Assembly (NCBI RefSeq): GCF_000190635.1 | Contig: NC_015172.1 | Span: forward strand, 2,418,001-2,482,000 | DNA: 64,000 nt | Reading direction: 5' to 3' | From: Syntrophobotulus glycolicus DSM 8271 | Lineage (GTDB): Bacteria; Bacillota; Desulfitobacteriia; Desulfitobacteriales; Syntrophobotulaceae | Notes under the pieces: model-generated | The model's database searches: none | Told to the model about the DNA's origin: nothing | What the model saw: the letters and a program-made list of their open reading frames with translations, nothing else | Position numbers and translations under genes: made by a program | Shown: positions 1 to 64,000 of the stretch, one piece after another | Position numbering within the stretch: the stretch's first letter is position 1 | How the letters are laid out: each line of letters begins with the position of its first letter

Positions 1-1
1 T

Positions 2-1180
2 CCTACTCAGCAGGTACTCTACCTCAGCCAGTCCTGGCAGCAAAGTCAGACTGCGGTCAAAGACCTCTCTTCACTTCCTTCAGAACAATTTGGCATTGGC
101 TATACCCATGACTTTATTAACCAGATCAGTGAATATACCCAAGTCTTGACCCAGGAAGCAGCCAAAGGAACAAAAATAACCTCCGCTCAGCTGAAAACCC
201 TTGACGAAATGCATGAACGCTTGCTGGCGGTCAACAGTAAGATTCAGGATATCGCTTCCCGCATCACAAGTGAAAACCTTGCCTGGATTGATGATGAAAA
301 AACCGCTCAAAAAACTGCCTCGAGCAGTTCACAAGCGATCCCGACTGTGGCGGAAACCAATGAAGATGAGGCCCCTGTTGCTGCCAGTTCTGTTCAGGGG
401 AGTCTAAAGAACCTCGACAGCAGCTTGCAGAAACTCCCTCCTTTTTCTTATGAAGGGCAGACGGATTCTCATTATGTCACTACGCCTCTGGGGCTTGGAG
501 ACAAAACCATTACCTTGGATCAGAGCAAAGAAACTGCCGTCCGCTTTTTTAAGATTGTGGGCTGCTCATCTGACAAGATCAAGAACACAGGGACGTCCAG
601 CGGGCCCTTTGCCGGTTTTATCTGGAATGACAGTGATTCCACTATCGATGTCTGCAAAAAGGGCGGTGCAGTCACCATATTCAGAAATGAACGCGCTTTG
701 GGTGTCCGTCAATTGGATACCGACACTGCCCGCAGCAAAGCTCTCCAAACACTAAAAGAGCTGGGCTATGACCTGACAATCACTTCTACCGAAGATTTCG
801 GCAGTTATTTACAGCTTTCTGCGGTTAACCACCAAAAAGATATTCTGCTCTATCCGGACAAAGTGAAACTGACCGTTGCCACAGACACCGGCCAAATCAT
901 CAGCCTGGATTCTACGGCATATTGGGCTTATCGCCACGACCGGGAGCTGGTCCCTGCCCTTACGGTTCAGCAAGCCCAGGCAGTCCTCCGGTCCGATATC
1001 AAGGTTAAAGAGTCCCATTTGGCCGTCATTGCCCAGCAGGGCAACAAAGAAGTCTTTTGCTATGAATTCAAAGGCGTCCTAAATGATGAGGAGTACCTGA
1101 TCTATATTAATACCCAAAATGGCCGGGAAGAAAAAATCATGCGTATCCTGCGCACCCCCCGCGGCGAATACACCCAGTGA
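2..1180 (+). CDS. ypeB: Germination protein YpeB, C-terminal part (5' end outside window)
   Basis: The reading frame is already open at base 2, so the true start lies upstream and at least 392 residues are visible. YpeB is the partner that stabilises and localises the spore cortex-lytic enzyme SleB. The visible part starts in the helical region and passes through an acidic, low-complexity linker. It ends in PepSY-like repeats, where segments such as FKIVGCSSDKI and TDTARSKALQTLKELGY resemble the YpeB C-terminal domain. The N-terminal membrane anchor is not in the window. It is convergent with the Mg2+ transporter gene. The family call rests on overall resemblance; sleB would be expected just upstream. 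Confidence 0.85.
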   Translation, partial: PTQQVLYLSQSWQQSQTAVKDLSSLPSEQFGIGYTHDFINQISEYTQVLTQEAAKGTKITSAQLKTLDEMHERLLAVNSKIQDIASRITSENLAWIDDEKTAQKTASSSSQAIPTVAETNEDEAPVAASSVQGSLKNLDSSLQKLPPFSYEGQTDSHYVTTPLGLGDKTITLDQSKETAVRFFKIVGCSSDKIKNTGTSSGPFAGFIWNDSDSTIDVCKKGGAVTIFRNERALGVRQLDTDTARSKALQTLKELGYDLTITSTEDFGSYLQLSAVNHQKDILLYPDKVKLTVATDTGQIISLDSTAYWAYRHDRELVPALTVQQAQAVLRSDIKVKESHLAVIAQQGNKEVFCYEFKGVLNDEEYLIYINTQNGREEKIMRILRTPRGEYTQ

Positions 1181-1228
1181 CGGCCATGGAGTGACAAGGC
1201 CATGGAGGGCCTAATGTCGCGGTTACGC

Positions 1229-2479
1229 CTAGAAAAACCGCCCGACCAGGAGTGCCAGGGTAAGAATGATCAAAACGGCCACAGTGCTAAAACCAATCAG
1301 ATTGTTTAAAGGCTTATTCACATATTTGCCCATGAGTTCTTTGTTATTGACGATCAGCATCATGCAGATCAGCACCACAGGCAGAAAAATTCCGTTCAGA
1401 ACCTGTGACCAGAGTGTGATTGAAATCAAAGGGGCGTCCGGGATAAGAATGATCGCCACCGATATGACCAAAATAGAGGTGAACAACGTATAAAACTCTT
1501 TGGCTTCACTAAACTTTTTATCTATTCCGGCTTCAAAGCCAAAGGCCTCACAAATGTAAAAAGAAGCCGCCAAAGGCAGTATTGTTGCTGAAAAGACCGA
1601 AGCTACAAACAAGCCCAGGGCAAAAACCTGCGAGGCCAAAGCCCCGGCAAACGGCTCAAGGGCCATCGCCGCATCTTTAGCCTCTTCAATCACAATACCA
1701 TGGGAATACAGAGTTGAAGCACAGGATACCACAATAAAAAAGGCCACGACAATGGTCGCAATACTGCCGATGATGATATCGATCAAGGTAAACTTATAAT
1801 CCTCAATCTTCAGACCTTTTTCAATCACCGCCGACTGCATGTAAAATTGCATCCAGGGAGCGATTGTTGTTCCGATCAGGCCAATCACCATGAAAAGATA
1901 ATTCGGAGAATAGTCTATCCGCGGGTGAAGAATGGCTGTTCCGATGGTCCCCCAATCCGGTTTGCCCATTAAAGCGGAAATGACATAAGAAAATAAAAAT
2001 ACACTGAAGATTAAAAAAATCTTCTCCGTAATCCGATAGGTGCCTTTAACCACCATCAGCCAAACAGCGACAGCCGCTAAAGGAACCGCGATATACTTGC
2101 TGACATGAAAAACCTGCATACTGCCCGCTATGCCGGCAAATTCTGTTGTCGTATTGCCAATATCCGCAATCAGAAGACCCAGGAGGATAAAAAAAGTAAT
2201 CTTTACCCCTGCTGATTCCCGGATCAGATCAGCCAGTCCCTTACCTGTCACAATTCCCATCCTGGCATTCATTTCCTGGACAACAATCAGGGCAATAAAA
2301 GCGGGAATAAGTGTCCAAAGGAGATCATAGCCGTACATTGCTCCGGCAACGGAATAAGTGGTGATTCCACCGGCATCATTATCCACACTTCCGGTTATGA
2401 TTCCCGGTCCGAGAATGGCCAAAAATATAGAAATATTTCTGATCATATTCATCTTTCTCATCTTAAACATCTGTCTCAC
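1229..2479 (-). CDS. NRAMP-family divalent metal transporter, probably an NRAMP-related Mg2+ transporter
   Basis: This 416-residue protein has about 11 hydrophobic segments and the NRAMP fold signature at its N-terminus (GPGIITGSVDNDAGGITTYS). Two metal-site motifs differ from classical Mn2+/Fe2+ NRAMPs. The helix-1 DPGN is replaced by a DNDAGG stretch, and the helix-6 MPH is replaced by APW (GTTIAPWMQFYMQS). Such changes are known from NRAMP-related magnesium transporters. The gene overlaps the upstream MgtE-N/CBS gene by four bases, and that gene lies behind an M-box, so Mg2+ import is the best inference. The start is uncertain: GTG at 2479 is coupled to the upstream stop, and ATGs at 2470 and 2461 are alternatives. 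Confidence 0.85.
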   Translation of the reverse strand: MRQMFKMRKMNMIRNISIFLAILGPGIITGSVDNDAGGITTYSVAGAMYGYDLLWTLIPAFIALIVVQEMNARMGIVTGKGLADLIRESAGVKITFFILLGLLIADIGNTTTEFAGIAGSMQVFHVSKYIAVPLAAVAVWLMVVKGTYRITEKIFLIFSVFLFSYVISALMGKPDWGTIGTAILHPRIDYSPNYLFMVIGLIGTTIAPWMQFYMQSAVIEKGLKIEDYKFTLIDIIIGSIATIVVAFFIVVSCASTLYSHGIVIEEAKDAAMALEPFAGALASQVFALGLFVASVFSATILPLAASFYICEAFGFEAGIDKKFSEAKEFYTLFTSILVISVAIILIPDAPLISITLWSQVLNGIFLPVVLICMMLIVNNKELMGKYVNKPLNNLIGFSTVAVLIILTLALLVGRFF

Positions 2480-3729
2480 CGCCTGCTGTATTTCTTTCTT
2501 CTGACTTTAAGCAGATTCGTCATAATATCATCAATAATCACCATTCCGAGCAAGGTCTCCTTCTCCTTGTCTACAACCGGTACCGCCAACAAGCTGTACT
2601 TAGACACAATTTCGTTCAACAGGTCTATCTCATCCAGATCGTAAACAAACAGGACCTTGGCATCCATGATATCCTGAAGTATTGTCTCCGGCTCGGATAC
2701 GACGATATCCCTCAGAGAGACCGCCCCTGTAAGCTTGCCGGCCTCGTCGACAATATAGAGGGAATAGATGGTGTCAATCTCCGGCTTAATGCTGCGAAGC
2801 TCCTTTAAAACCTCGTTGACCGACATTTCTTTCTTGAAAGAAATGTAATCCGTCGTCATCAGAGCGCCGACAGAGTTTTCGGGATATTCCATCAGTTCAC
2901 GGATTTCTTCGGAGGTTTCCTTCTCCATTTCATTGAGAATTTCTTCCGCTTTATGGTCGTCAATTTTCTCCAGAATATCCGCAGCCTCGTCCGCAGGCAT
3001 TTTTTCCAGGACATCCGCCGCCCTGGAAATGGACAGGCCTTCTAAAACATTGACCTGGGCTTCACTTTCCAGTTCCTCCAAAACCTCAGCAGCCCGGTCC
3101 TCATCCAGGGAAGAAAATACTTCAACCTGAGTATAGCGGTCAAGGTCTTCAATGATATCCGCAAAGTCCGAAGGATGAAGGGTTGATAATTTTGTATATG
3201 GTTTGGACAGCTTGATGCCTGTGTTTCCGGAAGGAACGGCTTCAACATCCTCCCACAGAATATAGCGGCCGGACAACGATATTCCTAATGATCGCAGTCC
3301 TTTCTTTATCGGCTTGGCTACGCCCAGCCTGCGCAGAAGCCCTTCCAGACCCACATCAACGGCGATAAGATAGGTTCCGTTGGATAATACGGCCAGTCTC
3401 AAGTCATTCACACGGACGATCTTTCTGCCGTCAATATCCACAATTTGTTTATCCATAATGTTTTTATTGAGAAAAAGCTGATTGGTTCCGGCTTCGGTGT
3501 AATCCCTGACCTGTCTGCATCTGAACGCATACTGGCCTTTGTTCTTGTCAATCTCCAAGAAAGAAAAATCAAGGATTCTTCCATTGCCGAGCTTTGCCGC
3601 CACAATCTTTGGTCTCACCTCATCAAGGTCGGCAATTAAATCCTTAATTTGCCCCAGCACCTGGTTGTCTTGGGTTATCACCCTGTTCCCCAAAATCCTG
3701 CTTAAATAAAACGTTAAAAATTTGGCCAT
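2476..3729 (-). CDS. PRC-barrel / MgtE N-domain / CBS-pair protein without a channel domain
   Basis: This 417-residue soluble protein has a PRC-barrel-like N-terminus (about residues 8-75). A MgtE N-terminal superhelical domain follows (about 160-285), with repeats such as ISRAADVLEKMPADEAADIL. A CBS pair (about 290-405) completes it. The MgtE transmembrane channel is absent, so this is the cytosolic Mg2+ sensor part alone. It precedes and overlaps the NRAMP-type gene, which suggests that it gates or regulates that transporter. The start ATG has a strong GGAGAGGGGGG ribosome-binding site. The mRNA leader carries an M-box. The regulatory role is inferred from the domains and the operon. Confidence 0.88.
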   Translation of the reverse strand: MAKFLTFYLSRILGNRVITQDNQVLGQIKDLIADLDEVRPKIVAAKLGNGRILDFSFLEIDKNKGQYAFRCRQVRDYTEAGTNQLFLNKNIMDKQIVDIDGRKIVRVNDLRLAVLSNGTYLIAVDVGLEGLLRRLGVAKPIKKGLRSLGISLSGRYILWEDVEAVPSGNTGIKLSKPYTKLSTLHPSDFADIIEDLDRYTQVEVFSSLDEDRAAEVLEELESEAQVNVLEGLSISRAADVLEKMPADEAADILEKIDDHKAEEILNEMEKETSEEIRELMEYPENSVGALMTTDYISFKKEMSVNEVLKELRSIKPEIDTIYSLYIVDEAGKLTGAVSLRDIVVSEPETILQDIMDAKVLFVYDLDEIDLLNEIVSKYSLLAVPVVDKEKETLLGMVIIDDIMTNLLKVRRKKYSRR

Positions 3730-3767
3730 TATCCAACCCCCCTCTCCGATGCGGAATCATCAAACAT

Positions 3768-3798
3768 AAAAAAACTTTACCTGTTTGAACAGGTAAAG
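3768..3798 (-). terminator. Intrinsic terminator, expression platform of the M-box
   Basis: On the minus strand a perfect 9-bp stem, CTTTACCTG/CAGGTAAAG with a 6-base loop, is followed directly by seven T residues. It sits between the aptamer and the start of the MgtE-N/CBS gene, as expected for a Mg2+-controlled transcriptional off-switch. Confidence 0.88.
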
Positions 3799-3968
3799 AG
3801 AGATGGCTTCACTGATGCCCGTTCAAGTTTTGGCACTTCAAGGCGTGAAATTGCGTTAGGTTATGCCTTGTTTTTTCGGCAAAACCTGCTAACCAGTTCA
3901 GGGTGTCTCCATCCTTTCACGGCAGCAATCCATATCCTTGGAGTAACCTCACCTACCGAGAGATATTC
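3799..3968 (-). promoter_or_regulatory. M-box (ykoK) Mg2+ riboswitch
   Basis: Read on the minus strand, the leader contains the M-box 5' core GGTAGGTGAGG, then an ACTCC segment and GATATGG-ATTGCTGCC. Further on come a purine-rich joining region and an AAGGCATAACCTAACGC element that can pair back with the 5' side. This order matches the Mg2+-sensing M-box consensus as remembered. It ends in an intrinsic terminator just before the Mg2+ transport operon. A covariance-model search would fix the exact ends. Confidence 0.87.
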
Positions 3969-3978
3969 AATTCAGTCT

Positions 3979-4007
3979 ATTATATAATTTACAAAAGGCC
4001 AATACAA
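3979..4007 (-). promoter_or_regulatory. Sigma-A promoter of the Mg2+ operon
   Basis: On the minus strand TTGTAT and a perfect TATAAT are separated by 17 bases. The expected transcription start is about 7-10 bases upstream of the M-box core, so the whole riboswitch would be transcribed. Confidence 0.7.
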
Positions 4008-4042
4008 TAGCGACAAGCCTGTCATGGATTTGTTTTCTCACA

Positions 4043-4071
4043 CAAAAGTGCTGCCGGAAAACTCCGGCAGC
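4043..4071 (-). terminator. Terminator downstream of the ferritin-like gene
   Basis: The minus strand has a perfect 9-bp stem, GCTGCCGGA/TCCGGCAGC, with a 4-base loop followed by ACTTTTGTG. It lies about 45 bases after the stop of the ferritin-like gene and upstream of the Mg2+ operon promoter. Confidence 0.7.
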
Positions 4072-4116
4072 CTCTTCGCATCAATTTTAAACATTCTCCC
4101 GGGATAACCCTTTTCC

Positions 4117-4656
4117 TCACAGCTTGGGAGAGCTCGAAAAATCCTGTTCTTGTATCCATAGCTCGGTCAGGTTCTCGTGAATTTCATTGAGCTGGTTCAG
4201 GTGATCTCCTTCCCATTCTACAAGTATGGTATAGATTTTCTTGGCCTCTTCATTCTGCGTACTCGCCGCCGCCTTTGTATAAAAATCAATAGACGCCTGT
4301 TCCATCAGGGCCCCGGCTGAGAAAACCGCCATATCGGAAAGGGCCAGTTTAAATTTTCCGCCCGCTTGTGAGAAAAGCTCCGGGGACTTGCCTTTTTTCC
4401 GGAGTTCAGCCTCTCTGATAAATTCAATTTCGGCCAGGGTTTCCCATTCGAGATTTGCCGAAGATGAAGCCACCTGAAGAACCAGCCTGTCATAAAGCGA
4501 CCTGAGCCATTCCTCATGCTGGACTTCCTGGTCCTTCAAGTAACCAAACGCCTCTTTTGAAGAAGTATCCGCTGTTTTTTCGGCAGCCATAGCGTAAAAT
4601 GCCGCACCTTCGGCTTCGTTAAGTATGGCCTGTCTCAGTACATCCAAATCATTCAT
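4117..4656 (-). CDS. Rubrerythrin/ferritin-like domain protein
   Basis: This 179-residue all-helical protein has the carboxylate/histidine pattern of ferritin-like di-iron proteins. The first set is ILNEAEGAAFY with a later EVQHEEW, and the second is EQASIDFY with WEGDHLNQ. It lacks a C-terminal rubredoxin domain, so it is an erythrin-type domain protein rather than full rubrerythrin. In anaerobes such proteins usually deal with peroxide or iron, but the substrate cannot be told here. The ATG at 4656 is preferred because AAGGAG lies 8 bases upstream; the in-frame GTG nine bases earlier touches that site. Confidence 0.82.
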   Translation of the reverse strand: MNDLDVLRQAILNEAEGAAFYAMAAEKTADTSSKEAFGYLKDQEVQHEEWLRSLYDRLVLQVASSSANLEWETLAEIEFIREAELRKKGKSPELFSQAGGKFKLALSDMAVFSAGALMEQASIDFYTKAAASTQNEEAKKIYTILVEWEGDHLNQLNEIHENLTELWIQEQDFSSSPKL

Positions 4657-4825
4657 TGAAATCACTCCTTCTGAATTTTGTAGGTTACTGCATTATACAC
4701 ATTTTATAATCTTTTCTCAAGTCGAATAATAGGGAATTTTCTTTCTTTTGTTAATATTTTGTTTTCAGCCTTGCCATCGATGTGATTTGGATGTCTGTCT
4801 GTTTGATTCCCCGGGAGCTCCGCCG

Positions 4826-5476
4826 TCATTTCGTCCTGTCGCCGAGCCGGAGCCAGCCTGCCGGCTTCCTGTCTCCGTCAACATCGTAGCCGCCATCTGT
4901 TTTGACCAGCTTGTATCGTTTGCGCGGGACTTCCGAGTTCTGCTGGACAACCTCAATCCAGTCCTCCCCTGTTGCGGAAATGATCGCGACATGGCCGTAT
5001 TTTCCATCGGTAAATACGATCAGGTCGTCTTCTCTGGGCTTGACATCCCCGCCGTTCTTATATTGGAAAAGGCCCCGTTGATTATTGTACTCCCCCTGCT
5101 CAAGCATCGGATTAAAATAATATTTGGCGTTTCCCGCTCCATCAGGCATTTTATGCTGATAAACCGTATAATAAAAGCGTTTGACATACTCCGTGCACTG
5201 CCATTTCAGACCATAATAATAGCCGTCGTCACTGTAATTCAATCCATGGCTGGCCGTATAATCCTTGCCATTGGAAAAAACCACCACTCCCTTATAGGCG
5301 TCAATTTTTGTTCCGATATCCACTTCTCCCTGCGGTATGGATAAAGACTGCTCTTCTTGTCCGCCGCCGTACTCCGGCTGCTCTTCAATGCTTTCACCCT
5401 TATTCAATGAGCCGATTGAAGCAGAAATAAAAAATAAGACTATAAGAAAAAGGAGATATCTAAATTTTTTCCTCAT
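4826..5476 (-). CDS. Secreted CHAP-domain amidase/peptidase
   Basis: This 216-residue protein starts with a basic, hydrophobic export signal (MRKKFRYLLFLIVLFFIS). After a short acidic linker comes a CHAP domain of the NlpC/P60 class. The likely catalytic Cys is in WQCTEYVKRFY and the His in YGHVAIIS, followed by a polar residue near EVVQQNSEV. CHAP enzymes cut peptidoglycan cross-bridges or amides. No cell-wall-binding repeats are present, so it may be tethered by an uncleaved signal segment. The start has an AAGGGGAA ribosome-binding site. Its role, in wall turnover or in the spore, is unknown. Confidence 0.83.
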   Translation of the reverse strand: MRKKFRYLLFLIVLFFISASIGSLNKGESIEEQPEYGGGQEEQSLSIPQGEVDIGTKIDAYKGVVVFSNGKDYTASHGLNYSDDGYYYGLKWQCTEYVKRFYYTVYQHKMPDGAGNAKYYFNPMLEQGEYNNQRGLFQYKNGGDVKPREDDLIVFTDGKYGHVAIISATGEDWIEVVQQNSEVPRKRYKLVKTDGGYDVDGDRKPAGWLRLGDRTK

Positions 5477-5663
5477 CGTTCTCTATTCCCCTTAATTTTC
5501 CATATAGTCAAATTATAATGTTTCTGCCTGCTGTTAAGCAATAGAAACCATCTCCCAAACCTCGACCATACTTGTCTTTAAGGCTTGTTTCTTGACGTTT
5601 TCTTCAATTAGATCCCTTTTTCTTGATCTTCCCCCAAATAAACTTCATTTTTTACGCTGTTTG

Positions 5664-5855
5664 TTATTCTGCCTTTTGATCGTGACCTGCCTTTTTGTCC
5701 GCTTTCAGCTTCATGCGTCCGGCCTTGCGTATACTTTCACGCAACAGGTATTCAATATGGGCATTCACACTGCGAAATTCGTCAGCCGCCCAGCGTTCAA
5801 TCGCTTCATACAGTTCGGGATCAATTCTGAGTGGAAAACCTCTTTTATTTGCCAT
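5664..5855 (-). CDS. Small Arc-like ribbon-helix-helix protein
   Basis: A 63-residue protein begins [20 protein letters not shown], a ribbon-helix-helix fold of the Arc/MetJ type. It continues with a helix rich in basic residues and a lysine-rich tail. It lies directly behind the SPFH gene and is probably translationally coupled, since a TTG at 5867 just after the SPFH stop would add four residues. Pairs of SPFH protein and Arc-like protein are common in Firmicutes. It may be a small transcriptional regulator of the pair; no target site was identified. Confidence 0.75.
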
Positions 5856-5869
5856 CTCAATCTTCAACC

Positions 5870-6721
5870 CTAATAAATTGTTCCTGTATTAATTACAGGC
5901 TGGGCGGAACGATCGGATACGATTGCGACAAGCAGATTATTAATCATCGCCATCCTGCGTTCATCATCCAGTTCGATCGTCCCATCTTTTTCCAGACGTT
6001 CAATTGCCATTTGGGCCATACTTACAGCCCCTTCCACGATTTTCTGCCTGGCGGCCAGGATGGCGTTGGCTTGCTGACGCTGGAGCATGGCACTGGCAAT
6101 TTCCGTTGCGTATGCCAGATGAGTCAGCCTGGCTTCAATGACTTCTACCCCGGCTATGGCCAAGCGGGCCTGCAGCTCCCCGGCGATTTCCCCGGCGATT
6201 TCTTCGGCATTTCCTCTCAGGGAGCATCCCTCTTCTTCAAAATGATCATAAGGGTACCTGCTGGCAATATGTCTGAGGGCCGTTTCACTCTGGATTTCAA
6301 CAAAATGTTCATAGTTGTCAACATCATAGACAGCCTTGGCGGAATCAACCACCTTCAGGACGACTACCGCTGCGATTTCAACCGGGTTTCCCTCAATATC
6401 ATTGACCTTGAGCTTTTCACTGTTAAAATTACGCACTTTTAAAGAAACCTTTTTGTTTTGAGAAAGAGGGACGGTCATCCAAAACCCCGGTTCCCGGATA
6501 CTGCCCATATATTTTCCGAAAAAAGTGAGCACTTTAGCCTCATTCGGTGAAACAATATGAAAACCGCTGAGACAAACTGTCACAATAATAAAAATCACAC
6601 ATCCCGCCACTACAGAAACTATGCTTAAATTCAAAAAACTGAAGACACCTAAAACCGTTAAAACAAACATCATGATCAGTGCCAGAAAACCGTTAATCTT
6701 CCATGCTTTTTCCTCGATCAT
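5870..6721 (-). CDS. SPFH (band 7/stomatin-like) membrane protein
   Basis: This 283-residue protein has two close hydrophobic segments near its N-terminus. An SPFH domain follows, beginning around [20 protein letters not shown] and ending near [21 protein letters not shown], the typical start of the coiled-coil tail. SPFH proteins form membrane-bound oligomers that scaffold microdomains or control proteases. No NfeD-like partner gene is adjacent; the only partner is the small ribbon-helix-helix gene. The ATG at 6721 is chosen for its GGGAGG ribosome-binding site at proper spacing. The specific role is unknown. Confidence 0.85.
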
Positions 6722-6932
6722 CTGATATCCTCCCGTCAAATATTGATACTAATATGATATCATTTTTATATCATCATTGCAAGCGACAGGCCTATTCAAT
6801 AGTATTGGGACATCTTCCTCAAAATATGATTGTTTTTTCTTCAACAATATCTTAGGATTTTTCTGAGCAAAGCTCAAGCGGGAGATCAAACACCAGTACG
6901 GCATGAACTGGAGTCCAGATACGAGAAAATCA

Positions 6933-6960
6933 TTGCAAATCACCTGAAATAGAGTATATT
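6933..6960 (+). promoter_or_regulatory. Possible sigma-A promoter of the thiamine operon
   Basis: TTGCAA and TATATT are separated by 16 bases, and the leader from about 6967 to 7110 ends in a terminator hairpin. The match is moderate. The rest of the 390-base divergent gap between the SPFH gene and thiD shows no convincing gene. Confidence 0.4.
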
Positions 6961-7037
6961 TATTATGAATATCCTATTTTTCAGGGGAACTGGAAAGGCG
7001 TAGGAATGCTTTGAGTGATTATGCTCAATTTGCTTTG

Positions 7038-7079
7038 ATCACCACAAGTGCCGCAACGGATTTGTGGTGATGTTTTTTT
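7038..7079 (+). terminator. Leader terminator (attenuator) ahead of thiD
   Basis: A 10-bp perfect stem, ATCACCACAA/TTGTGGTGAT, is followed by TGTTTTTTT. It lies 31 bases before the thiD start and inside the presumed leader of the thi operon. Such a position suggests conditional termination, but the sensor sequence upstream does not match the TPP riboswitch core. Confidence 0.75.
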
Positions 7080-7110
7080 AACATATTTTATTGATCTTGG
7101 GAGGGATTCC

Positions 7111-7920
7111 ATGAAAAAAGCTTTGACTATTGCAGGCAGCGATTCCAGCGGGGGTGCCGGAATTCAGGCTGATCTTAAAACCTTTTCCGCCCATGGCGTC
7201 TTTGGGATGAGTGTCATTACGGCAATTACGGCCCAGAATACCCAGGGAGTTTTTGCGGTTCAGGATATTTCGCCTGAGATGATCGGCAGGCAAATTGACG
7301 CCATCTTCGACGATATTGATGTCGATGCCCTGAAAATCGGTATGGTTTCCGTCACTGATACCATTAAAGTGATTGCCGAAAAGCTTCAGGAATATCATTT
7401 TTCTCAAATCGTGCTTGACCCCGTGATGATTTCCAAAAGCGGCTATTCTTTATTGCAGCCTGAAGCCGGTGAAGCCTTGATCAAATACCTGCTCCCCCTG
7501 GCTATGGTTGTGACCCCCAATATTCCCGAAGCTGAAGTCATTACCGGACTGCATATTGAAACACTGGCTGACATGAAAAAAGCGGCTAAAGCAATCCACG
7601 ATTTAGGAGCGGCCAATGTCCTGATCAAGGGCGGTCATATGGAAGATGATGCCACTGATATCCTTTTTGACGGTGAAAAATATCTCGAATATCCCGGGCG
7701 GCGGATTGATACAAAACATACCCACGGTACAGGCTGTACCTTATCTTCTTCCATTACGGCCAATATTGCCCGGGGAATACCCGTGGAGAGAGCCGTTGAA
7801 CAAAGCAAGAGATATATTACCACAGCGATTGAGCATTCTCTGGCTATCGGCAAAGGGGTTGGCCCCACACATCATTTTTATGAATTATATCAAAAGGCGG
7901 GCATGACAGATGAACAGTAA
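7111..7920 (+). CDS. thiD: Hydroxymethylpyrimidine/phosphomethylpyrimidine kinase ThiD
   Basis: ThiD phosphorylates hydroxymethylpyrimidine twice to give HMP-PP for thiamine synthesis. The 269-residue protein has the ribokinase-like start (MKKALTIAGSDSSGGAGIQ), the GGH motif in LIKGGHMEDDATD, and the anion-hole/catalytic motif HGTGCTLSS near the C-terminus. The ATG at 7111 is chosen for its GGGAGG site 6 bases upstream. It is the first gene of thiD-cytX-thiM-thiE and overlaps cytX by 11 bases. The operon imports or salvages pyrimidine and thiazole rather than making both from scratch. Confidence 0.95.
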   Translation: MKKALTIAGSDSSGGAGIQADLKTFSAHGVFGMSVITAITAQNTQGVFAVQDISPEMIGRQIDAIFDDIDVDALKIGMVSVTDTIKVIAEKLQEYHFSQIVLDPVMISKSGYSLLQPEAGEALIKYLLPLAMVVTPNIPEAEVITGLHIETLADMKKAAKAIHDLGAANVLIKGGHMEDDATDILFDGEKYLEYPGRRIDTKHTHGTGCTLSSSITANIARGIPVERAVEQSKRYITTAIEHSLAIGKGVGPTHHFYELYQKAGMTDEQ

Positions 7921-9121
7921 TTCTCAAAGTATTCCTTCTTTTCATTTCTTTTTAATCTGGTTTGGCGCGGCGGTCTCCATCTCTGAAATATTAACCGGCG
8001 GCCTGATTGCCCCGCTCGGTTTTGCTCAAGGGCTGGCTGCTATCGTCATTGGCCATGTCATAGGCGTGTTATTGTTAGGCCTTTGCGGGATCATTGGTTT
8101 TCGCAATAAAATCCCCGCTATTGAGTCGACCAGGATTTCCTTCGGAAAGTTCGGCTCCTACGGTTTCTCGGTTCTAAATATCCTGCAGCTTGTCGGCTGG
8201 ACTGCCGTGATGATTATTATGGCCGCACGCTCGGCTAATGATATCAGCAATGCCCTCTGGGGTTTTAACAGTACCAGTGCCTGGTGTATCGTTATCGGAG
8301 CCTTGATCTGTATTTGGATTGCAACCGGTATCAAAAACTCGGCAAAGTTGAATTATGCGGCAATCTCCCTTTTATTCATCTTAACCGTTATTTTGAGCAC
8401 TGTAGTATTTAAGGATACCAGTATTTTCAGCAGGACATCCGACGGTACAATGTCTTTTGGTGCTGCCGTAGAACTTTCCGTAATCATGCCTTTGTCCTGG
8501 CTTCCCCTGATTGCCGATTACACACGGTTCGGCCGCAGCAGCAAAGGCAGCTTTTGGGGGAGTGTCTCCGGTTATTTCCTGGGAAGCTGCTGGATGTATA
8601 TCATCGGCCTGGGCGGCACACTCCTTACCGCGAACTATGAGCCATCGGCCATGCTTTTAGCCGCGAATATGGGGATCGCTGCTTTAGGGATTGTCGTTTT
8701 GGCTACAGTAACCACAACCTACCTCGATGCTTATTCCGCAGGTGTCTCTTATCTCAATATCCACCGAAATGCCAACGAAAAAGTGATCGCTCTGCTGATG
8801 TGCGCAATCGGAACATTGATTGCCATTTATACTTCTATAGAACAGTATATTGATTTTCTCTATTATATCGGCTCGGTTTTTGCGCCTCTTTTTGCTATCC
8901 TGCTGACAGAATACTTTGTTTTCCGTAAGACTGGAATCCGGGAGGGGCATAACCTCTTTTCTGCCAACGTGATTCTTTGGCTGATCGGGGTAGGCCTTTA
9001 TTATCAGTTTGTCAAGTATGATTTGCCCTTTGGCAGCACAATCCCTGTGATGCTGATCATTTCCCTCTTATGCGTCGTAAAGGAATGGCTGTTGACTTTG
9101 TTCAATAAATTGAGGTCTTAA
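7910..9121 (+). CDS. cytX: Hydroxymethylpyrimidine transporter CytX (NCS1 family)
   Basis: This 403-residue membrane protein has about 12 hydrophobic segments and NCS1 (cytosine/purine permease) features. These include the early GGLIAPLGFAQGLAAIVIGH segment and a central MPLSWLPLIADYTRFG motif typical of the CytX branch. CytX members beside thiamine genes are believed to import the HMP moiety. Translation should be coupled to thiD because the genes overlap. The placement directly before thiM and thiE strongly supports a salvage role over cytosine uptake. Confidence 0.9.
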   Translation: MNSNSQSIPSFHFFLIWFGAAVSISEILTGGLIAPLGFAQGLAAIVIGHVIGVLLLGLCGIIGFRNKIPAIESTRISFGKFGSYGFSVLNILQLVGWTAVMIIMAARSANDISNALWGFNSTSAWCIVIGALICIWIATGIKNSAKLNYAAISLLFILTVILSTVVFKDTSIFSRTSDGTMSFGAAVELSVIMPLSWLPLIADYTRFGRSSKGSFWGSVSGYFLGSCWMYIIGLGGTLLTANYEPSAMLLAANMGIAALGIVVLATVTTTYLDAYSAGVSYLNIHRNANEKVIALLMCAIGTLIAIYTSIEQYIDFLYYIGSVFAPLFAILLTEYFVFRKTGIREGHNLFSANVILWLIGVGLYYQFVKYDLPFGSTIPVMLIISLLCVVKEWLLTLFNKLRS

Positions 9122-9155
9122 ATTCATCCTAAAAAAGAAGAAGGAGCGAGGAAAA

Positions 9156-9968
9156 ATGGAAATAACCAGATTATGCGCCAACGCTTTGTCCGAGCTGCAA
9201 AATAAAAAACCTCTTGTCCATAATATCACCAACTATGTCACTGTTCATGATTGTGCCAATATCATCCTGGCTATCGGCGGGTCTCCCGTTATGGCCGATG
9301 ATCTTCATGAAGTTGAGGACATGGTTTCTATTTCTTCCGCTTTGGTCATCAACATGGGGACTCTGAACACCCGCACTGTGGAGTCCATGATTGCTGCCGG
9401 CAAAAGAGCCAATGAACTCGGTATTCCCGTTATTTTTGACCCTGTTGGTGTAGGGGCTACCCCCTACCGCAATGCCACAGCGAAAAAGATTATGGACGAA
9501 GTCAAGCTTGCTGTTGTTCGCGGAAACATGTCGGAAATCAAATCTTTAAGCGGAATGGCTGTCCAATCCAAGGGAGTGGATTCTGTTGCCGATGAGACTG
9601 ACGGCGCAACCGTTGCCAGAGCATTTGCCCGGAATACGGGCATCGTGGCCGCAATCACGGGAAAAACAGATGTGATCTCTGATGGCGGCCGAGTATGCCT
9701 GATCAATAATGGCCATTCCCTGCTCTCCGGTGTGACGGGAACGGGCTGTATGGCCTCCGCTTTAGTGGGGACTTTTTGCGGTGCTGTCCCGGATTATTTG
9801 ATTGCGGCAACGGCCGGGGTGATGTGTATGGGCCTGTCCGGTGAACTGGCCGAAAAAACATTATCTGAAACAGAAGGAATTGGAACCTTCCGCGTCAAAC
9901 TCTTTGACCAGATCTCCCGGCTTAATGAAGAGACAATCATGAAGGAAGGAAAGATAACCCTTGCTTAA
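9156..9968 (+). CDS. thiM: Hydroxyethylthiazole kinase ThiM
   Basis: ThiM phosphorylates the thiazole moiety for thiamine salvage. The 270-residue protein has the family N-terminus KPLVHNITNYVTVHDCANI and the segment GGSPVMADD. It also has VIFDPVGVGATPYRN and the ribokinase-like GVTGTGCMASAL anion hole with the catalytic Cys. The start has a clear AAGGAGCGAGG site. Its stop overlaps the TTG start of thiE by 8 bases, so both are translated together. Confidence 0.96.
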   Translation: MEITRLCANALSELQNKKPLVHNITNYVTVHDCANIILAIGGSPVMADDLHEVEDMVSISSALVINMGTLNTRTVESMIAAGKRANELGIPVIFDPVGVGATPYRNATAKKIMDEVKLAVVRGNMSEIKSLSGMAVQSKGVDSVADETDGATVARAFARNTGIVAAITGKTDVISDGGRVCLINNGHSLLSGVTGTGCMASALVGTFCGAVPDYLIAATAGVMCMGLSGELAEKTLSETEGIGTFRVKLFDQISRLNEETIMKEGKITLA

Positions 9969-10584
9969 ATGGGACTATACCTTATACCTGGTCACCGACA
10001 GGAGCTATATTGGCGACAGAAATCTGGAGGATTGTGTTGAAGAAGCGATCCTCGGCGGTGCAACCATGGTCCAGCTGCGGGAAAAAACTGCGTCATCCCT
10101 TGATTTTTATCACCTGGCTGTTAAAATCAAAGGGGTTACAAGAAAATACCAGGTTCCTTTGATGATTAATGACCGTTTGGATATTGCCCTGGCCATTGAT
10201 GCCGACGGTCTCCATCTCGGTCAGGATGATCTGCCCATTGAGATCGCGCGCAGATATTTTGGCCGGGAAAAAGTGATCGGCATCTCGGTAAGTACGGTTG
10301 AAGAAGCACTCCTCGCTGAAAAAAGCGGCGCCGATTATCTCGGGGCGGGCGCTGTCTTTCCAACCGGGACCAAAACAGACGCCAAGCTCGTTTCTTTACC
10401 GGAATTAAGCCTGATCAAAAAAGCAGTAAAAATCCCGGTCGTGGCCATCGGCGGAATTAATGAGACCAATGCCTGTGATGTTTTCCATACCGGAATTGAC
10501 GGTCTTTCTGTGGTTTCAGCTATTCTGGCCAGGAAAGATCCCAGGAAGGCTTCTGCGGAAATCAAAGCAAGAATAACAGGATAA
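9961..10584 (+). CDS. thiE: Thiamine-phosphate synthase ThiE
   Basis: ThiE joins HMP-PP and thiazole phosphate to give thiamine monophosphate, completing the operon's salvage route. The 207-residue TIM barrel shows the family marks YLVTDR, GATMVQLREK, LMINDRLDIALAIDADGLHL-GQDDLP, YLGAGAVFPTGTKTDA and VVAIGGI. A TTG start overlapping the thiM stop is used, with AAGGAAGG about 10 bases before it. No thiamine-monophosphate kinase gene lies nearby. Confidence 0.96.
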   Translation: MLKWDYTLYLVTDRSYIGDRNLEDCVEEAILGGATMVQLREKTASSLDFYHLAVKIKGVTRKYQVPLMINDRLDIALAIDADGLHLGQDDLPIEIARRYFGREKVIGISVSTVEEALLAEKSGADYLGAGAVFPTGTKTDAKLVSLPELSLIKKAVKIPVVAIGGINETNACDVFHTGIDGLSVVSAILARKDPRKASAEIKARITG

Positions 10585-10611
10585 ACGAAATAAATCCTTG
10601 CGAGGGCTGAT

Positions 10612-11325
10612 ATGCTGAGAACATTCTTTTGGTTTATTTATTTTTGGCTATACTTGATTTCGGTTCTTCCCGCGCAATTTAAAATTGAGCGTTTAGCGAA
10701 GGAAAACAATACGGCTTCACATGATCAGCTTGTTGACCGGACTGTCAAGAGATGGGCTCAGTCTTTGGTTTCTTTAAGCGGATCAAAAATCAAAGTAACC
10801 GGTGAAGAAAATGTCCCTGCCGAAAGACCTGTTGTGTTCGTCAGCAACCATCAGGGCAATTTTGATATCCCCATCTTACTCGGGTATATTCAAAAACCCA
10901 AAGCATTTATTGCCAAGGTGGAATTGGCCAAGATGCCTATGGTCAGCACCTGGATGCGCCACATGAAATGTGTCTTTATGGACCGTTCCGATATCCGACA
11001 GTCCCTGCGCACAATCGCCGAAGCCGCATCTTATCTTCAAAATGGTTATTCCATGGTGATTTTTCCGGAGGGTACAAGAAGCAAAGGCATGGCATTGGGC
11101 GAATTTAAGCCGGGAAGCTTTAAACTGGCCGTAAAAGCCAAGGCCCTGATTGTGCCGGTTACCATACGCGGGTCATATCAGATCATGGAAGCTCAGAAGT
11201 TTATCATCAAGCCGGCCGAGGTTGAAATTGTTATCTCCAAGCCTATTGAAACCAAGAATCTGACCAAGGAGCAGGAAGCCCTGTTGCCGGAGCAAGTCCG
11301 GTCAATCATTCAAAGCAACCTCTGA
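10612..11325 (+). CDS. plsC: 1-acyl-sn-glycerol-3-phosphate acyltransferase
   Basis: This enzyme adds the second acyl chain in phosphatidic acid synthesis at the membrane. The 237-residue protein has an N-terminal hydrophobic segment. The acyltransferase blocks follow in order: the NHxxxxD catalytic motif (SNHQGNFDIP), the FMDRSD block, the FPEGTRSKG glycerol-phosphate-binding motif and the VPVTIRGS block. It sits 27 bases after thiE on the same strand and may be co-transcribed, though the functions are unrelated. A new promoter begins about 100 bases after its stop. Confidence 0.93.
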   Translation: MLRTFFWFIYFWLYLISVLPAQFKIERLAKENNTASHDQLVDRTVKRWAQSLVSLSGSKIKVTGEENVPAERPVVFVSNHQGNFDIPILLGYIQKPKAFIAKVELAKMPMVSTWMRHMKCVFMDRSDIRQSLRTIAEAASYLQNGYSMVIFPEGTRSKGMALGEFKPGSFKLAVKAKALIVPVTIRGSYQIMEAQKFIIKPAEVEIVISKPIETKNLTKEQEALLPEQVRSIIQSNL

Positions 11326-11423
11326 TTAAAGAGGGACTGTCCAGTGAAATCCATATCATGCCGATGAGAAAATGTCGAATCGAGCAGACAAATGAGACAC
11401 GAATGTGAAAATAATCTTAATTC

Positions 11424-11452
11424 TTGACAACCTGAACCGGTCGTAATACAAT
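11424..11452 (+). promoter_or_regulatory. Sigma-A promoter of the ZTP riboswitch-pfl operon
   Basis: A perfect TTGACA box and TACAAT are separated by exactly 17 bases. The predicted start site falls at about 11460, just before the ZTP aptamer, so pflBA has its own promoter independent of the thi-plsC transcript. Confidence 0.85.
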
Positions 11453-11489
11453 GATTCTACAACAGCAAGACATCGTTCTTGTCAGCAAA

Positions 11490-11562
11490 CCTTCACATAA
11501 CTGGCGGAAGTGGGAAAACCACAGGGAGTGTGAAGCGTATCGATTAGCCGACCGCCTGGGCA
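11490..11562 (+). promoter_or_regulatory. ZTP (pfl motif) riboswitch
   Basis: The hallmark ZTP elements occur in order: AACTGGCGGAAGTGGG, AAAACCACAGGGAG, and GCCGACCGCCTGGGC, which forms the 3' pseudoknot and hairpin. This class binds ZMP/ZTP, which build up when 10-formyl-tetrahydrofolate is short, and turns on formyl-folate supply. Placement ahead of pyruvate formate-lyase, a formate source, is the classic context that gave the motif its name. Confidence 0.93.
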
Positions 11563-11588
11563 GTTTTATAAACTACCCGGGTTTTTTT
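11555..11588 (+). terminator. Terminator of the ZTP riboswitch
   Basis: A stem CCTGGG-AGTTT/AAACT-CCCGGG runs into seven T residues. Its 5' arm is the conserved CCTGGG of the aptamer, so ligand binding and terminator formation are mutually exclusive, as expected for an on-switch. Confidence 0.87.
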
Positions 11589-11616
11589 ATTGCCCGGGAT
11601 ACAGGAGGAATGTCTA

Positions 11617-13842
11617 ATGCTTACGCAATGGGCCGGATTCAAACCGGGTAACTGGATAGATAATATTGATGTCCAAAATTTCATCGCCGCAAATTATTTA
11701 CCTTATGATGGGAACGAGAACTTTCTGAGCGGACCATCCCGGCGCACCACGGAGCTTTGGCAAACATGTGAAAAGCTCCTTCAGAAAGAAGCGGCAAATC
11801 ATGGCGTGCTGAATATTGATACCGAACGCCCCGCCAAAATCAATTCTCATCTTCCCGGTTACATTGATCGGGAAAACGAAATGATCGTCGGCTTGCAAAC
11901 AGACGCTCCTTTAAAAAGAGGGGTGAATATTGTCGGTGGCCTTAAAATGGCCCGTGAAGCATGCCGTGCTTACGATATGACCCTTAATCCTCAGCTGGAC
12001 CAGTTCTTTGCGGAAAACCGCAAAACCCATAATGACGGTGTTTTCAGCGTATATCCTGAAGAAATCAAGCTTTTACGCAAATATAAGCTCCTTACCGGAT
12101 TGCCCGACGGCTATGGGCGCGGCAGAATCATCGGTGATTACCGGCGGGTCCCTCTCTATGGAGTGGACCGTCTCCTGAAAGAAAAAAAGAAGGATTTAAA
12201 AAAATTGCCCTTTGAAATGACTGAGGGAAACATCCGTTTAAGAGAAGAAATCTCTGAACAGCTCTGTGCCCTTCAAGATCTCAAAAGCATGGCCTTAAGC
12301 TATGGTATTGATATCTCAGAACCGGCTGCCAATACCAAAGAAGCGGTGCAATGGTTGTATTTTGCCTATCTGGCGGCAGTTAAGGAGCAGAACGGTGCTG
12401 CGATGAGTATCGGCCGCAACACTGCTTTTCTGGACATTTACATTGAAAAAGACCTGCAAAATAAAGCCTTGTCAGAACAAGATGTCCAGGAATTGATTGA
12501 TCAATTCCTGATCAAACTGCGCATGGTCAGACAGCTGCGCACCCCGGAATATCACCAGCTTTTTGCCGGAGACCCTCTGTGGATTACGGAAAGCCTCGGT
12601 GGGATAGGCCTGGATGGGCGGCACATGGTGACCAAAACAGCCTATCGCTTCCTCAACTCCCTCAGGAATCTGGGAGCCGCGCCTGAGCCAAACATGACCA
12701 TACTTTGGTCGGAAAAACTTCCCGCACCATTCAAAGAATTCTGCTGCGCTCTTTCCATCGAAACCAGTGCAATCCAATATGAAAATGATGAGCTTATGCG
12801 GCCGTATTACGGTGACGACTATGCGATTGCCTGCTGTGTTTCCCCCATGCGCGTCGGTAAGGAAATGCAGTTTTTCGGAGCAAGATGCAATATTGCCAAA
12901 CTACTGCTTGTCGCTTTAAATGGCGGCAGGGATGAACTTAGCGGTGTTCAGATCCTTCCTCCGACTGAACCCTACCGGGGGGAAATCCTCGATTATCAAG
13001 AAGTGCTGTCCAGGTTTCAATCCTACCTTGATCTTTTGTGCTCCTACTATGTGAACACCATGAATATTATCCACTATATGCACGACAAGTACGCTTATGA
13101 GCGGCTGGAAATGTCCCTTCACGATTCTGAAGTATCCAGGAATATGGCTTTTGGTCTGGCCGGATTGTCCGTTCTCGTTGATTCCCTCAGTGCCATCAAG
13201 CATGCCCGGGTCACCCCCGTTTGGGAGAAAGGCCTGATTAAAGATTTTCTGATTGAAGGAGAATACCCCGCCTATGGCAATGATCTTGATGAAGCGGACA
13301 ATATCGCCAAAGAAATCGTGGAACTGGCCTTAAACGCTTTGAAGAAATACAAAACTTACCGGGATGCCGTTCACACCTTATCTGTCCTGACCATCACCTC
13401 CAATGTTGTATACGGGCAGAACACCGGCAACACCCCGGATGGCCGCAGAGCAGGGACTCCCTTTGCTCCCGGCGCCAATCCCTCTAATGGCAAAGACATC
13501 TCCGGGGCCATAGCCTCCCTTAATTCTGTTTGTAAAATCCCTTATGAACATTGCCGGGACGGTATCTCCTACACTCTGACCCTGACTCCGGGCTTATTGG
13601 GCAAGGAGAAGACGGCCAGAAAAAAAATCCTGGCTGATTTACTGGATGGCTATTTCCTGTCCGGCGGTCATCACGTAAATATTAACATCCTCAATCGTTC
13701 GGATCTGTTAGAAGCTATGGAGCACCCGGAGAAATACCCCAATCTGACTATCCGGGTCTCAGGCTATGCCGTCAAGTTCAATTCCTTAACCCGAGAACAG
13801 CAGCTTGATGTGGTGAGCCGGACATTCCACGAGCATATTTAG
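11617..13842 (+). CDS. pflB: Formate C-acetyltransferase (pyruvate formate-lyase)
   Basis: PflB splits pyruvate and CoA into acetyl-CoA and formate under anaerobic conditions. The 741-residue protein has the adjacent catalytic cysteines in AIACCVSPM, the [19 protein letters not shown] block, and the glycyl-radical motif RVSGYAV near the C-terminus. All mark true PFL rather than a diol dehydratase relative. The ATG at 11617 has AGGAGG 9 bases upstream. Its activase follows 40 bases later. The ZTP riboswitch suggests that formate for purine synthesis is the regulated output. Confidence 0.95.
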
Positions 13843-13882
13843 TTTTCAGAGCCAAAGCACATTCGTTTGCCGGGAGGTCAAT

Positions 13883-14629
13883 ATGAAGGGATATGTTCAT
13901 TCCGTTGAGTCATTCTCGACCCTGGATGGCCCCGGAATCAGAAGTGTAGTTTTTCTTCAGGGCTGTCCTTTACGATGCCAGTATTGTCATAATCCGGACA
14001 CCTGGCAAATGAATGAAGGCAACTTGGTGGATTCTGCCGAGGTTATTGCCAGAGTTTTAAAAAACAAGAACTATATTGCCCGAAACGGCGGGGTCACCAT
14101 CTCGGGAGGGGAACCGACGGCCCAAATTGACTTCCTGGCTGAACTTCTCAAGGGATTTAAAGAGGCTGGGCTCCATACGGCTGTAGACACCTCCGGCTAT
14201 GTCGATTTGGATGATATTGACCGGATTATTGATGATACAGATCTATTTATCGTCGATATCAAGCATATGGACCCGGAAAAATGCCGGGAACTTACCGGCC
14301 GGTCCAATGAAAAAGTCTTGGCTTTATTAGGTCATCTGGAAAATCTTCATCAAGCCGTATGGATCAGAAATGTGCTCCTTCCGGGTTTTACCGATACGGA
14401 AAAGCATATCTCAGATTTATGCGCCTATGTTCAAAAGCTTCAAAATGTCCAAAATTTTGAAGTTCTCCCTTACCATGCCCTGGCTAAAGCAAAATATCAA
14501 GACCTGGATTTGCCATACAAGCTGGACGGCATTTCTGAGTTTGATTCTAAGCAATTGCTCCAATATCAAGACATGATTCAGAAATATTACAGCAAGAAAT
14601 TTTCCATCCAGCACGATGCCTGGATGTGA
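13883..14629 (+). CDS. pflA: Pyruvate formate-lyase-activating enzyme
   Basis: This radical SAM enzyme installs the glycyl radical on PflB. The 248-residue protein has the CxxxCxxC cluster motif in GCPLRCQYCHNPDTW, a GG-containing SAM-binding segment (GGVTISGGEPTAQ) and the length expected for PflA without extra ferredoxin clusters. It begins with a GGGAGGTCA ribosome-binding site and is co-transcribed with pflB. It is convergent with the ger operon, whose last gene ends 20 bases away. Confidence 0.95.
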   Translation: MKGYVHSVESFSTLDGPGIRSVVFLQGCPLRCQYCHNPDTWQMNEGNLVDSAEVIARVLKNKNYIARNGGVTISGGEPTAQIDFLAELLKGFKEAGLHTAVDTSGYVDLDDIDRIIDDTDLFIVDIKHMDPEKCRELTGRSNEKVLALLGHLENLHQAVWIRNVLLPGFTDTEKHISDLCAYVQKLQNVQNFEVLPYHALAKAKYQDLDLPYKLDGISEFDSKQLLQYQDMIQKYYSKKFSIQHDAWM

Positions 14630-14648
14630 GTCCTCAGGGAACCACGGT

Positions 14649-15740
14649 TCATTCCAAGGCTTTCCTCCTGAAAAAATATACGATCAGCACGATCAGAGGC
14701 AGAATAAAGATCCCGACATTGCCGATATAGGGCAATAAGGTAAAAATTTTGTTGATTGTAACGGACGTCATTATTTTGAAGAAGGATACGGTGATAAAGG
14801 CGACGATACATAAAGGGATAATCAGCTTTTTGCTGTCTTTAATTTTGAATATTTGTCCCAAACCCATCGTTACACAATACATATAGAGAGAAAACTTGAT
14901 AAATTCAATAATTACCCATGCTACGACAGAGAGGGATTCAATTCTTTCTACAAATTCAAAGACTTCAATTGTCCGAACATATTTATAGTAGGGAAAAGAA
15001 GCGTGTTTCCCAAATTCAATTCCCAAAACAGCCTGAGCCGTAACCACAAAAACAATTAAGAATATAATCGATATGCCGATGAAATAGAGCGCTATTTTTT
15101 TGATATCCTCTTTTTTCTGCAGATTCGGAACCAGCATGGCGAAAACCAGCAAATCATAATATCGGGAAGCCACGATAAAGCCTCCCTGAGCAATGTCCAC
15201 AAGCTTGCTGTCTTTTAATACCGGTAAAAACAGACTGAAATCCATGCGGGGAATATTTAACGTTGTAAACAATACTGTGACCACAAAAAAATAAGGAATA
15301 AGAAACTCCGCCATCCTGCCCATTGTTTCTACTCCTTTATATGTCGTGTAAATACAGGGAATCAACATGGTGATCATGATGGCGTATACCGGAGTCTCCG
15401 GTAAAATCGTCGTATGAATGAAGTTGACCATATCAGCCAGGATGACGATCAGGAGAAATAATAATATTCCCATAAACAGCATTCCCATGATACTTCCGAT
15501 CAACTTCCCCATGATTCTTTGACAATATTGAATGAGATTCTCATCCGGAAACCTGCAGGCCAAAAATACCAGGGGCGCCGCGAAAATAAGGTAGAGAAAG
15601 GCAGAAAACACCAAGGCAATCCATAAATCCTGATTGCCCGGGGGGGCTGTTAATTGCAGGTAAAGAAATCCGGTAGTCATCCGGCAGGCAAAGAGCAGTA
15701 AAATCATTTGCAGGGTGGAAATTCTTTCTATTTTAATCAT
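14649..15740 (-). CDS. Spore germinant receptor B subunit (GerAB/GerKB type permease)
   Basis: The 363-residue integral membrane protein has ten hydrophobic segments and belongs to the endospore germination permease family. Early features include TTGFLYLQLTAPPGNQD, and the IYTTYKGVETMGRMAEF loop is typical of the family. The B subunit binds the germinant in the spore inner membrane. It is the last gene of an A-C-B operon and overlaps the C-subunit gene by 8 bases. The specific germinant cannot be told from sequence. Confidence 0.93.
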   Translation of the reverse strand: MIKIERISTLQMILLLFACRMTTGFLYLQLTAPPGNQDLWIALVFSAFLYLIFAAPLVFLACRFPDENLIQYCQRIMGKLIGSIMGMLFMGILLFLLIVILADMVNFIHTTILPETPVYAIMITMLIPCIYTTYKGVETMGRMAEFLIPYFFVVTVLFTTLNIPRMDFSLFLPVLKDSKLVDIAQGGFIVASRYYDLLVFAMLVPNLQKKEDIKKIALYFIGISIIFLIVFVVTAQAVLGIEFGKHASFPYYKYVRTIEVFEFVERIESLSVVAWVIIEFIKFSLYMYCVTMGLGQIFKIKDSKKLIIPLCIVAFITVSFFKIMTSVTINKIFTLLPYIGNVGIFILPLIVLIVYFFRRKALE

Positions 15741-17079
15741 ATTCCATGATCTCCTCGCCTGTAAGGGTATGCGTCGGCAGACGCAACAATCCCGTTTCTA
15801 AAATCGTTGTTTCAACTTGAACATTAACCTGAGCTGTTGAAAATTTTTGATTCCAATCGTATTTTATTCTTTCCCATTCCTGCGGATATTTTTTGTGAAA
15901 TTCCAAACCAAAACCAAAAACATCGCTTTGAAATTCTCTTTGTGTTTTGGTGATGACCTCTTCGATTTGTTTTTTGGTAACCTCCGAATTGGCATCCTGG
16001 ATCTTCTGGAGATCAATCTCGGTAGAGTCCTCCACCATTGTCTTTCCCTGACCTGTTAATTCCCCAATGGAACCGGATATTTTTAAATTCAAGTTGATGA
16101 TGATGCTCCCGTCTTCTTGCAGCAAGACCTCTCTCTTGCACTTAGATTCCAGGATTTCCACAGTCTGGACTCTGTCCGGCTTCTTGGCCACGATTGTTCC
16201 GCTTGAAACTTTATTATTGACAAAGTTCACAGCCTTCGTCTCTTCCCCGCCTAAGAATCCCACCAGCCTATCTTTAAGAAAAACCGCAGCGCCTTCATCC
16301 AGTATTTCCTTTTCTTTGTCGGGGTCATTCTGCGGTAAATCTCCATTCTTGCCGGACTCCTCAATCGTCATATCTGCCTCTCCTCTGGATTCAGAACTAT
16401 TGGCCTGGTCACTTCCTGCTTTTTCTGTGGACTTCTTTTGACCTTGGCTTTCCTCCGTTTTCATCTCCACCAGTTGCAAAACTCCGCAGACCGGTTGTTT
16501 TCCGATAGAATAGTATTCCTTGATAAAGTCAAGCAATTCAATGGAAACGCTTTTGGAATTCGCTCTCTGAGCCTTGGCCAGGCTTTGCAGGTATATGGAG
16601 GGAATATCCTCGATCCCTTCAGATTTACCCATCACATCGGAGGGCTTTGCTCCCTTTACAACAAAAACATAAGCATATAACCTTGATTCATGATCTCTCA
16701 TCCAGAAATCCATATAGTCCATAAAACCTTTCTTGGCTGCTTCTTCACTGAGAATAAAGACCTTGCAATCGGCCAGAAAGATTTTTCTGTCAAATTTCTC
16801 CGTTGCATTTCTCAACGCTTCCAGAACTGAATCCCCTGTTGTCTGGTCCATCACAAACGATTCTTGATTTGAGCGGGCTTCTCCCCCGTAAGCTTTTGGC
16901 CTGATGATTTCTGTCGTTACAATTATCTTTTCTCCTTGAATATCAATTCCTACGGCCCCCAGTATACCGATATTATTCAGCTCACGCCGGTTCCAGCAGC
17001 CTGAGACCGGTATCAGAATCAGAGCGGCCAGCAAGAGGATCAGTACTTTCTTCTTTTCTGCAGTTTTTGCTTTTTTCAT
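15733..17079 (-). CDS. Spore germinant receptor C subunit lipoprotein (Ger(x)C family)
   Basis: The 448-residue protein starts with a lipoprotein signal ending in the lipobox VSGC at about residue 28. Cys modification should anchor it to the outer face of the spore inner membrane. The body carries the Ger(x)C signatures, for example RRELNNIGILGAVGID and a C-terminal domain ending in THTLTGEE. A charged Ser/Glu/Lys-rich insert (about residues 210-260) is longer than usual. It is required together with the A and B subunits for nutrient sensing. Confidence 0.93.
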   Translation of the reverse strand: MKKAKTAEKKKVLILLLAALILIPVSGCWNRRELNNIGILGAVGIDIQGEKIIVTTEIIRPKAYGGEARSNQESFVMDQTTGDSVLEALRNATEKFDRKIFLADCKVFILSEEAAKKGFMDYMDFWMRDHESRLYAYVFVVKGAKPSDVMGKSEGIEDIPSIYLQSLAKAQRANSKSVSIELLDFIKEYYSIGKQPVCGVLQLVEMKTEESQGQKKSTEKAGSDQANSSESRGEADMTIEESGKNGDLPQNDPDKEKEILDEGAAVFLKDRLVGFLGGEETKAVNFVNNKVSSGTIVAKKPDRVQTVEILESKCKREVLLQEDGSIIINLNLKISGSIGELTGQGKTMVEDSTEIDLQKIQDANSEVTKKQIEEVITKTQREFQSDVFGFGLEFHKKYPQEWERIKYDWNQKFSTAQVNVQVETTILETGLLRLPTHTLTGEEIMEYD

Positions 17080-17142
17080 TTTTTTATCTCTCTCATCTTT
17101 TTTGTCTGATTAGCCAATTTTTCTCCACTGAATTTCTGCTGA

Positions 17143-18726
17143 TCATTTCTTGCGAGTATTATCCTGCCTTCGGATATTTTCTTTAACCACCGATTCTGGT
17201 CTTTTTTTCAACATCCACAGGGGATAACGGATAATGGAATCCTTCAGTTCCCCTTTATTGATCGGCGCAAAAGAAGTCGTATAAGGAACTCCGAATGAAC
17301 GCAAGGAAACCGCATGGGCAATTCCGATAAATAACCCGCTCACAATTCCATACAAGCCCATAAAACCGCCTAAAAACAAAAAGATAAACCGGTAGAAGGT
17401 GATCGATTCCGTCAGCGTTGGCAAGGCAAAGCTGGTGACGGCCGTAAGGGCAGTGATGATGACCATCGGCGTGCTGACCAGCCCTGCTTTTACTGCCGAT
17501 TCCCCAATGATCAACGCTCCGACAATACTGATCGCCGAACCGATTGGCCGGGGGAGCCTGGTTCCGGATTCTCTTAAGATCTCAAACATAAAAATCATCA
17601 CAAAGCATTCGACCAGAGAAGGCAGCGGGATTCCTTCCCTGGCTCCGGCCATGCTTACGAGAAGCACAGTTGGAATCATTTCATGATGGAAGGTTGTTAA
17701 CGCCACATATAATGAGGGGAGCATGACACTGATCGAGAATGAAAGAAACCTGATTATTCTTAAGAAAGAAGCCTGGTACGGCCGCAAAAAATAATCCTCG
17801 CTGGTTTGAATGCCTTCAATAAAGGTATAAGGAATGGTCAAAGCATGCGGTGTTCCGTCACAAAGGATGATCACTCTTCCCTCAAGTAATTTTGCCGCCG
17901 CCACATCAGGTTTTTGGGTATTGCCGACGGTAGGGAAAATGGAAAATGGTTCGTCTTCTATGTATTGTTCAATATATCCGGTTTCCAGGATTGCATCCGT
18001 ATCGATTTGACCGATTCTTCTCTTCACCTCTCCTAGAACCTCTTTATTGACAATTCCTTCAATATATCCGATACACAGATCAGTTTTTGTTTCTTTCCCC
18101 AGAACAATATTCTCAAAAATAAGATGATTATTTTTGATTTTCCGTCTGATCAGAGAAGTATTCACCCTGATGCTCTCGACAAAACCCTCTCTCGGACCCC
18201 TGATCACAGATTCCACATCCGGCTGCTCGACAGCCCTTTTATCCCAGCCCTTTGAATCTACGATGTAAACCGCGTCCAACCCTTCAAGCAGGATAACCGT
18301 ATTCCCTTTGAGGATCTCTTGTACAGCCTGTTTGATGTTCTCCGTATATTTGATATTTGCCGCTGTGATATATTTTCGAGGGTCTTCCTTTTCCACTTTA
18401 TAGTTTCTGATTAATGGACCGAGGATATCCCGGTTGATGATATCTTTGTTGATCATCCCGTCGAGATAGACGCTTAGACCGCGGATATTTCCTGTCGTTT
18501 GAAATTCAGCCAGGATCAGGTCCCCGCTGTTTTTAAATTCCTTTTGAAAAGCTTCCTTGCTTTTATTAATCGTTGAGGGAATACGGCTAAACGTATTGTT
18601 TGTCCTCCCCTGTATTCTTTTATTCTTATCCGGTGAATACTGGTTTATTTTTCTGATCATTTTTCTTATTGTTTTGAACAAAGCACTGTCCCCCTGAAAA
18701 ACGGGATAATCTCTATTATTTTTCAT
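17143..18726 (-). CDS. Spore germinant receptor A subunit (GerAA/GerKA type)
   Basis: The 527-residue protein has a soluble N-terminal half followed by about five membrane segments. Family motifs include GPREGFVESIRVNTSLIRRK and LLEGRVIILCDGTPHALTIP, and the membrane part has EGIPLPSLVECFVMIFMFEI with the LPRPIGSAISIVGALIIGES block. It is the first gene of the A-C-B operon. Transcription would be expected under the forespore sigma factor SigG, but no site was assigned. It is divergent from two tiny peptide genes. Confidence 0.94.
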   Translation of the reverse strand: MKNNRDYPVFQGDSALFKTIRKMIRKINQYSPDKNKRIQGRTNNTFSRIPSTINKSKEAFQKEFKNSGDLILAEFQTTGNIRGLSVYLDGMINKDIINRDILGPLIRNYKVEKEDPRKYITAANIKYTENIKQAVQEILKGNTVILLEGLDAVYIVDSKGWDKRAVEQPDVESVIRGPREGFVESIRVNTSLIRRKIKNNHLIFENIVLGKETKTDLCIGYIEGIVNKEVLGEVKRRIGQIDTDAILETGYIEQYIEDEPFSIFPTVGNTQKPDVAAAKLLEGRVIILCDGTPHALTIPYTFIEGIQTSEDYFLRPYQASFLRIIRFLSFSISVMLPSLYVALTTFHHEMIPTVLLVSMAGAREGIPLPSLVECFVMIFMFEILRESGTRLPRPIGSAISIVGALIIGESAVKAGLVSTPMVIITALTAVTSFALPTLTESITFYRFIFLFLGGFMGLYGIVSGLFIGIAHAVSLRSFGVPYTTSFAPINKGELKDSIIRYPLWMLKKRPESVVKENIRRQDNTRKK

Positions 18727-18850
18727 TTCAGAAAGGAATTTTATACATTAAACATTTTTATCTTTTATTGTCTGGAACTATTTTCCATAATATAACATAT
18801 TTTATATTGTTCATCGGTTATTATTTCCAAAATAAAAGGGGGCTTTTGTC

Positions 18851-18958
18851 ATGTCTGGTGCTTTTGGTGGAGAAACATGCTGTCCTTGCAGCTTCTGCGG
18901 AGTTGCCATTGTAACGATTATTATTCTTCTCTTAATTGCCTTGGGTATCGTTTTCTAA
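18851..18958 (+). CDS. 35-residue cysteine-rich single-span peptide
   Basis: A short frame starting at ATG 18851 behind AAAAGGGGG encodes MSGAFGGETCCPCSFCG followed by a hydrophobic helix ending in ALGIVF. The Gly-rich start and one membrane span recall small YjcZ/SscA-type spore peptides. The four cysteines (CCPCSFC) are unusual for that group and could bind metal or form disulfides. It lies beside the germinant receptor operon and a second similar peptide gene. The function is not known. Confidence 0.65.
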   Translation: MSGAFGGETCCPCSFCGVAIVTIIILLLIALGIVF

Positions 18959-18992
18959 TGATTCAATAGTTTTTAAGAGGAAGGTGAAACAC

Positions 18993-19088
18993 ATGTCTCA
19001 TCAAAGCTTTCTTTCCGGCGGAACTACAGGTGCTGCAATTATTGCGATTGCTGTCTTAATTCTTATTGCTCTGGCTGTTATTTTTTAA
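18993..19088 (+). CDS. 31-residue single-span peptide
   Basis: ATG 18993 follows an AAGAGGAAGGTG ribosome-binding site. The product starts MSHQSFLSGGTTGAA and is otherwise one hydrophobic helix ending in LALAVIF-like sequence. It resembles the preceding peptide in size and topology but lacks its cysteines, suggesting an old tandem pair. A terminator follows within 30 bases. It is probably a spore membrane or coat peptide; this is inferred from context. Confidence 0.65.
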   Translation: MSHQSFLSGGTTGAAIIAIAVLILIALAVIF

Positions 19089-19113
19089 GCCATTCACAAA
19101 TAATATTCAACTA

Positions 19114-19163
19114 AAGGGGACGGACGAAACTTTGGTTTCGCATTGTCTCCTTGCTTTTATTTT
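19114..19163 (+). terminator. Terminator after the two small peptide genes
   Basis: AAGGGGAC pairs with GTCTCCTT, with an inner GAAAC/GTTTC helix, and is followed by GCTTTTATTTT. It closes the small-peptide transcript, which supports the reality of these short genes. Confidence 0.75.
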
Positions 19164-19173
19164 AGGAGGAAAT

Positions 19174-19228
19174 AAAAAAAGCGCACCTCCAAATGTCCGC
19201 TCATTTTTGTCCAACATTTGAGGTGCGC
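19174..19228 (-). terminator. Terminator after dapL
   Basis: On the minus strand GCGCACCTCAAATGT pairs, with one bulge, with ACATTTGGAGGTGCGC, followed by seven T residues. It lies about 75 bases beyond the dapL stop. Confidence 0.88.
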
Positions 19229-19300
19229 CATACATCAGTGACTGCCATCACCGGTCGTATTCAATACGAAAATCAAATTTCCCTTTATGAGGAGAATCCC

Positions 19301-20527
19301 TTACATTTTTGTTGCTATTCTTTCCAGGGCCTCGATTGTATTTTCCCTGGTGCCAAAAGCCGTCAGCCTGAAATACCCTTCACCGTTGGCTCCAAAGCCC
19401 GCTCCGGGAGTCCCTACCACATTGGCCGTTCGCATAAGCCGGTCAAAGAAGTCCCAGGAACTGAGCTGATCAGGAGTCTTCATCCAGATATATGGCGCAT
19501 TGACCCCGCCAAAAACCTTATAACCGGCCTTTCTCAAACCTTCCCTGATGATCCTGGCATTCTCCATGTAGTAATCGATTAATTCTTTTACTTGTTTTTT
19601 GCCTTCTTCGGAATAGACAGCAGCAGCAGCAGCCTGTACCGGATAAGACACTCCATTGAATTTTGTGGTTTGCCTTCTCAGCCAAAGAGAGTTCAGGCTG
19701 TACCCTTCTCCTTTGGCGTCATAAACCTTGACCTCTTTAGGTACTATGGTATAAGCACATCTTGTCCCCGTAAAGCCGGCGGTTTTAGAAAAACTCCTGA
19801 ATTCCACAGCGACTTCCCGGGCCCCTTCAATTTCAAAAATACTGTGCGGGACCCCGTCTTCCCTGATAAAAGCTTCATAGGCCGCATCAAAGAGGATGAT
19901 CGATCTGTTTTCTCTGGCATGGTCTACCCACTTTTTCAGTTCTTCCCTGGAAAGTGTCATTCCGGTGGGATTGTTCGGAAAGCACAAATAAATCATATCT
20001 ACCCTGGCTGAAGGGAGAGCGGGTTTCATCCCGTTTTCCTCAGTACAGGGGAGATAAACCACTCTGTCAAATTTACCGTCTTTATGGACCCCTGTACGGC
20101 CGGCCATCACATTGCTGTCAACATAAACAGGATAAACCGGGTCAGTCACCGCAAAAATATTGTTTAGACCAAAAAGCTCCTGAAAATTAGCCGTATCGCT
20201 CTTGGCCCCGTCACTGACGAAAACCTCATCAACAGCCGCCTCTATTCCACGGGGAGTCAAATCATTTTCAATAATCTTTTTTGCCAGAAAATCGTAACCC
20301 TGCTCAGGACCGTAGCCCCTGAATGTTTCCGGGCGCCCCATCTCGTCTACAGCCTTTTTCATTGCCTCAATCACAGCCCCGGGGAGCGGCCTGGTCACAT
20401 CGCCAATGCCTAACCGAATCATATCAGCCTTTGGATGCTCAGCTTTGAACTGTTCGACTCTGCGGGCAATCTCCGAAAAAAGATAGTTTCCAGGCAATTT
20501 AAGATAGTTTTCATTGATTAATGCCAT
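19301..20527 (-). CDS. dapL: LL-diaminopimelate aminotransferase
   Basis: DapL converts tetrahydrodipicolinate directly to LL-diaminopimelate in the short route to lysine and cell-wall DAP. The 408-residue protein is a class I aminotransferase with the family start [20 protein letters not shown] and [12 protein letters not shown]. The PLP-lysine segment is [16 protein letters not shown]. The ATG at 20527 is preferred over an upstream TTG because AAGGAG stands 9 bases before it. It is a single-gene unit with its own terminator. Confidence 0.95.
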
Positions 20528-20621
20528 TCTTCTCAATCTCCTTATTTCACCTTGCTGGATATGTAAAACATTATTAATGACTATAACATGACATCAGCTC
20601 TTGTTCAATACGGCGGCATCA

Positions 20622-21872
20622 TCAATTTCGGGTTAGCTCTGCTGTCCCTGTTCCCCGATTGATCCTGACACGCGTCAGTGTGTTCGCGGCGAATATGATG
20701 ATCAAGGACATTACGGGATATGCATAACGAGAATAAGTAAAATACGGGAGATGGACCAGATTAACATATGCGATTACTCCGAATAACAGCAACAGAAGTT
20801 TATTTTTATCGTTGGACTTCAACATTCTGACCATACTGCGGACTGCCAGAATCAAGAGAATGACATGGCAAATAACCATGATTGCCAGCGGAATGCCGAA
20901 CAGATCAAAAGGATAAAACGGCATCGCCCACAGAAAAACTGTCTTGCCCAAGGTATACCAATAAATGTATAGAACCGGATTTTTCCTGAAATTTTCCCTC
21001 AGCCTTTGTTTTCCCGCTTCCAATTCGCTCTTATCACGTTCTATGGCATCATCGGGGCAATCATAGATGAATCCCTCACTCTGGTCATAGTGAACAAAGG
21101 TCCCCTGTAAAAAAGGATTCCCGGAAGAGGCCGTTAAGGGGATGAAACGGGAGAATTCCAGATAATTGCGAATCCACCAGGGGGATAATACCATGATTAA
21201 TAGACATGCGACCAAAAGAGAACGCGCAAGCATCTCTTTGATTGAATAGTTCAAATAAATCCACATGACCAAAATCACTATTGGAAATAGAAGAATAGTC
21301 GGTCTGACAAGAACAGCCAGCCCTAAAATCGTCCCTCCCAGCAGATAGTATTTTTTCTCTTTGCTTTGAAGTGCTTTCATACTGATATACACCAATAAAA
21401 TAAGCAGAAAAGTAAACACGGTTTCTGTCAGAATCAGTACCGCGCCGACAATATTCGGGAAATATAATAAATAGAGGGTAATTGCTGTCTGCGCGGTTTT
21501 TTTATTGAACAGCTCCTGACAAATGCAATAAATGATGCAAAGAGATACGATTTGTAATATTCCCTGAAATACCCTGACTGCCGTCAATCCGGCCGTGTAC
21601 CCGAATATCTTCATAAAAAAGGCTAACACAAAGGGGTATCCCGGCATAATAAATACTGTCGGCTCATTCACATCATGATAAACCAAGCGGTGATCTTGGA
21701 GTAATGTCCAAGCACTGCGAATATATTTGACGTCATCATTATTCATGGTCTCAAAATTACCCAAATACCAGCTGTCGCCATATAGATATATCGCGGTAAA
21801 TTGTAATAATGCGTAAACGAAAATGATTAAGATTAAATAAAGATGATTTTGCCTGATATGCTTTAATTTCAT
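20622..21872 (-). CDS. Membrane glycosyltransferase of the PMT/ArnT (GT39-like) superfamily
   Basis: This 416-residue protein has about ten membrane spans and an acidic motif in its first extracellular loop (NNDDVKYIRSAWTLL), as in polyprenyl-phosphate-sugar-dependent GT-C enzymes. A PGYPFVLAFF segment follows. Such enzymes transfer a lipid-linked sugar to protein, lipid or wall polymer on the outer face. The donor and acceptor cannot be inferred, and no sugar-lipid synthase is adjacent. The gene stands alone between dapL and rnpB. Confidence 0.78.
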   Translation of the reverse strand: MKLKHIRQNHLYLILIIFVYALLQFTAIYLYGDSWYLGNFETMNNDDVKYIRSAWTLLQDHRLVYHDVNEPTVFIMPGYPFVLAFFMKIFGYTAGLTAVRVFQGILQIVSLCIIYCICQELFNKKTAQTAITLYLLYFPNIVGAVLILTETVFTFLLILLVYISMKALQSKEKKYYLLGGTILGLAVLVRPTILLFPIVILVMWIYLNYSIKEMLARSLLVACLLIMVLSPWWIRNYLEFSRFIPLTASSGNPFLQGTFVHYDQSEGFIYDCPDDAIERDKSELEAGKQRLRENFRKNPVLYIYWYTLGKTVFLWAMPFYPFDLFGIPLAIMVICHVILLILAVRSMVRMLKSNDKNKLLLLLFGVIAYVNLVHLPYFTYSRYAYPVMSLIIIFAANTLTRVRINRGTGTAELTRN

Positions 21873-22000
21873 CCGTTCTCGTCCTTTATTTTATTAGCCG
21901 GTTCGCTTTATGACAATCCATTTATTTTCATTTTTTCTAAAATACTACACTATTGATTAGTATATCACATCATCAGCCTTATTGATATGATTCATTCCAT

Positions 22001-22032
22001 AAAAAAACCGGCTGGTTTCCCCATCACCGGCT
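22001..22032 (-). terminator. Probable terminator of rnpB
   Basis: The minus strand has a CCGGTG...CA-CCGG imperfect stem followed by seven T residues, about 70 bases past the mature RNase P RNA end. A second 10-bp hairpin (TGGGAAGCAG/CTGCTTCCCA, 22053-22092) lies between them without a T tract. Confidence 0.6.
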
Positions 22033-22100
22033 ATACCACCTCGATAAATTGGTGGGAAGCAGAAATGCATAAAGACACATCCCTGCTTCCCATAAATAAA

Positions 22101-22455
22101 GCGGAAGTCAACCTGTAAGCCGAATTCTGTCCCCTTGCGGGTGATAATCATCTATCTGGGACTGCTGTTACCAGCAGCCTCAAGCGACCTTACCCGGGAA
22201 CGGAGCGGGCCGCTCCAATGTTCCCCTATTTGGTCTTGCTCCAGGTGGGGTTTGCAGGACAAACCAGTTACCTGGCTGCCGGTGAGCTCTTACCTCGCCT
22301 TTCCACCCTTACCGTCCCAAGGACGGCGGTATATCTCTGTTGCACTTTCCTAAGGATTTCTCCTCCCGGGCGTTACCCGGCACCCTGCCCTATGGAGTTC
22401 GGACTTTCCTCAGAGTTGGCCTTGCGGTCTCCTCCGCGACTATCCGGTTGACTTT
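22101..22455 (-). ncRNA. rnpB: RNase P RNA (bacterial)
   Basis: Read on the minus strand, the RNA starts near GTCAACCGGATAGTCGC and contains the conserved GAGGAAAGTCCGAACTCC element. It ends with ACAGAATTCGGCTTACAGG and TTGACTTCCGC. These are the universally conserved CR-I and CR-V/3' elements of bacterial RNase P RNA, and the ends pair to form P1. The RNA is the catalytic subunit that trims the 5' leader of tRNA precursors. Exact ends are good to within a few bases. Confidence 0.95.
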
Positions 22456-22463
22456 GCCACAAT

Positions 22464-22492
22464 ATCATACTAGATATCAGGATATCCGTCAA
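22464..22492 (-). promoter_or_regulatory. Sigma-A promoter of rnpB
   Basis: The minus strand shows TTGACG and TATGAT with a 17-base spacer. The predicted start is about 7 bases before the first conserved rnpB bases, as expected for a stable-RNA promoter. Confidence 0.82.
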
Positions 22493-22648
22493 ATTATAAT
22501 TTTGGAAATTCGGATAAAACAAGAAAATAACAGCCAATAAATTCCACAATATTGTTCTATCAAAAATTCTCATCTTCACTCAATTGTCGGAAAAAAATCT
22601 CCTTTATCGCAAATATCTACTTTATTCAATTTTATTATCATTCTAAGT

Positions 22649-22745
22649 TTATCCACAAACTGTGGATAAACTGTGTGTAAGTTTTCCTTCTGAGACAAAA
22701 CCGGTTTTCTTTTTCAGGATATTCCAGTCATTTTTATGTGGATAA
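22649..22745. promoter_or_regulatory. Cluster of DnaA boxes in an AT-rich gap
   Basis: The 310-base gap between rnpB and nif3 holds three perfect DnaA boxes. TTATCCACA is at 22649-22657, and TGTGGATAA is at 22661-22669 and 22737-22745. A near-match TGTGTGTAA lies at 22672-22680. The first two face each other with a 3-base gap. No gene was found here. It is not next to dnaA, so it is more likely a DnaA-binding regulatory site than oriC. Confidence 0.6.
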
Positions 22746-22765
22746 CTTTCCCCCCCAAATACTTC

Positions 22766-23920
22766 TCATTTGCTCCAGATCGTTTTATTCTCATTACTAA
22801 TAATCATCTCCACACCATTTAGTGCTTTTTCCGCTTTAAGATACTCGTAAAGCGACCTGATCATTGGTATTTCACTAAGAAAATGACCAAGAACGCCAAC
22901 CGCCATATCCGCTTCCAGAGCATCCAATACGCCATGGTGGTCGATATCTCCTGTAATATATAAATCTGCCCCTTGAAATATCCCTTTATGGATAAAGCTG
23001 CTTCCGCTGCCATTCGCAATCGCGACTTTTTTGATCTTTTTCTTGGGATCCCCTGCCAGCCTGATTGAAGAAAGCTCATATTCCCGGGGCAGCACTTGAG
23101 GAAGCTTGGACAAAAACCTTTCCCAAAACTCATCAAGCCTGACTGTTTCCGGTAAGACGCCGATCGCTCCATACCCTCTTGGTTTCCCCGTGTTCTTTAG
23201 TGGTATGAGGTCATAAGCAGGCTCTTCATAAGGATGTGTCTTATGTAAGGCCCGGACTGCTCTGGATAGATCCCGTTCCTGAACTATGCTCTCCAAACGA
23301 ACTTCCTCGACTCTGTTCACCTCTCCAACCTCGCCTATCGCCGGATCGGCTCCTTCCAAAGCCTTGAAGGTCCCCATTCCTTCGGTCTGGTAGAAGCACT
23401 CGGCATAGCTGTCACTATGCTCTCCATCTGTTATCCCCGCTCCTACCCCTTCCGCGGACAAAGACAAACGAACCTTTTCCACCGCATCCCGGGGTACAAA
23501 GGTTACTATCTTGAACAGTTTTTCATTTGCGGTCACTGCTAAATACTCTGTTTTTTGCAGACCAATCATCACTGCCAATGTCCTGCTGGAAGACAGAACA
23601 GATTGATCCAGATTTGTATGGGCCGCATAATAGGATATCCCGCTTCTCAATAAGGAAAGGGGGATTTGGGCTGAAGGATTATCTGCGTTCAGGTTTTTCA
23701 GAGGTTTAAACATTAATGGATGATGAGCAATGATGATCCCTGCTTTTTCTCTGATCGCTTCTTCGACCACCTTCGTCGTCCCGTCAAGCGCCAGCAATAA
23801 TTTATCTACCCGGTGAGAACTGCTGCCGACCAATAGTCCTGAATTGTCCCATTCTTCCGCCCATGATCTCGGCGCGGCTTTTTCAATGATCTGTTCAATT
23901 AATCCGACTGAAACAGCCAT
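22766..23920 (-). CDS. Nif3-like dinuclear metal centre hexameric protein
   Basis: This 384-residue protein has the Nif3 N-terminal half with metal ligands in IIIAHHPLMF and YAAHTNLDQS. A middle PII-like insert follows (about residues 130-250, with HPYEEPAYDLIP), and the C-terminal ligands lie in ITGDIDHHGVLDALE and GHFLSE. This long form equals Bacillus YqfO. It probably binds two metals and may be a hydrolase or cyclohydrolase-like enzyme; its function is unsettled. It overlaps trmK by 22 bases, a pairing conserved in Firmicutes. Confidence 0.9.
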   Translation of the reverse strand: MAVSVGLIEQIIEKAAPRSWAEEWDNSGLLVGSSSHRVDKLLLALDGTTKVVEEAIREKAGIIIAHHPLMFKPLKNLNADNPSAQIPLSLLRSGISYYAAHTNLDQSVLSSSRTLAVMIGLQKTEYLAVTANEKLFKIVTFVPRDAVEKVRLSLSAEGVGAGITDGEHSDSYAECFYQTEGMGTFKALEGADPAIGEVGEVNRVEEVRLESIVQERDLSRAVRALHKTHPYEEPAYDLIPLKNTGKPRGYGAIGVLPETVRLDEFWERFLSKLPQVLPREYELSSIRLAGDPKKKIKKVAIANGSGSSFIHKGIFQGADLYITGDIDHHGVLDALEADMAVGVLGHFLSEIPMIRSLYEYLKAEKALNGVEMIISNENKTIWSK

Positions 23921-24750
23921 GCTTGCATAACCTCCAGTATTTTTCTCTCCTTGAGCAACCTGTCCATTTTCTGTCTGGCCTCTTCTCTCCCGGTTTTCTG
24001 CATCTGACCGGCAATCCGCAGAATATTGTTCAGATCATCCGCGATTAGACCCTTGAGCAGAGCTTCTCTCTTTTCCATAATTAATGGACCATACATCCAG
24101 ACAAATCCGGATAAAATCTTTTTATCTTGTTGATCATCCAAACTGTGCTTCAGCCTGTCCTCCCAGGTCTTGATTATTTCCCGTACTTCTTCAAACCCTA
24201 TCCCCTTAAGTCTGTTAAAATGGATAATCCTATAGATTTGATCCTCCTCCTCAACGAGGGCCTCCTCAACGATCCTCCAGCCTTGAGCGATCAATTCCCT
24301 TCTGACGTTTGCTTCCATTCCCTGAGGCTGAAGGATCAAATCCTTCACTTTGGCCAGGACCTCCGGTTTGCTTTGAAGGATCTTCAGAACTGTGGCTCCT
24401 CCCATTCCGGCTATCGACAGGGTATTGACTTCTCCGGGGATCAACGGCTTTAAGCCGTCACCGAATCTGATCTCAATCCTATCGTCCAATTGATATTGGC
24501 TCACCGTCTTTTTCGCGGACAGGAAAGGACCTTTGTGGATATCTACCCCGATGGCTTTTTCTATCCTTCCTTTTTGAAGCAGATAAACCGGAAGATAAGC
24601 GTGATCCGTTCCAATATCCCCAAGCAGGCTTCCCGAAGGGATAAAGTCTGCTATGATGTTCAAACGGCTGCCAAGTTTCATCTGATCGGGTGCGCAAGCC
24701 CTGATCCCTTCCTGATCCGTCTTCTCATTCATATCACTGCTCATCCTCAT
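23899..24750 (-). CDS. trmK: tRNA (adenine(22)-N1)-methyltransferase
   Basis: TrmK methylates N1 of A22 in the D-arm of tRNAs using SAM. The protein has the Rossmann motif LLGDIGTDHAYLPVYLL, the IGVDIHKGP segment and the VNTLSIAGMGGATVLKIL block, and LILQPQGMEANVRREL is typical of the family. It is 283 residues from the first ATG. The N-terminal 20 residues are atypical, so an internal start (24732 or later) is possible. It is translated together with the nif3 gene. Confidence 0.9.
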   Translation of the reverse strand: MRMSSDMNEKTDQEGIRACAPDQMKLGSRLNIIADFIPSGSLLGDIGTDHAYLPVYLLQKGRIEKAIGVDIHKGPFLSAKKTVSQYQLDDRIEIRFGDGLKPLIPGEVNTLSIAGMGGATVLKILQSKPEVLAKVKDLILQPQGMEANVRRELIAQGWRIVEEALVEEEDQIYRIIHFNRLKGIGFEEVREIIKTWEDRLKHSLDDQQDKKILSGFVWMYGPLIMEKREALLKGLIADDLNNILRIAGQMQKTGREEARQKMDRLLKERKILEVMQAWLFQSD

Positions 24751-24972
24751 TCATGCATCTTCTTCATGGTATTGTTCACCCTGCTGTTTATGTTATTGTT
24801 CATGCCATTATCGTATCCTGATCTCTGATTTCCACTCTTCTTGCTCCTGATCTCCATCGCTTCTGATTTCTGTTTTTTTATGCCCCTTACCCTTCGAAGC
24901 TTTATTTTTTCCTATAAAATAAACCCTGGCAGGCCAGCCAGAGTTATGATCAGTCAATTCATTTTGGGAAGA

Positions 24973-25047
24973 TGGTGGGCCCACCTGGGATCGAACCAGG
25001 GACCAACCGGTTATGAGCCGGCCGCTCTACCGCTGAGCTATAGGCCC
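24973..25047 (-). tRNA. tRNA with CAU anticodon (likely tRNA-Ile2, possibly Met)
   Basis: A 75-base cloverleaf with encoded CCA reads GGGCCTATAGCTCAGC... on the minus strand. The acceptor GGGCCTA pairs with the 3' side TGGGCCC, and the TTCGATC T-loop is present. The anticodon loop is CTCATAA. A CAU anticodon preceded by CU and followed by AA is typical of the lysidine-modified isoleucine tRNA, but elongator Met cannot be excluded by eye. Confidence 0.9.
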
Positions 25048-25055
25048 AAAATATA

Positions 25056-25130
25056 TGGCTCCCCGAGCTGGACTCGAACCAGCAACCTACCGGTTAACAG
25101 CCGGTTGCTCCACCATTGAGCTATCGAGGA
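25056..25130 (-). tRNA. tRNA-Asn (GUU)
   Basis: A 75-base cloverleaf with encoded CCA on the minus strand starts TCCTCGATAGCTCAATGG. The anticodon loop is CTGTTAA (anticodon GTT), and the T-arm contains GGTTCGAGTCC. It lies 8 bases upstream of the CAU tRNA, so both are probably cut from one precursor. Confidence 0.95.
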
Positions 25131-25611
25131 ACGCCTGCGTCGTTTATTATACTCAATTATCCCAGTGAGGTCAAGCTTTTTCCCCTCTAATTTTTCTCCT
25201 TTAATCCGGATAATTCCGCATATTAGAAAAACAATCTCATGATCACCATTTTCCAGCGCAACCGTATTGCCATCGCTTTTGGCAGCTCATTTGTCCGCAG
25301 TATGGCTTCGCTCATTATGCTCCCCGCCTTTACTGAAATTACGTTTATTGTAATCCAGCAGCCTTGAGTTCTTCTAACGCCAGTCTGAAGCTCTGTAGAT
25401 ATCATCGGGTTTCTCTGCCCTGGTGTATAACACATTGCACCGGGAACTTTTCAGCCCGGTGCAACTCTTTTTTAGCAATCTATCTTTAATTTGCAGGACA
25501 AATCATCACTAGGCCTTGAGAAAAGATAAGAAAATAATAAATACTGAAACTGGTTTGATTTTAAAAAGGTTTTCCTGTTTTATATAAGATTTTTATAAGA
25601 TTTTCCTGACC
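25131..25611. other. 480-base gap with no supported gene
   Basis: Between tRNA-Asn and the rpoD stop no reading frame has both a ribosome-binding site and family features. The only clear element is a plus-strand terminator (25435-25473). The stretch could hold a small RNA on the plus strand or the remains of a decayed gene. Confidence 0.4.
25435..25473 (+). terminator. Plus-strand terminator with no obvious gene upstream
   Basis: A perfect 10-bp stem, TTGCACCGGG/CCCGGTGCAA, is followed by CTCTTTTTT. All recognised neighbouring genes run on the other strand, so the transcript it ends is unknown. Confidence 0.75.
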
Positions 25612-26790
25612 TTAATCCAGATAATCCTTGAGCTTTTTACTGCGGCTGGGATGACGAAGTTTGCGCAGCGCTTTGGCCTCAATCTGTCTTATTCTTTCCC
25701 GGGTTACTCCGAATTCCTGACCTACTTCCTCCAAGGTTCTGGTTCTCCCGTCATCCAATCCAAATCTTAAACGCAACACTTTTTCTTCTCTGGAAGTCAG
25801 TGTTTCGAGAACCTCTTCCAATTGTTCCTTTAACAGGAGGAAGGATGCTGCTTCCGAAGGTGCCGGAGCATCTTCATCCGGGATAAAATCGCCGAGATGG
25901 GAGTCCTCTTCTTCACCAATCGGTGTTTCAAGAGATACCGGTTCCTGGGCAATCTTCATGATTTCGCGAACCCTTTCTTCCGGTATATCCATAACTTTGG
26001 CTGTTTCTTCCGGGGTAGGGTCCCGGCCCAGCTCTTGTAAAAGCTGTCTGTTCACCCTGATCAGCTTATTGATCGTTTCTACCATATGAACGGGAATGCG
26101 AATGGTCCTCGCCTGATCGGCGATTGCCCGGGTGATCGCCTGTCTGATCCACCATGTAGCATATGTGCTGAATTTGAATCCTTTGCGAAAGTCAAATTTT
26201 TCCACAGCTTTAATCAGACCTAAATTCCCCTCCTGAATTAAATCCAAAAATAACATCCCTCTGCCTACATAACGTTTGGCTATGCTGACAACCAGGCGCA
26301 GGTTGGCTTCCGCAAGGCGACGCTTAGCCATCTCATCCCCTGCTTCCATGCTTTTGGCAAGTTCAATTTCTTCTTCTGCCGTGAGCAGGGGGACTCTTCC
26401 TATCTCTTTCAGATACATACGGACAGGATCGTCAATCCCCACTCCTTCAGGAATAGAAAGATCAATATCTGTTTCTTCCGAAATTTCTTCAGCCAGTTTT
26501 TCTGTTTCCTTGTCTATGACAATGTCTGTCTCACCTTCAGAATGTTCATCGATAACATCAATACCAAGTGTACTGATTTGATCATACACTTCTTCAATTT
26601 GTTCCTCGGATAAATCAATCTTTTGAAGGGCATTAGCGATCTCGTCATAGGTAAGGTTTCCCTTGGTTTTCCCTAATTCAATGAGATGTGCAACACATTC
26701 TCTTTTATGATCTTCAGCGTGCAACGAATTCCCCCCTTCCGTCGGGTAATTCGAACGAATATCTTGTTTCTTGACGTTATTTTTCGCCAC
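25612..26790 (-). CDS. rpoD: Primary sigma factor SigA/RpoD
   Basis: This housekeeping sigma factor directs RNA polymerase to TTGACA/TATAAT promoters such as those seen in this window. The 392-residue protein has region 1.1, then [16 protein letters not shown] (1.2), the 2.1-2.4 core ([36 protein letters not shown]), region 3, and the 4.2 helix-turn-helix near [24 protein letters not shown] start overlaps the dnaG stop by 14 bases and has AGGAGCGG upstream. The dnaG-rpoD order is conserved. Confidence 0.97.
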
Positions 26791-28609
26791 TTTTTAACCG
26801 CTCCTGTATTTCCCGGAGAACTGCCAGCGCACCGGCGGCATCACCGTAATTCTCCAGATGAATCATCTTTACCTGTAAATCCTGGATCTGTTTTTTATTT
26901 TGAGATTCACAAATTGCATTAATGCAGTCCTTTAATAAGAACTCTGCTTTCTCTATATCAATATTCAGCTCATATAGTTCGGCCAAACGCTTTTGTACCA
27001 GTGCGTATAAGTCTTCGTTTGCTGCAGGTACATTTAGATTGGCTGGGACCGCTTCAAAAATATATTTATGTTCTTCCAAGCACCAAAATTCATTTCCCAG
27101 TTCTTCCTGCACTTTATTCTTAACATCGGGGTCATTAAGCACCAGTCTTAACAAGATTTGTTCGGCCCTGTAAGCACCGTTGGCAATCGTATTTTCAATG
27201 AATTGATTTGTCGCCACAGATATAGTATTACTGATATGAGGAGAAATATCCTGTTTTTGAGAAAAAATTTCTTGGTATCCTTTATTTTCTAATCTTTTCT
27301 GGTCAATCCCGCCGATTTCTTCTTTTACTGCCTCTAAAGTAAGACCAAGCTCTAAACTGAGAAATCTGGCATATCCCTCTCTTTCTGCTGCGCTTTTTAT
27401 ACGGAGGATATCGGGAGCCATTCTTCTGATCAATTCCGCCTTTGCCGTAATCGTCTCCGGAACAGCATCTGCGACAAGCATCTCATATTTAAATTCAATA
27501 TAAGAAAGGCTCTTTTGCAGCTCCTGCAAAAATTCTTCCTTGCTGTGTCCCTGGAGATACTCATCCGGATCTTTGGCCCCCTTAAGCTTAAGAACCTGCA
27601 CATTCAGCCCTTCATTAATTAAGATCTCACCCGCTCTGAATGCTGCCTGAACACCTGCTTCGTCAGAATCATAACAAAGGATTACCCTTGAAGAATATCT
27701 TTTCAGAATTCTGGCTTGGTCCCTGGTCAATGCCGTTCCTAAAGAAGCCACAGCATTGAATAGTCCTACTTTCTGGACCGCAATCACATCCATGTATCCT
27801 TCAAGCAGTACAGAATACCCTGCCTCCCTTATCCCTCTGGAAGCGGTTTGGATTCCATACAAATTACGACCTTTGTGAAAAAACTGAGTCTCAGGCGAGT
27901 TCAGATATTTAGGGAGTGAATCATCTAAAACCCTGCCCCCAAAACCAATGGGTTTTCCGTGCACATCCAGAATGGGAAAGATGACCCGTCCTCTAAAACG
28001 ATCATAAAAGCTGATCCTGCCATCACCATTATCTTTTTTCACAGACAGTCCAGCTTCTGAAAGTTCACCGGGAGTAATCCCGTGTTTAGCCATCTCATTG
28101 ATCAAGCCATCCCAGCTGTCGGCAGTGTAGCCAAGACGAAATTTCCTCATTGTGTCCCGGTCGATGTTCCGGCCGTCAAAATATCTCCTGCCCCGTTCCC
28201 CCTCCGGTCTTTCCTCAAGCATTTTCTGAAAATATCCGGCACTAAGCTCGTGAATCTCCTGCCAACGGAGGCGCATGCTTTCTTTTTTCCGTTCTTCCGG
28301 GGAAAGTTCTCTCTCCGGAAGCTCCATTCCAACCCTTCTTGCGACCTCCTGCAAAGCTTCAAGAAAGGGCAGATTATTTTTCTTCATGAGAAAAGAAAAT
28401 ACATTGCCGCCTGTATGACAACCGAAACAATAAAACATTTGGCGCTCGGGATTGACATTAAAACTCGGTGTCTTTTCAGAATGAAACGGACAAAGTCCTT
28501 GGTAGTTCTTGCCCGCACGTTTCAAGACCACATATTCTGAAATAACCTCTACAATGTCCGCCCGTTGGCGCACTTCCTCAATAAAATCTTCGGAAATTCT
28601 GTTGTCCAC
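26777..28609 (-). CDS. dnaG: DNA primase
   Basis: DnaG makes RNA primers for lagging-strand synthesis. The 610-residue protein has the N-terminal zinc ribbon ([11 protein letters not shown]...[11 protein letters not shown]). The TOPRIM core follows ([20 protein letters not shown], then the DSDEAG motif in [18 protein letters not shown]), and then the DnaB-interacting C-terminal helical domain. It is upstream of and overlaps rpoD, the macromolecular-synthesis arrangement, here without rpsU, which lies elsewhere in the window. Confidence 0.97.
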
Positions 28610-28749
28610 AGTAATTCGCCCTTTTTAGGTGGAGTCTCTTAAATTAATCTTAAATTTCATTAGATATTTGACAGTGCTTTATCATTTTCGATAAATTATT
28701 TAAAAATCCTGCTTCTAATGTTAAAAATTTGTATGATTCGTGTTTACAA

Positions 28750-29745
28750 TTATCCTTTGGGGATAAATATTTGCTTAAATGTACTGATCGCATAATTATC
28801 AGTCAGACCGGAAATATAATCAACCACAGCCGTCTGCAAGTCTCCGTTGGCCCATTGCAGATAATTATTCGGCAGTATTTGCGGATGCTTTAAATAATAA
28901 TCATAAAGAATTTCTACGATAAGGCTGCCTTTACTGCGTTCTTCACTCAGATGATCAGCTAAATAAACTTTCTCAAACATAAAGGTGCGAAATCTTTGCA
29001 TGGCGGACTGAACTTCTTTCGACTGGCAAATTTGGTTTTGGCCTTCTGAAAACGCAATCATATCAGTGACCATTGTTGTAATCATCTCACTGGTATGACC
29101 GCCCAGGATTTCCCGTACTTCCTCCGGCATATCTCCCGGGTAGATTATCCCGGCCCTCAACGCATCATCAAAATCATGGCAGAGATATGCGATGCGATCT
29201 CCGATCCGTACAATTTGACCTTCCAGAGTTGCCGGTGTTCCTTTGCCTGTGTGATGCAGAATACCATCCAGCACTTCATTCGTCAGGTTCAAGCCTTGTC
29301 CCTGGCCTGTAAGCACTTTAAATACTCTTATCGACTGTTCATTATGTTCAAAATGTCCGATTATTCTCGCCAGAACCTCTTCCCCGACATGACCGAAGGG
29401 GGTATGTCCGACATCATGGCCAATGGCGATTGCCTCTATTAAATCTTCATTGAGCCTTAGCCCTCTTCCAATCGTCCGGCAAATCTGGGACACCTCTAAG
29501 CTGTGGGTCATCCTGGTTCTATAATGGTCTCCCCGGGGAGCAATGTAGACCTGTGTCTTATGTTTTAGACGACGAAAGGGCTTGCTATGCAGAATTCTGT
29601 CCCTGTCACGCTGAAATTTGGTTCTGATCTCGCATTCCTGCTCCTCACGTTCGCGCCTTGCCCGGTCACTTTTAGCCGCAAACGCGGATAATCTTTCATA
29701 TTCCTCGGCCTCCGTACGTTGTCTGATCTTCAGATTCATTTTCAT
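28750..29745 (-). CDS. dgt: Deoxyguanosinetriphosphate triphosphohydrolase-like protein
   Basis: This HD-domain dNTP triphosphohydrolase (331 residues) removes triphosphate from dNTPs and affects nucleotide pools. Visible motifs are RRLKHKTQVYI, the first His in RMTHSLEVSQI, the HD pair IAIGHDVGHTPFGHVGEE and the helix GRIAYLCHD-type motif (RIGDRIAYLCHDFDDA). The ATG at 29745 is chosen for an AGAGGATG site. In related genomes it usually stands next to ppdK. Here about 5.8 kb of accessory DNA separates them. Confidence 0.9.
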   Translation of the reverse strand: MKMNLKIRQRTEAEEYERLSAFAAKSDRARREREEQECEIRTKFQRDRDRILHSKPFRRLKHKTQVYIAPRGDHYRTRMTHSLEVSQICRTIGRGLRLNEDLIEAIAIGHDVGHTPFGHVGEEVLARIIGHFEHNEQSIRVFKVLTGQGQGLNLTNEVLDGILHHTGKGTPATLEGQIVRIGDRIAYLCHDFDDALRAGIIYPGDMPEEVREILGGHTSEMITTMVTDMIAFSEGQNQICQSKEVQSAMQRFRTFMFEKVYLADHLSEERSKGSLIVEILYDYYLKHPQILPNNYLQWANGDLQTAVVDYISGLTDNYAISTFKQIFIPKG

Positions 29746-29933
29746 TGGACATCCTCTGCCTTTTTCTTGCAATCCTTTTATTCCTCAGCTGTTGCTGCCT
29801 TTTTCCTGCTCCTGATTTTTATGATTAATTTTCACATTATTTCTGATATTATTTTCCCTGAAAGTATTCCATACATATTGTTTTTTTCCTTTAATCATTT
29901 AAAAAATAAGAACGTCAAACGATAATTCGAAGC

Positions 29934-29966
29934 AGACCAATCCTTACCCATTATGGAACACTTTTA
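29934..29966. repeat. Short repeat copy at the dgt edge of the accessory patch
   Basis: The plus strand reads AGACCAATCCTTACCCATTA followed by TGGAACACTTTT. The same AGACCWAT...CATTATGGRACACTTTT pattern recurs at about 31871, 33151, 33288 and (diverged) 34128. This copy lies just upstream of dgt and 14 bases from the sugE stop, marking one boundary of the inserted region. Confidence 0.65.
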
Positions 29967-29980
29967 AAAAGGCAAATGAA

Positions 29981-30301
29981 TTAATGAGCAGATGATATTT
30001 TCAATCCTATAATTCCGATCAGTATAAATCCAATACAAATTAACCTGATGAGTTCAGCCGGTTCTTTGAATAAAATTATCCCCAATATTACAGTGCCAAC
30101 CGCACCGATTCCTGTCCAGATCGCATAAGCTGTTCCTAATGGAAGGTCCCTTAGTGCTAATGATAAGAAATAAATGCTTGCGATCATCCCCATTACGGTA
30201 AAGATACTCGGCAGGAGCTTTGTAAAGCCTTGAGAATATTTCAAGCCTATAGCCCAAGCTACTTCCAAAAGCCCCGCTGTGATTAATAGTACCCATTTCA
30301 T
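29981..30301 (-). CDS. sugE: Small multidrug resistance protein, SugE/Gdx guanidinium exporter
   Basis: This 106-residue, four-helix SMR protein starts [20 protein letters not shown]. The key Glu ([12 protein letters not shown]) and the [14 protein letters not shown] motif place it in the SugE/Gdx branch, which exports guanidinium by proton exchange as an antiparallel dimer. A guanidine-I riboswitch in its leader supports that substrate directly. The ATG at 30301 has AAGGAG 10 bases upstream. The gene sits in the accessory patch between dgt and the toxin-antitoxin modules. Confidence 0.92.
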
Positions 30302-30326
30302 CTGATCCACTCCTTTTAAATCCACT

Positions 30327-30368
30327 AAAAATAAGTAGCCCGGAAGATACTTTACAATATCTCCCAGG
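30327..30368 (-). terminator. Terminator of the guanidine riboswitch
   Basis: On the minus strand CCTGGGAGATA pairs through 11 positions (two of them G-T) with TATCTTCCGGG, followed by CTACTTATTTTT. The 5' arm uses the conserved GGGAGA of the aptamer, so ligand binding would block the terminator. Confidence 0.8.
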
Positions 30369-30460
30369 CTTTTATCCTTCCGTGTACATAGATCCAGCTA
30401 TGCGTTTTATCTTGGTCCAGGCCAGTTCTTCTCCTTGGAACTGCGGAACCCTATAAAACT
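30358..30460 (-). promoter_or_regulatory. Guanidine-I (ykkC) riboswitch
   Basis: The minus-strand leader has TATAGGGTTCCGC, an ACTGGCCTGGACCAAG segment, and ACGGAAGGATAAAAGCCTGG followed by GAGA. These correspond to the ykkC core GGGTTCCG, ...GGTCC..., and ACGG-GGGATAAAAGCCCGGGAGA. The class has guanidine, ppGpp and PRPP subtypes. The downstream SMR exporter indicates the guanidine type. Confidence 0.88.
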
Positions 30461-30701
30461 TTAAAATATAAGATTTTCTCTTGAAATCGTATCATAATGT
30501 GTAACCCAATTCAAGCTTATTCCCTTTTTTATTGATCCTATTTGATCTCGTTAGGGATTTACTTGTATACAGGAATAATCTATAATCAGTGAAAAAGAAA
30601 GGTTTCCCTGAGAAACCTATCATGAATTAAACAGTTTACACACAGCGGCTATGTGAAGTACGATAGTCGCTCTATATTTATATGAAAGAAAGGACGTAAA
30701 A

Positions 30702-31118
30702 ATGGCTAGGACAATTGAGATTACTTTTAAAGACCGCGAACGCATTCTTAAACTGATTGAAAGAGAGAAAGAATTCGGAACCGGAAGAAACAAAGAACCT
30801 CTGAGAGATCTTGAACAGGAGCTGAACCGGGCAAATATCGTATCCTCAGAAGAAATACCACATGAATCCATAACAATGAACTCAAAGGTTCTTTTAAAGG
30901 ATTTGGCCTTGGGAGAAGAAACCATTTATACCCTGGTCTATCCTGAAGATGCCAAATTGAGTGAGAATAAAATTTCCGTACTCGCTCCTATCGGAACGGC
31001 CATACTTGGGTTTCGAGAAGGTGATGTGATTGACTGGAAAGTTCCCGCGGGAACCGTCCAATTAAGGGTAGAAAAAATCCTTTATCAGCCTGAGGCAAGC
31101 GGGAACTATGATCTATAA
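30702..31118 (+). CDS. Rnk/GreA-like C-terminal domain protein
   Basis: This 138-residue protein has a short helical N-terminus followed by the GreA/GreB C-terminal FKBP-like fold. Diagnostic text includes TLVYPEDAKLSENKISVLAP and IGTAILGFREGDVIDWKVP, as in 'regulator of nucleoside diphosphate kinase' proteins. It lacks the long acidic-tipped coiled coil of GreA, so it may bind RNA polymerase without stimulating cleavage. It is one of few plus-strand genes in this area. Its role is inferred only from the fold. Confidence 0.85.
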   Translation: MARTIEITFKDRERILKLIEREKEFGTGRNKEPLRDLEQELNRANIVSSEEIPHESITMNSKVLLKDLALGEETIYTLVYPEDAKLSENKISVLAPIGTAILGFREGDVIDWKVPAGTVQLRVEKILYQPEASGNYDL

Positions 31119-31169
31119 ACAAATATTTGGTCATCATTCTTTTTTCAAGGCTGTCAGTCGTAAGTAAAA

Positions 31170-31646
31170 TCAAGAGGTACGCCAAAGGCTTCTATCTAAT
31201 ATTGGCACGCAGATTTCACAGCAATGTTTATTTATCATTTGCATTGTGTAGCGCTCTAGAATAGGTCTCTTATCATCAAATTCATAATTTCTTTTTGATA
31301 ACTCCGAAAATATCTCCATCCATGCTTTTTGCATAGCATCTACCGTATGGCTTATTTTAAATACGCAATATTTTCCACCAGCAATTTTTCCAAAATCAAC
31401 ATACTTATTAACCTCAAATTCATCCGAGACGACTAAACACGTATCATATCGACAATCCTTAGGTTCTGTGAATTGAGGGTTATCCTGGACTATTCCCAAT
31501 ATAATTGAACTTTCATTAAGTAAATTTTTTTCGCTGGCCCAACTTTTTAATTGCTCCATTATCTGCACATTATCTGAACCGTAAGGACCGGTTTTTCTTA
31601 TATAAGCAATTTTGCAGGATGATGTCATTTCAATATTAATCTCCAT
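31170..31646 (-). CDS. GyrI-like small-molecule-binding protein
   Basis: This 158-residue stand-alone GyrI/SHS2-type domain matches the effector-binding part of AraC- and MerR-family regulators. The start MEINIEMTSSCKIAYIRKTG-PYG, the CRYDTCLVV strand, GKIAGGKYCVFKISH and the C-terminal ERYTMQMI segment fit that family. It has no DNA-binding domain. Such proteins may bind or hydrolyse hydrophobic or cyclopropanoid compounds or shield gyrase. The last ten residues extend past the usual domain end. Confidence 0.82.
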   Translation of the reverse strand: MEINIEMTSSCKIAYIRKTGPYGSDNVQIMEQLKSWASEKNLLNESSIILGIVQDNPQFTEPKDCRYDTCLVVSDEFEVNKYVDFGKIAGGKYCVFKISHTVDAMQKAWMEIFSELSKRNYEFDDKRPILERYTMQMINKHCCEICVPILDRSLWRTS

Positions 31647-31784
31647 AACTTACCTTCTCTTTATAGAGTACATCGATGCCTGACTTCAGGCATATAATGC
31701 TTTAAAATGGATTACAACTTGTTTTTTAAAATTGCAAAATTCTTATTTGGGATTACAATTTACGGTAATTCGATCGAACAAAAT

Positions 31785-31817
31785 AAAAAAACAGGGCAAT
31801 ACAAATGTATTACCCCG
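31785..31817 (-). terminator. Terminator following a ppdK-tail repeat copy
   Basis: On the minus strand CGGGGTAATAC pairs with GTATTGCCCTG (11 pairs, some G-T), followed by seven T residues. It stands about 15 bases beyond the stop of the AAQAALKG remnant, repeating the ppdK-stop-terminator arrangement. Confidence 0.8.
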
Positions 31818-31830
31818 TTTAATTATTAAG

Positions 31831-31898
31831 CTTAACCTTTCAACGCCGCCTGGGCGGCAACGAACAAAATAGACCTATCGCATTATGGGACACTTTTA
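31831..31898 (-). repeat. Repeat copy carrying a ppdK 3'-end remnant
   Basis: The minus strand reads AAGTGTCCCATAATG, then GATAGGTCTATTTTG, then codons for VAAQAALKG and a stop. The genuine ppdK ends SAAQAALKG-stop. The stop codon of the HicB-like gene lies inside the outer end of this repeat, so gene and repeat are joined directly. Confidence 0.7.
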
Positions 31899-32111
31899 TT
31901 TTGCCAGCTTGTAAAGAATAAACTGGTTCAGTGAAATGCCCTCTTTTTTAGCGTCCTCGACAAGCTCTTTATGAAGAGATTTCGGAACACGCAAGGATAT
32001 TTTTCCGTTGTATTCTGTTTGTCCAGCTATCTTCAAAAGTTCTAAATCTTCAGCATCCGGTTCGACCTCAGGAATGGTTTTCAGCTTTTTTTCAAATTCA
32101 CTCTTTATCAT
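31896..32111 (-). CDS. Orphan HicB-family antitoxin-like ribbon-helix-helix protein
   Basis: This 71-residue protein has a C-terminal HicB-type ribbon-helix-helix region (GKISLRVPKSLHKELVEDA, then EGISLNQFILYKLAK). The N-terminal part is short and acidic, and the HicB RNase-H-like domain is lacking. No HicA-like toxin is adjacent; the nearest gene upstream is the broken vapC. The ATG at 32111 has AAGGAGGT 8 bases upstream, better than the GTG two codons earlier. It may be a DNA-binding antitoxin remnant. Confidence 0.78.
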   Translation of the reverse strand: MIKSEFEKKLKTIPEVEPDAEDLELLKIAGQTEYNGKISLRVPKSLHKELVEDAKKEGISLNQFILYKLAK

Positions 32112-32169
32112 GTTCACGACCTCCTTATCCTATATATGCTTATAAAATTCTCCACGCGGATGTATTGCT

Positions 32170-32570
32170 TCAACAAGTATGATATTTATCCAAGAACTCC
32201 GTCGGCGTAAGTATTTCAGGACGGTCTATACCTATCCCGGTAAAGTCCTTATCTCCTGTTATCAGGACATCCACATCGGCAGTGATCGCTGAAAGAAGCA
32301 CAGGCCTATCCTTTTCATCTCTTATTTCTGGCGCCGTTGACATATCCGTAGGAGTATACGCCATTTCAAATGACATTTTAATAAAAAAGCATCTAACACT
32401 GCTTTATACGTTGACGATTTTCTTGTAATAACGGCATTGGCTTCTTCAATTACATACGAACACAGGACCAATGTATGCTTGTCTGCGATATCCTCAATCA
32501 AACCTGCTATTTTTGTACTTCTAAACACGAGAGCCGACAAGAGAACATTTGTGTCAATCATTATCCGCAT
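32170..32570 (-). pseudogene. VapC-type PIN-domain toxin, broken by a frameshift
   Basis: The first frame starts MRIMIDTNVLLSALVFR with the first PIN Asp and continues to VIEEANAVITRK with the conserved acidic residue. It then runs out of frame after about 60 residues. The rest (KMSFEMAYTPTDM, then ADVDVLITGDKDF with the last acidic residues) continues in another frame. The shift lies at about 32380-32390, where a six-T tract on the minus strand would need seven. PIN toxins are RNases. It overlaps vapB by 17 bases. A sequencing error at the homopolymer is possible. Confidence 0.82.
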
Positions 32571-32829
32571 GTTTCTTCTCCCACAACTCTTTTCTTACCT
32601 CTTTGACAAGATTAATCACATCATCTTCAGATTTCAGCCCCAATTCTTCTGCTAATCCCTCAAAAGCCTCCTGTGCTTCTTTTACTGCAAGCCTTGTTGG
32701 GTTCTCCATGATAACCCTGCCGCCTTCAGTCATAAAAACAACTTTATCTCCGTCTTTAAGATTCAGCATTTTCCTGATTTGGATAGGTATCGTTATTTGT
32801 CCCTTTGATGTGATTTTCGCTAACTCCAT
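32554..32829 (-). CDS. AbrB/MazE-fold antitoxin of a VapBC module
   Basis: This 91-residue protein starts MELAKITSKGQITIPIQIRK, a SpoVT/AbrB swapped-hairpin DNA-binding domain, followed by a helical acidic tail that would wrap the PIN toxin. The ATG at 32829 follows GGAAGG and matches the usual family start; an in-frame start nine codons earlier looks spurious. It overlaps the broken vapC. In an intact module it would neutralise VapC and repress its own promoter. Confidence 0.87.
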   Translation of the reverse strand: MELAKITSKGQITIPIQIRKMLNLKDGDKVVFMTEGGRVIMENPTRLAVKEAQEAFEGLAEELGLKSEDDVINLVKEVRKELWEKKHADND

Positions 32830-32898
32830 AATATAAACCGCCTTCCAAGAATTCAATGATTTCCTTACATTAATAGTATATGCTGCTTTATGGAAAAA

Positions 32899-33191
32899 TC
32901 AAGTTCCATAATTCAACCATAAAAAGTGTGCCATAATGCATGTTTTTCTGCTTCCAAATCATTCAAAAGGACGTTTATTATCAAAAAACAGAATGCTGGC
33001 AGCCAAAACTCCAACTGCCAGCACCCTAAACTTGTGATATTAATTTTTTCTCAAACCGTTGCAGTACAAGCCTTTTAGGTCACATATCCTACACTCAACC
33101 CAACGCTTACTAACCTTTTAACGCCCACCTGGGTATAATGCTATCAAAATAGACCAATCGCGTTTTTTTACACATTATGGAACACTTTGAT
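32899..33191. repeat. About 290-bp repeat with ppdK-tail copy, terminator and inverted ends
   Basis: Positions 32899-33118 closely match the region downstream of the true ppdK stop (35361-35577). Shared elements include TTCCATAATTCAA, AAGTGTKCCATAATGCATG, ATTCAAAAGGACG, the terminator hairpin, TTGTGATATTAA-like text and CAACGCTTACTAACC. The copy of the ppdK tail itself is decayed and no longer reads AAQAALKG. The outer ends AAAAAGTGTGCCATAATG and CATTATGGAACACTTT are inverted relative to each other, as in a miniature mobile element. Confidence 0.7.
32983..33024 (-). terminator. Terminator inside the ppdK-tail repeat
   Basis: On the minus strand GCTGGCAG pairs with CTGCCAGC, followed by ATTCTGTTTTTTG. 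It is the counterpart of the ppdK terminator at 35443-35490, with a changed but still complementary stem. Confidence 0.7.
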
Positions 33192-33240
33192 AATATTTTT
33201 TCCTATTTGGTGGAAATTTTTTCGCCCCAAGAAGGATTAT

Positions 33241-33317
33241 TATGCTTACTTTGCTTTCAGCGCCGCCTGGGCAGCAGCTTACAAAAACGACCTATCCCAT
33301 TATGGGACATTTTTTGT
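33241..33317 (-). repeat. Repeat copy with AAAQAALKAK-like remnant next to the relE pseudogene
   Basis: The minus strand reads AATGTCCCATAATGGGATAG, then GTCGTTTTTGTAAGC and codons for AAAQAALKAK-stop. It parallels the copy at 31831-31898. It lies about 20 bases beyond the original stop of the relE pseudogene, again directly behind a toxin-antitoxin unit. Confidence 0.65.
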
Positions 33318-33334
33318 GTCTCATTTTACTTTCT

Positions 33335-33652
33335 TTATAAGTCACATAACCGCTTGGTTATGTCACTGGCGCTGTATAAAAAATTTGTAACGATTACTCG
33401 TTCTTCTCTGATATGAAAGAATACCGAAAAGTTATCAACTGGCATTTACCTGATTTTCAGCGCATATTCTTCTTCTGACTCCATTAACTTTACACGTTCC
33501 GGAAAGGTATCAAGCGCTTCAATTGCGTCAGCTATTCTGTTATACTGGCCAATAGCCGTTTCCGGTGCCTGTAGCTGTTCTGCGATGTAATTATAAATTT
33601 CCTCCATATCGGTAAGCGCGCTGTCAGTTATCTGAACCTTATATTGCTTCAT
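33335..33652 (-). pseudogene. RelE/ParE-family toxin with an internal stop codon
   Basis: The frame starts MKQYKVQITDSALTDMEEI and runs to YALKIR, where a TAA (33446-33448) ends it after 68 residues. The same frame then continues with PVDNFSVFFHIREERVIV and TNFLYSASDIT to a stop at 33335. That is the expected second half of a RelE/ParE toxin, for a total near 105 codons. One nonsense change therefore cut the gene. The 5' end overlaps the antitoxin stop by 4 bases. The short product lacks the C-terminal strand with catalytic residues. Confidence 0.87.
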
Positions 33653-33954
33653 GCGTGCGTCTTGCGAAATTTCATAAAGGCAGCAGTCGCATCCTGTACT
33701 TTACCTTTTTCGATATCGTTATATCCTTCCTTTAACTTCGCATGAATTTCATCCGTTGTCATCAAATCGGTGTTGACAGAAGCCGGAACTTTCGGTAGCG
33801 TCACAGCAAAAGGTATGCCTCCGGTCATGGAAATCTGCTTCAGATAAATATCTATCGCTGTAGACATAGGTATGCCAAGCTGGGAAAGGACTTCCTCCGC
33901 ACTTCTTTTCACGTCAGGGTTGACTCTTAAATTTAAAGTCGTCGTTTTTTCCAT
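33649..33954 (-). CDS. RelB/DinJ-family antitoxin
   Basis: This 101-residue antitoxin has the RelB/DinJ ribbon-helix-helix start (MEKTTTLNLRVNPDVKRSAE) and EEVLSQLGIPMSTAIDIYLK, with the usual GGIPFAV segment. A C-terminal part for toxin binding follows (DEIHAKLKEGYNDIEKGKV). The ATG at 33954 has AGGAGATG upstream. It is intact and overlaps the start of its now truncated toxin by 4 bases. Confidence 0.92.
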   Translation of the reverse strand: MEKTTTLNLRVNPDVKRSAEEVLSQLGIPMSTAIDIYLKQISMTGGIPFAVTLPKVPASVNTDLMTTDEIHAKLKEGYNDIEKGKVQDATAAFMKFRKTHA

Positions 33955-34020
33955 GTTAATCATCTCCTGATAATATTGTAACGCTTTTGTCGTTACAATT
34001 CAATAAAATGTTTTGACACG

Positions 34021-34066
34021 TTAATAAAGGGTATTATCCCTTAAACTGGCAAGCGATAATACCCTT
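34021..34066. terminator. Hairpin next to a ppdK-tail repeat copy
   Basis: A perfect 12-bp stem, AAGGGTATTATC/GATAATACCCTT, lies between relB and the repeat copy. The T tract on the minus strand (TTTATTAAC) is weak. Its placement matches the terminators of the other repeat copies. Confidence 0.55.
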
Positions 34067-34094
34067 ATATAGCTTTCTGTCCAACAGATAGGTC

Positions 34095-34175
34095 TTACTT
34101 GCTAATCGCTGCTTGGACCGCTGCTATCAAATACCAACAATCTCATTTTTCACATTATGGAGCACCTTATGCCAT
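34095..34175 (-). repeat. Diverged repeat copy with AAVQAAISK remnant
   Basis: The minus strand reads GGTGCTCCATAATGTGAAAA, then GATTGTTGGTATTTGATAG and codons for AAVQAAISK-stop, aligning with SAAQAALKG-stop of ppdK. It stands about 40 bases past the stop of the yafQ-kinase chimera. It is the most diverged copy of the set. Confidence 0.6.
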
Positions 34176-34215
34176 AACGGAAATTCAGAACATTGCCGAG
34201 ACTAAAGATGAAGAA

Positions 34216-34872
34216 CTATTCATTATCAACGGATAAAATATGTAAATATTTCTCGACAACCATTTTAGTGTTTTCAGAAATGGATTTTGTGCCATCTACA
34301 TGTATTACAGGACATACGAGAGTCTCTGCCCATTCTTCAATTCTTAATAGAGAACGTGATGCTACAAAATCAACAAACTTCAAGTGTTGCTCGTACATAT
34401 CACCTCCTTCACGGATGCGTTCTCCATGCTGCCCATAAGCTCGTTGTTTTATGCGTTCAATACGCGTTTCAAGCGGCGCTGATATAAATACGGCAAAGGT
34501 ATATGTCGACGAAATCTCTTCACCAAAATCTCCGATTACGGCAGAAATAACGAATGAACAATATTTTTCAATATCGGCAAGCATTAAATCTAAAGATTCC
34601 TCACGTGTACGCTCTATGGTATATGTCCTGGTAAGAGTGAGCATCAAAACATCATTTTCGACAATATAAATCAGTAGCCAATCCGGTTGAATATGACACT
34701 CTCGAAATCCTTCAAAGCTGCCTTTCAAGGCGTGGTCATTATATTTTTCTGCCAATGGCCTACCATTTGCTAGTTCTCCAACCACATACTCAAACAGCTT
34801 GGAATCATAGCCCCGCTTCATCATTTGCCTGTATTCCTTCTTGAAGCGAGATGTTCTGTTAATCTTCATCAT
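34216..34872 (-). CDS. Chimera: YafQ-type toxin N-terminus fused to a headless P-loop kinase-like fragment
   Basis: Residues 1-83 are a YafQ-family mRNA interferase (MKINRTSRFKKEYRQMMKRG, NDHALKGSFEGFRECHIQPD, DWLLIYIVENDVLMLTLTRT). The normal ending with its catalytic His (GTHSDLF-like) is missing. From residue 84 the sequence changes to YTIERTREESLDLMLADIEK, then APLETRIERIKQRAYGQHGE and HLKFVDFVASRSLLRIE. That is the C-terminal half of an AAA/shikimate-kinase-like P-loop NTPase without its P-loop. A deletion joining two genes in frame explains this best. Both activities are probably lost. It overlaps the antitoxin gene by 14 bases. Confidence 0.8.
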   Translation of the reverse strand: MMKINRTSRFKKEYRQMMKRGYDSKLFEYVVGELANGRPLAEKYNDHALKGSFEGFRECHIQPDWLLIYIVENDVLMLTLTRTYTIERTREESLDLMLADIEKYCSFVISAVIGDFGEEISSTYTFAVFISAPLETRIERIKQRAYGQHGERIREGGDMYEQHLKFVDFVASRSLLRIEEWAETLVCPVIHVDGTKSISENTKMVVEKYLHILSVDNE

Positions 34873-35149
34873 CGCTGTTCAAGTCCTCCATCAGTTCTGC
34901 TACTGTGCCATAACTTTTTGTCGGGACTTTTCCAGCTATAATATCCCGCGCTTCCTGCATAGCGGCAAGTGTTTCAGCGTTGTACTGAGGATTCTTAACC
35001 TCAAAGGGCAGCCCACCCGCAAGAATAACCTGATGAAGAAATATATTTATAGCTTCAGTAGTCGAAAGACCTAATGTTTTAAGCGTAGCTTCAACACCAG
35101 CTTTAACGGCAGCTTCAACCCGAATGTGCAGTGTTTCCGATTTAGCCAT
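34859..35149 (-). CDS. RelB/DinJ-family antitoxin (partner of YafQ)
   Basis: This 96-residue antitoxin starts MAKSETLHIRVEAAVKAGVE and continues ATLKTLGLSTTEAINIFLHQ with GGLPFEVKNPQ, the DinJ signature. The acidic tail ends DLNSDDED. The ATG at 35149 has AGGAGGTGAG upstream; longer in-frame starts lack such a site. It precedes and overlaps the chimeric yafQ, the standard dinJ-yafQ order. It is intact while its toxin is not. Confidence 0.92.
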   Translation of the reverse strand: MAKSETLHIRVEAAVKAGVEATLKTLGLSTTEAINIFLHQVILAGGLPFEVKNPQYNAETLAAMQEARDIIAGKVPTKSYGTVAELMEDLNSDDED

Positions 35150-35316
35150 ATTGCTCACCTCCTGTATCATCATATGCATTGTATCACGTTTTATATACAT
35201 ATTTAATGCGTTTTCTGTTAACAATATAGCATAGAACCAAACAAATTATAAAATAATGGCTGCAAGCAGAGCAATCTTATTTTTTCCGGAAAAAGAATTC
35301 ACGATTAAACTGTAGC

Positions 35317-35568
35317 AATGCCTACAAATAGGCCAATTCCCATTTTCCCATGTAAAAATTGTGTTCCATAATTCAAACCTGAAAAGTGTTCCATAATGCA
35401 TGTTTTTCTGATTCCGAACCATTCAAAAGGACGGTTTTTATCAAAAAACAGGGTGCCAACAATCAAATTCCCATCTGCGAGCACCCTGTTTATGTGATAT
35501 TAAAATTCGCTCAATTCGTTACGCCGCAAGGCGTTTACGCCATGCATCTACAATTGCCCCAACGCTTA
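35317..35568 (-). repeat. Region downstream of ppdK: parent copy of the dispersed repeat
   Basis: From the ppdK stop the minus strand reads TAAGCGTTGGGGC, a terminator, then TGCATTATGGAACACTTTTC and GAATTATGGAACAC, and a diverged GGCCTATTTGTAGGC segment near 35325. Copies of parts of this recur at 29934, 31831, 32899, 33241 and 34095. No gene lies here. Confidence 0.65.
35443..35490 (-). terminator. Terminator of ppdK
   Basis: On the minus strand ACAGGGTGC pairs with GCACCCTGT across a 24-base loop, followed by TTTTTG. It is about 80 bases past the ppdK stop. Confidence 0.8.
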
Positions 35569-38241
35569 CTAACCCTTCAGCGCTGCTTGGGCCGCGCTCA
35601 GCCTAGCAATCGGTACTCTGAACGGGGAACAGGATACATAGTTGAGGTTGATTTCCTGACAGAAATCTATCGATGAAGGATCTCCGCCATGCTCGCCGCA
35701 GATACCGATTTTCAATTCAGGATTTGTGCTTTTAGCCAGTTCAGCACAAATTCTCATGATCTTACCCACCCCGTCACGGTCAAGCACCGCAAAAGGATTA
35801 TTTTCCAGTATTCCGCTGCTCATATAGTGAGGCAGAAACTTCCCTTCCGCATCATCACGGGAAAATCCGAAAACCGTCTGGGTAAGGTCATTGGTGCCAA
35901 AGGAAAAGAAATCGGCGAATTGCGCTATTTTATCAGCAGTCAGGGCGGCGCGCGGCATCTCGATCATGGTTCCGACCTTGTATGCGATAAGAACGCCCTG
36001 TTCCAAACATATTTCAGTTGCTATTTTATTGATCATCTGACGGAGAATCTCCAGCTCCTTATAATGAATCACCAGAGGGATCTTGATCTGGGGATAAATT
36101 ATATAGCCTTCCTTCACAAGACGTGCCGCAGCCTGAAAGATCGCCCTGCACTGCATAGCGTATATCTCCGGATAGGTGATGCCGAGTCGGCAGCCCCTGT
36201 GCCCGAGCATAGGGTTCATTTCATGAAGCGCTCTGACCTTTTTGAGCAAGGATTCTTTGTCATAAAGCTTTTGCCGGGCCTCCCTGTCCTCCTGATCAGA
36301 TAAGCGCAATTCAGCTATCTCTGTGATCAGATCTTCGCTGTTGGGTAAAAATTCATGAAGAGGAGGATCGAGGAGGCGGATCGTCACCGGCAAACCATGC
36401 ATGGCTTTGAGGATGCCGTAGAAATCTTCTTCCTGCATTGGTTGAAGATGAGCTAATTCTTCCTCTCTTTCCTCAACTGTCTGGGCCAGGATCATTCTTT
36501 GAACGATCGGTATCCTGACCGGGTCCATAAACATATGCTCAGTACGGCAGAGTCCGATACCCTCAGCCCCATATTCTCTTGCTTTGGCCGCGTCGACTGG
36601 ATTATCGGCATTGGCCATGACCTGCATTGTCCGCAGCTCATCAGCCCATTTCAGGATAGTCTGAAATTCTCCGCTCAACTCGGGATCCCGCATTGGAACC
36701 AGGCCCTGAATCACATGGCCTGTCCCTCCGTCGATAGAAATGACATCATTCTCCGTATATTCCTGATTCTCAATCGTGATTTTTCTACTGTTGTAATCTA
36801 TTCTTAAAGCCTCACAGCCGCATACGGCCGGTTTGCCCATATGCCTGGCCACTACGGCGGCATGGCTGGTCATCCCGCCTCTGCTGGTCAGGATTCCCTG
36901 GGCGGCAAGTACCCCGTGAATATCGTCAGGGGTCGTTTCCGTCCGGACCAAGATGACCTTTTCCCCGGCATTGCCCAGCTTTTCGGCGATATCCGCTTCA
37001 AAAACAATCTTTCCGGAAGCAGCTCCAGGTGATGCCGGAAGCCCCTTTGCGATAATCTTCAGCTTGGCTCCCTCATCAATCCTGCGGTGCAGCAATTTGT
37101 CCAGCTGGTGCGGGTCAATTTTCCGCACAGCCTCTTCTTTGGTGATCAATCCCTCAGAGACAAGATCAACAGCGATTTTAATCGAGGCCGCTGCCGTACA
37201 TTTGCCGTTTCTGGTTTGAAGAATATAGAGCTCGCCTTTTTCGATGGTGAACTCGATATCCTGCATATCGCGGTAATGCTTTTCCAAATTGACGGCGATT
37301 TCTTCAAACTGGCCATAGAGTTCCGGATGTTCACCAGCAAGGCTGCTGATGGGCAACGGAGTACGAATCCCGGCTACGACATCCTCGCCCTGAGCATTCA
37401 TTAAATATTCACCATACAATTTTTTTTCTCCGGTTGATGGATTGCGGGTAAAGGCAACCCCCGTTCCGGAATCTTCACCCATATTGCCGAAAACCATGGA
37501 TTGCACATTGACAGCCGTTCCGATATGATCAGGGATATGATTGGTTCTGCGATAAAATATGGCTCTGTTGGTATTCCAGGAACGAAATACCGCAATAATC
37601 GCCTCCTGAAGCTGTTGACGCGGATCATCGGGAAAAGCCTTGCCGGTCTCTGCCTCAATCAGTTTTTTAAATTGACTGACAAGCTTTTTCAGGCTTGCTG
37701 CGGATAAATCAGAATCAAAATAAACACTTCCCCCTTTTTCCCGGGCCTGATCCTCTTTGGCTTGATGAATCATCTGCTCGAATTTGTAGCCTTCCACGCC
37801 CAGGACAACATCGCCAAACATCTGAACAAAACGGCGGTAGCAGTCATAAGCGAATCTTTCATTGCCGGTTGCTTTTGCCAACCCCTGAACCGTTTCGTCA
37901 TTCAAACCAAGATTAAGAATAGTGTCCATCATTCCCGGCATGGAAATTTTGGCTCCGGAACGCACCGAAACCAAAAGAGGAGCCGTACTGTCCCCAAACT
38001 TTTTGCCGCTTTGTTTTTCCACTTCGGCAATGGCCGGCTGAATTTCCTCCCATAATCCGTCAGGGAGTTTTTCGCCGGTCCGGTAATATTCACGGCAAGC
38101 CTCGGTTGTGATGGTGAATCCCTGGGGAACATGAAGTCCGATATTGGTCATTTCAGCCAGATTGGCCCCTTTGCCTCCCAAAAGGTCCCTCATCTCTGCT
38201 TTGCCTTCTTTAAACAGATAAACATACTTTATCCCCGTCAT
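35569..38241 (-). CDS. ppdK: Pyruvate, phosphate dikinase
   Basis: PpdK interconverts pyruvate, ATP and phosphate with PEP, AMP and pyrophosphate; in anaerobes it serves glycolysis or gluconeogenesis. The 890-residue protein has the ATP-grasp N-domain (GGKGANLAEMTNIGLHVPQG) and the phosphohistidine domain. The central motif is GGMTSHAAVVARHMGKPAVC, with the catalytic His preceded by the regulatory Thr/Ser. A C-terminal PEP/pyruvate barrel follows (GICGEHGGDPSSI, then CSPFRVPIARLSAAQAALKG at the end). Its regulator gene is immediately upstream, 2 bases away. Fragments of its 3' end are repeated downstream. Confidence 0.97.
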   Translation of the reverse strand: MTGIKYVYLFKEGKAEMRDLLGGKGANLAEMTNIGLHVPQGFTITTEACREYYRTGEKLPDGLWEEIQPAIAEVEKQSGKKFGDSTAPLLVSVRSGAKISMPGMMDTILNLGLNDETVQGLAKATGNERFAYDCYRRFVQMFGDVVLGVEGYKFEQMIHQAKEDQAREKGGSVYFDSDLSAASLKKLVSQFKKLIEAETGKAFPDDPRQQLQEAIIAVFRSWNTNRAIFYRRTNHIPDHIGTAVNVQSMVFGNMGEDSGTGVAFTRNPSTGEKKLYGEYLMNAQGEDVVAGIRTPLPISSLAGEHPELYGQFEEIAVNLEKHYRDMQDIEFTIEKGELYILQTRNGKCTAAASIKIAVDLVSEGLITKEEAVRKIDPHQLDKLLHRRIDEGAKLKIIAKGLPASPGAASGKIVFEADIAEKLGNAGEKVILVRTETTPDDIHGVLAAQGILTSRGGMTSHAAVVARHMGKPAVCGCEALRIDYNSRKITIENQEYTENDVISIDGGTGHVIQGLVPMRDPELSGEFQTILKWADELRTMQVMANADNPVDAAKAREYGAEGIGLCRTEHMFMDPVRIPIVQRMILAQTVEEREEELAHLQPMQEEDFYGILKAMHGLPVTIRLLDPPLHEFLPNSEDLITEIAELRLSDQEDREARQKLYDKESLLKKVRALHEMNPMLGHRGCRLGITYPEIYAMQCRAIFQAAARLVKEGYIIYPQIKIPLVIHYKELEILRQMINKIATEICLEQGVLIAYKVGTMIEMPRAALTADKIAQFADFFSFGTNDLTQTVFGFSRDDAEGKFLPHYMSSGILENNPFAVLDRDGVGKIMRICAELAKSTNPELKIGICGEHGGDPSSIDFCQEINLNYVSCSPFRVPIARLSAAQAALKG

Positions 38242-38243
38242 CT

Positions 38244-39056
38244 CTATTCTCCTTTGTACACCTTCTGCATGATAATACTGGCTGTTTCCTCAACAGCTTT
38301 ATTGGTTGTATCGATAACCGTGCATCCGATTTTCTTCATGATTTGCTCGGCATATTTCAGTTCCTCAATGATCCTGTCAACATTAGCATAGTCGGCCGTA
38401 GGCCCTAATCCCATAGCCTTCAGTCTTTCACTGCGGATGTGATTAAGCTTTTCAGGGCTCAAAACAAGACCAAAGACCTTTTTAGGCTGAGCCAGGAACA
38501 ATTCTCTGGGCGGATTCACTTCCGGCACCATGGGGATATTGGCTGTCTTCATTCCTTTATGGGCCAAATACATGCTTAAAGGGGTCTTTGATGTCCGTGA
38601 CACTCCGATCAGGACGACATCGGCAAAAAGGACTCCCCTGGGGTCCTTCCCGTCATCGTATTTGACGGCAAATTCAACCGCTTCAATCTTTTTAAAGTAT
38701 TGCTCATCCAAACGGTGAATAATGTTGGGAACATTTTTGGGCAGCAGACCCGTTTGCTCCGCAAGGGCATTAATAAGAGGACTGAGAATATCTATCGCCA
38801 CCAGTCCTTTTTCACGGGCGCATTTATCTATGTATACCCTGAGGTTATTCAGGACTAAAGTATAGACGAGAATAGACCTCTCCTCCATTGCTTCCGCGAT
38901 AACCTCATCAATATGCATCTCATCCTGAACATAGGAGATACGTCTGATTCGCGCTTTAATTCCGTTAAACTGGGCGACAGCCGCTCTGCTCACAAATTCA
39001 GCGGTTTCACCCAAAGCATCGGAAATCACAAAAATCACCGGGGTCTGGTTAGACAC
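38244..39056 (-). CDS. yqfL: PPDK regulatory protein (bifunctional kinase/phosphorylase)
   Basis: This family phosphorylates PPDK on the Thr/Ser near its catalytic His with ADP and reverses this with phosphate, switching PPDK off and on. The 270-residue protein has the start FVISDALGETAEFVSRAA. The P-loop-like VVLIGVSRTSKTPLSMYLAH motif and the segment KMANVPLVPE-like (MKTANIPMVPEVNPPRELF) are also visible. Adjacency to ppdK confirms the target. In Bacillus the homologue YqfL sits with ccpN, as it does here. Confidence 0.93.
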   Translation of the reverse strand: MSNQTPVIFVISDALGETAEFVSRAAVAQFNGIKARIRRISYVQDEMHIDEVIAEAMEERSILVYTLVLNNLRVYIDKCAREKGLVAIDILSPLINALAEQTGLLPKNVPNIIHRLDEQYFKKIEAVEFAVKYDDGKDPRGVLFADVVLIGVSRTSKTPLSMYLAHKGMKTANIPMVPEVNPPRELFLAQPKKVFGLVLSPEKLNHIRSERLKAMGLGPTADYANVDRIIEELKYAEQIMKKIGCTVIDTTNKAVEETASIIMQKVYKGE

Positions 39057-39102
39057 AGATTTCTACCTCTCTTCCATCATCACTCTTTTTAAGATTTGCC
39101 GC

Positions 39103-39735
39103 TCAATAGCCCAATTCAACGAACAGATTCGCCACATTTGTTTTGGTAAACCTGCCCACCACATCGCACCGTTCATTCCCTGTCTCATCAATGAGAATGT
39201 CTACGACCGGCAAAGAATCAATCTGGTGCCGCACAAGCTTGTGCGCCGCCTCCATTACCGATTCGTCCGAATAAGCCATAATGATATTGGGCATACGGGT
39301 CATGATCACACTGATCGGTACTTGCTGCAATTCTGTTTTACCGAGAGAAGCTTTGAGAATATCTTTGCGCGAAACCATCCCTCTAAGTTCCCTCTCTTGA
39401 CCGACAACAATCAAACTGCCGACATTATTTGTAAACATCGCGACGACAGCATCGTAAATTGTAATGCTCTCTTTGACAGAGGAAGCAACAGATTTAAAAT
39501 CGCCCACACGCAAATAACGCATCCGTTCTCTGATTGAGGAACGCATACTGTCATCTTTATAAAAATATCCTACTCTCGGCCGGGCATCCAGGACACCCGT
39601 CATGGTCAAAATTGCCAGATCGGGCCTCAACGTCGCCCTGGTCAGATTAAGCTGGCCGGCAATCTGCTCACTCGTCATGGGGCTTGATTCCTTGACCAGA
39701 TTGACAATCTTCTCCTGACGTTCCGTCAGCTTCAT
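39103..39735 (-). CDS. ccpN: CcpN-like HTH-CBS transcriptional repressor
   Basis: This 210-residue protein has an N-terminal helix-turn-helix (TERQEKIVNLVKESSPMTSE, QIAGQLNLTRATLRPDLAIL) and a CBS pair (from about residue 70). In Bacillus CcpN represses gluconeogenic genes depending on ATP/ADP. Here it is upstream of yqfL and ppdK on the same strand, fitting control of pyruvate-PEP exchange. The ATG at 39735 follows GAGGATAATGGG; a longer in-frame start adds 15 charged residues without support. Confidence 0.9.
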   Translation of the reverse strand: MKLTERQEKIVNLVKESSPMTSEQIAGQLNLTRATLRPDLAILTMTGVLDARPRVGYFYKDDSMRSSIRERMRYLRVGDFKSVASSVKESITIYDAVVAMFTNNVGSLIVVGQERELRGMVSRKDILKASLGKTELQQVPISVIMTRMPNIIMAYSDESVMEAAHKLVRHQIDSLPVVDILIDETGNERCDVVGRFTKTNVANLFVELGY

Positions 39736-39955
39736 CCCATTATCCTCTCTTTCCCGAAGATCATGATCTTCCTTTGACAATTATATGACGGACCACTGAA
39801 TTGTGTTATCAAATTATTCCTAATAATCACATATAATATGTCACATTTATCATATTTATAACATATTATTTGGACAAAGTACAGCTATCAATCCCTGAAA
39901 AACAAGAAAACAAGAAAAGACCTCTGCTGTGAACAGCCCTTCTCAAGCAAACAAT

Positions 39956-39992
39956 AAAAAAACGGCCAAACTACAATCCCTAGTTTGGCCGC
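39956..39992 (-). terminator. Terminator after glyS
   Basis: On the minus strand a perfect 11-bp stem, CGGCCAAACTA/TAGTTTGGCCG, is followed by seven T residues, 18 bases after the glyS stop. It separates glyQS from ccpN-yqfL-ppdK. Confidence 0.92.
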
Positions 39993-40009
39993 TCTGATCC
40001 ATGCCTTCT

Positions 40010-42082
40010 CTAGACCAGTACGCTCAGCTCTCCCAGGCAGCTCAGGACTTCCACGCATTGGCCCAAAAGACCAAGGCGGGCCCGGCGGAGGTTTTCTTCT
40101 TCAACCATGATCATTACTGAATCAAAGAGCTTTTCAATATGAGGCACAATTTTCGCCGCTTTCTGATAAGCCAGTTCAAAATCATTTTCCTGTACGGCCT
40201 GAGCCACCTGCGGGACTGTTTCAAACAACTGGCTGGCTAATTCCAGCTCAAAACGGTCGGCAAGATCATCAATACTCCATTCTCCCCCATCCGTTTTTTT
40301 GCTTAAATTGACACAGCGTACATAAGCATTGACATAGGAAGTAAAACCTTCTTCCTCCCTTTTCCTGGAAAGAACTCTGGCCTTTTTCTCCACGCTGTAG
40401 GGAAAAGCGCAGCCCTGGGCCATAACAGCCTCAACCGTATCATAGCGGAGACCTTCCTCCTGGAAGATAAAGCGCAGCCTCTGCGCAAAAAAATCCTCAA
40501 GCAGGGGCTGTATTTTGGTGAAAGATTCGAGCGCCAGCCCTTGTCCGGCAAAGATTTCATCGGAAGCCTTGATCAGATCTCTTAAAGAAAGATTATGCCG
40601 GTCCTCTTTCAACATGCTGACAACACCCAGAGCCTGTCTCCTCAGGGCATAGGGGTCCTGTGAACCTGTCGGCTGGATTCCGCAGCCAAAAGCACCGACA
40701 ATTGCGTCCAGCTTATCTGCGATACTGACTGCTCTGCCGGTATAGGAAACGGGCAGGCTGTCTCCTGTAAAGCGGGGCAGGTAGTGCTCTTTGATCCCGC
40801 ATACCACCTCAGGGCTCTCCCCATTGCTTTTGGCGTAATAGGCCCCCATGATTCCCTGCAGTTCAGGAAAATCATAAACCATGTGGGTAACAAGGTCGGC
40901 CTTGGCTAATCGCGCCGTACGTTTGACCAGCTCTTTCTCCTCAGTGCTCAGCGCCATTTTTTCAGCCACAATCCCGGAAAGCTCAACTATTCTTTCTACT
41001 CTTTGTGCCACTGTTCCCAGTTTATCATGATAAATCACCTTCTCCAGCTTGGCGCCCTGAACCTCCAGCGGAACCTTCAGATCTTCCCTGTAATAAAAAG
41101 CGGCATCCTCTAAACGCGCTTTAAGAACTTTTTTGTTCCCGTCTTTGACCTTGTCCAGAGCAGTGCTGTCTCCGTTGCGCACGGTAATAAAGTAGGGCAG
41201 AAGCTTGCCTTCTTTGGACCGCACCGGAAAATAGCGCTGGTGTTCTTTCATCGGGGTAATGATCACCTCTTCAGGCATCATCATATAGTTCAGATCAACT
41301 TCCCCGATCAGAGCCGTCGGATATTCCACGAGGTGGGTGATTTCACTGAGAAGACCTTCATCCTCCTCAACATATCCTCCTACAGCGGCCGCCAGAGAAA
41401 CCACCTGTTCCCAGATGACCCTTTTGCGCTTCTCCTGGTCTCCTAAGACAAAGACGTTTTCCAAATCCTCTAAATAATTGGAGGCTTGGGACAGGACGAT
41501 GGAGTTTCCCAAGGTTCTGTGTCCTCTGGAAAGTCTTCCTGATTGCAGGCCGGCATAACGAAAAGGAACAATCTCCTTATCACATAAGGCAGCCAGCCAG
41601 CGGATAGGCCGGGCGAACCTGACCTCATGATCTCCCCAACGCATGGGCTTAGGGAAGCTTAGACCGGTGATCATATCCAGGCAAAACTGGGGCAGGATGT
41701 TGATGATTTCTTCACCTTTGAGTGTTTTTCGTGCATACACATAAGGAACCCCGTTCCATTCTTGCACAAAAAGATCCTCCAGCCTTACTCCCTGGCCCCT
41801 GGCAAATCCCTGAACAGCTTTAGTCGGGCTGCCCTCGCTGTCATAGGCCGCTTTCTGAGCAGGGCCTTTGACTTCCTCACAGACGTCCTCCTGCCTGTCG
41901 GCCAGACCGGAGAGAAGAAGGGCCAGGCGGCGCGGTGTTCCATATCCCTTGATCTCTTTACAGACAATCCGGAGTTCGTCCAGCTTTTTGCGGGCATTGT
42001 TCTCCAGCTGAGAAAGTACCCCCGGAGCAAACTTTGCCGGCATTTCTTCCATACCGATCTCCAAAAGAAAGTTTTTAGCCAT
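40010..42082 (-). CDS. glyS: Glycyl-tRNA synthetase beta subunit
   Basis: GlyS is the tRNA-binding beta chain of the alpha2-beta2 bacterial glycyl-tRNA synthetase. The 690-residue protein has the start NFLLEIGMEEMPAKFAPGVL, the KGPAQKAAYD region and the HD-like domain. The tail LLGQCVEVLSCLGELSVLV has the anticodon-binding-domain ending typical of the family. It follows glyQ by 4 bases and is controlled by the glycine T-box upstream. Confidence 0.96.
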   Translation of the reverse strand: MAKNFLLEIGMEEMPAKFAPGVLSQLENNARKKLDELRIVCKEIKGYGTPRRLALLLSGLADRQEDVCEEVKGPAQKAAYDSEGSPTKAVQGFARGQGVRLEDLFVQEWNGVPYVYARKTLKGEEIINILPQFCLDMITGLSFPKPMRWGDHEVRFARPIRWLAALCDKEIVPFRYAGLQSGRLSRGHRTLGNSIVLSQASNYLEDLENVFVLGDQEKRKRVIWEQVVSLAAAVGGYVEEDEGLLSEITHLVEYPTALIGEVDLNYMMMPEEVIITPMKEHQRYFPVRSKEGKLLPYFITVRNGDSTALDKVKDGNKKVLKARLEDAAFYYREDLKVPLEVQGAKLEKVIYHDKLGTVAQRVERIVELSGIVAEKMALSTEEKELVKRTARLAKADLVTHMVYDFPELQGIMGAYYAKSNGESPEVVCGIKEHYLPRFTGDSLPVSYTGRAVSIADKLDAIVGAFGCGIQPTGSQDPYALRRQALGVVSMLKEDRHNLSLRDLIKASDEIFAGQGLALESFTKIQPLLEDFFAQRLRFIFQEEGLRYDTVEAVMAQGCAFPYSVEKKARVLSRKREEEGFTSYVNAYVRCVNLSKKTDGGEWSIDDLADRFELELASQLFETVPQVAQAVQENDFELAYQKAAKIVPHIEKLFDSVMIMVEEENLRRARLGLLGQCVEVLSCLGELSVLV

Positions 42083-42086
42083 TTCT

Positions 42087-42968
42087 TTATTTCTCCCCTT
42101 CCTGTTTCAGCATCGGGAAGCCCAATTGTTCCCTCTGTTCCACATAAGCCTGGGCACAGAGTCTGGCCAAAGTACGAACCCTGGCGATATACCCCGTTCT
42201 CTCGGTCACACTGATTGCCCCCCTGGCTTCCAGCAGGTTAAACGTATGCGAGCATTTCAGGACATAGTCATACGCAGGGATAACCAGACCGTTTTCAACG
42301 ACTCTTTTGGCTTCTCTTTCATACATATCGAACCACAATCTCAGGGCTTCGATATCCGCCACTTCGAAATTATAGCGGGAATAGTCTTTTTCATTTTGCA
42401 GGTAGATGTCTCCGTATGTCGTGTCCCCTACCCATTCGATCTCAAATACACTGTCTTTGCCTTGAATAAATGTTGCCAGTCTTTCCAGACCGTAGGTTAT
42501 TTCAGCACTGACCGGCTTGCAGTCAATCCCCCCGCACTGCTGGAAATAGGTGAACTGGGTGACCTCCATACCGTCAAGCCAGACTTCCCAGCCAAGACCC
42601 CATGCTCCCAGTGTGGGCGATTCCCAATTGTCCTCAACAAAACGAATATCATGCTCTGCGGAATTGATCCCTAACCGCTCCAGGCTTTCCAGATAAAGCT
42701 CCTGGACATTGTCCGGAGAGGGCTTCAAAATCACCTGATATTGGAAATAATGTTGGAGACGGTTGGGGTTTTCTCCGTATCTGCCGTCAGTCGGTCTTCT
42801 GGAAGGCTCTACATAAGCTACATTCCAGGGTTCCGGACCCAGCGCTCTCAAAAAGGTGGCCGGATTCATCGTTCCCGCTCCTTTTTCCACATCATAAGGT
42901 TGAGCAATGATACAGCCCTGCTCCCCCCAAAACTGATTTAAGACCAGAATCATATCCTGAAATTTCAC
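42087..42968 (-). CDS. glyQ: Glycyl-tRNA synthetase alpha subunit
   Basis: GlyQ is the class II catalytic chain of glycyl-tRNA synthetase. The 293-residue protein starts [20 protein letters not shown] and has the family marks [40 protein letters not shown] and [24 protein letters not shown] start at 42968 with GAGGAG upstream gives the usual length; a longer frame runs back into the T-box leader and is not used. The order is glyQ then glyS. Confidence 0.96.
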
Positions 42969-42995
42969 GGCAATTTCTCCTCTCAAGCAATAAAT

Positions 42996-43035
42996 AAAAA
43001 ACCCGCCCGTGCAGCAATCATGCTGCAGGGACGAG
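42996..43035 (-). terminator. T-box terminator ahead of glyQ
   Basis: On the minus strand CTCGTCCCTGCAGC pairs with GCTGCACGGGCGGG (one mismatch, a few G-T pairs), followed by TTTTTTATT. It competes with the T-box antiterminator. Confidence 0.9.
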
Positions 43036-43225
43036 AAATACTCCCGCGGTTCCACCCTGCTTGGTTGTCAAACCCTCTTTAACAGGTACTTCATCTGCTC
43101 CAGGCCGCCCCCTTGCCAGTCCGCCATCCGGCTTCCACCATCCCGGATTCTCTATCGGCCACCAAACAAGTTTTATCCTATCATGACAGAACAAAATACA
43201 AAATCCCTGATTCACTTCAAATGGT
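43036..43225 (-). promoter_or_regulatory. T-box leader controlling glyQS
   Basis: The minus strand contains the T-box sequence AGGGTGGAACCGCGGG (43043-43058). Upstream is a stem-I region with a distal-loop-like GATGGTGGAAGCCGG. A GGC triplet follows in ATGGCGGAC and is the best candidate for the glycine specifier. Uncharged tRNA-Gly would stabilise the antiterminator and allow transcription of glyQS. The specifier call is by position only. Confidence 0.9.
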
Positions 43226-43298
43226 TCACTTCACAACTTTGAAATCATAGCCATTTCCATTGATTGTGAAATATTATATTCCTTTTCACCTGCCGCTG

Positions 43299-44042
43299 TC
43301 AATCATTGCGCAGCTGGCGACCCTGCCGCCAGGCTTTAAGCCTGCGTCCAAACCGGCCTTCACAATAAAAGCACAGTCCCTGCAAGACTTCTTCCTTCAT
43401 TTTACTGTTCCATCTCAGCCTGTCGAGTTTTTCCAAATCGGTTTTCAACAGCTGCCGCATAAGGGCCAGGCTTCCCGCTCCCAGCCCGCTCCCCTGCCTG
43501 GTGCCCAGACAGGGAAGACAGAGGATACCGCCTGTTTCCGCATCTAAAACATACTGTTTCTCCGGACTGCTTTCCCCGCAGTCCAGACAGGCCCCTATAT
43601 CCGGCAGATATCCGAGCAGCCTCATCAACCTGAGGGAAAAGGCCGCCTGGGCCAAATAGGGATCAATCCCCTCCAGTAAGAACAAAAAACTCAAGAAAAG
43701 AACAAATACCTGCGGTTCCGGCTGTTCTCTGATTGTTGCCGCATCCAGAAGCTCGGCCATAGCTGTCCCAGCAATATTACGGTCAAAATCTTTCCAAATA
43801 TGTCCGAAGCTTTCTTTGGGGTGGACCTGGTTGATCAGATCCAACGTTTTCCCTTTATAGATAAGGAAATCGGCATAAGTAAAAAGCTGGGTTCCTCCTC
43901 TTTGCTTACTGGCCGGTTTACGGGCCCCCTTGGCAATGACCTCCAATTTTCCTTTTTCCCTTGCAAACAAGGTCAGCAGCTTATCTGCCTCTCCATATTC
44001 CCTGGTGCGGATCACGATGGCATCCGCATGATAGAACGCCAC
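43299..44042 (-). CDS. recO: DNA repair protein RecO
   Basis: RecO helps load RecA by displacing SSB in the RecFOR pathway. The 247-residue protein has the OB-fold start YHADAIVIRTREYGEADKLL, then LFAREKGKLEVIAKGARKPA. A zinc finger (CLDCGESSPEKQYV ... GILCLPC) lies in the helical C-terminal domain. It stands between deoC and the glyQS T-box; era-recO-glyQS order is common in Firmicutes. Confidence 0.94.
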   Translation of the reverse strand: MAFYHADAIVIRTREYGEADKLLTLFAREKGKLEVIAKGARKPASKQRGGTQLFTYADFLIYKGKTLDLINQVHPKESFGHIWKDFDRNIAGTAMAELLDAATIREQPEPQVFVLFLSFLFLLEGIDPYLAQAAFSLRLMRLLGYLPDIGACLDCGESSPEKQYVLDAETGGILCLPCLGTRQGSGLGAGSLALMRQLLKTDLEKLDRLRWNSKMKEEVLQGLCFYCEGRFGRRLKAWRQGRQLRND

Positions 44043-44063
44043 TTTTCCACCTTCCCGTGCTGC

Positions 44064-44714
44064 TTATTGGTCAACGGTGACGATGGCCAGACCTGAGCTT
44101 GTACCCAGACGGTCGGCGCCGGCCTCCAACAGTTCCAAGGCAGCTTCTCTTGTTTTTATTCCCCCGGAAGCTTTAATCTTCACCAGAGGCCCCGCCCATT
44201 TGCGCAGACTTCTGACATCCTCCGCAGTTGCTCCGCCAAAAAATCCGGTCGATGTTTTGATGAAATCCGCCCCGCTGTCCCGGACAATTTCAGCGGCTTT
44301 TTTCTTTTCCTCCTGGTTTAACAGGCCCGTCTCAATAATGATCTTAATCCCCAGCCCGCAGGCATGGGCAGCTTCGACCGTTCTATTGATGTCACGACTT
44401 AGCTCATCCCACTGCCGGGATTTGGCCATACCGATATTCATCACCACATCTACTTCCCGGGCGCCAAAGGCCTTGGCAACCAGGATTTCCTGAACTTTGG
44501 TTTCCGTCAGCACCGCCCCCAGGGGAAACCCCACCACAGTCACAGGGATGATGTTTGTTCCGTGGAGCAAACGGGCCGCCGTACAGATATATGAAGGATT
44601 GACACAGACCCCGACGAAATGGTGTTTGACTGCCTCATGACAAAGACTGACAATATCTTTTTCCGAAGCATCCGGTTTCAGGAGGGTATGGTCTATTTTT
44701 CCGCCCAAGTTCAT
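44064..44714 (-). CDS. deoC: Deoxyribose-phosphate aldolase
   Basis: DeoC cleaves 2-deoxyribose-5-phosphate to acetaldehyde and glyceraldehyde-3-phosphate in deoxynucleoside breakdown. The 216-residue TIM barrel has the start GGKIDHTLLKPDASEKDI, VVGFPLGAVLTETKV and the first Lys region. The Schiff-base Lys is in LVKIKASGGIKTREAALELL and GADRLGTSSG follows. The ATG at 44714 has AAGGATGAAG upstream. The neighbouring cdd (cytidine deaminase) suggests a shared nucleoside-salvage role, with era in between. Confidence 0.94.
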   Translation of the reverse strand: MNLGGKIDHTLLKPDASEKDIVSLCHEAVKHHFVGVCVNPSYICTAARLLHGTNIIPVTVVGFPLGAVLTETKVQEILVAKAFGAREVDVVMNIGMAKSRQWDELSRDINRTVEAAHACGLGIKIIIETGLLNQEEKKKAAEIVRDSGADFIKTSTGFFGGATAEDVRSLRKWAGPLVKIKASGGIKTREAALELLEAGADRLGTSSGLAIVTVDQ

Positions 44715-44777
44715 TACTGCTTCATCCTTTCCACACTTGATCATGGTTTGTCACACTATCCAATCATTGAATCCTAT

Positions 44778-45695
44778 CTAGCTTTTTGTCGAATCATATC
44801 CAAATTCTCTGAGAATGTTTTGCTGGTTTCGCCAATCCTTGCGAACTTTAACCCACAGTTCCAAAAATACCTTATTGTCCAGTAAAGCCTCTATCTCTTC
44901 CCTGGCCTGGCGGCCAACCTCCTTCAGCATAGCGCCGTTTTTACCGATCACAATGCCTTTCTGGGATTCTCTCTCCACAAGAATCACTGCGCTGATTTTC
45001 AGGAGTGCCTTTTGCTCTTCCATTTTTTCCACAATAACGGCAGCCGAATGCGGCACTTCCTCTCTGGTTAACTTCAAAAGCTTCTCCCTGATCAGCTCGG
45101 CCACGACAAACCTTTCCGGCTGGTCTATGATATGGTCTTCCGGATAATACATCGGTCCGGGCAGTAAATTCGGGAAAATCAGATCAGTCAATTTCTTGGT
45201 GTTTTCTCCCTGCAGGGCAGAAATAGGAACAACTTCTTTAAAATCAGCCTGTTGGCTGAATTCAATAATTTTGCTCAATATTTCCTCTTTGCTTAACAGG
45301 TCAATTTTGTTTAAGGCCAGGATAGACGGAATCCCGCTTTCTTTAACCATATTCAAAACATATTCGTCACCTGTCCCAAACGGCACGGAAGCATCCACAA
45401 CATAGATGATCAAATCTGTTCCCCTCAAAGAGCCTTTGGCCGTATTGACCATATATTGGCCCAACTGGTGTTTGGGCTTATGAATTCCCGGCGTATCGAT
45501 AAAAACAATTTGCCCCCGTTCTTCCGTCAATATGCATTGAATCCTGTTCCGGGTAGTTTGCGGCTTTTCGGAGATAATCAATACTTTTTGCCCGACCAAA
45601 GTATTCAGCAGGGTGGATTTTCCGGCATTGGGACGCCCGACCACAGCCACAAAGCCCGAACGGAAATCTTTAGTTTTCTCTGTTTTATCCGGCAA
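44778..45695 (-). CDS. era: GTPase Era
   Basis: Era binds the 3' end of 16S rRNA and is needed for 30S maturation. The 305-residue protein has the G1 motif VVGRPNAGKSTLLN, the G3 DTPGIHKPKH, the G4 NKIDLL and G5 SAL. A C-terminal KH domain follows (from about residue 205, with GIVIGKNGAMLKEVGRQARE). A TTG start at 45695 with GAAGGTAAA upstream fits. It follows cdd by 5 bases. Confidence 0.97.
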   Translation of the reverse strand: MPDKTEKTKDFRSGFVAVVGRPNAGKSTLLNTLVGQKVLIISEKPQTTRNRIQCILTEERGQIVFIDTPGIHKPKHQLGQYMVNTAKGSLRGTDLIIYVVDASVPFGTGDEYVLNMVKESGIPSILALNKIDLLSKEEILSKIIEFSQQADFKEVVPISALQGENTKKLTDLIFPNLLPGPMYYPEDHIIDQPERFVVAELIREKLLKLTREEVPHSAAVIVEKMEEQKALLKISAVILVERESQKGIVIGKNGAMLKEVGRQAREEIEALLDNKVFLELWVKVRKDWRNQQNILREFGYDSTKS

Positions 45696-45700
45696 TAAGT

Positions 45701-46114
45701 TTACCTTCTTTCATTTTTTTCAAGAAATTCCGGGCCAAAGGAGTTTGGCAGCAGTTCCCGCAGGCTGCTTATGGCGATCTTTCCCTCACCATTCTGAAGG
45801 ATGATGGGACATTCCTCCGCAAATTCTCTGATCACCTGCCTGCAGGCTCCACAGGGCGACGGCATTTTGCTGTCCTGAACACTGACCGCCAAGGCCGAAA
45901 TTTTTCTTTCTCCTTCACAAATCCCTTTGTAAATCGCATTGCGCTCAGCGCACACCGTCAGTCCATAGGATGAATTCTCCACATTACATCCGGTGGTGAT
46001 TCTTCCGGTTTCCCAGAGGATTGCAGCCCCGACCGGGTACCGGGAATAAGGAGAATACGAATTGGCCCCGGCAGCCTTAGCTTCAGCCAGCAGGTTAAGA
46101 TACCGATCTTCCAT
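45701..46114 (-). CDS. cdd: Cytidine deaminase
   Basis: Cdd converts cytidine and deoxycytidine to uridine forms. The 137-residue homotetrameric-type enzyme has the N-terminal SPYSRYPVGAAI, the CAE zinc/catalytic motif (GLTVCAERNAIYKGI) and the second zinc pair (SPCGACRQVIREF). It lies between dgkA and era with very short gaps, the standard ybeY-dgkA-cdd-era operon. Confidence 0.96.
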   Translation of the reverse strand: MEDRYLNLLAEAKAAGANSYSPYSRYPVGAAILWETGRITTGCNVENSSYGLTVCAERNAIYKGICEGERKISALAVSVQDSKMPSPCGACRQVIREFAEECPIILQNGEGKIAISSLRELLPNSFGPEFLEKNERR

Positions 46115-46118
46115 GCCA

Positions 46119-46517
46119 TCACCTCTTCTTCAAAATTCCTTCATTGCCCATGGCAATGAAATACGGCAGAAAAATAACCAGCCCAATGACAACGGCGATA
46201 AAAACCACAAAAAGAACCGCCCCGGAAGCGATATCCTTCACTTTTCCCGCTGGCTCCCTGTATTCAGGGGAAACCATATCAACCAGATTTTCAATGGCCG
46301 TATTGAAAAGCTCTGCGGAGATTACCGCTGCTATAGCGAAAAGCACAACCGCCCATTCCACCTTATTCAAACCAAAGAAAAAGCTTACCTCTACAACCAG
46401 GAAAGCAAAAAAGACATGAAATCTCAGATTCCTTTCGGTTTTCAAGGCATAGACAATTCCATTCAAAGCGTACCTGAAGCTATCCGTGAAAGCTCCCGTT
46501 TGCTTTTTCTTCCTCAT
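46119..46517 (-). CDS. dgkA: Diacylglycerol/undecaprenol kinase
   Basis: This small membrane kinase (132 residues, three spans) has the prokaryotic DgkA signature ERNLRFH and the catalytic segment ISAELFNTAIENLVDMVSP. In Gram-positive bacteria this branch mostly phosphorylates undecaprenol, which recycles the wall lipid carrier. Its place between ybeY and cdd is the usual one. Confidence 0.94.
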   Translation of the reverse strand: MRKKKQTGAFTDSFRYALNGIVYALKTERNLRFHVFFAFLVVEVSFFFGLNKVEWAVVLFAIAAVISAELFNTAIENLVDMVSPEYREPAGKVKDIASGAVLFVVFIAVVIGLVIFLPYFIAMGNEGILKKR

Positions 46518-46527
46518 AGAATCACCG

Positions 46528-47034
46528 TCATCTTGCCAGTCCTATCTTTTCCATAATCCTCTCTTCCAGCTCTCTCATGCCGGATCTCTGCTCTTCAGTC
46601 TGATGATCATACCCTAACAAATGCAAAGTACCATGTACTGCCAGAAAGACAATTTCTCTTTCCAGTGAATGACCGTATTCTGCCGCCTGCTCCCTGGCTC
46701 TCTGCACAGAAATCACAATATCGCCGAGCATTGCTCCTAAGTCCGGAAAACCGTCATCCTGATCTTCATCATGATGAAAATAAATGTCCGGTTCCTCTTC
46801 CGTTTTTTCCTGAAGAGCAAAAGATAAGACATCAGTTGGGTTGTCTATCCCTCGATAATCTCGATTCAGCCCCCGGATCGTTTCATTATCCGTAAACAAT
46901 ACTCCGATTTCACCATTTTCAGGACCTTCCGCTTCTTGAAGGGCCCGGGTGATCCCCTGAGCGATAAGGACTTCCCACCCGGCTTTTTCTTGGGGGGATA
47001 TTGAAGGTTCTTCCCAGGTAATATCAAGCTCCAT
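46528..47034 (-). CDS. ybeY: Endoribonuclease YbeY (rRNA maturation factor)
   Basis: YbeY is a zinc-dependent RNase involved in 16S rRNA 3'-end processing and ribosome quality control. The 168-residue protein has LNRDYRGIDNPTDVLSFALQ and the metal motif HGTLHLLGYDHQTEEQ. The ATG at 47034 follows AGGAGG; its first bases overlap the end of pgpH by 11 bases. An acidic insert (EEEPDIYFHHDEDQDDG) is somewhat longer than in many homologues. Confidence 0.96.
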   Translation of the reverse strand: MELDITWEEPSISPQEKAGWEVLIAQGITRALQEAEGPENGEIGVLFTDNETIRGLNRDYRGIDNPTDVLSFALQEKTEEEPDIYFHHDEDQDDGFPDLGAMLGDIVISVQRAREQAAEYGHSLEREIVFLAVHGTLHLLGYDHQTEEQRSGMRELEERIMEKIGLAR

Positions 47035-49366
47035 GCTTGCCCTCCTCACCGGCTTTCTCGTTCTCCGGTTTTTCTTCCACAGCGTTTGCTTTCTCCGTTT
47101 TGCGGTCCGTATCTTCCCGCTCCTTCTGCGGGTCTGTTTCTGCCCTTGCTTCAGCTTTTACCTCTGTTTCGGTTTCTGTTTTTTCTTTATCTGCTTCTTT
47201 CCCTTTATCCCTGTTCCCCTCAATCAACCTTGCTTTGCTTGGAGACAGCTCAGGGTATTCCACTCTGGAATGAAAGATTCCGCTTAACACTTTCACAAAA
47301 GCTATCGCGATTTTATCAAGGTCTTTAAAGGTCAAATCGCACAGGTCCAAAAGTCCTTCATCGAGTTTTTCCTTGATGATTTTGCGGACAAGCCCTTCGA
47401 TCCGTCCGGGGGTATTATTTTTATGAGAACGCACCGCAGCTTCCACATTATCAGCCAGGAGAACAAGGGCTGCCTCTTTGGACTGCGGTCTGACTCCGTC
47501 ATAACGAAAAGCTTCTTCAGGCACATCCGGATTCTCTTCCAGAGCCTTATGATAAAAAAATTGAGTATAGCTGTCGCCATGATGCTGGGCAATAATATCC
47601 TGGATAGACTGGGGAAGTTTATGTTCACGCGCCATTTCCAAGCCGTCCTTGACATGGGCAATCACGATCAGGGCACTGAGCGTGGGGGCAATTTTATCAT
47701 GGGGATTATCTTTGGCAAATTGATTCTCAATAAAAAAGTAAGGCCGTTTGAGCTTGCCGATATCATGATACAAAGCCCCCACCCTGACAATAACCGGATC
47801 GGCATTGATGTCTTCCGCAGCGGTTTCCGCCAGATTACCGACAAGAACACTATGATGATAAGTCCCCGGAGCCTCAATCAGCAGCTGTTTGAGAAGGGGC
47901 GCATTTGGATTGGATAACTCCAGGAGGCGCACCGCAGAAGTAATATTAAACCCCGATTCAAACCAGGGAAGGGTCCCGATGGTCAAGACCATAGAAAGCA
48001 AACCATTACAAAAACTTAAAATGCAGCCGATAAGCCAATACTGCCAGCTTAATCCCAAGACCAGCGATACTCCGCTGATCAAAGCAGCATTGGCCAGCAT
48101 GACAAAGATTCCCGCTTTTGCCAGATCGGAGCGCTGCCCCAAATGCGCTACACTCAGGGAACCAATGAGACCGCCGACCAGAGCGATCAGCCCGGCCAAA
48201 GTCCCCGCAGAAGCATAAGAAGAGGGATCAGCCATGATTCCTACGAAGATCCCCAGGATAATACTGACCACTACAGCGACCTCAGTACCGATCAAAATCG
48301 TTAGGGTCATTGTCACCCATGCGGCAGGAATCAACGTTGCTGTCAACGTATTGAGATCGGCGTTGCCAAGATTGATGGCCAGAAAAGCTTTACCCAAAAT
48401 GAGAACTAAAAGCATCGATATGCCGATCAGCATAAATCTCTTCCATTGATCAAAAAATTCCCGTTTAAAATGCATCCCAAACAGGATAAGCACCAGCATG
48501 CCCAGTAAAACCTGCACCGCAATTCCCAAGGCAGGCTTCCATGGCGACTTGACCTGAATCAGTTCATATGTACGCAGGACCTCAAAAATTCTTTCATCAA
48601 CAATCTCTCCGGCTCCGACGATCTTCTCATTTGCCCTGTAGGTGCGCACCTCTGGTTTAACGCTTGCCCTGGCCTCTTCCCTGAGCTCTTTCGTTTCCGT
48701 TTCATCAATCGCCAGCGTAGGGCTGATGATTTTGACATCTGTAAATGTCTGTAAAAGAGTCTTCATTTCTCTGGAGATATCCTTTTTATTGATCTCCGTC
48801 TTAATGTAGCCCCTGAGATCGGGCACTTCGTTCTGAACTTTAGCCCCGGTGTTCAGATCCTCTGAAAAACCGATAATCACATCTTTGGCGATTTGTTGCG
48901 CATTCTCTACTTCTGCGGGGGACAACGCGAGAATACTTAAAATTGTCCCTTCCTGCAGTGCGGAAAAGGGAACGTTCTTTTTCAATTTCGCTGCTTTTTC
49001 TGAAGCGTCCCTTTGAGAGGAGGCTTCTTCCTTCAGACTGGAAAACATCGCAATCAGATCCGCTTCCACAGAGGCAGTATAGGTCCGATTGACTTCATAA
49101 ACAGGATTGACCGCTTTCGCTGCTGCCTCCTGTTCTTTCATATATTTGGTTAAATCCTCAATTTCTCTGGTATATGGAGCGGAAAACGACTGTGGACTTG
49201 GTTCCTCCAGGACAACATTGAGCTTATTTCCGAAGAGCCCCGAAGAGATAATCGCTGTAAAAAAAACAAAAAAGACAATGAAAACCAAGACCTTGCTTTT
49301 CAAGATCTTGGTTCTGTCTTTCAAGTCATTTCTTAACTTGTTGGAAAGGAGAGTGTTTATTTTCAA
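47024..49366 (-). CDS. pgpH: 7TM-HD cyclic-di-AMP phosphodiesterase PgpH (YqfF)
   Basis: PgpH degrades the essential messenger c-di-AMP. The 780-residue protein has one N-terminal membrane span, a large extracellular 7TMR-HDED domain, seven spans, and a cytosolic HD domain. The HD metal motifs are APGTYHHSVLVGNLAE, YHDIGKLKRPYFFIEN and IIAQHHGDSYTQFFYHKAL. After the HD domain comes an unusually long, highly charged Lys/Glu tail of about 65 residues. It lies between phoH and ybeY as in most Firmicutes. Confidence 0.94.
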   Translation of the reverse strand: MKINTLLSNKLRNDLKDRTKILKSKVLVFIVFFVFFTAIISSGLFGNKLNVVLEEPSPQSFSAPYTREIEDLTKYMKEQEAAAKAVNPVYEVNRTYTASVEADLIAMFSSLKEEASSQRDASEKAAKLKKNVPFSALQEGTILSILALSPAEVENAQQIAKDVIIGFSEDLNTGAKVQNEVPDLRGYIKTEINKKDISREMKTLLQTFTDVKIISPTLAIDETETKELREEARASVKPEVRTYRANEKIVGAGEIVDERIFEVLRTYELIQVKSPWKPALGIAVQVLLGMLVLILFGMHFKREFFDQWKRFMLIGISMLLVLILGKAFLAINLGNADLNTLTATLIPAAWVTMTLTILIGTEVAVVVSIILGIFVGIMADPSSYASAGTLAGLIALVGGLIGSLSVAHLGQRSDLAKAGIFVMLANAALISGVSLVLGLSWQYWLIGCILSFCNGLLSMVLTIGTLPWFESGFNITSAVRLLELSNPNAPLLKQLLIEAPGTYHHSVLVGNLAETAAEDINADPVIVRVGALYHDIGKLKRPYFFIENQFAKDNPHDKIAPTLSALIVIAHVKDGLEMAREHKLPQSIQDIIAQHHGDSYTQFFYHKALEENPDVPEEAFRYDGVRPQSKEAALVLLADNVEAAVRSHKNNTPGRIEGLVRKIIKEKLDEGLLDLCDLTFKDLDKIAIAFVKVLSGIFHSRVEYPELSPSKARLIEGNRDKGKEADKEKTETETEVKAEARAETDPQKEREDTDRKTEKANAVEEKPENEKAGEEGKHGA

Positions 49367-49407
49367 AATGATTCAATCCTTGACCTGAGAGTGCTTGTTC
49401 TCATTCT

Positions 49408-50388
49408 TCATTGAAGATTATTTTTTGTCGCCGAAGCTTTATCCGTATTTTCGTAAGCCTGAATAATACTCTGAACAAGAGTGTTGCGGACGATATCACC
49501 CGCGGAAAAGTAATGAAAGGAAATTTCCGGGATATCCTTCAATATCCTTTGTACTTCAATCAATCCCGAATAATGGCCCTTGGGCAAATCCACCTGGGTA
49601 ACATCTCCGGTCACAACCGCCTTCGAGCCAAATCCCAGCCTGGTCAAAAACATTTTCATCTGCTCCGGGGAGGTATTCTGCGCTTCATCCAGGATGATGA
49701 AAGAATCATCCAGAGTCCTTCCTCTCATATAAGCCAGAGGAGCAATCTCAATCGTTCCCTTTTCAATGTAACGCCCGGTTGTTTCCGGTCCGAGAAGATC
49801 AAACAGAGCATCATAAAGAGGCCGCAAATACGGATTGACTTTTTCCTGCAAGTCCCCCGGCAGAAAACCGAGTTTTTCCCCTGCTTCCACAACGGGGCGG
49901 GTGAGCACAATCCGGTTGACCTCCTTGGCCCGCAATGCTTTCACTGCCATAACAACAGCAAGATACGTCTTTCCCGTTCCGGCCGGCCCAATCCCAAACA
50001 CGATCGATTCCTTCTCAATAGATTTGACATAGCTGGCCTGTCCCAGTGTTTTTGCCTTAATCGGCCTCCCGCGCTGGGTTGTGGCGATAACCCGGGATAA
50101 AGACTGGGCTATCCCTTGTTCTGAACCCTCTTCGATCCTGGAAGCGACGTAAGAGATATCGGCTATCGTCAATTGATTACCTTTTCTGATCATAGCGAGC
50201 AGCTCTTTGAGGATTGACTCCGCATTCCTGGCATTCGCTTCTTCACCTAAAACAGTCATTTCTTCACCGCGTACAATAATCTGGCAGTTAAGTCTCTCTT
50301 CCAGGAAACGCAAATGGACATCCTCAAAACCCAAGAGATTCAAGGCTTCCTCTCCGTCCTGTAAAGGTATTTTAACTTCAATTTGCAA
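49408..50388 (-). CDS. phoH: PhoH-like ATPase
   Basis: This 326-residue protein has a KH-like N-terminal part and a PhoH ATPase core. The Walker A is GPAGTGKTYLAVVMAVKAL, the Walker B region is FIILDEAQNTSPEQMKMFLT, and RPVVEAGEKLGFLPGDLQEK is typical. It probably acts in RNA or ribosome metabolism with YbeY, its neighbour. A TTG start at 50388 behind GGAGG is preferred; an ATG further up would overlap yqfD and add unconserved residues. Confidence 0.93.
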   Translation of the reverse strand: MQIEVKIPLQDGEEALNLLGFEDVHLRFLEERLNCQIIVRGEEMTVLGEEANARNAESILKELLAMIRKGNQLTIADISYVASRIEEGSEQGIAQSLSRVIATTQRGRPIKAKTLGQASYVKSIEKESIVFGIGPAGTGKTYLAVVMAVKALRAKEVNRIVLTRPVVEAGEKLGFLPGDLQEKVNPYLRPLYDALFDLLGPETTGRYIEKGTIEIAPLAYMRGRTLDDSFIILDEAQNTSPEQMKMFLTRLGFGSKAVVTGDVTQVDLPKGHYSGLIEVQRILKDIPEISFHYFSAGDIVRNTLVQSIIQAYENTDKASATKNNLQ

Positions 50389-50410
50389 ATCAGTACCTCC
50401 GTTATCCGTT

Positions 50411-51613
50411 TTACTTCTGTTTTGCATAGACCGCCAGTTCTTCATATGACTCCACTTCTGCCCTTACTCTCTGGGCTCCTTTTTCAGCAGGCATGACGAT
50501 AATTTTTTCGCTGAGAATTTTAGCTCCGGTGGGAATTGTTTTTTTGATTTCCTCCAAAGCAGTCGTCTCCGCAAGCTTCCTGGCTTCATCTTCCGTACGC
50601 TGAAGATGAAGCACGCCTGTTTCAATATAATTCGTACAAATTATTTCGACAGGAAAACGCCAATTCCTCCAAGCCGGCAGACGATATGTGCGGTTTTCTT
50701 GTTTTGAAGTCATAAACGGGCTATGTTCATTTGTTATCATTATTACTCTATCCCCTTTTTTTATACCCCATCCACTGGCCTTTTCACCTGTTTCAAGCAA
50801 GATATCTTCCTCCTGCTTAATTTGTACGTCTTTGCTGTACCATACCCGACCTCTGACAAATCCTTCCGCAATCGGTATTTCTTTGGTTTTATTTTCTCCC
50901 CCTCCCAGATCAAATCGATATTCATTGACATTGCTTAAGGTCCCTTGAATTAAAAGCTGTCCTGTCTTGACCAAGTCCCCTTCCTTCACCGCGGGCTGAC
51001 CATGAATCACCATCAAATCCTGGACAATCCCGGTTTTTCCCGCGATCAAATCCCCCCCAAGCAATATTTTTTCAGGCAGAGTTTTTTCCGCTACCCTGAT
51101 TTTTACCTCAGTACCTTTTTCCTCTATGCTTACCCAGGAAAGCTCAGGAATGCTTTCCAGCATTTTTTCATTCAGTCCATTGAGATCGAGACTATTCTTG
51201 TACGCCCACTTTTTTATACCCAGCTCTCCGGCTTTCACCGCAATCTGCTGAGAAGATATATTGTTGTTGCCCTCGATGGAAACCGTCAGGACAAACTGGG
51301 AAGTAACGATCAAAGAAAGCAGGAAAACAAAGATACCCGCAATAAGACCTTTTCGCCTGAGCCAACGAGCGGCTACGAAAGGAAAACCGTACCTTGTCCT
51401 TATTCTGATTTTTATTCCCGTATTGCGGGCACTTCGGCGCAAACGATAAAAATCATTAATTCCAACCTCGGCGAAAATTTTTTCATTGGTTATTCTGGTG
51501 TTATAAAAGACAATCTGATCCTGCCGGGCTTTATTGATAAAATCTGTGAACTTGTCTCCACTGATCTGAATGTACACTATCCCTTTGCCATAGCGTGAAA
51601 GCTTACTGATCAT
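50411..51613 (-). CDS. yqfD: Sporulation protein YqfD
   Basis: This 400-residue protein has the YqfD start GIVYIQISGDKFTDFINKAR, one membrane span at about residues 92-112, and an extracellular part with POTRA/FtsQ-like strands. Typical text includes LPEKILLGGDLIAGKTGIVQ and DLVKTGQLLIQGTL. It is expressed in the mother cell in Bacillus and related to the stage IV sporulation locus. Its ATG directly abuts the yqfC stop, so both are translated as a unit. Confidence 0.93.
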   Translation of the reverse strand: MISKLSRYGKGIVYIQISGDKFTDFINKARQDQIVFYNTRITNEKIFAEVGINDFYRLRRSARNTGIKIRIRTRYGFPFVAARWLRRKGLIAGIFVFLLSLIVTSQFVLTVSIEGNNNISSQQIAVKAGELGIKKWAYKNSLDLNGLNEKMLESIPELSWVSIEEKGTEVKIRVAEKTLPEKILLGGDLIAGKTGIVQDLMVIHGQPAVKEGDLVKTGQLLIQGTLSNVNEYRFDLGGGENKTKEIPIAEGFVRGRVWYSKDVQIKQEEDILLETGEKASGWGIKKGDRVIMITNEHSPFMTSKQENRTYRLPAWRNWRFPVEIICTNYIETGVLHLQRTEDEARKLAETTALEEIKKTIPTGAKILSEKIIVMPAEKGAQRVRAEVESYEELAVYAKQK

Positions 51614-51892
51614 TTATTCCTCACGCTCCTCAAGGCTCAGATGATGAAAAATGCCCTTAATATGAATTTCCGTAGGCAAAACCGCAGTCAGAACAAATCC
51701 GCTTCCCCTTATGGAAAGTTTTCCGTCCGTCGTATCAAGTTCAATCTTTTGTTCTGAAAACTCTATGACTTCCCGGTAATACTCAACAATAATTTCATGG
51801 CGGCCAAGGACAGTAATCTTCGGCCCTTTCCCTGCAATGTCAGCAGGAAATTCCAAAACTTCTCCCGCCGCTTTTGTCAGTTTTTTCAACAT
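51614..51892 (-). CDS. yqfC: Sporulation protein YqfC
   Basis: This 92-residue YabP/YqfC-family protein has the motif GRHEIIVEYYREVIEFSEQK and GKLSIRGSGFVLTAVLPTEI. The family is produced in the mother cell under SigE and is found only in spore formers. It starts the yqfC-yqfD-phoH cluster. Its exact function is unknown. Confidence 0.92.
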   Translation of the reverse strand: MLKKLTKAAGEVLEFPADIAGKGPKITVLGRHEIIVEYYREVIEFSEQKIELDTTDGKLSIRGSGFVLTAVLPTEIHIKGIFHHLSLEEREE

Positions 51893-51997
51893 AGACTATT
51901 CTCCCTTCCTCAGCATATGCCAAGCCTGTCTTATAGATTCTTATGCCGGGCCTGTCTTAAATAGTCTATTCACCTTTTAAATCGTCCTTAATATGTA

Positions 51998-52032
51998 AAT
52001 ATCCGCACCTCAAAATCTGAGATGCGGATATT
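51998..52032 (-). terminator. Possible terminator after yqeY
   Basis: AATATCCGCA-C-CTCA pairs with TGAGATGCGGATATT through about 14 positions with a 5-base loop. The T tract beyond it is weak, so termination may be partial. It lies 30 bases after the yqeY stop. Confidence 0.5.
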
Positions 52033-52062
52033 ATCATCCGTCCTAAAGTTCCATGTAATTGT

Positions 52063-52512
52063 TTAACCAAGAAGTTCACGGACAATCTGATTGACCAGTT
52101 TGCCGTCAGCCTTGCCTCTGGTTTTTGGAGTGATTGCACTCATTACTTTACCCAGATCTCTGGAACCTTGGGCACCCACTTCGGAAATGATGTCCGTCGC
52201 CAGCTGGCGAATCTCCCCTTCAGAAAGTTGCCGAGGAAGATATTGCATGAGGATGGCGACTTCCTCTTCCAACTCCTGAACTTTATCCGGGCGCGCTACC
52301 TTTTGAAACTCAATCATCGCGTCACGCCTCATTTTAACTTCGCGAGCAAGCACTTCAATAACCTGCTCATCGCTAAATTCCTGTTTCTTATCTATTTCAG
52401 CGTTTTTTATGGCTGCCCGAACCATTCGGATGACAGAAAGTCTTACCTTCCCCTCCTCTTTGGCCTTCATGGCGGCCTTCATATCTTCAATCAATCGATC
52501 TTTCAGGGACAA
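52063..52512 (-). CDS. yqeY: GatB/YqeY domain protein
   Basis: This 149-residue protein matches the YqeY family: SLKDRLIEDMKAAMKAKEEG, RLSVIRMVRAAIKNAEID and the ending TPKTRGKADGKLVNQIVREL. The C-terminal half is like the tRNA-interacting tail of GatB, the amidotransferase subunit. A role in tRNA-dependent amidation is suggested but unproved. The rpsU-yqeY pairing is conserved in Firmicutes. Confidence 0.93.
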   Translation of the reverse strand: MSLKDRLIEDMKAAMKAKEEGKVRLSVIRMVRAAIKNAEIDKKQEFSDEQVIEVLAREVKMRRDAMIEFQKVARPDKVQELEEEVAILMQYLPRQLSEGEIRQLATDIISEVGAQGSRDLGKVMSAITPKTRGKADGKLVNQIVRELLG

Positions 52513-52527
52513 CAGTGAGCCACTTCC

Positions 52528-52704
52528 TTACCTAAATTTGCGTTTGCGCGCAGCCTCCGATTTTTTCTTCTTCTTGACACTGGGTTTTTCGTAATGCTCA
52601 TGTTTACGAGCCTCCGATAAAACTCCAGAACGTTGGCAATTACGCTTAAACCGGCGGAGTGCAGCATCCAGGGATTCGTTTTTACCTACTCTGACTTCAC
52701 TCAT
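52528..52704 (-). CDS. rpsU: 30S ribosomal protein S21
   Basis: This 58-residue, strongly basic protein reads [20 protein letters not shown] and continues [20 protein letters not shown] with a lysine/arginine-rich end (KRKFR). S21 binds the small subunit near the anti-Shine-Dalgarno. The ATG at 52704 has GGAGGGAGGG upstream. It begins a transcript with yqeY. Confidence 0.97.
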
Positions 52705-52809
52705 TCTATTATCCCTCCCTCCACTGGCATCTCAAAGTAATACGAAAATAATTATAATAGAAGAAATAGGACACGTCAAGCAAGAACGGATCTGCCGGGT
52801 TCTTCATTC

Positions 52810-53154
52810 TCAGCCGATGTTCCCTCCCAGCTTTTTCCCTCCGATAAGATGAAAATGCAAATGCATCACTTCCTGCCTCGAATCAGGGCCGCAATTGGTC
52901 AAAATTCTGTATCCGGATTCTTCTATCCCCTCTTTTCGGGCAATGTCCCTGGCGACCATAATCATCTTCCCGGTCAAAAGGGCATCCTCCTCTTCCAGTT
53001 CATTGGTACTGGCGAGATGCTTTTTGGGAATGATTAAGATATGAACAGGTGCCACCGGGTAAATATCCTTAAATGCTAAAATTTCATTGTCTTCATATAC
53101 CACCGCTGAAGGAATTTCCTTGTTCACTATTTTACAGAAAATACAGTCCGACAA
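52810..53154 (-). CDS. hinT: HIT-family nucleotide-binding protein (HinT)
   Basis: HinT hydrolyses adenosine phosphoramidates. The protein of 114 residues starts SDCIFCKIVNKEIPSAVVYE with a zinc-like Cys pair, and has the histidine triad HLHFHLIGGK near the C-terminus. A TTG start at 53154 behind GGAGGTGAGG matches the usual family start. It lies between a lineage-specific secreted protein and rpsU. Confidence 0.93.
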   Translation of the reverse strand: MSDCIFCKIVNKEIPSAVVYEDNEILAFKDIYPVAPVHILIIPKKHLASTNELEEEDALLTGKMIMVARDIARKEGIEESGYRILTNCGPDSRQEVMHLHFHLIGGKKLGGNIG

Positions 53155-53199
53155 TAACCTCACCTCCAATTCTCCCCGTTTACTTTTCTATGGCTCATT

Positions 53200-54054
53200 C
53201 TAAGTACGTTTTGCGATCGTTGTCTTGGAAAGATAATCCCGGTCGGTTTTTTCCAAAGTGCTTTGTTCAGGTGTCATCACATAAAGGAAAATCGTTGCTT
53301 GATATTCATCAAAATATTTGGCGTAGATCCTGCCGTGCATGGTCATCAGCCCAAAATCCTTTTGACCCTCCCTTTTGACAGGCACCCCATATTGAATATA
53401 CGCTCTCTTCCCGGCCCTGTATTTATGAGTAGGACTATTGACCACCATAATGGTATCTATTTTGGTCCAGTTCTCCTCCCCAATGTATTCAATATCTTTG
53501 GTTACTGTAATCTTGTCATTTTTCATGACCATTTTATCCTCTGTACAATCTAAACTCTTCAGGACCAGATATTTGTAATCATATTCCGGTACAGCCATAA
53601 TGTCCTTTAAAACGAGCTCTCCTGCATCATCAAAACCAAACCGGCCGCCGTCTTTGTCCTTAATGACATAGCCTCCGTAAAAGCTGTTATACAGCGGTGA
53701 CTCCGGAATAAAGAAATCGGAAGAACTCTGGTACCATTTAAACCCGCCAAAAGTATACAGAACGCTTAAGGAAAGATTTCTGCCGGTAAAATTGGAAATC
53801 CCCTTTTCATCATTATGAATATTCATCAGACGGTACCAGTCCCTTTGGCCGGTGCTTCTGCCATCAGGAATATTGAGATCGATTTTATTTTCGGCCATCA
53901 CACTGGTATATCCCTCGTACTTATCCAAGAGAAACATAATCATATAACTCCGCGCCTGAGCATAGGCCGGTGCTTGGATAAAGAGGATGGTTATGGTAAA
54001 AATAAACAGGAGGATAATAATCATTATTCTCTTATAATCTCTTTTTTTGTTCAT
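53200..54054 (-). CDS. Secreted protein of unknown function
   Basis: This 284-residue protein has an N-terminal export signal (KRIMIIILLFIFTITILFIQ, then APAYAQA, a likely signal peptidase site). The mature part is rich in aromatic and charged residues, without membrane spans or repeats. No domain was recognised. Segments such as NLSLSVLYTFGGFKWYQSSS suggest a beta-rich fold. It interrupts the otherwise housekeeping run between mtaB and hinT. Confidence 0.75.
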   Translation of the reverse strand: MNKKRDYKRIMIIILLFIFTITILFIQAPAYAQARSYMIMFLLDKYEGYTSVMAENKIDLNIPDGRSTGQRDWYRLMNIHNDEKGISNFTGRNLSLSVLYTFGGFKWYQSSSDFFIPESPLYNSFYGGYVIKDKDGGRFGFDDAGELVLKDIMAVPEYDYKYLVLKSLDCTEDKMVMKNDKITVTKDIEYIGEENWTKIDTIMVVNSPTHKYRAGKRAYIQYGVPVKREGQKDFGLMTMHGRIYAKYFDEYQATIFLYVMTPEQSTLEKTDRDYLSKTTIAKRT

Positions 54055-54145
54055 ACACTGTTTTCCTTTTTGATATTGTCCAAAAAATCCATGCCAATCC
54101 GGCCCTATTATCTTACCTTTTTTTACACGAATTTAACAGAGGATT

Positions 54146-55540
54146 TCAATATTTTTCATTAATTAACATGCTTTTTTCTAATCTGACTCTTATTATATCA
54201 CCGATCTTCCAGTCGCCAAAATTCAATTCCGCGGGAATTTCGACCTCAATATAATTGGCTGTATACCCCCTGGCATTTCCGGTTGCCGCAATTTTTTCCA
54301 CAAGCACCTCTATCTCTTCCTTGATCCATGAAGAGACATAGTTCTCGCGGCTTGTTTTTCCTAATTCCAGGAGTTCCTTTGCCCTCACGGTTTTTTCCCT
54401 TTTTTCTATCTGCCCGCCCAGATCGGCCGCAGGGGTTCCCGGCCTGCGCGAATAAGGAAAAACATGCAGGTCCGCCAGCCGGCATTTCTGGATAAATTCC
54501 ATGCTTTCCGTATGCTCTTCCCTGGTTTCTCCCGGAAAGCCCGTCATGACATCGGCGCTGATCGCCGCCTGCGGGAATCTGGAGCGTATCCGGTCCAGCA
54601 GGTCCCAATATTCGGCCGTTGTATACGGCCGTCTCATTCTTTTTAACACCGAATCGCTTCCACTCTGCAAAGGAATATGGAAATGAGGACAAACCACTTT
54701 CTGATTTTTTGCGATCACCTGGAGAAGCCCCGAAGAAATCTCTTTAGGTTCTATAGAACCTAACCTCAGCCTGGCCAGTCCGGGCAGGCCTGCGATCCTG
54801 TCAAGCAGACAGCCTAATTCATCACCGGTGTCTTTGCCGGTTTCTCCCCCCCGGTTCCAGTCCCGGCCATAAACCCCAATATGAATCCCCGTCAAAACCA
54901 ATTCCTTATAGCCGCCTCTTAACAGCATCCGCGCCTCTTCCTCGATCTTTTCGGGAGGCCGGCTGCGGGAAGGTCCCCTAGCCAGGGGAACAATACAATA
55001 GCTGCAAAACTGATTGCACCCATCCTGGATTTTGATCATGGCCCTTCCTCTGCTTTCCTGCTTAACCAGGGGCATTTCTTCATATTCCGGTTGATCATCG
55101 TATTGGGTCACTGCCTTTAACGCAGATCTCTTTCCACCCGCTTCGATGGACCCAATATGTCCAAACCAGCTTTTCTCCAGGTGTTCCAGAATTGTCAGAC
55201 GATCCTTGGTTCCCAGAACCAGATCCACTCCTTCCAGGGCGGCGACAACCTCCGGGTTGAGCTGGGAATAGCATCCCATAACCGCGATGAAGCTTTGAGG
55301 ATGCTCCTTGATCATCCGGCGGATCAGCTTGCGGGATTTGCTGCTGCCTGTACCTGTGACCGTACAGGTGTTGATCACAATGATGTCGGGATTTTCCTTA
55401 TCCTCAACCACATCATAGCCATGATCAGCAAAGAGCTGGGCTAAAGCTTCACTTTCGCTTTGATTAACCTTGCAGCCGAGGGTGGCGAGAAACACCTTTT
55501 TCTTCCTTGAAATTTTGCTCAAATTCCTGTCATCCATCAT
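54146..55540 (-). CDS. mtaB: tRNA t6A37 methylthiotransferase MtaB
   Basis: MtaB converts t6A to ms2t6A at position 37 of tRNAs reading ANN codons. The 464-residue protein has an N-terminal MTTase domain (ATLGCKVNQSESEALAQLF, NTCTVTGTGSSKSR, VMGCYSQL with cluster Cys). The radical SAM motif is in IQDGCNQFCSYCIVP, and a TRAM domain lies at the end. The ATG at 55540 overlaps the rsmE stop (ATGA) and has GGAG upstream. Confidence 0.94.
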   Translation of the reverse strand: MMDDRNLSKISRKKKVFLATLGCKVNQSESEALAQLFADHGYDVVEDKENPDIIVINTCTVTGTGSSKSRKLIRRMIKEHPQSFIAVMGCYSQLNPEVVAALEGVDLVLGTKDRLTILEHLEKSWFGHIGSIEAGGKRSALKAVTQYDDQPEYEEMPLVKQESRGRAMIKIQDGCNQFCSYCIVPLARGPSRSRPPEKIEEEARMLLRGGYKELVLTGIHIGVYGRDWNRGGETGKDTGDELGCLLDRIAGLPGLARLRLGSIEPKEISSGLLQVIAKNQKVVCPHFHIPLQSGSDSVLKRMRRPYTTAEYWDLLDRIRSRFPQAAISADVMTGFPGETREEHTESMEFIQKCRLADLHVFPYSRRPGTPAADLGGQIEKREKTVRAKELLELGKTSRENYVSSWIKEEIEVLVEKIAATGNARGYTANYIEVEIPAELNFGDWKIGDIIRVRLEKSMLINEKY

Positions 55541-56274
55541 CCTAAATCTCCATAAAAAGCCAGCACTATGGTCAACGCCGCGATCGCCGCTGTTTCCGCC
55601 CGCAAAATCCGGCTGCCCAAGGAAATGCTTTTTGCACCAAGCTTTTCTTTCGCCCAAAGAACCTCCTGTGGTTCAAATCCGCCTTCCGGACCGATAATCA
55701 GGGCCATCGGCAAAGAAGGGTCAAAACTTTTCAGACAAGCTTTCAGCGAGACCGTCTTTTCGCCCTCAAAAGGGATCAGCCACTGAGTATCCGCCGGCAA
55801 ATAAGCAGGTAAGTCCTGCCAATCCAAAACAGGCGCCACTGCAGGCTGAATCACTCTTCCGCATTGCTTAACAGCCTCACCGGCAATTTTCCGCCAGCGG
55901 TCCACCCTTTCCTCCGCTTTCGTTCCTTCCAGCTTCATCACACTGCGGCGGGTCCTTAAAGGGATCAGTCCGGTCATGCCTAATTCAGTGCCCTTTTGAA
56001 TAACCAGCTCCATCTTCTCCCCTTTGGACAAGCCCACAATCAGATAGACCTTCACCTTAGCCTCTGTCTCAGGTATCTCTGCCCGAATGACGGAACAAAC
56101 AGCCTGCTCTTTATTAATTTCCCGAATTGCCCCTCTCCATAAGCGGCCTGAGTGATCAAATCCCAAAATCTCTTCTCCCGGCCCCAAACGCAACACCCTG
56201 GTCAGATGGTGCAACTCCTCTCCATCGATCAGGAAATAATCCTGATCGATGGAAGAAATCCTGAACCTATGCAT
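55537..56274 (-). CDS. rsmE: 16S rRNA (uracil1498-N3)-methyltransferase
   Basis: RsmE methylates U1498 of 16S rRNA. The 245-residue SPOUT enzyme has the start HRFRISSIDQDYFLIDGEEL and ELHHLTRVLRL. The knot region near the end includes LIIGPEGGFEPQEVLWAKEK and SLGSRILRAETAAIAAL. It overlaps prmA by 8 bases and mtaB by 4, the usual dnaJ-prmA-rsmE-mtaB order. Confidence 0.95.
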   Translation of the reverse strand: MHRFRISSIDQDYFLIDGEELHHLTRVLRLGPGEEILGFDHSGRLWRGAIREINKEQAVCSVIRAEIPETEAKVKVYLIVGLSKGEKMELVIQKGTELGMTGLIPLRTRRSVMKLEGTKAEERVDRWRKIAGEAVKQCGRVIQPAVAPVLDWQDLPAYLPADTQWLIPFEGEKTVSLKACLKSFDPSLPMALIIGPEGGFEPQEVLWAKEKLGAKSISLGSRILRAETAAIAALTIVLAFYGDLG

Positions 56275-57205
56275 AGTATCCCTCTCTTACAGCCTCTATT
56301 GCCGCCCAGCCCGCATCCTCCCTTTTGCGGATCATTCTCATCCCTGCTTTTTGTATTTCTGTTTCCAGATCCTGCACCCTGGTGTCAATAATACCGGAAG
56401 CAACAAATACTCCGTCTTCAGCCATCAGATTTTCCAGCTGAGGCAGCAGTTCGATGATCACATCGGCAACAATATTGGCTATGACGACATCAGCGCGGCC
56501 CTTAAAGATATCCCCCAGATTTCCCGCTTCGACTGTCACTTTACCTTCCACCTGGTTTAACTCCGCGTTTTCTTTCGCTATTCTGACTGCCAGGGCATCA
56601 ATATCTCCGGCTTGGACCTTTCCGCCCAGCTTAGCGGCGGCTACAGCCAGTATCCCCGAGCCTGTCCCGATATCAAATACTGTCATGCCCGGCTTCACCA
56701 AATCTTCTATGGCTTCCAGGCATAATGATGTGGTAGGGTGAGTGCCGGTGCCAAAAGCCATGCCGGGATCAATCCGAATCAGGATATCATTCTCTTGCAC
56801 TTCCGCCTTCTCCCAGGTCGGCTCGATCAGCCATCTTCTGCCTATCCGTACAGGCTTAAAAAATTTTTTCCATTCGTCGGCCCAGTCCCTTTCCCTGACG
56901 GTTCCTGTTTCAGACCGCAAAATCCACTCCGGGAACAATACCTTCAGTCTGGCCAAGCCCTCCCTGATCCCGGACAGGATATCCAAAATCCGTTCATCTT
57001 CCGGGAAATATCCCTTGATCAGACAACATCCGGTCGGCTCCATGTCAGCAAAGCCGTGAGCATCCCAAATGCCTGAGATCATGTACTCCCGGATCAGGCC
57101 CGGATCATCCACCGCTACTCCCTTTGCTCCATACTCATAAAAAAGAGCGGCAACAGCTTCCTCTCCTTCTGATGAAACTGTTACCGAAATTTCCTGCCAT
57201 TTCAA
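56267..57205 (-). CDS. prmA: Ribosomal protein L11 methyltransferase
   Basis: PrmA trimethylates L11 with SAM. The 312-residue protein has the N-terminal substrate-recognition domain and WADEWKKFFKPVRIGRRWLI. The methyltransferase core has GMAFGTGTHPTTSLCLEAIE, VFDIGTGSGILAVAAAKLGG and the NPP-like VIANIVADVIIELLPQL. It follows dnaJ by about 55 bases. Confidence 0.95.
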   Translation of the reverse strand: MKWQEISVTVSSEGEEAVAALFYEYGAKGVAVDDPGLIREYMISGIWDAHGFADMEPTGCCLIKGYFPEDERILDILSGIREGLARLKVLFPEWILRSETGTVRERDWADEWKKFFKPVRIGRRWLIEPTWEKAEVQENDILIRIDPGMAFGTGTHPTTSLCLEAIEDLVKPGMTVFDIGTGSGILAVAAAKLGGKVQAGDIDALAVRIAKENAELNQVEGKVTVEAGNLGDIFKGRADVVIANIVADVIIELLPQLENLMAEDGVFVASGIIDTRVQDLETEIQKAGMRMIRKREDAGWAAIEAVREGYYA

Positions 57206-57259
57206 AAATATCTCCCCTTAACCCAAAACGTCCTTTACCTGTTTCTAAATATTTTTCGT

Positions 57260-58402
57260 TTATCCCAAGGCATCTTTAAAGTTTTCCTTGACCTTATCCC
57301 AGATGGTCTTTTTTCCCATCTGCTGACTCAGCGTAGTAATATTGCCGAACTCTTTCAACAGTTCTTTTTGTTTATCCGTTAACTTGGTCGGAGTAGCCAC
57401 GACGACACGCACATACTGGTCTCCATGACCGGAGCCTCTCCGGTAAGGCACACCCTTGTCTCTCAGCCTGAATACTTTGGCAGTCTGCGTGCCTTCCGGA
57501 ATTTTCATTTTCGTTGTTCCGTGCAAAGTCGGCACGTCCATCTCATCTCCGAGTGCAGCCTGAACAAAAGTAATTGGAACCTCGCAGTAAATGTCATTTC
57601 CCCGGCGTTCAAAAAACTCATGTTTCTGTATAATCAGGACAACATAAAGATCTCCCGGGGTACCGCCTTTCTCTCCGGCTTCACCTTTTCCTCCGAAGCG
57701 CAGGCTTAACCCTTCCTCAGACCCCTCCGGAATATTGACCTCAATCGATTTCATTGCCCGTACTTTGCCCTTGCCATTGCATTTGGCACATGGGGAGCTG
57801 ATGATTGTTCCTTGTCCTCCGCACGTCGGACATGGTCTGGCAGTCGTGACCTGCCCAAAAGGGGTCCTTTGCACCATTCTTACCTGTCCGCTGCCCTGAC
57901 AGGCTGTACAGGTTACCGGATGCGTTCCCGCCGCCGCGCCACTGCCCCGGCATTCCGGACAAGTCTCCGACAAAGAAACTTCAATCTCTTTCCTGGTTCC
58001 AAAAGCGGCCTCCTCCAAGGTTATGGAAAGATCATACCTCAGATCTGCTCCACGGGCAGGGCCCCTTTGTCTGGTTCCTCTTCCTCCGCCGCCGAAAAGC
58101 AGATCAAAGATATCGCCAAAACCAAAATCAGCGAATTCGTTAAAATCAAAACCACCGAATCCTCCGCCTTGGCCATTGAAATCTACCCCTTGATGGCCAA
58201 ATTGGTCATATTTGGCTCTCTTTTCCGGATTGCTTAAAACAGCATAGGCTTCTGTCGCTTCTTTAAAGCGCTCCTCCGCCTCTTTATCCCCGGGTTTCAT
58301 ATCAGGATGATTTTCCTTTGCTATGGTCCGATAGGCCTTTTTTATCTCATCAGCACTTGCGGCTTTACCGACTCCTAAAACCTCGTAGTAGTCACGTTTC
58401 AT
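57260..58402 (-). CDS. dnaJ: Chaperone DnaJ
   Basis: DnaJ delivers substrates to DnaK and stimulates its ATPase. The 380-residue protein has the J-domain (HPD motif in AKENHPDMKPGD), a Gly/Phe-rich linker (GQGGGFGGFDFNEF) and four zinc-binding CxxCxGxG repeats (CPECRGSG, CTACQGSG, CPTCGGQG, CAKCNGKG). The C-terminal substrate domains follow. The linker before dnaJ has a 170-base gap with a stable hairpin but no T tract. Confidence 0.97.
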   Translation of the reverse strand: MKRDYYEVLGVGKAASADEIKKAYRTIAKENHPDMKPGDKEAEERFKEATEAYAVLSNPEKRAKYDQFGHQGVDFNGQGGGFGGFDFNEFADFGFGDIFDLLFGGGGRGTRQRGPARGADLRYDLSITLEEAAFGTRKEIEVSLSETCPECRGSGAAAGTHPVTCTACQGSGQVRMVQRTPFGQVTTARPCPTCGGQGTIISSPCAKCNGKGKVRAMKSIEVNIPEGSEEGLSLRFGGKGEAGEKGGTPGDLYVVLIIQKHEFFERRGNDIYCEVPITFVQAALGDEMDVPTLHGTTKMKIPEGTQTAKVFRLRDKGVPYRRGSGHGDQYVRVVVATPTKLTDKQKELLKEFGNITTLSQQMGKKTIWDKVKENFKDALG

Positions 58403-58573
58403 TTTTCAGCCTATAGCTCCTCTCAACAGGTCTCATAACGCCGAAGCGGGCACAAAGACAGCTTTGTACCCGTAGGCATTCGTCAATACAATATTATACA
58501 ACCAAATACAATTTGATGTCAGCTTTTATCCCGAATTCGATCGAGATTATTTTTGAGCAAACCGGTCTTCATC

Positions 58574-60436
58574 TTATTGGTCTTTGTCCACCTCGGTATA
58601 TTCGGCATCGACAACATTGTCGTCAGCCTTGCCTTGGCTTTTTGCCTGCTGTTCAGCTCCCTGACCCGCAGCGGCCTCCGGTCCGGCAGCCCCCTGGGCG
58701 CCGCCGCTCTGTTGATACATTTTTTCGATATAAGGATAGAGAACCTTAGTCAAAGCTTCGGATTTTGCTTTGATTTCTTCCAGGTTATCACTGCCCGCCA
58801 CACTTTTTAATTCTTCAGCGGCCTTTTGAATATTGTCTCGTTCTGCCTGGTCTCCTTTGCCCTCAAAATCTTTAAGGGTTTTTTCCGCCTGATAAGCCAG
58901 AGAATCAGCCTCATTTTTGGCATCAATGGTTTGCCGTTGCTTCTTATCCTCTTCGGCGTGAGATTCGGCATCTTTACGCATTTTTTCGATTTCTTCTTTA
59001 TTCAGACCTGCTGAAGCCGTGATGGAGACCTTCTGTTCATTGCCTGTCGCCATATCTTTCGCAGAAACATGCACAATCCCGTTTACATCGATATCAAATT
59101 TAACCTCAATCTGGGGAACCCCGCGCGGAGCAGGAGGAATACCGCTAAGCTGAAAACGTCCCAGTGTTTTGTTGTATGAGGCCATTTCACGTTCACCCTG
59201 CAAAACATGGATATCCACAGTTGTTTGGCTGTCTGCAGCGGTAGAGAAAATTTGGGATTTTGTTGTGGGGATCGTGGTATTGCGTTCAATAATTCTGGTA
59301 AACACACCGCCCATCGTCTCAATCCCAAGGGAAAGCGGGGCAACATCAACCAAAACAATATCCTTCATCTCTCCGGAAAGCACACCGCCCTGAACCGCCG
59401 CTCCCAGCGCCACAACTTCATCGGGATTTACACCCTTATGAGGCTCTTTCCCGCTGATTCTCTTAATTGCCTCCTGGACTGCCGGAATACGGGTAGAACC
59501 GCCGACCAGAATAATCTGGTCAAGATCGTTGAAGCCCAATTTGGCATCTTCCATGGCCTGACGGGTTGGTCCCAGAGTAGATTCAATCAGATCAGCGACC
59601 AGCTCTTCAAATTTGGCTCTGGCGACATTCAGATCAAGGTGCAAGGGGCCTTCAGCCGACATGGTAATAAAAGGCAGGTTAATGTTGGTCTGGCTGACAC
59701 CGGAAAGTTCAATCTTGGCTTTTTCTGCCGCTTCCTTCAAGCGCTGCATAGCCATGCGGTCCTTCGACAGGTCCACTCCATTTTGTTTTTTGAATTCGAC
59801 CACAATGTAGTCCATGATCCTCTGGTCAAAATCATCTCCGCCCAGATTGTTGTTCCCGCTGGTTGCCTTAACTTCTACCATCCCCTGGCTGAGCTCCAGT
59901 ATGGACACATCGAAGGTCCCGCCGCCAAGGTCATAGACCAGTACCGTCTGATCTTTTTCTTTATCCAGACCATAGGCCAGCGCGGCGGCTGTCGGTTCAT
60001 TGATGATACGCAATACTTCCAGTCCGGCGATCGTACCGGCGTCTTTCGTGGCCTGACGCTGGGAATCTGTGAAATAAGCCGGAACAGTGATGATTGCCTG
60101 TTTGACCTGTCCTCCCAGATATGCCTCGGCATCCGTTTTCAGTTTTTGGAGAATCATTGCGGAAATTTCTTGCGGGGTATAGGCCTTGCCGCTCAAAGTA
60201 ACCTTATAATCAGAGCCCATGTGTCTCTTAATGGAAATCACCGTGTTTTCCGCATTGGAAACCGCCTGACGTTTTGCCACCTGACCGACCAGTCTCTCTC
60301 CCGTTTTAGAAAAACCAACTACCGAAGGAGTAATTCTGGACCCCTCAGCATTGGCAATAACGACAGGCTCGCCACCTTCAAGGACTGCTACACATGAATT
60401 TGTTGTCCCCAGGTCGATACCGATTACTTTACTCAT
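58574..60436 (-). CDS. dnaK: Chaperone DnaK (Hsp70)
   Basis: The 620-residue Hsp70 has the start [20 protein letters not shown], phosphate motifs in [16 protein letters not shown], and [20 protein letters not shown]. The linker [16 protein letters not shown] precedes the substrate domain, and the lid ends in a Gly/Ala/Gln-rich tail with EYTEVDKDQ. It lies between grpE and dnaJ, under the CIRCE-controlled promoter of hrcA. Confidence 0.98.
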
Positions 60437-60519
60437 TTTTTAGTTTCCTCCTTTTTTCATCGCCAGGCCCAAAAGCCTGAATGGATTGAATCTTCCTCTT
60501 GCTTCCCGGAATTTTATCC

Positions 60520-61053
60520 TTATTTCGATACCTTAACCATGCTGGGCCGGATGACTTTTTCTTTCAGCAGATAACCTTTCTGCAGCTCCTCCAAAATAAT
60601 ATTCTCGTCATGCTCCGATTCTTCCTGGATTAACGCTTCATGCAAATTGGGGTCAAAATCGCGGCCCAGAGCCTCAATCGCCGCCAAACCGTGACCTTCC
60701 ATAACCTTCACGAATTGACGCAGAATCATATCCACTCCATGTGAAAATGTATCAAAATCGCGGTTGACTTTAGATGACTCTATCGCCCTTTCCAAATTAT
60801 CCAGTACCGGCAGGAGAGAAACAATCACCTCTTCAGATGCGTACTTGGCATTCTCCTCCTTCTCCTTTTGCGTTCTTTTGCGAAAATTATCGAATTCTGC
60901 TTTCATCCTCTGCAGCATTTCATAATATTCTTCAGATTTGCTTTTGTATTCCTCTAATTCAACCCTGAATTCCTCAGGAAAATCAGATTCTGGTCTTTCA
61001 GCTGCATCCTCGTTGTTTAATGATTCGGGATCTTTTCTCTTTTCTTCACTCAT
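60520..61053 (-). CDS. grpE: Nucleotide exchange factor GrpE
   Basis: GrpE releases ADP from DnaK. The 177-residue protein has an acidic disordered start, a long coiled coil (YEMLQRMKAEFDNFRKRTQK) and the C-terminal beta wing (HEALIQEESEHDENIILEEL, QKGYLLKEKVIRPSMVKV). The ATG at 61053 has AAGGAGG 11 bases upstream. An in-frame ATG at 61080, four bases from the hrcA stop codon, is an alternative. Confidence 0.95.
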   Translation of the reverse strand: MSEEKRKDPESLNNEDAAERPESDFPEEFRVELEEYKSKSEEYYEMLQRMKAEFDNFRKRTQKEKEENAKYASEEVIVSLLPVLDNLERAIESSKVNRDFDTFSHGVDMILRQFVKVMEGHGLAAIEALGRDFDPNLHEALIQEESEHDENIILEELQKGYLLKEKVIRPSMVKVSK

Positions 61054-61083
61054 TGAACAACCTGCCTCCTTGTTACTCATTTT

Positions 61084-62136
61084 TCAACGATGCCCTTCCG
61101 TCAGAAGCTCGGTAAGATAATGGGTCATATAGTCCACGATCGTAATGGTTTTTTGATAATCCATCCTCGTCGGACCGAGAACCCCTATGGAACCGATCTG
61201 CCGGCCATTAATATGGTATGTCGCGGAGATGATGCTGCAGTTGCGCAGGATCTGCTCCTCATTTTCCAAACCAATCGATATCTGGACCCCTTCCTGGTCC
61301 TGCTTCAGCAAAGTCTTCAACTTCTTGTTTTCTTCGAAAACACCAAATAAGGAGCGGAGCTTATCCATATCCTGAAATTCAGGCTGGTTCAGCATATTGA
61401 GCGTACCTCCCAGATACACCCTGTCCTTTGGTCCTTCCTTCTCGTCAACAAGCGTTCTTTCCAGAATGCCCAGCATGGAATCAATCATCCTTCTTTTTTG
61501 AGAAAGCGCGCTATAGATCTCTTGCAAGATCCCCTGCTTCAGGTTGCTTACCGGAGCGCCGCTGATCTTTTCATTGAAAAGATTCGCCAGCATCTGAAGA
61601 TCTTCCAGGGAAGTATCTTCATCCAAATCGATCAGATCATTCTCTACCGTCCCGTTATCCTTCACTGTCACCATAATGGCTTTTCCTTCTTCATAGGGCA
61701 GAAAGTAAATCTTTTTCAAGGCCTTATTTTTTCTTTTGGGCCCAAGAACCAGACTGGTCAGGCTTGTGATCTGAGAAATAAGCTTGCCTGTATACTCGAT
61801 GACTTCCTCAACCTCATTGATCCTGCCGGAAATCTCATGATTAATCCGGTCTTTATCCTCGGTTGTCAGGGAGAGCGGTTCCAGCAAATAATCCACATAG
61901 TAGCGGTAGCCGGAATCGGAAGGAACCCTTCCCGCAGAAGTATGCGGCTGTTCAATAAAACCCATATCTTCCAAATCAGCCATTTCATTGCGAATCGTGG
62001 CCGGTGATACTCCAAGATCAAATTTGCGGGAAATTGTCCTTGATCCCACAGGTTCGGCCGTCGCAATATAATCCTGAATAATGGCCCGTAAAATTTTTTG
62101 TTTTCTTTCATCCATTCCCATCTTGACCACCCGCAT
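61084..62136 (-). CDS. hrcA: Heat-inducible transcription repressor HrcA
   Basis: HrcA binds CIRCE and represses the dnaK operon; GroEL aids its folding, so free chaperone restores repression. The protein has the HTH start DERKQKILRAIIQDYIATAE, PVGSRTISRKFDLGVSPATI and RNEMADLEDMGFIEQPHTSA-GR. GAF-like and dimer domains follow. The first ATG (62136) lies 4 bases from the CIRCE element; ATG 62121, preceded by GGTGG, gives a more typical start. It leads hrcA-grpE-dnaK-dnaJ. Confidence 0.96.
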   Translation of the reverse strand: MRVVKMGMDERKQKILRAIIQDYIATAEPVGSRTISRKFDLGVSPATIRNEMADLEDMGFIEQPHTSAGRVPSDSGYRYYVDYLLEPLSLTTEDKDRINHEISGRINEVEEVIEYTGKLISQITSLTSLVLGPKRKNKALKKIYFLPYEEGKAIMVTVKDNGTVENDLIDLDEDTSLEDLQMLANLFNEKISGAPVSNLKQGILQEIYSALSQKRRMIDSMLGILERTLVDEKEGPKDRVYLGGTLNMLNQPEFQDMDKLRSLFGVFEENKKLKTLLKQDQEGVQISIGLENEEQILRNCSIISATYHINGRQIGSIGVLGPTRMDYQKTITIVDYMTHYLTELLTEGHR

Positions 62137-62140
62137 CTTG

Positions 62141-62167
62141 TTAGCACTCTCATTTGGTGAGTGCTAA
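62141..62167. promoter_or_regulatory. CIRCE operator of the dnaK operon
   Basis: A perfect inverted repeat TTAGCACTC-N9-GAGTGCTAA lies between the promoter and hrcA. It is the HrcA-binding site, and in the mRNA it may also form a hairpin near the start codon. Confidence 0.98.
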
Positions 62168-62177
62168 TTCTGACCAT

Positions 62178-62206
62178 ACATTAGCATGAAGGTAAAATAT
62201 TGTCAA
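62178..62206 (-). promoter_or_regulatory. Sigma-A promoter of hrcA-grpE-dnaK-dnaJ
   Basis: On the minus strand a perfect TTGACA and TAATGT are separated by 17 bases, with the start site expected at the upstream edge of CIRCE. It lies just after the hemW stop, so the heat-shock operon is independent of hemW-lepA. Confidence 0.82.
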
Positions 62207-62222
62207 GGCTTTTTGCAAAGAT

Positions 62223-63407
62223 TCAAAGCATAAACTTTGTCAGAACAGCATTCGCCACAAAAAAATATTGAGGGTTCAGCTTTAACCTTCCATGATCGGC
62301 TAACAGGTACCCTTTTTGCATATATTCTGCCAAAAATTCTCTATAAATATCCTCTATATTGCGTTGAAATTTTCCGTAAAATGTTTCAAAAGCAATCCCT
62401 TCAGCCGTCCTCAATCCCAGCATCATGAATTCAGAAATCATTTGCTCCTCCGTCAGGTATTCCCGGTCTTCTGCTTGAGCCTGCCGGGCATAGCCCTCTG
62501 CCAGGTTCAAATTATACTGATCGAGGCTGTCTATATTTTTACTTCTTACTCCTTTTAAGCAGGATACGGCCCCCGGACCAAGCCCAAGATATTGATCCCC
62601 CCGCCAATAGGACAAATTGTGCCGGCACTCATAACCGGGGAGCGCAAAGTTCGATATTTCATAGCGGGCATATCCCGCTGTTTCCAGAAGTTCAACCGCT
62701 CCCTCATACATATCGGCCTGCAGATCATCGTCCGGCAGACAGACATTGGCTTTGCCGGCGCCGTCAGAACCGTATTCCCGGCCGAAAGGTGTTTCCTCTT
62801 CCAAAGTCAGGGCATAGAGAGAAAGATGCTGAGGCTTAAAGGCTATCGCTTTTTCCAGAGTCTCAAACCACTTTTCCATTGTCTGTCCCGGCAATCCGAA
62901 CATCAAATCCAGGTTTAGATTATCGATTCCCGCTCCACGAATGATTTTAACCGCCTCTTCCACTTGTTTGACCCCGTGAATTCTCCCGATCTCCTTTAAA
63001 AAGCCGTCATCTAAAGCCTGTACCCCCAGAGAAACCCGGTTGATCCCAAAGGCCTGCAAAATTTGCGCTTTCTTTTCGTTGATTGTTCCCGGATTGCATT
63101 CTATGGTCCTCTCTGTTCTTCCGTCGTTCCGGCCGGCTATTTCCCCGATCAGAATAAGCAATTCCTTTAATTCCCCTTCATCCAGCACCGACGGTGTTCC
63201 TCCCCCAATAAAAAGAGAAGATACCCCGCCCGGGGCATCCTGTCTGCGCAGAGAAATTTCCTTCCGTATACCCTCCAAATATTTACGGATCAAGACACTT
63301 CTGTTTTTGTCCTCTTTCCCGTTCGGGGCCAGAGCAACGGAATAAAAAGCACAATACGGACACTTTTTTACACAAAACGGAACATGTACATACAAGGCAG
63401 TCATCAC
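62223..63407 (-). CDS. hemW: Radical SAM heme chaperone HemW (HemN-like)
   Basis: HemW binds heme and transfers it to apoproteins; it was long annotated as coproporphyrinogen oxidase. The 394-residue protein has the cluster motif VPFCVKKCPYCAFYS (CxxxCxxC), LFIGGGTPSVLDEGELKELL and the segment GVQALDDGFLKEIGRIH. The N-terminal extension of true HemN is absent. It lies between lepA and hrcA, as usual in Firmicutes. Confidence 0.94.
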   Translation of the reverse strand: MMTALYVHVPFCVKKCPYCAFYSVALAPNGKEDKNRSVLIRKYLEGIRKEISLRRQDAPGGVSSLFIGGGTPSVLDEGELKELLILIGEIAGRNDGRTERTIECNPGTINEKKAQILQAFGINRVSLGVQALDDGFLKEIGRIHGVKQVEEAVKIIRGAGIDNLNLDLMFGLPGQTMEKWFETLEKAIAFKPQHLSLYALTLEEETPFGREYGSDGAGKANVCLPDDDLQADMYEGAVELLETAGYARYEISNFALPGYECRHNLSYWRGDQYLGLGPGAVSCLKGVRSKNIDSLDQYNLNLAEGYARQAQAEDREYLTEEQMISEFMMLGLRTAEGIAFETFYGKFQRNIEDIYREFLAEYMQKGYLLADHGRLKLNPQYFFVANAVLTKFML

Positions 63408-63433
63408 TTGTCCCTCCGCCCGTTCCTGAATAT

Positions 63434-64000
63434 TCAGTCGTCCATTTTCAGTACGGCCATAAAAGCATCCTGAGGAATTTCCACACTGCCAACCTGCTTC
63501 ATCCGTTTCTTCCCCTCTTTCTGCTTTTCCAAAAGCTTGCGTTTCCGGCTGATATCACCGCCATAGCATTTGGCCAATACATCCTTGCGCATCGCCTGAA
63601 TGGTCTCCCTGGCAATAACCCTTGTCCCGATTGCCGCCTGAATCGGCACCTCAAACATCTGTCTGGGAATGAGCTTACGCAGTTTTTCCACAAGTTTCCG
63701 TCCGCGAGGATAAGCTTTGTCCTTGTGAACAATAAAAGACAGCGCATCAACGATCTCGCCGCTAAGCATGATATCCAATTTAATCAGGTCGGATTCCTTA
63801 TAGCCCTTCAACGCATAGTCCAGAGAAGCAAATCCTTTTGTCCGGGATTTGAGCTGGTCAAAATAATCATAGACAATTTCACTGAGCGGAAGCTCATAAT
63901 GAAGACTTACCCTGGTCTCCGTAATATATTCCATGTTCACAAAGGTTCCGCGTTTTTCCTGATTCAGCTCCATAATTGCCCCTACATATTCCGAAGGAAC
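63434..64000 (-). CDS. lepA: Elongation factor 4 (LepA), C-terminal part
   Basis: Only the last 188 residues lie in the window; the frame stays open to the edge ([18 protein letters not shown]). The visible part includes domain V and the LepA-specific C-terminal domain. Its marks are [40 protein letters not shown] and [20 protein letters not shown], then the conserved [20 protein letters not shown]. LepA is a ribosome-associated translation GTPase. Confidence 0.96.

Follow-up and report, generated by a model that had tools for sequence, protein, structure and literature searches.

An M-box-controlled operon in Syntrophobotulus glycolicus pairs an NRMT-type transporter with a channel-less MgtE-like partner

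We identified a magnesium-uptake operon on the minus strand (positions 4007-1229) of the window, a 64,000-nt stretch of the Syntrophobotulus glycolicus DSM 8271 genome. A promoter-like site, an M-box, a terminator, an ORF for a soluble MgtE-like protein (hereafter "the partner") and an ORF for an NRAMP-fold transporter follow one another in that order. We consider it likely, with a probability of about 0.8, that the operon encodes a Mg2+-controlled NRMT together with a MgtE-like regulatory partner. This kind of operon, the pairing of the two genes and the idea of feedback gating have been known since 2014, and the locus is an ordinary member of the group; what is new here is a survey showing that transporter and partner are almost never found apart.

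Shin et al. 2014 (PMC4072509) describe M-box-controlled NRAMP-related genes, mostly from Clostridia and Deltaproteobacteria, under the name NrmT. A gene homologous to the N-terminal cytosolic domain of MgtE adjoins most of these genes, and the authors proposed feedback regulation or metal chaperoning as its role. Since M-box control, Mg2+ transport, the MgtE-like neighbour and the feedback idea were all reported there, the locus described here is the published pairing in one more organism. We found nothing on the partner beyond Shin et al. 2014 in the open-access literature, subscription papers being outside the scope of the search.

Results

Sequence inspection and a position check place a plausible promoter at 3979-4007 (minus strand), with a -35 element TTGTAT (4007-4002), a 17-nt spacer and a -10 element TATAAT (3984-3979). 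The original prediction had called this a sigma-A promoter. Its -10 half is indeed a perfect match; the -35 hexamer is weak, with 3/6 consensus matches, and for this reason the site was not called by a consensus sigma-70 scan of the leader. Searching the 3.41-Mb genome with covariance models identified a single M-box Mg2+ riboswitch aptamer (RF00380), at 3807-3967 (minus strand). The cmscan score of 103.7 bits (E 5.5e-22) compares with a gathering score of 44 bits, and the match spans model positions 1-169 of 169, so the covariance search that had been proposed as a check on the M-box recovered it at full length. The expected intrinsic terminator was found at 3768-3798 (minus strand) and consists of a 10-bp stem (3798-3775; -11.7 kcal/mol) followed by T7. 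On the 3' side of the aptamer, the arm UUGAACGGG (3818-3826, minus strand) is complementary, with one G-U pair, to CCUGUUCAA (3793-3785) within the 5' half of the terminator; the two could form nine pairs (duplex -12.8 kcal/mol) in a possible antiterminator that would be mutually exclusive with the terminator. By its sequence, the leader therefore contains both elements of an M-box expression platform, a terminator and a mutually exclusive antiterminator. Minimum free energy folding of the leader gave a z of only -1.5. Such a weak signal is not surprising in a switch that has alternative and tertiary structure, and the appropriate test for one is the covariance model.

Other riboswitches and a metabolic cluster were detected elsewhere in the window. 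A Guanidine-I riboswitch at 29981-30465 (minus strand) precedes a small hydrophobic 114-aa ORF resembling an SMR-type exporter, an expected pairing, and a ZTP riboswitch lies directly before an ORF resembling pyruvate formate-lyase (11487-13842, plus strand). ORFs at 7048-10584 (plus strand) resemble a thiamine cluster (thiD, an NCS1-type permease, thiM and thiE); a search of 6600-7300 gave no TPP riboswitch, even with E values up to 1 allowed.

The distal gene of the operon (1229-2479, minus strand) encodes a 416-aa NRMT-type, NRAMP-fold transporter. It starts with GTG and overlaps the partner gene (3729-2476) by 4 nt, in agreement with the original prediction. The protein belongs to PF01566 (Nramp; 325 bits in Pfam), and among solved structures EleNRMT (7qia; 373.7 bits over 402 residues) is the nearest to it, with Mn2+ NRAMPs scoring at most 98 bits. 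Its metal-site motifs differ from those of Mn/Fe NRAMPs, as had been noted: in the alignment, D35-A-G-G38 takes the place of DPGN, and T-T-I-A-P-W that of A-T-V-M-P-H. The transporter thus lacks the canonical Mn2+/Fe2+ NRAMP (MntH) site, DPGN with A/CxxM-P-H, and scores 143 bits with the MntH subfamily model, below its cut-off of 430. Aligned to EleNRMT, it instead carries DxxG in TM1 (D35AGG38) and TxxA/T in TM6 (TTIA), the signature by which Ramanadane et al. define NRMTs (PMC8806188). In the transporter tree it falls inside the NRMT clade (106 rows, 97% SH-aLRT), where it clusters with M-box-bearing sequences from Desulfosporosinus, Clostridium and relatives, apart from the Acidobacteriota branch.

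We conclude that the transporter very probably moves Mg2+. This view is well supported by the NRMT signature, by EleNRMT as the closest solved relative, by the M-box and by experiments in C. acetobutylicum, whose M-box-controlled NrmTs import Mg2+ and restore its uptake, but not that of Mn2+ (PMC4072509). The original prediction had treated the riboswitch as independent evidence of Mg2+ transport. The transport claim holds on the combined evidence; across the whole family, the M-box alone is not proof, because EleNRMT transports both Mg2+ and Mn2+, without proton coupling (PMC8806188), and the A. capsulatum pair, which lacks an M-box, acted as an importer of Mn2+ in the work of Shin et al., rescuing a Mn2+ mutant (PMC4072509).

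The partner (2476-3729, minus strand) is a 417-aa protein comprising a double PRC barrel (residues ~1-165), MgtE_N (184-285), a CBS pair (287-404) and a short basic C-terminal helix. Pfam assigns PRC, MgtE_N and CBS domains and no membrane part, so the channel-less PRC/MgtE-N/CBS architecture had been read correctly and needed refinement only in the number of PRC barrels, which is predicted to be two rather than one. Compared with PDB sequences, residues 181-404 hit the cytosolic domain of MgtE (E 1.3e-35), and the AF2 model (pLDDT 88) aligns with MgtE cytosolic domains at Z 24-26. When folded separately (pLDDT 89), the N-terminal 165 residues resemble CdpB (8qzo), a protein with tandem PRC barrels (Z 11.9, 122 residues, 2.5 A), and it is on this match that the predicted double barrel rests. 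The partner ends 16 residues past D401, the equivalent of MgtE D247, and the other surveyed partners end 8-30 residues past it; with such short tails, the plug helix and channel of MgtE are absent from all of them. The MgtE channel model TIGR00400 accordingly gives the partner 166.6 bits against a cut-off of 232.75, matching only profile positions 21-251 of 450. The partner is the sole MgtE_N protein of the genome, in which we found no MgtE channel domain (PF01769); two CorA proteins are encoded.

We compared 63 partners with 32 MgtE channels as a control, residue by residue. The equivalents of MgtE D91, D95 and D247 (Tt numbering) are kept in 56, 62 and 58 of the partners, respectively, and that of E59 is D or E in 51. 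These four residues serve sites Mg4, Mg6 and Mg7 of MgtE (PMC5882242); the corresponding ligands in the window partner, in its own numbering, are D247 and D401 (Mg4), D251 (Mg6) and E215 (Mg7). Partners therefore retain the Mg4, Mg6 and mostly the Mg7 ligands, suggesting that Mg2+ can still clamp the N and CBS domains together. Other MgtE ligands have drifted. E216, invariant in all 32 channels, is not maintained across the 63 partners; the D226 position holds N in 40/63 partners, and S in that of the window; the D250 position is variable, with T in the window partner; and nothing in the partners corresponds to E258 and D259, the ligands on the plug helix. Judging from these alignments, the parts of the partner that correspond to plug-helix contacts are under different selection from those of MgtE. 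With E216, D226 and D250 not maintained and no plug helix, any gating by the partner must differ from that in MgtE.

It is in the PRC region, rather than in that of the Mg2+ sites, that the partners are most invariant. The residues concerned are D93, Q95, R106, N108, D109, D125, R133 and R134; they outline a constrained surface that MgtE lacks, and we infer that this is a candidate contact with the NRMT. Residues associated with nucleotide binding give a mixed picture. In MgtE, R187 and D188 have roles in ATP binding, and F227 stacks on the adenine, F227A abolishing ATP binding (PMC5529423). The R187 equivalent is R or K in 57/63 partners and the D188 equivalent is D or E in 47/63; the F227 position is L in 49/63 and in the window partner. 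As an argument against nucleotide sensing, the last observation is weak, since L also occupies this position in 12/32 MgtE channels.

To measure how constant the pairing is, we surveyed 299 genomes spread across the Bacillota. Including the window, the sample holds 28 NRMT-clade loci in 27 genomes, and the partner is adjacent in all 28. Conversely, the PRC module of the partner occurs in 28 genomes, 27 of which also have an NRMT-clade gene; a single genome of the 299 has the partner without an NRMT-clade gene, and none has an NRMT-clade transporter without the partner. Among the 31 partner copies, 28 lie beside an NRMT gene. Of the other three, the one at L187 is cut off where its contig ends, the one at L186 is solitary, and the one at L185 lies in front of an APC-type permease. 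The partner was found beside none of nine more distant PF01566 relatives (L173-L181). A survey of M-box association among NRAMP-related genes had been suggested with the original prediction; it placed an M-box in front of 21 of the 28 NRMT-clade loci and of one of the nine distant relatives.

Several individual loci in this sample merit description. The distant relative with an M-box (L173:3024-4700, genome G158) is a divergent DNDAGG/GTTIAPW protein whose gene directly follows the riboswitch, with no partner gene; it lies outside the NRMT clade in the tree and nonetheless carries the DxxG-TxxA signature. At L186:5761-7432 (G155), a partner gene stands behind its own M-box (147.9 bits) and lacks a neighbouring transporter. 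NRMT pairs are present elsewhere in this genome, and the solitary copy is possibly trans-acting. The second partner copy of a Desulfosporosinus genome (L185:6022-9408, G003) is followed after 186 nt by a permease of the APC type (AA_permease_2); at no other partner copy did we see a transporter neighbour that was not an NRMT. From the contexts of L186 and L185, the partner may not act only on NRMTs. At L170:2126-3501 (G124), the partner gene consists of two ORFs, as in C. acetobutylicum.

An apparent fusion of the partner and NRMT genes, an open frame of 835-840 aa in three related genomes (L007-L009 and L148-L150; G229, G120 and G085), was rejected. At L148-L150 the two genes share a frame and are separated by a single TAG, followed by a Shine-Dalgarno sequence and GTG. 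We rejected the fusion because the TAG stop and the Shine-Dalgarno sequence with GTG separate the genes, and because no pyrrolysyl-tRNA synthetase scored above the cut-off in these three genomes.

We then examined 80 loci from named genomes of Bacillota, Bacteroidota, Ignavibacteria, Omnitrophota, Nitrospirota, Deltaproteobacteria, Acidobacteriota and others. In this set, picked by similarity to the transporter and not at random, the partner lies directly upstream on the same strand at 62 loci. The other 18 comprise one with overlapping frames (L096), five with the partner nearby in another arrangement, five with no upstream sequence, one that is cut short, and six with room upstream yet no partner. 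An M-box was found in 15 of the 72 genomes searched. It could be placed before the operon by contig coordinates in 14 of the 15, in a few cases by taking the numbered contig to be the one that carries the locus. Mapped onto the transporter tree, the M-box label has to be gained or lost 14 times, and at least 7 of these changes are forced. As loci without an M-box keep the partner, what it does is independent of the riboswitch, and the distribution suggests that its job is needed at the protein level whatever the RNA switch. Taken together, survey and tree identify the partner as the constant element and the riboswitch as the variable one: the partner is a near-obligate companion of NRMTs.

Discussion

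The claim that the sensor half of MgtE has been reused beside a different transporter fold proved sound as a matter of homology and, from the surveys, of near-obligate gene partnership. That it was reused for gating calls for more caution; we lean slightly towards a partner that gates the NRMT. In the explanation that we favour, the leader sequence allows the M-box to compact at high cytosolic Mg2+ and sequester UUGAACGGG, so that the terminator forms; at low Mg2+ the arm can pair with the terminator stem, and transcription runs on through the two overlapping genes, first that of the partner and then that of the NRMT. The NRMT would then bring in hydrated Mg2+, uncoupled from protons, as its close homologues suggest. 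The partner would serve as a cytosolic sensor of Mg2+, and perhaps also of nucleotide, derived from the N/CBS module of MgtE: in the partner, the N and CBS domains would close on Mg2+ through D247 and D401, D251 and E215, and the conserved double-PRC module would dock on the NRMT and throttle uptake, providing a second, faster feedback layer above the riboswitch. Closure in the style of MgtE cannot apply as such, given the drift at E216, D226 and D250 and the missing plug helix. In favour of this explanation we count that the genome has no MgtE channel, though it has two CorA proteins. Against gating, we count that NrmT homologues transport without the partner, and that, in the one published test, rescue was no better when the A. 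capsulatum partner was co-expressed (PMC4072509). The strongest form of the proposal is that the partner is a trans-acting subunit gating the NRMT directly, a detached MgtE sensor on a double-PRC docking module that acts on a LeuT-fold transporter with no plug helix, as a general post-translational control across several phyla. We regard the case for this form as evenly balanced.

The near-obligate adjacency and the translational overlap would equally fit a stoichiometric assembly factor, and the partner could be chaperone-like, acting in NRMT folding, stability, membrane assembly or metal delivery rather than in Mg2+ gating. The concentration of invariant residues in the PRC region rather than at the Mg2+ sites points the same way, and Shin et al. 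themselves raised the metal-chaperone alternative (PMC4072509). We nevertheless think this somewhat unlikely: the C. acetobutylicum NrmTs and EleNRMT are functional without the partner, and the conserved D91, D95 and D247 ligands argue for retained Mg2+ binding. We find it unlikely, a little more so, that the partner senses energy state, through an adenine nucleotide in its CBS pair, rather than Mg2+, or that it also regulates transporters other than NRMTs. The basic and acidic residues kept at the R187 and D188 positions favour nucleotide sensing, and the L at the F227 position speaks against it, weakly, given its frequency in MgtE. The copy before the APC-type permease and the copy alone behind an M-box favour a wider range of targets; such contexts are rare, however, with 28 of 31 copies beside an NRMT gene.

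The identity of the transported metal bears on a further alternative, in which the transporter imports Mn2+, alone or together with Mg2+, its place behind an M-box is a coincidence, and Mn2+ is the ion that the partner senses. EleNRMT, with its dual specificity, would fit, as would the A. capsulatum NRMT, which has an adjacent MgtE-like gene and rescues a Mn2+ mutant, and a Mg2+ mutant weakly. However, that example is without an M-box, the M-box-controlled C. acetobutylicum relatives import Mg2+ and not Mn2+, and the window transporter groups with M-box-bearing sequences, away from the Acidobacteriota branch. We consider a Mn2+-sensing system of this kind very unlikely.

For an NRMT under Mg2+ control with a regulatory partner, the survey sharpens the question left in 2014, namely the role of the MgtE-like gene. 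That one set of MgtE Mg2+ ligands is kept and others have drifted predicts a mode of gating unlike that of MgtE, and names the residues to mutate. If gating proves true, a single sensor module controls both a channel and a LeuT-fold transporter.

Among known systems, the C. acetobutylicum NrmT operons (Ca_c0685 and Ca_c3329; PMC4072509) share with the operon described here the M-box, an NRAMP-related Mg2+ transporter and the same feedback hypothesis. The Ca_c0685 operon likewise holds a gene resembling the MgtE cytosolic domain; the MgtE-like gene is split in two in C. acetobutylicum, whereas here it is a single 417-aa ORF overlapping the transporter gene. In A. capsulatum, ACP2976-2977 (PMC4072509) also has a MgtE-like gene followed by an NRMT gene; it differs in having no M-box and in giving full Mn2+ rescue, with Mg2+ rescue only at low millimolar supply. 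EleNRMT of Eggerthella lenta (7qia, 7qic; PMC8806188) has the transporter fold and the DxxG-TxxA/T site in common with the window transporter, and no partner protein was included in the work on its structure and transport. The cytosolic domain of MgtE (Thermus 2yvy/2zy9; 2oux) shares with the partner the N and CBS fold and the Mg4, Mg6 and mostly the Mg7 ligands. In contrast to MgtE, the partner has no plug helix or channel, does not maintain E216, D226 and D250, and adds a predicted double PRC barrel at its N terminus.

Follow-up and report, generated by a model that had tools for sequence, protein, structure and literature searches.

Two short frames in the genome of Syntrophobotulus glycolicus encode members of a family of tiny membrane peptides, here called A and B, which occur side by side and in many copies and whose distribution within one bacterial order follows that of sporulation genes. 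Taken together, the evidence leads us to read them as paired, multi-copy sporulation peptides made late in the mother cell, forming a heteromer in a membrane and using cysteines for cross-linking or metal binding, a reading to which we give a probability of roughly 0.6. A and B are probably an unrecognised spore part of the host's order. The strain itself, S. glycolicus FlGlyR (DSM 8271), is described as spore-forming in an excerpt of its published account (PMC3156405). The pair was found in a 64,000-nucleotide stretch of this genome, referred to as the window throughout.

Two short genes and their relatives

An earlier note on this DNA had proposed two tandem membrane peptides near 18851-19088, and the present analysis confirms that both frames are real genes. 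Peptide A (18851-18958, plus strand) has 35 residues, MSGAFGGETCCPCSFCGVAIVTIIILLLIALGIVF, and starts with a cysteine-cluster N-terminus, CCPCSFCG; peptide B (18993-19088, plus strand) has 31 residues, MSHQSFLSGGTTGAAIIAIAVLILIALAVIF. In each, a membrane helix of its own invariant type ends at the stop codon. The single helix proposed for each peptide was recovered for A by AlphaFold2 run on the single sequence (one helix at residues 13-34, with a pLDDT of about 95 over 21-35) and for B by hydropathy only. A structure search with the single-helix model of A returned no match, as is expected for one helix. Both ribosome-binding sites had been called good, which holds for B, where the site is clear (AAGAGGAAGG), and not for A, where it is only fair (AAAAGGGGG). 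The two frames share a terminator, as had been suggested: after B follows an intrinsic-terminator-like hairpin with a T-rich run (19114-19152, plus strand; dG -20.4 kcal/mol, z -3.7, equalled in 1 of 200 shuffles). A simple consensus scan gave no plus-strand promoter for the pair and did not include this hairpin among its terminators, and a search of 17000-20600 for RNA elements found no Rfam match. By eye, an inverted repeat followed by a T run on the minus strand is visible at 19179-19228; it looks like the terminator of the minus-strand aminotransferase gene at 19301-20536 and not of the peptide pair.

Profile searches across genomes found both frames conserved in relatives. The S. glycolicus genome, a single contig of 3,406,739 bases, holds four A+B pairs. 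Profiles built from these gave strong A and B matches in 20 of 25 genomes of the host's family (f1); at E up to 1 the tallies rise to 21 genomes for each peptide, each including one chance-level match in genus g9. Stretches were fetched around profile matches and own-genome sites, and the window was added; isolated matches at about E 0.005 or weaker were not fetched, and matches above E 0.01 were dropped during frame reading. From 68 of the 69 stretches searched, 69 sites were read, one stretch (L105) contributing two and another (L076) being left out, as its B match is cut by the contig end and yields no frame. These sites carry 73 A frames and 75 B frames, the class of each having been re-sorted by helix motif, with a few frames changing class. 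All counts out of 69 refer to family f1; two other families of the order, f2 and f3, whose loci were read separately, show the same pairs.

At least one A and one B lie side by side at 68 of the 69 sites. The order AB prevails (53 sites), followed by BA (9), BAAB (5) and BAB (1); the remaining site has a lone B with a poorly started frame. Neighbouring frames are 30-122 nt apart. The highest number per genome, 23 A-type matches, was reached in a 4.3-Mb genome of family f2 (G407), where some lie in longer arrays such as ABABABAB at L161. Within a few kilobases of the pairs, 8/69 sites have a gene of protein family 8, for example at 3370-3981 on the minus strand of L112; in that member a LysM-like repeat can be made out by eye, and the protein is possibly a spore coat protein.

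Conservation is concentrated in the helices: in the distinct peptides compared (67 of A, 71 of B), little or no variation is seen at most helix positions, down to the choice between Ile, Leu and Val, and the A helix type differs from the B helix type. Counted from the C-terminus, positions -19, -12 and -10 to -6 do not vary at all among the 67 distinct A peptides. The two types are related to each other, with an hhalign probability of 96% and a score that none of 200 helix-permuted profiles reached. The N-termini vary in length and sequence and are often rich in Gly, Tyr or Cys; A peptides span 26-46 residues with 0-5 cysteines, B peptides have 0-7 cysteines, and the window B has neither the Cys nor the Gly-Tyr features common among family members. 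N-termini tend to be acidic on A and basic on B, and in 69 distinct pairs B is the more basic partner in 53, equal in 13 and less basic in 3. Over the last 19 codons, the average pair of A genes (n=73) shows 10.1 synonymous and 2.4 nonsynonymous codon differences, and the average pair of B genes (n=75) shows 10.2 and 2.5. The resulting ratios of 0.23 and 0.25, set against single-step neutral expectations of 2.7 and 2.6, show strong purifying selection on both frames.

Promoters and phylogenetic profile

Promoters recognised by SigK, the late mother-cell sigma factor, follow the consensus AC, 16-17 nt, CATANNNTA. The earlier note had suggested looking for a SigE/SigK or SigG promoter in 18727-18850, and a SigK-type motif is indeed found there (18777-18804, plus strand: AC, 17 nt, CATATTTTA), with 46 nt between the end of the -10 element and the A start codon. 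The motif was first noticed by eye in the own-genome sites. Within the 120 nt upstream it precedes 25/69 pairs, with 31-69 nt between the end of the -10 element and the start codon, and 7/343 control genes from the same stretches (Fisher 8.5e-16, a value that overstates independence because the sites are related); without the four own-genome sites the count is 23/65, or 23/61 distinct peptide sets. Across a 200-nt stretch with a spacing of 15-18 nt, 26/69 pairs have it, compared with a mean of 1.2 and a maximum of 5 in 100 shuffles. The -10 element alone (CATANNNTA) lies within 120 nt upstream of 40/69 pairs and 22/343 control genes. Conversely, the strict motif is missing at 44/69 pairs and even CATANNNTA is missing within 120 nt at 29/69, so that the promoter evidence, strong for the family as a whole, is partial at individual sites. 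In a set of 22 clusters dominated by f2, some of which repeat f1 sites, 5 have the motif at a spacing of 15-18 nt. SigE-type and SigG/F-type promoters were also considered and showed no enrichment, with 2/69 each and a shuffle mean of about 1.

The phylogenetic profile points in the same direction, and the link to sporulation drawn by the earlier note is supported by the joint absence of A, SpoIVA and close SigK-type factors. Among 73 genomes of the order, A is present in 67 and SpoIVA in 66; both occur in 66, A only in one (G006), SpoIVA only in none, and neither in six. The concordance of 72/73 has a Fisher value of 4e-8, which again overstates independence, as the co-absence rests on two lineages, genus g9 and genome G456. 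The six A-less genomes, all of them also missing SpoIVA, are five members of g9 and G456, and a congener of the latter (G457) carries A and SpoIVA, from which we conclude that at least two separate losses took place. With a SigK model, the best matches in these six genomes reach only 4e-17 to 6e-19, compared with 8.4e-73 or better in all 67 A carriers. The model's own cut-off was passed by 57/73 genomes, S. glycolicus included, and some of the weaker matches may be SigE rather than SigK. In the one genome with A and no SpoIVA match, a member of family f1 that has peptide pairs, the best match of SigK type lies at a contig edge, beginning at base 6, which suggests that the missing SpoIVA reflects an assembly gap.

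The family appears confined to the order. At E 0.01, B was detected in 66/82 genomes of the class, all 66 inside the order, and was absent from all 9 class members outside it. B carriers coincide with A carriers except for one genome (G458), which has an A match but gave none for B at E 0.01; among its relatives in family f3 the B peptides have diverged. In a sample of 398 genomes of the phylum, A was found in 13, namely 12 order members and one genome with a weak match (E 9e-4, inside an 831-residue frame) that was judged to be chance, and B in 12, all in the order, with none in the 386 sampled genomes outside it. A scan of genome contigs gave 14 loci, from Peptococcaceae bacteria and metagenome-assembled genomes, Gracilibacter sp., Candidatus Dichloromethanomonas elyunquensis and Desulfosporosinus. 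Together, the SigK-type promoter and this profile suggest that the pairs are expressed in the mother cell during late sporulation.

Nearest analogues and possible roles

The YjcZ peptides of Bacillus and relatives are the nearest analogue. They resemble A and B in size and follow a common plan, with a variable N-terminus rich in Gly, Tyr or Cys, one near-invariant helix and many copies, sometimes in tandem. Moreover, yjcZ is placed within the SigK regulon of B. subtilis in an excerpt of PMC517825, a control that A/B pairs share by motif only (25/69 pairs versus 7/343 control genes). A profile similarity between A and YjcZ, with an hhalign probability of 81-84%, could even mean that A and B are diverged members of YjcZ (YjcZ_2), tiny SigK-controlled spore peptides with the same job. 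We consider such membership doubtful. In scans for YjcZ_2 (PF09680) at E up to 10 (HMMER filters drop most matches above 0.1), the model was listed neither for the window peptides nor for the family members submitted, 38 of each type; the model cut-off was not reached, and on this score membership was rejected. The model also had no match in the own genome and, at E 0.001, none in the 12 order members searched. When the helices were compared with that of YjcZ, FALIVVLFILLIIVGA, with columns permuted, the observed score was reached in 4/200 cases for A and 54/200 for B, so homology is unproven. The A/B helix sequence differs from that of YjcZ, and the A/B family consists of two distinct helix types, nearly always paired and found in another order; we know of no such strict two-helix pairing in YjcZ.

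The cysteine cluster had been put forward as a contrast to YjcZ, which proved weaker than claimed. Among 34 YjcZ_2 peptides, chosen by helix pattern from six of seven matching phylum genomes, three have a CC pair and several have other cysteines; cysteines thus fail to separate the two families. Tandem sets whose helices differ slightly are found among YjcZ_2 peptides as well (L176-L205; for example L203, L185 and L202), which may parallel the pairing of A with B. On this analogy we file the A/B family as probably working like YjcZ and not as a member of it.

Other library models did not account for the peptides. Neither window peptide matched Pfam or NCBIfam, apart from B at an NCBIfam E of 0.34, far below cut-off, and among family members the best NCBIfam values were 0.052 for A and 0.14 for B, none of them significant. 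The best other Pfam model, DUF3309 (PF11752), was listed for 6/38 B members with a best E of 0.0075 and was rejected; two B members scored 15.2 and 14.5 bits, the cut-off being 22.3. In the openly licensed literature searched by full text the family is not named, and a full-text search by sequence string gave nothing beyond a coincidental match in an unrelated publication.

In the joint reading, A and B would enter either the mother-cell membrane or the forespore's outer membrane by their C-terminal helices and form a specific heteromer in which they lie against each other. Such pairing is suggested by the adjacency of the genes, the near-fixed helices and the opposite charge of the two peptides, and a choice of Ile, Leu or Val that is nearly fixed at each position speaks for tightly packed helices rather than for plain membrane anchors. 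The N-termini, short as they are, would point into the space of the developing coat or cortex and link the membrane with it, with different copies supplying different N-terminal tags on the same membrane scaffold. In the Cys-type subfamily, which includes the window pair, this tie could be made by the cysteine cluster through disulfides or a metal ion. Thiol linking or metal binding of this kind is plausible if Cys-rich coat proteins are taken as a guide; for one of these, CotY, strong disulfide cross-linking is reported in an excerpt of PMC4950064, where the protein is given 161 residues and 15 cysteines. The likeness lies in cysteines within a protein of the spore layers, a location that for A and B we infer; the A peptides differ in being only 26-46 residues long, with 0-5 cysteines and a membrane helix.

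A bolder variant, which strikes us as unlikely, has the helices of both peptides arranged in an ordered, mixed array within the mother-cell or outer forespore membrane, an undescribed proteolipid layer displaying genome-specific N-terminal tags. The invariant helices would fix the scaffold of such a layer, up to 23 copies would provide the tag set, Cys clusters among them, and the acidic A and basic B may be oriented oppositely.

Small peptides encoded side by side, with small residues in their helices, also bring to mind two agents that the mother cell might use: a two-peptide bacteriocin that is secreted, or a membrane toxin such as those of type I toxin-antitoxin loci. Class IIb bacteriocins likewise consist of two adjacent short helical peptides, and according to an excerpt of PMC6957408 full activity of two-peptide bacteriocins requires two different peptides. 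We hold this to be very unlikely for A and B, whose distribution is sporulation-linked: the pair is absent where SpoIVA and SigK-type factors are absent, the helix is nearly invariant across the order, and a genome may hold up to 23 A matches. Bacteriocin or RiPP models gave insignificant matches only (E 3.1 and 1.2). No candidate immunity or transporter family neighbours the pairs at more than 15/69 sites, and no leader, immunity or export genes were noticed for them, as judged by family recurrence, most neighbours having no individual annotation.

Genomic setting and significance

As the earlier note pointed out, the window pair sits opposite a germinant-receptor operon (GerA, GerAC, Spore_permease; 14649-18726, minus strand). 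The operon is complete and divergent from the pair across a 124-nt gap, an arrangement that would suit accessory peptides of the adjacent receptor. A special tie of this kind found no support. Among the 69 sites, a GerA-like gene was present in the fetched stretch at only two, the window and L080; the remaining three own-genome pairs have none there, and neither strand of the 124-nt shared gap has a SigG-like site. An accessory role is therefore highly improbable and was rejected on the strength of the other sites.

The usual site of the Cys-type pair is not a germination operon but a conserved locus, home to 17/69 sites and recognised by the presence of family 0 (queH-like), family 4 (CBS-like) or both, the two names being read from the protein sequences. 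A Cys-cluster A is found at 17/17 of these sites and at 1/52 elsewhere, the one being the window, by a search expression written after the peptides had been inspected. The cysteine cluster is thus not peculiar to the window. The corresponding locus of the own genome (L207, C1:1735000-1746000) keeps the neighbouring families 5, 10, 1, 2, 6 and 0, and its 11-kb stretch contains neither a peptide pair nor the CBS-like family 4. Furthermore, the window A has Thr at helix position -14, which is seen in 14 A frames, 11 of them at the queH-like locus. The window pair is probably a copy relocated from that locus to its place beside the germination operon; an independent origin of its Cys cluster is the alternative and not the simplest reading. 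Because the pair probably moved there in this lineage, the operon is a poor clue to function.

The notion that A and B are chance open frames or annotation noise, to which their length below 36 codons and the want of a significant library match might lend some colour, has a negligible probability and was rejected on conservation and codon pattern, given four pairs in one genome, 69 sites read and the synonymous substitution pattern.

These results add a paired, many-copy family of sporulation peptides to an order of environmentally important anaerobes such as Desulfosporosinus. Within this order, its presence may indicate, even from an incomplete genome, that the organism is able to sporulate. 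We know of no mechanism for the tiny helix peptides of spores, YjcZ included, and two near-fixed, nearly always paired helices offer a testable handle on the role of such peptides.
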